Shown here: positions 1 through 8,044 of the stretch, in pieces | Numbering within the stretch: position 1 is the first letter of the stretch | Layout of the letters: every line of letters starts with the position of its first letter | Assembly: GCA_020722945.1 (NCBI GenBank) | Contig: DYJV01000087.1 | Coordinates: forward strand, 1-8,044 | Length of the DNA stretch: 8,044 nucleotides | Direction of reading: 5' to 3' | From: Candidatus Methylomirabilis sp. | GTDB taxonomy: Bacteria > DYJV01 | Program-made: the position numbers and the translations under genes | Notes under the pieces: generated by a model | What the model saw: only the letters and a program-made list of their open reading frames with translations | What the model was told of the DNA's origin: nothing | Database searches by the model: none

Positions 1-75
1 TTTTGATGACGCTATTATTATATTTTGATGACGCTATTATTATATTTTGATGACGTTTTGATGACGTCATCAAAA
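1..75. repeat. Iteron array (probable replication origin)
   Basis: The 11-bp core TTTTGATGACG occurs at 1, 23, 45 and 56, and once inverted at 65-75. Units 1-22 and 23-44 are identical and carry the same 11-bp spacer, CTATTATTATA. The third is only the core, and the fourth is fused to the inverted copy. A 22-bp period places the cores on one face of the helix, as in iterons bound by Rep_3-type initiators, and a gene of that type lies at 5210. An A+T-rich stretch follows directly. The array begins at the window edge, so more units may lie to the left. Its distance of about 5 kb from rep is unusual; elements may have been inserted between them, or the array could serve another initiator outside the window. 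Confidence 0.75.
56..75. repeat. Perfect 20-bp palindrome at the end of the iteron array
   Basis: TTTTGATGACGTCATCAAAA is two iteron cores meeting head to head and sharing CG. In iteron plasmids inverted core copies commonly act as operators bound by Rep dimers, while direct copies bind monomers. That role is an inference here, because the palindrome is not next to the rep promoter. Confidence 0.7.
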
Positions 76-130
76 CATAATAATACAGGTATAAAGAAAT
101 ATTTATAATTATAAATAAATATTTATTTAT
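76..130. other. A+T-rich palindromic segment, candidate DNA-unwinding element
   Basis: This stretch is almost all A and T. It contains two overlapping perfect palindromes, a 16-bp one at 101-116 and a 20-bp one at 111-130 (ATAAATAAAT followed by its reverse complement). Position next to iterons fits the duplex-opening region of a theta-type origin. No clear DnaA box was seen. Confidence 0.5.
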
Positions 131-340
131 TATCAGCACTCGGTGAGTGAAAATTGATCACAACTTCAGCCATGTGGAAAAGTCTCTCTCGTTTGTATTG
201 TTCCTTTTAAATCTGCTTGCGTTTGCATATTCTGGCGAAATCCAGCCAGTCATTCTGATTTAATCCAGCCATTTTTTAGCACTTTCCAGAATCAGTAGCA
301 GAATTGCCGGAAGTAATGGCCGAATTATTCCGGAACGGGT
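131..340. mobile_element. Gene-free segment, probable insertion-sequence end remnant (IS21-like)
   Basis: No credible ORF is present on either strand. Base composition is clearly richer in G+C than the surroundings. Two imperfect 20-bp repeats with a 23-bp period lie at 229-248 and 252-271, both of the form ATTCTG-N4-AATCCAGCCA. Further motifs are TTGATCAC near 155 and TTCCGG/CCGGAA around 308-335. Multiple imperfect repeats inside a terminus are typical of IS21-family ends, and the segment on the minus strand reads like such an end from memory. No istA/istB, second terminus or target duplication is visible, so this can only be a relic, and the family assignment is weak. Confidence 0.3.
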
Positions 341-350
341 AACCAAATTG

Positions 351-450
351 AATACTTGAAAATTAAATTAAATTGGTGTATATTGATAATAGCTTCGTGA
401 TACAGATGTTCCGCTGTTAGTCAGTCTATATGCTGCGATAAGTCGGTAAA
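351..450 (+). repeat. Direct repeat copy 1 (5' module of the guide-RNA-like element)
   Basis: This ~100-bp segment recurs at 7756-7851 with five substitutions and a 5-bp length difference (an extra AAATT here). Two of the substitutions compensate each other across a small hairpin: C426-G432 here corresponds to T7826-A7832 there, flanked by CAG/CTG pairs (422-424 with 433-435). That pattern suggests selection on RNA structure. The repeat also carries the promoter at 356-384. Confidence 0.8.
356..384 (+). promoter_or_regulatory. Candidate sigma70 promoter for the RNA element upstream of nrdD
   Basis: TTGAAA (356-361) and TATATT (379-384) are separated by 17 bp, which predicts transcription starting near 391. 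The second copy of this repeat lacks 5 bp in the spacer and has CTGAAA in the -35 position, so its promoter appears to be broken. The same transcript could run on into nrdD. Confidence 0.45.
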
Positions 451-630
451 AACAGAGTTAAAATAGAGTTAAATGCGTCTTTTAAATATTAGAAGTATAG
501 GACTAAGTACGCTGGGGCACAGCAGATTTTAAGCTTGTGGAGATAGTTCATTAGAGTTATCATTGAAGTAAGAAAAAGAATGCTTAGTAAACTAAGCAGA
601 AGTCACAGGGTTTGTCCCGTGGAGTGTCAC
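391..630 (+). ncRNA. Putative standalone omegaRNA (TnpB/Cas12f-type guide-RNA scaffold)
   Basis: There is no credible protein-coding ORF. From the predicted start the segment contains hairpins ACAG/CTGT (402-405 with 414-417), CAG-C/G-CTG (422-435), a perfect 8-bp stem (581-588 with 591-598), and a terminal stem CAC-A-GGG/CCC-GTG (604-610 with 616-621) ending GTGGAGTGTCAC at 630. A terminal hairpin preceded by AGAAG and followed by GTGTCAC resembles the right end of IS200/IS605-type tnpB elements, where the omegaRNA scaffold ends and the guide begins. The sequence around 385-450 also recalls Cas12f tracrRNA cores. A guide would then be 631-650, in the nrdD leader. No tnpB is present, although a stop-riddled remnant of its 3' end around 510-555 is possible. 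The family match is from memory; the repeats and folds are visible directly. Confidence 0.5.
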
Positions 631-668
631 AATATCAAATCAATAAAAATATAAGAAAGGGTTTTACT

Positions 669-3476
669 ATGTTAAATTTAACAACTGAACAACTTAAATC
701 ATTGGATGATTTTGTTAAAGAATATATTCAAGCAGAAAATGCCGCAATTGGTTCTCGTTATGATGCAAATGCAAATGTAATTAATAAAAATGTCATCACA
801 TTGATTGGTGAAATGGTCAAACCACTATTCATTCAATATAACCGTTATACAAGATATCAGCAAATGGTTAAAGATTTTGGCATAGAGCTGGCTGATGAAT
901 ATATAAAAGATATTGAAAATGCTCGAATTTATCAGCACGATGAAAGTCATTATTTACCATATTGCTTGAGTATTTCATTATTTCCATTTCTACAAAATGG
1001 TTCAAAATGTATAGGTGGTATCACCGAAAGGCCTAAACATTTATCATCATTTTGTGGTGGGTTGATTAATCTCATGAATCAGGTTGCAGCACAGGTTGCT
1101 GGTGCTGTAGCCATACCTTCATTATTGGTTTGTTTCGACTTTTTTTCTCGTAAGGACTATGGTGAAAATTATTTAGAAACACATGAAAATGAAATAAAAC
1201 AAGAACTACAGCATCTAATCTACTATTTAAATGAACCATGTTCCGGTCGTTCTGGACAATGTGTTCGAGCTGATACCACTCAATTGTGGACACCAAGTGG
1301 GTTTAAATATCTTCACGAATTAAAAGTTGGGGACGAGTGTTATGTATGGAAAAATGGAAAATATGAAATTGAAAAAATTAAAAAATTAAACATCTATGAT
1401 TATAATGATGAACTTTTACAATTTTCTGGTAAAAATTATCAACAAACAGTAACTCCAAATCATAGAATTGTTTATAAAAAAGATAACATAGACATTATCG
1501 AAATTACAGAAGCACATAATATGTTTGGTCATAGCAAAATTTCTATGCCAGTGTGTGCCAATATAGATCGAGAAGATTATCCAATATCTGATGATTTGTT
1601 AATATTATCAACATATGCGCTAACTTATGGTAACATTGAGGTACTAAATGACTATACTCATTATAATGCGATGTCAGCATTGACATATTATGTATCAAAA
1701 AATAGAAAATCATATCAAGCCATAATTAACTCACTAAATACACTTCAGATTACATATTCTATAAAATCTGTAAAAAAATCTATAGGGAATTATGACGATG
1801 TTGTTGCAATTTCGTTAACACCAACACAATCCAAGGAAATCTTATCCATAATAAATAATACAAAAAAACAAGTTCCAGATTTATTTTTGAAGTTATCATC
1901 ACGACAAGCAAATATAATTATTAAACATTGGAGTATGTCTGGTGGGCAAGAATTAAAAACAACTCCAAGATTATTACAATGTGACAATCATGAAATTGCT
2001 GACAAAGTTCAACAAATCTGTCTGTTGGGTGGTATGGGGAGTAGTATAATAGAACGACAGGGTATTGATCCAAAAAAGACAATCTATGTTTATATATTTT
2101 CACAAAAATTTAAACGTGTATCTGAATACAACAAAGTTTTTTATCATGGTAAAGTGTGGTGCCCTACAACAGATGCCGGTGTTGTAATTTTTAGAGAAGA
2201 AAATAAGACACCATATATATCTGGGAATTCTATATTTTGGAATGTGAGTATATTTGATAAACTCTATCTCGAAGGAATGTATGGCAATTTTGTATATCCA
2301 GCAGATTCTTCTAAAGTTAACATTGATTCTGTAATGAAACTTCAAAAATTCTTTTTAACATGGTTTAATAAAGAACGTGAAAAATCGTTATTGACATTTC
2401 CTGTTATAACGTGTGCAATGGTATATGATAAACAAAAACAGGTAATTGATAAAGAATTTAAAAAAATGGTCTGTGAAGAACTCTCTCAAGGAAATGGATT
2501 TTTTGTTTATCTTTCAGATAGTGTTGATAGCCTTTCAAGCTGTTGTAGGCTTAGAAACGAAACAAAAAATGAATTTTCGTTTACACTTGGAAATGTTGGT
2601 GAAATGACTGGTTCTGTCAATGTAATTACAATTAATATGAATAGATTTATTCAAGATACCCATAGAATTGCACAGCAGACGAATGTTAATTTTTCAAAAC
2701 TTTTAATATCAGAACTAAGAAAAATGGTTCAGAAAATACATAAATATCATGTTTCTATTCGTAAAATTCTGACATTTATGCGGGATTCTAACATGTACCC
2801 TGTACATAGCGCACATTTCATAGAAATGGAACGTCAATTTTCAACAATTGGTATTAACGGACTTGTAGAAGCAGCAGAATATCTTGGGTATGATATAACT
2901 CCAAACGATCAGTATATGAATTTCTGTGCAACTATTTTGAAAACAATTTCAGCTGAAAATAAGGCGGCGAATGAATTATATGGAATTCGTTTTAACACAG
3001 AGTTTGTACCGGGCGAAAATGCTGGTCATAAGTTAGCACAATGGGATAAACGAGATGGCTATGTTGTTCCAAGAGAATGTTATAATTCATATTTTTACAG
3101 AGTCGAAGATGATGGATTGTCTGTAATTGAAAAGGCAAATATGCACGGTAAACTTGTAACAAAGTATCTTGATGGCGGCAGCGCTGTTCATTACAACATG
3201 GATAGCTACATGACAGCAGAACAGTATTCAAAGTGGATTGATGTAAACGCATATGTTGGTGTAAACTACTTTTGCACAAATATCTTGATTACTTGTTGTG
3301 AAGAAGAAAATTGTGGTTATATTAACAAGAATACCGAATATCATTGTGTTAAATGTGGTAGTAAAAACGTTTCACATGCGACAAGAGTAATTGGATTTTT
3401 GAAAAAAATTAAAAATTTTTCCAAGGCCAGACAAGAAGAAGCTGCATTGAGATTTTACCACAAAGATAAAGTATGA
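669..3476 (+). CDS. nrdD: Anaerobic ribonucleoside-triphosphate reductase, class III, with intein
   Basis: This enzyme reduces ribonucleoside triphosphates to dNTPs using a glycyl radical and works only without oxygen. ATG at 669 is chosen because AGAAAGG (653-660) precedes it; the frame is open from a TTG at 612, but that lies inside the upstream RNA hairpin. The precursor is 935 aa. Removing the intein (residues 198-520) leaves 612 aa, close to the ~605 aa of phage T4 NrdD. Visible landmarks are the SGQ|SIFWNVSIFD junction, a Cys pair (625/626) followed by RLRNE where the thiyl-radical cysteine is expected, Cys clusters at 876-882 and 893-896 for the C-terminal zinc site, and RVIGFL with the radical glycine at 909. 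Its stop overlaps the start of the activase gene nrdG by 4 bp, implying coupled translation. Confidence 0.95.
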   Translation: MLNLTTEQLKSLDDFVKEYIQAENAAIGSRYDANANVINKNVITLIGEMVKPLFIQYNRYTRYQQMVKDFGIELADEYIKDIENARIYQHDESHYLPYCLSISLFPFLQNGSKCIGGITERPKHLSSFCGGLINLMNQVAAQVAGAVAIPSLLVCFDFFSRKDYGENYLETHENEIKQELQHLIYYLNEPCSGRSGQCVRADTTQLWTPSGFKYLHELKVGDECYVWKNGKYEIEKIKKLNIYDYNDELLQFSGKNYQQTVTPNHRIVYKKDNIDIIEITEAHNMFGHSKISMPVCANIDREDYPISDDLLILSTYALTYGNIEVLNDYTHYNAMSALTYYVSKNRKSYQAIINSLNTLQITYSIKSVKKSIGNYDDVVAISLTPTQSKEILSIINNTKKQVPDLFLKLSSRQANIIIKHWSMSGGQELKTTPRLLQCDNHEIADKVQQICLLGGMGSSIIERQGIDPKKTIYVYIFSQKFKRVSEYNKVFYHGKVWCPTTDAGVVIFREENKTPYISGNSIFWNVSIFDKLYLEGMYGNFVYPADSSKVNIDSVMKLQKFFLTWFNKEREKSLLTFPVITCAMVYDKQKQVIDKEFKKMVCEELSQGNGFFVYLSDSVDSLSSCCRLRNETKNEFSFTLGNVGEMTGSVNVITINMNRFIQDTHRIAQQTNVNFSKLLISELRKMVQKIHKYHVSIRKILTFMRDSNMYPVHSAHFIEMERQFSTIGINGLVEAAEYLGYDITPNDQYMNFCATILKTISAENKAANELYGIRFNTEFVPGENAGHKLAQWDKRDGYVVPRECYNSYFYRVEDDGLSVIEKANMHGKLVTKYLDGGSAVHYNMDSYMTAEQYSKWIDVNAYVGVNYFCTNILITCCEEENCGYINKNTEYHCVKCGSKNVSHATRVIGFLKKIKNFSKARQEEAALRFYHKDKV
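1260..2228 (+). other. Intein in NrdD (323 aa) with a degenerate LAGLIDADG domain
   Basis: The intein begins with Cys1 (codon 1260) in CVRADTTQLWTPSGFKYL, a standard block A followed by LKVGDECYV. Block B is TVTPNHRIV, with the TxxH residues. The C-terminal blocks are GKVWCPTTDAGVVIF and NKTPYISGN, ending in Asn (2226-2228), with Ser as the +1 extein residue. All splicing residues are therefore present except that the penultimate residue is Gly rather than the usual His, a known variant. The central ~200 aa resembles a DOD-type homing endonuclease, but the two helices (near ILSTYALTYGN and IIKHWSMSGG) lack the aspartates expected before the final glycine. Splicing looks possible and nuclease activity unlikely. 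It sits in the conserved Q|S motif of NrdD. Confidence 0.9.
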
Positions 3477-3904
3477 AATATTTAACTGAACAAATTGTAT
3501 TTCAAGAAATTCCAACTGAAATTTCATTAGCATTTGAAATCACAAATTGTCCTAGAAGATGTCCGGGGTGTCATACCCCGGAGCTTCAGTGTGATTGTGG
3601 TGAAGTGCTAACTATTCAAAAATTTGATCAAATCTGCGAAAAGTATACCTCTTATGATGGCAAATATCTATTTGGATGTGTTCTTTTCCTAGGTGGTGAA
3701 CAGCACCAAGAATTAACAGATTTTCTTGAATATTGTCATAAAAAAGGATTCAAAACCGCCCTTTATACCGGAGCAAATTCTGTTGATTTGAGTGTTTTAA
3801 AAAATCTTGATTATGTAAAGCTAGGGGAGTATAATGAAGCTCTGGGTGCTCTTGGTCAACCTACAACAAATCAAGTATTATTTCAAGTTTATAGAATAAA
3901 GTGA
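3473..3904 (+). CDS. nrdG: Anaerobic ribonucleotide reductase activating protein (radical SAM)
   Basis: NrdG uses S-adenosylmethionine and a [4Fe-4S] cluster to create the glycyl radical on NrdD. The 143-aa protein contains CPRRCPGC, a CX3CX2C cluster motif (Cys 26, 30 and 33) typical of radical-SAM activases, then FLGGE in the position of the SAM-binding GGE motif. It ends with LGQPTTNQVLFQV, matching the family's usual C terminus. Length is slightly under T4 NrdG (156 aa), and the gene looks complete. Its ATG overlaps the nrdD stop (ATGA at 3473-3476), so the two subunits are probably made in proportion. An unusual G+C-rich perfect inverted repeat, 8 bp with a 5-nt loop, lies at 3562-3582 over the Cys-motif codons. 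Confidence 0.95.
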   Translation: MKYLTEQIVFQEIPTEISLAFEITNCPRRCPGCHTPELQCDCGEVLTIQKFDQICEKYTSYDGKYLFGCVLFLGGEQHQELTDFLEYCHKKGFKTALYTGANSVDLSVLKNLDYVKLGEYNEALGALGQPTTNQVLFQVYRIK

Positions 3905-3913
3905 GTAAACTAA

Positions 3914-5053
3914 ATGATTGACATAAATTCAAATTGCTGCTATCAATATGATGAAAATTTTTTTAATGAAATTGATACTGAGTTTAAAGCATGGTTTTTA
4001 GGTTGGATATTAAGTAATGGTTTTATTGAAAAAAATGATTCTATAAAAATACAAATACATGCTAAAGATATTAATGTATTAAAACTAATAAAAAATGTAA
4101 TTCGTAAAAATTTAAAAATAAATAAAACAAAAAATAAAAATATATTATCTCTTAAAATACATTCTATTAATATAGTTAACGATATTAAAAAAATGTTAAA
4201 CATAGAAGATAATGAATACAAATTATCATTAAACAATAATATAAATTTTGAACATATACCAAATGAATTTAAATATGATTTTATCAGAGGGTATTTTGAA
4301 GGAAATGGTACAATCAAAAATACATTTAATAATAAAAATGTACAATTGAGTTGTTCCATAATTAGTATAAATTCAAATATATTAAACATAATAAAATCAT
4401 TTATAAAAATACCATCATCTATTATTACTTATCAAAAAAATAATAAATCTTATTATATGTTAGAATATAAATCAACAAATGTTATAGATTTTCTTGGCAG
4501 ACTGTATGATAAAAATCCAACTTATTTATTACAGCGAAAAAGAGAACAATATTTGGATATTTCAAATTGGAAGTATAGAATACCAGATAAAATTAAAACA
4601 ATAGATTATATAAAAGTTCACAAAACTAGATCAGATGCAATAATTCCATCCAAAGCAAATGCTAGTGATAGTGGTTATGATTTAACCATAATTGAATTAA
4701 TTAAACAATGTGGTGATATGTTATTATTTGATACTGGTATTGCACTTGAACCACCTATAGGATATTATATAGATGTTGTTCCAAGAAGCTCTATATCTAA
4801 AACAGGTTATATTATGTTAAATAGTATTGGAATTATAGATCAAAGTTATAGAGGCTCAATTAAAATAGCTTTGACAAAAATAGATAAAACTAAACCAGAT
4901 TTAATACTACCTGTCAAAATTGCACAAATTATTATAAGACCATTTTTTAATCTACCGATAATAGAATCCCAATTATCAGATACCAGTAGAAATGATGGTG
5001 GTTTTGGTAGTACAAGTGACTACTCCCCACGGCTAAAGCCGGGTGGCTTCTAA
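3914..5053 (+). CDS. dut: LAGLIDADG-domain/dUTPase fusion protein
   Basis: The C-terminal half hydrolyses dUTP to dUMP and pyrophosphate. All five trimeric dUTPase motifs are present: ASDSGYDL (250-257), PRSS (290-293), GIIDQSYRG (306-314, with the catalytic Asp309), KIAQ (335-338) and RNDGGFGST (359-367). Residues 1 to about 224 form a LAGLIDADG-type domain: FLGWILSNG (28-36), IRGYFEGNG (124-132) and a closing LYDKNPTYLLQRKREQY. Asn replaces the catalytic Asp in both motifs (Asn35, Asn131), so the domain probably cannot cut DNA, though it might still bind it. The coding sequence of the first half is extremely A-rich. The start lies 9 nt after nrdG with no clear Shine-Dalgarno, suggesting coupling. 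After GGFGST the reading frame enters the downstream RNA element and gains a foreign 12-residue tail, SDYSPRLKPGGF. Confidence 0.9.
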   Translation: MIDINSNCCYQYDENFFNEIDTEFKAWFLGWILSNGFIEKNDSIKIQIHAKDINVLKLIKNVIRKNLKINKTKNKNILSLKIHSINIVNDIKKMLNIEDNEYKLSLNNNINFEHIPNEFKYDFIRGYFEGNGTIKNTFNNKNVQLSCSIISINSNILNIIKSFIKIPSSIITYQKNNKSYYMLEYKSTNVIDFLGRLYDKNPTYLLQRKREQYLDISNWKYRIPDKIKTIDYIKVHKTRSDAIIPSKANASDSGYDLTIIELIKQCGDMLLFDTGIALEPPIGYYIDVVPRSSISKTGYIMLNSIGIIDQSYRGSIKIALTKIDKTKPDLILPVKIAQIIIRPFFNLPIIESQLSDTSRNDGGFGSTSDYSPRLKPGGF

Positions 5054-5147
5054 AAGACGGTGACCCGCCCTCAGGCTTTGTAGTCCCAAAGCCAAAAATA
5101 CCGAAAACGAAATGACATTCCACAAGGCTTGTCCTGTGGAATGTCAC
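5018..5147 (+). ncRNA. Putative mini-element with IscB/HEARO-like omegaRNA, lacking iscB
   Basis: This compact G+C-richer block starts inside the dut 3' end. Visible pairings are GACTAC (5018-5023) with GTAGTC (5080-5085); CCAC-GGC (5027-5033) with GCC (5038-5040) and GTGG (5043-5046); GGGTGG (5041-5046) with CCGCCC (5065-5070), one G-U; and GGCTTT (5074-5079) with AAAGCC (5088-5093). Several are mutually nested as pseudoknots. The AGCCGGGTGGCTTCT...AAGACGGTGACCCGCCC style of sequence matches my recollection of HEARO RNA, the omegaRNA of IscB. A long 3' hairpin (5114-5123 with 5136-5145, plus an inner AGG/CCT stem) ends GTGGAATGTCAC, like the nrdD-side element. No iscB or transposase gene is present. 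The element could be a decayed or trans-mobilised IS200/IS605-superfamily derivative. Confidence 0.5.
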
Positions 5148-5209
5148 TGTATGATATCTTTCTAGCGTTCTTTCAACTTGGACTGAAAAAAACGAAGGTA
5201 TAAAAATAT

Positions 5210-5806
5210 ATGAAATTAAATTTCGGGATCAGTGTGAATAATAGTTTTTTTAAACAAAGCTATCACCTGACATTAACCCAGAAAAAAATACTATATTTTT
5301 TACTGTCCAAAAAACCAAAAAATGAATTAGCCTATTGGTGTGATTTGTCAGAATTTTATAAAAATAAAAAATCATTAAACAATATAATTACACGTAAAAC
5401 ACAAATTCAATTCAATTTCAATGGAACTATAGTATACAATCTATTAGAAAAACATAGATATAAAGTTTACGTGGAATTTAAAGAAGAATTTATTGATTAT
5501 ATTTTTGATTATAACAGAGGATTCACCAGATTAAAATTGAACGATATTTTAAATATCAAAAGTCTGGCAATATTAAATCTGTATGAATTATTGTGCCAGT
5601 GGAGGAAAATAGGTATTATTACAATAAATATAAATATATTAAAGCAGATAACAATAACTAATAAATATAACAATTACAACTTTATGATGATGTTTAGACA
5701 ATGGTATGTAAAATTAAAAGAACTGATAGATTTTGAGTATAAAGTTAATAACTACGACGGAACAAAGCTGATAAAAAGCATTACATTCACAATAAATAAG
5801 GGATAA
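5210..5806 (+). CDS. rep: Replication initiator protein, Rep_3/RepB-like, short form
   Basis: The protein likely binds the iterons and opens the origin. At 198 aa it is shorter than most Rep_3 initiators (about 250-320 aa), but the conserved framework is visible: SYHLTLTQKKILYFLLSK (winged-helix 1 start), YNRGFTRLKLNDIL then KSLAILNLYELLCQWRKIG (the family's 'ftry.l.~~~lks..sirLYell' region), and a second winged-helix ending FRQWYVKLKELIDFEYKV then KSITFTINKG. The shortening appears to lie in the middle of the first winged helix. The start is supported by GAAGG at 5194-5198. The upstream region is the RNA element's 3' flank, so rep may be transcribed from that element or from the nrd operon. 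No iterons lie immediately upstream, which is odd for an autoregulated Rep. Confidence 0.75.
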   Translation: MKLNFGISVNNSFFKQSYHLTLTQKKILYFLLSKKPKNELAYWCDLSEFYKNKKSLNNIITRKTQIQFNFNGTIVYNLLEKHRYKVYVEFKEEFIDYIFDYNRGFTRLKLNDILNIKSLAILNLYELLCQWRKIGIITININILKQITITNKYNNYNFMMMFRQWYVKLKELIDFEYKVNNYDGTKLIKSITFTINKG

Positions 5807-5833
5807 ATTTAATTCATTTTGTTAAATTAATTA

Positions 5834-5862
5834 TTGACAACAATTAAATAATATGCTATTAT
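5834..5862 (+). promoter_or_regulatory. Strong sigma70 promoter (extended -10) for the small-gene cluster
   Basis: TTGACA (5834-5839) is a perfect -35. It is followed at 17 bp by TATTAT (5857-5862), preceded by TG-C, an extended -10. The short repeats GTTAAATT (5821, 5882) and GTTAAGTT surround it, and AATTTAA/TTAAATT (5806-5812, 5822-5828) lies just upstream, so repressor binding is possible. The predicted start near 5869 gives a short leader before the gene at 5913. This is the best promoter in the window. Confidence 0.8.
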
Positions 5863-5912
5863 TTAGTTTAGTTAAGTTTTGGTTAAATTGTTTTTAAATT
5901 AGGAGAAAATAA

Positions 5913-6137
5913 ATGAAAATTCAACTGGATACTATTGCTCTCGAAAAACTGATTGATGATTGTTGTAAACTTTCGATAAAAGATTTGCTTATATATTCTA
6001 TTTATTTTGTTTATATGTTTGTGTTTCTGATAGACTCTTTTTTTAAACAGACAAGCAGAAACATTTATAAAATTTTAAACAGAATAAAGTTAGCTTATGA
6101 AAACTATCAAAGATGTATTAAGCGAAATAATATCTGA
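5913..6137 (+). CDS. Small predicted single-span membrane protein, unknown function
   Basis: I do not recognise this 74-aa protein. It has an acidic, amphipathic start (IALEKLIDDCCKL), one hydrophobic span of about 20 residues (near LLIYSIYFVYMFVFLIDSFF, residues 25-44) and a positively charged C-terminal tail rich in Lys and Arg, suggesting that the tail faces the cytoplasm. The ribosome site AGGAG (5901-5905) is strong, and the promoter at 5834 drives it directly, making this the first gene of the cluster. Small basic membrane proteins of this kind occur on phages and plasmids, but no specific role can be assigned. Confidence 0.75.
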   Translation: MKIQLDTIALEKLIDDCCKLSIKDLLIYSIYFVYMFVFLIDSFFKQTSRNIYKILNRIKLAYENYQRCIKRNNI

Positions 6138-6195
6138 TCAAGCAATGGATTTTTTGATGCTAAAATATTATTCTTGGAAAGGTAAATTATGTTAG
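6097..6195 (+). CDS. Possible 32-aa ORF overlapping both neighbours
   Basis: ATG at 6097 opens a frame ending TAG at 6195 (it begins MKTIKDVLSEII and ends in Cys). It overlaps the end of the preceding gene by 41 nt and the first codons of the next gene by 7 nt, filling the only gap between them. That bridging arrangement is common among coupled phage genes. There is no good Shine-Dalgarno, and no family is recognised, so it may be chance. Confidence 0.3.
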   Translation: MKTIKDVLSEIISDQAMDFLMLKYYSWKGKLC

Positions 6196-6590
6196 AATTT
6201 ATCAAAGAAAATACATTAAATATTCTTTCTACTTGTTTTGTTATTCAGGCAATGTATTTAATTTATTTGTCTAATTTTCTTAATAAATTTAAAAATACAC
6301 AAATCGAATGCAATTGTTATCATAAGTTTCTAATACAATTAGGAATTTGTAATAGAATACAACATGCTTATTTTCATGGTGAAATAACATTAGAGTTTGC
6401 TATAAAAGAACTTATTAATAACGCATGGACTTACCAAAATATCAATCCATTATTTACATTGCTTTATGAAATTCATGCAACAAAAGAAGATATAATTAAA
6501 ATTTCAAAACAACAAAATATACCAAATTTAATGATATTAGCCGATGCATATGATGAAGCTTTAAAAAAAATGAATATGGATGTTAATTAG
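6189..6590 (+). CDS. Membrane-anchored protein of unknown function
   Basis: The 133-aa product has one N-terminal hydrophobic segment (about residues 10-31, including LSTCFVIQAMYLIYLSNFL) and then a soluble, mostly helical domain of about 95 residues. Within it are CNCYHKFLIQLGIC (residues 41-54) and a C-terminal acidic helix ending KKMNMDVN. The anchor without a cleavage motif suggests the soluble part stays attached to the inner membrane. GGAAAGG (6176-6182) is a good ribosome site. It belongs to the tightly spaced cluster beginning at 5913, and the next gene starts within two bases of its stop. I do not recognise a family. Confidence 0.75.
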   Translation: MLEFIKENTLNILSTCFVIQAMYLIYLSNFLNKFKNTQIECNCYHKFLIQLGICNRIQHAYFHGEITLEFAIKELINNAWTYQNINPLFTLLYEIHATKEDIIKISKQQNIPNLMILADAYDEALKKMNMDVN

Positions 6591-6591
6591 A

Positions 6592-7092
6592 ATGAAAAAA
6601 AAATACCAAAAAAGATCAAGAGTATCTTATGTAAAAAGATATTGTTTGTATTGTGGTAAGGAAATACCAAAACGTGTATGTTTGAAGTTTTACTATCTAT
6701 TAGAATATTGTTCAAGAAAATGCAAAACAAGTGCTACTAAAATAGAAAAAGTTTGTGACTGTTGTAGTTCAAAGTTTAATGTTTCACCACGTAAAAAAGA
6801 TGAAACAAAGTGTCCTACTTGTAGAAAGTATATAAAGAAAGGTGCAAAACCATGTGCTTATTGTAATAAATTAATGTTTTACTATAGTCCATTGGTATTT
6901 GGTAATAAAGAATACTGTTGTATATCATGTATGGTAAATGATCTGGGTAATAAGATAAGATATTGTGTAAAATGTAAATATCCATTGTCATGTTCAAATG
7001 GTTCTATGGATTATTATCACAAAAGAACCACACATAAAAATTGTAAACTTTTTAAACATTATATAGATAATATGAAAACATATGACATATGA
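6592..7092 (+). CDS. Cys-rich putative zinc-binding protein with several CxxC clusters
   Basis: This basic protein of 166 aa has at least four metal-binding-type clusters: CLYCGK with CSRKC; CDCCSSKF with CPTCRK; CAYCNK with CCISC; and CVKCKYPLSC with a final HKNC. The pattern looks like consecutive treble-clef or zinc-ribbon units, as in phage-encoded HNH-type or DNA/RNA-binding proteins, but I see no convincing HNH catalytic residues. ATG at 6592 is preferred, one base after the previous stop and with weak GGATG upstream; an in-frame ATG at 6580 overlapping the previous gene is the alternative and adds four residues. Nucleic-acid binding is inferred only from the Cys clusters and the high Lys/Arg content. 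Confidence 0.8.
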   Translation: MKKKYQKRSRVSYVKRYCLYCGKEIPKRVCLKFYYLLEYCSRKCKTSATKIEKVCDCCSSKFNVSPRKKDETKCPTCRKYIKKGAKPCAYCNKLMFYYSPLVFGNKEYCCISCMVNDLGNKIRYCVKCKYPLSCSNGSMDYYHKRTTHKNCKLFKHYIDNMKTYDI

Positions 7093-7190
7093 AATCCAGA
7101 TAAATAATTTATACCAACAATTATGTCAATTAATAAGTTAATAACCGATAACACTTGTTAACAGAAATGAATCGGAGAAAAAAAATAAAC

Positions 7191-7448
7191 ATGAATAATT
7201 TTTCATTTAAAGAAGCAGAAAAATCGCCACATGATCATTTATCTAAGTTACAGATTGAAATATCAAAAGTCATCTATACAAAGATGAAAGAAATTGGATG
7301 GAGTAAAGCAGAATTGGCAAGAAAGTTAAAAGTCAGTAGACAATTAATACACAAACTGTTAAAATGTGACCAGAATATCACTTTGTTAACCCTAGTTAAA
7401 ATATCTATGGCTCTTAATTTGACATTTGAGATAAAATTTAATGAGTAA
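7191..7448 (+). CDS. HTH transcriptional regulator, Cro/C1 (XRE) family, HigA-like
   Basis: The 85-aa protein carries a standard XRE helix-turn-helix: WSKAELARKLKVSRQLIHKLL followed by NITLLTLVKISMALNL (about residues 39-79), which gives sequence-specific DNA binding as a dimer. Length and the short tail after the HTH resemble HigA-type antitoxins or small phage repressors. ATG at 7191 is preferred for the CGGAGAAA at 7173-7180 (spacing on the long side); in-frame starts at 7155 (TTG) and 7167 lack ribosome sites. The next gene overlaps its stop by 8 bp. No toxin of the HigB/RelE fold is recognisable next to it, so it may regulate the small-gene cluster or copy number. Confidence 0.85.
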   Translation: MNNFSFKEAEKSPHDHLSKLQIEISKVIYTKMKEIGWSKAELARKLKVSRQLIHKLLKCDQNITLLTLVKISMALNLTFEIKFNE

Positions 7449-7764
7449 TTACAAAGAAAATACAAATCAGCGTGTTTATAATTTAAAATATGGGTTTACA
7501 TTCCGTATACAGTCACATTGTTTTTGTTTTAAAGATTATTATAATGCGTTAAAAGAATGCGCAGATAATAAATCTTATGAATGCCCAAACAAACAGCTTA
7601 AATATGTAAAAAAAATAATGTGTGGATGTGAAGATAAAACAAAATGTGATTGTTTGAATTATTGTTTTTTTGAAAATGAATTGATAAATAGAATAGGTGA
7701 TATTTCAGAAATAAGAAAGGTATGTAGATTTAGATATTATAAGAAAAAACATTTTAATACCTGA
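7441..7764 (+). CDS. Cys-rich protein of unknown function, coupled to the HTH gene
   Basis: I do not recognise this 107-aa protein. It contains ten Cys, several clustered: HCFCF (27-31) and CGCEDKTKCDCLNYC (61-75), suggesting a metal site. The product is basic overall. ATGAG overlaps the stop of the upstream HTH gene by 8 bp, so translation is probably coupled. Coupling with a HigA-like protein would make it a candidate partner, but it does not look like any known toxin fold. Its stop codon falls inside the first bases of the repeat at 7756, meaning that the RNA-like element was inserted or recombined exactly at its 3' end. Confidence 0.7.
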   Translation: MSNYKENTNQRVYNLKYGFTFRIQSHCFCFKDYYNALKECADNKSYECPNKQLKYVKKIMCGCEDKTKCDCLNYCFFENELINRIGDISEIRKVCRFRYYKKKHFNT

Positions 7765-7851
7765 AAATTAAATTGGTGTATATTGATAATAGCTTCGTGC
7801 TACAGATGTTCCGCTGTTAGTCAGTTTATATACTGCGGTAAGTCGGTAAAA
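7756..7851 (+). repeat. Direct repeat copy 2 (5' module of the nrdD-side RNA element, truncated)
   Basis: This matches 351-450 apart from five substitutions and a missing AAATT. The T7826-A7832 pair replaces C426-G432 of copy 1, preserving the stem. Similarity stops sharply after GTCGGTAAAA; the later hairpins and the 3' end of the element are absent. The promoter of copy 1 is degraded here (CTGAAA, spacing 12 bp), so this copy is probably not expressed alone. The two direct repeats bracket 7.4 kb including the nrd operon and rep, and could recombine to excise that block. Confidence 0.85.
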
Positions 7852-7908
7852 CACCTAATAGAAACAGTAGAAAATAATTCAATAATCCTCGACTTTTTCG
7901 CAGGCTCT
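7852..7908 (+). pseudogene. Fragment resembling a DNA methyltransferase (motif I region)
   Basis: In the frame read through 7783-8001, the residues after the repeat are HLIETVENNSIILDFFAGS. This matches the 'lpl..lie....nsiILDFFAGSGTT' region of type III Mod-like and phage N6-adenine methyltransferases, where FxG binds S-adenosylmethionine. The expected G-TT and the remainder of the enzyme do not follow: the frame becomes unrelated, and the part upstream is replaced by the RNA-element repeat. It is therefore a short relic joined to the repeat at a recombination point. The match rests on one motif only. Confidence 0.45.
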
Positions 7909-7925
7909 ATGCATCGTGGCTCATG

Positions 7926-7952
7926 TCAGGACAGTCCTGAAAAAATCAGGAC
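7926..7952. other. Alternative hairpins built from TCAGGAC / GTCCTGA
   Basis: TCAGGAC (7926-7932) and GTCCTGA (7934-7940) form a near-perfect palindrome, and the same GTCCTGA pairs with a second TCAGGAC (7946-7952) around a loop of five A. The middle arm can pair with either flank but not both, an attenuator-like or operator-like arrangement upstream of the gene at 8020. There is no U-run, so it is not a classical terminator. Confidence 0.45.
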
Positions 7953-8019
7953 GCGCTACAAAGACACAAGAAAACAGAAGTATTTTTGCATTAAAAATTA
8001 AATTTTTATAGGACAGAAA

Positions 8020-8044
8020 ATGAATAAAGAAAAATTCAAAAACA
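8020..8044 (+). CDS. Start of a gene cut by the window edge
   Basis: ATG at 8020 opens a frame reading MNKEKFKN that continues past the end of the window. AGGA at 8010-8013 provides a ribosome site with normal spacing. Too little is visible for a product. It follows the methyltransferase-like fragment and the alternative hairpins. Confidence 0.55.

Follow-up and report, generated by a model that had tools for sequence, protein, structure and literature searches.

The structured block behind the dut gene of this contig is a remnant of a known kind, the decayed right end of an IS200/IS605 tnpB element, found here amid an unusual junction pattern. The window, meaning the whole stretch of DNA analysed, is a complete contig of 8,044 bases (C166) from a 2.5-Mb assembly, and its genes include those for NrdD (an anaerobic ribonucleotide reductase, here with a large insert), NrdG and a Rep_3-type initiator, as well as an ORF joining LAGLIDADG and dUTPase domains. 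On its minus strand, positions 5101-5016 hold the last ~22 codons and the right end (RE) of an IS200/IS605 tnpB. With high probability, an IS200/IS605 tnpB element inserted antisense in the end of dut, carried out guided cutting while complete, and is now a relic of which most has been lost. An earlier note had taken the block for an IscB-type omegaRNA guided by dut; both the RNA class and the strand of that assignment proved wrong.

The tnpB tail and right end on the minus strand

As the earlier note had seen, a G+C-rich block starts directly behind the GGFGST codons (4997-5014) of dUTPase motif V, its edge lying at 5015/5016 and not at 5017/5018, where it had been placed. The final 12 codons and the stop of the dUTPase ORF derive from the inserted block and, among the public matches listed, nearly all lose dUTPase homology at residue 367-369, which is the block edge. 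The plus-strand fold of 5015-5160 is beyond chance (z = -3.2), and the minus-strand fold of 5016-5160 reaches z = -5.9 with four consecutive hairpins, which makes the latter strand the better RNA of the two. Nor is the stretch 4999-5147 one element, as had been supposed: it is a composite of the minus-strand tnpB tail and right end, 5101-5016, and a plus-strand right-end-like hairpin, 5109-5147 (Table 1).

Table 1. Features at the dut block and at related right ends (positions in the window unless a contig is named)
Feature	Position	Strand	Basis
tnpB tail and right end, family B, ahead of nrdD	458..630	+	Alignment with C29 and C79
LAGLIDADG-dUTPase ORF	3914..5053	+	Pfam dUTPase 3e-14 at aa 242-367; LAGLIDADG_3 match
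Would-be TnpB guide, 5'-TTGTACTACCAAAACCACCA	4996..5015	-	Directly 3' of right end; predicted by the rules for TnpB (PMC8612924)
Right cleavage tetranucleotide TCAC	5016..5019	-	Sequence; placed as CR of IS608 (TCAA; PMC5934647)
Subterminal right-end hairpin, loop TTTA	5025..5046	-	23-24-base end identical to tnpB-linked ends
tnpB C-terminal tail, VFLALGLQSLRAGHRLLEATRL and stop	5033..5101	-	Frame and position match ...ILALGLQSLGFSPRSPRL and stop of the L073 TnpB
GAAG at hairpin 5' base, right guide tetranucleotide (GAAT in IS608)	5047..5050	-	Sequence
Second scaffold hairpin	5052..5072	-	Fold; consensus (weak covariation; exceeds relatives' length)
reRNA scaffold hairpin, GGCTTTG-GGACTA-CAAAGCC	5074..5093	-	7/7 pairs compensatory, 100% paired in 6 sequences
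Second right-end-like hairpin, GAAATGACATTCCACAAGGCTTGTCCTGTGGAATGTCAC	5109..5147	+	Resembles C79 right end B; pattern search
60-bp piece of a different gene of this phage	5148..5207	+	93% identical to C79 15680-15621
Right ends with directly adjoining gene copies	C79 4797; C79 6842; C29 30669; window 5147		

The tnpB C-terminal frame, ...LALGLQSL...RL followed by a stop, runs into the right end. The last 24 bases of this end, GCTTTAGCCGTGGGGAGTAGTCAC, have two exact matches in ~85,000 genomes, and a 23-base version has four in IMG/VR. All six were examined, and in four of them (L070, L072, L073, L075) the matching end closes a TnpB frame of the same orientation, for example ...DRDENAAINILALGLQSLGFSPRSPRL and stop; tnpB-linked ends of 23-24 bases thus occur in other phages and bacteria. 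The 19-base core of the hairpin was also tried as a marker of tnpB and was rejected, as many of its viral copies have no detectable tnpB nearby and the core is therefore not diagnostic alone.

The scaffold provides a second line of evidence. The window and every match except L071 (five of six) have a stem with a GGRCTA loop; its letters vary while its pairing is perfect, and sliding the partner column by one abolishes the covariation. The alignment has only six rows, some of them related, so its shuffle counts should not be read as probabilities, but the slide control gives a clear result. A covariance model of this six-sequence alignment, which includes the window, gives window 5016-5093 a score of 75 bits, and L103, a locus outside the model with 389 aligned TnpB residues upstream (tblastn), scores 89 bits. 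The right-end hairpin of the window has one base more than the family (plus-strand T5044) and the second scaffold hairpin is enlarged, which may reflect decay or normal variation. A pattern search for the window's own scaffold sequence gave no matches, and nothing was found in the E. coli genomes searched.

The architecture resembles that of the IS200/IS605 elements encoding ISDra2 TnpB and of the IS608 ends: the 3' coding end of tnpB overlaps a hairpin scaffold, the subterminal hairpin has a TTTA loop, guide and cleavage tetranucleotides are present, the would-be 3' guide derives from the flank, and the target would be TTAC as in IS608. In IS608 the guide tetranucleotide is GAAT, the cleavage site TCAA and the target TTAC (PMC5934647), whereas the dut remnant has GAAG and TCAC. 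It further differs from these elements in consisting of the 3' end only, without tnpB, left end or tnpA.

That the structures behind dut are hairpins or terminators of an ordinary kind, unrelated to tnpB, is very unlikely. The terminator-like character of 5111-5148 and the many viral 19-base cores lacking a detectable tnpB close by would suit such an origin, but the 23-24-base end, the reading frame, the covariation of the scaffold and the TTAC logic (see below) all fit tnpB, and for 5016-5101 it is already contradicted. As to the hairpin at 5109-5147, its minus strand forms a terminator-like stem with a T-rich tail (hairpin 5148-5111 in the terminator scan), and it is adjoined by the 60-bp gene piece, which begins exactly at the right-end boundary. 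A left-end role for this hairpin, within the same element, was considered and rejected: its outer border shows no TTAC, and homology of the flank to a phage gene begins precisely at that border, a situation also seen behind other right ends.

IS200/IS605 ends are common to the IscB and TnpB nuclease classes, and they speak in favour of an omegaRNA with a 5' guide from dut, as does the direct contact of the structured block with motif V. We nevertheless give that assignment almost no credence. The Rfam HEARO model (RF02033) matches nothing in the genome, the window or the block by itself; no RRXRR domain was found in the genome and no such ORF in the window. IscB/HEARO RNAs occupy the 5' UTR of their nuclease gene (PMC9755519), and behind the block there is none. 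The other strand folds more strongly and carries the tnpB reading frame, the end motifs are oriented as a minus-strand right end, and covariation and tnpB linkage on the minus strand contradict it as well. Omega RNAs of the IscB/HEARO type likewise take their guide from the flank and belong to a relative of IS200/IS605, but they carry it at their 5' side and lie 5' of iscB, whereas the RNA behind dut runs the opposite way and ends in the flank. Apart from correcting an attractive label, the case illustrates that IscB and TnpB ends can be distinguished by strand, reading frame, covariation and target tetranucleotide.

The would-be guide and the proposed insertion site in dut

TnpB uses as guide ~16 nt beyond the right end and needs a target-adjacent motif equal to the insertion site (PMC8612924). 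By these rules the guide at dut would start TTGTACTACCAAAACC... and be antisense to motif V (GGFGST). The idea that motif V supplies the guide thus survives in its flank-derived geometry and fails in RNA class and strand, the guide being that of a TnpB, at the 3' side and on the minus strand. The target had also been described as one that dut genes can hardly change, but motif V is conserved as protein and not as DNA. The exact 19-base target occurs in 14 stretches in 2.9 million viral contigs, of which three are dut by translation, and none of these three has a neighbouring TTAC.

An allele lacking the element is found in L154, a 120-kb phage that shares the gene order HD, nrdD, nrdG, dut with the window (nrdD 84% identical), and in which nrdD is uninterrupted and dut has neither the LAGLIDADG domain nor the block. 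Its dut reads ...AGTACTG/GTAAATGA, with a minus-strand TTAC exactly at the point homologous to the insertion in the window, in a gene only 33% identical to the window dut, where GTAA could arise by chance from the Gly-Lys-stop end. Empty and occupied alleles had been looked for, and an empty, syntenic dut with TTAC at the homologous point does exist; the expectation that empty alleles keep the DNA of 4999-5017 is not borne out, as the dut ends of the related phage and of the host differ in DNA. Homing on a wide scale is disfavoured by the scarcity of exact 19-base targets in viruses, none of which adjoins TTAC where it is dut, and by the host dut, which has a different target sequence and no TTAC motif. 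TTAC was absent from the dut ends looked at in the host, L058, L066 and L069. Contig C79 carries a second copy of the dut-block right end, which has the flank AATAGATGGCCCTG and is followed by a 33-bp gene copy; in the intact gene, ~500 bp away, the sequence is TTTTAC/AACGGATGGCCCTG, with TTAC directly before the matching stretch. By eye, the family-B ends show no consistent target motif, the matching genes being preceded by TTAT, CTAT and ATTC. No close dut relatives were confirmed in the viral contigs, and a pattern search for the dut-block right end beside any dut motif V gave no matches, and therefore no sign of dut as a recurrent target.

From these data a history can be proposed. A tnpB element of the IS200/IS605 family would have entered the final codons of dut in antisense orientation, using a minus-strand TTAC as target. 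While complete, its TnpB, together with a reRNA whose 3' guide is the reverse complement of 4996-5015, would have cut dut genes lacking the element, and this cutting may have led to its retention, or to a homing-like spread among co-infecting phages. At dut only the right end would remain, together with the reRNA scaffold hairpins and ~22 codons of TnpB. No left end of the element was recognised, so that insertion as a complete element is something we infer, together with past cutting and homing and present inactivity. A parallel is offered by free-standing homing endonuclease genes, by inteins and by TnpB gene drives (PMC11870625), in that cutting of element-free copies would favour spread; the window too has an intein-like insert in nrdD and a LAGLIDADG domain in dut. 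The dut block differs from them in that no active nuclease was found for it and its homing is deduced. If this history is true, TnpB elements settle in phage genes of nucleotide metabolism, beside inteins and LAGLIDADG genes, and phage tnpB elements decay to RNA-sized tails.

tnpB tails and copied gene pieces in the phage contigs

C79 and C29 share an identical 55-base overlap, and as far as nrdD the gene order of C29 follows that of L154; C166, C29 and C79 are therefore regarded as one phage or close strains, to which C95 probably belongs as well. C79 carries at least 7 tnpB tails of several families, each comprising about the last 15-35 codons, and no tnpB. The tails at 757-909, 4483-4635, 6692-6842, 7041-7241, 9650-9773, 12776-12976 and 13828-13923 of C79 in many cases lie directly before phage genes, some extending into the ribosome-binding region. 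In L154, a TnpB frame of 377 residues closely precedes a gene, and in C79 the homologue of that gene follows a tnpB tail. The tail ahead of nrdD in the window is 94-95% identical to C29 30497-30671 and C79 6692-6842.

In this genome the element at dut is most likely a relic. A profile search for a tnpB core in the assembly gave no match to PF01385 and fragments only of PF07282, no left end was recognised, and the terminator-like hairpin 5148-5111 precedes the remnant on the minus strand; for these reasons a relic is favoured. The search of the genome revealed neither a tnpB nor an iscB gene that could employ the guide, and the one Y1-type match above the cut-off lies on contig C152, unlinked to the block. 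The main rival to a relic, though an improbable one, is a standalone reRNA gene, for which the tnpB tail would have been kept as the source of a guide RNA and TnpB supplied in trans by a related phage co-infecting the cell, by a helper element or by the host. Several phage tails are cut at a similar place (around DRDxNGARN/INI), each retaining the scaffold region, the scaffold stem of the window is intact, and related phages encode TnpB, all of which would agree with such a gene; the assembly without a TnpB core, the terminator-like hairpin that closely precedes the scaffold on the minus strand, and a promoter scan no better than chance argue against it. Less probable again is a dispersed library of tnpB-less reRNA guides (from dut, HTH and methyltransferase genes, among others) that would act in trans, with TnpB supplied by the host or a related phage, to cut the alleles of rival phages and so serve in competition between phages.

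Besides the lack of tnpB, several of the right ends show a peculiar type of junction. The search for it covered the fetched contigs and their family-A and family-B right ends (n=6), and at four of these six ends a copy of another gene of this phage (32-136 bp, 90-94% identity) follows the cleavage point at a distance of at most 3 bases; the ends at dut and before nrdD have no such copy. At a random site the probability of such a junction is 0.0065, which gives P about 3e-8, a value to be taken as a guide and not as a clean test, since the six ends and the 3-base tolerance were fixed after some junctions had been seen, a degenerate copy near C79:700 was excluded and contig-end repeats were removed by hand. 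The pattern could possibly result from recombination of interrupted alleles of related phages, or from selection keeping guide and scaffold together. The repeated junction of right end and copied gene piece is a testable trace of recombination between elements and phage genes.

Other features of the window

Several further features of the contig are worth recording. The insert in NrdD (window 1260-2228) is intein-like, with Cys as its first residue and Gly-Asn/Ser at its end, and is missing from the L154 nrdD. The LAGLIDADG domain (window 3914-4560) is joined in frame to the dUTPase N-terminus; L155 has a related free-standing gene, and the L154 dut is without the domain. Direct repeats of 87 bp, 95% identical, at 365-451 and 7765-7851 flank most of the contig. 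Finally, tandem TTTTGATGACG repeats and the Rep_3-type initiator (window 1-85 and 5210-5806) stand beside phage genes, and C166 could perhaps be a phage-plasmid.
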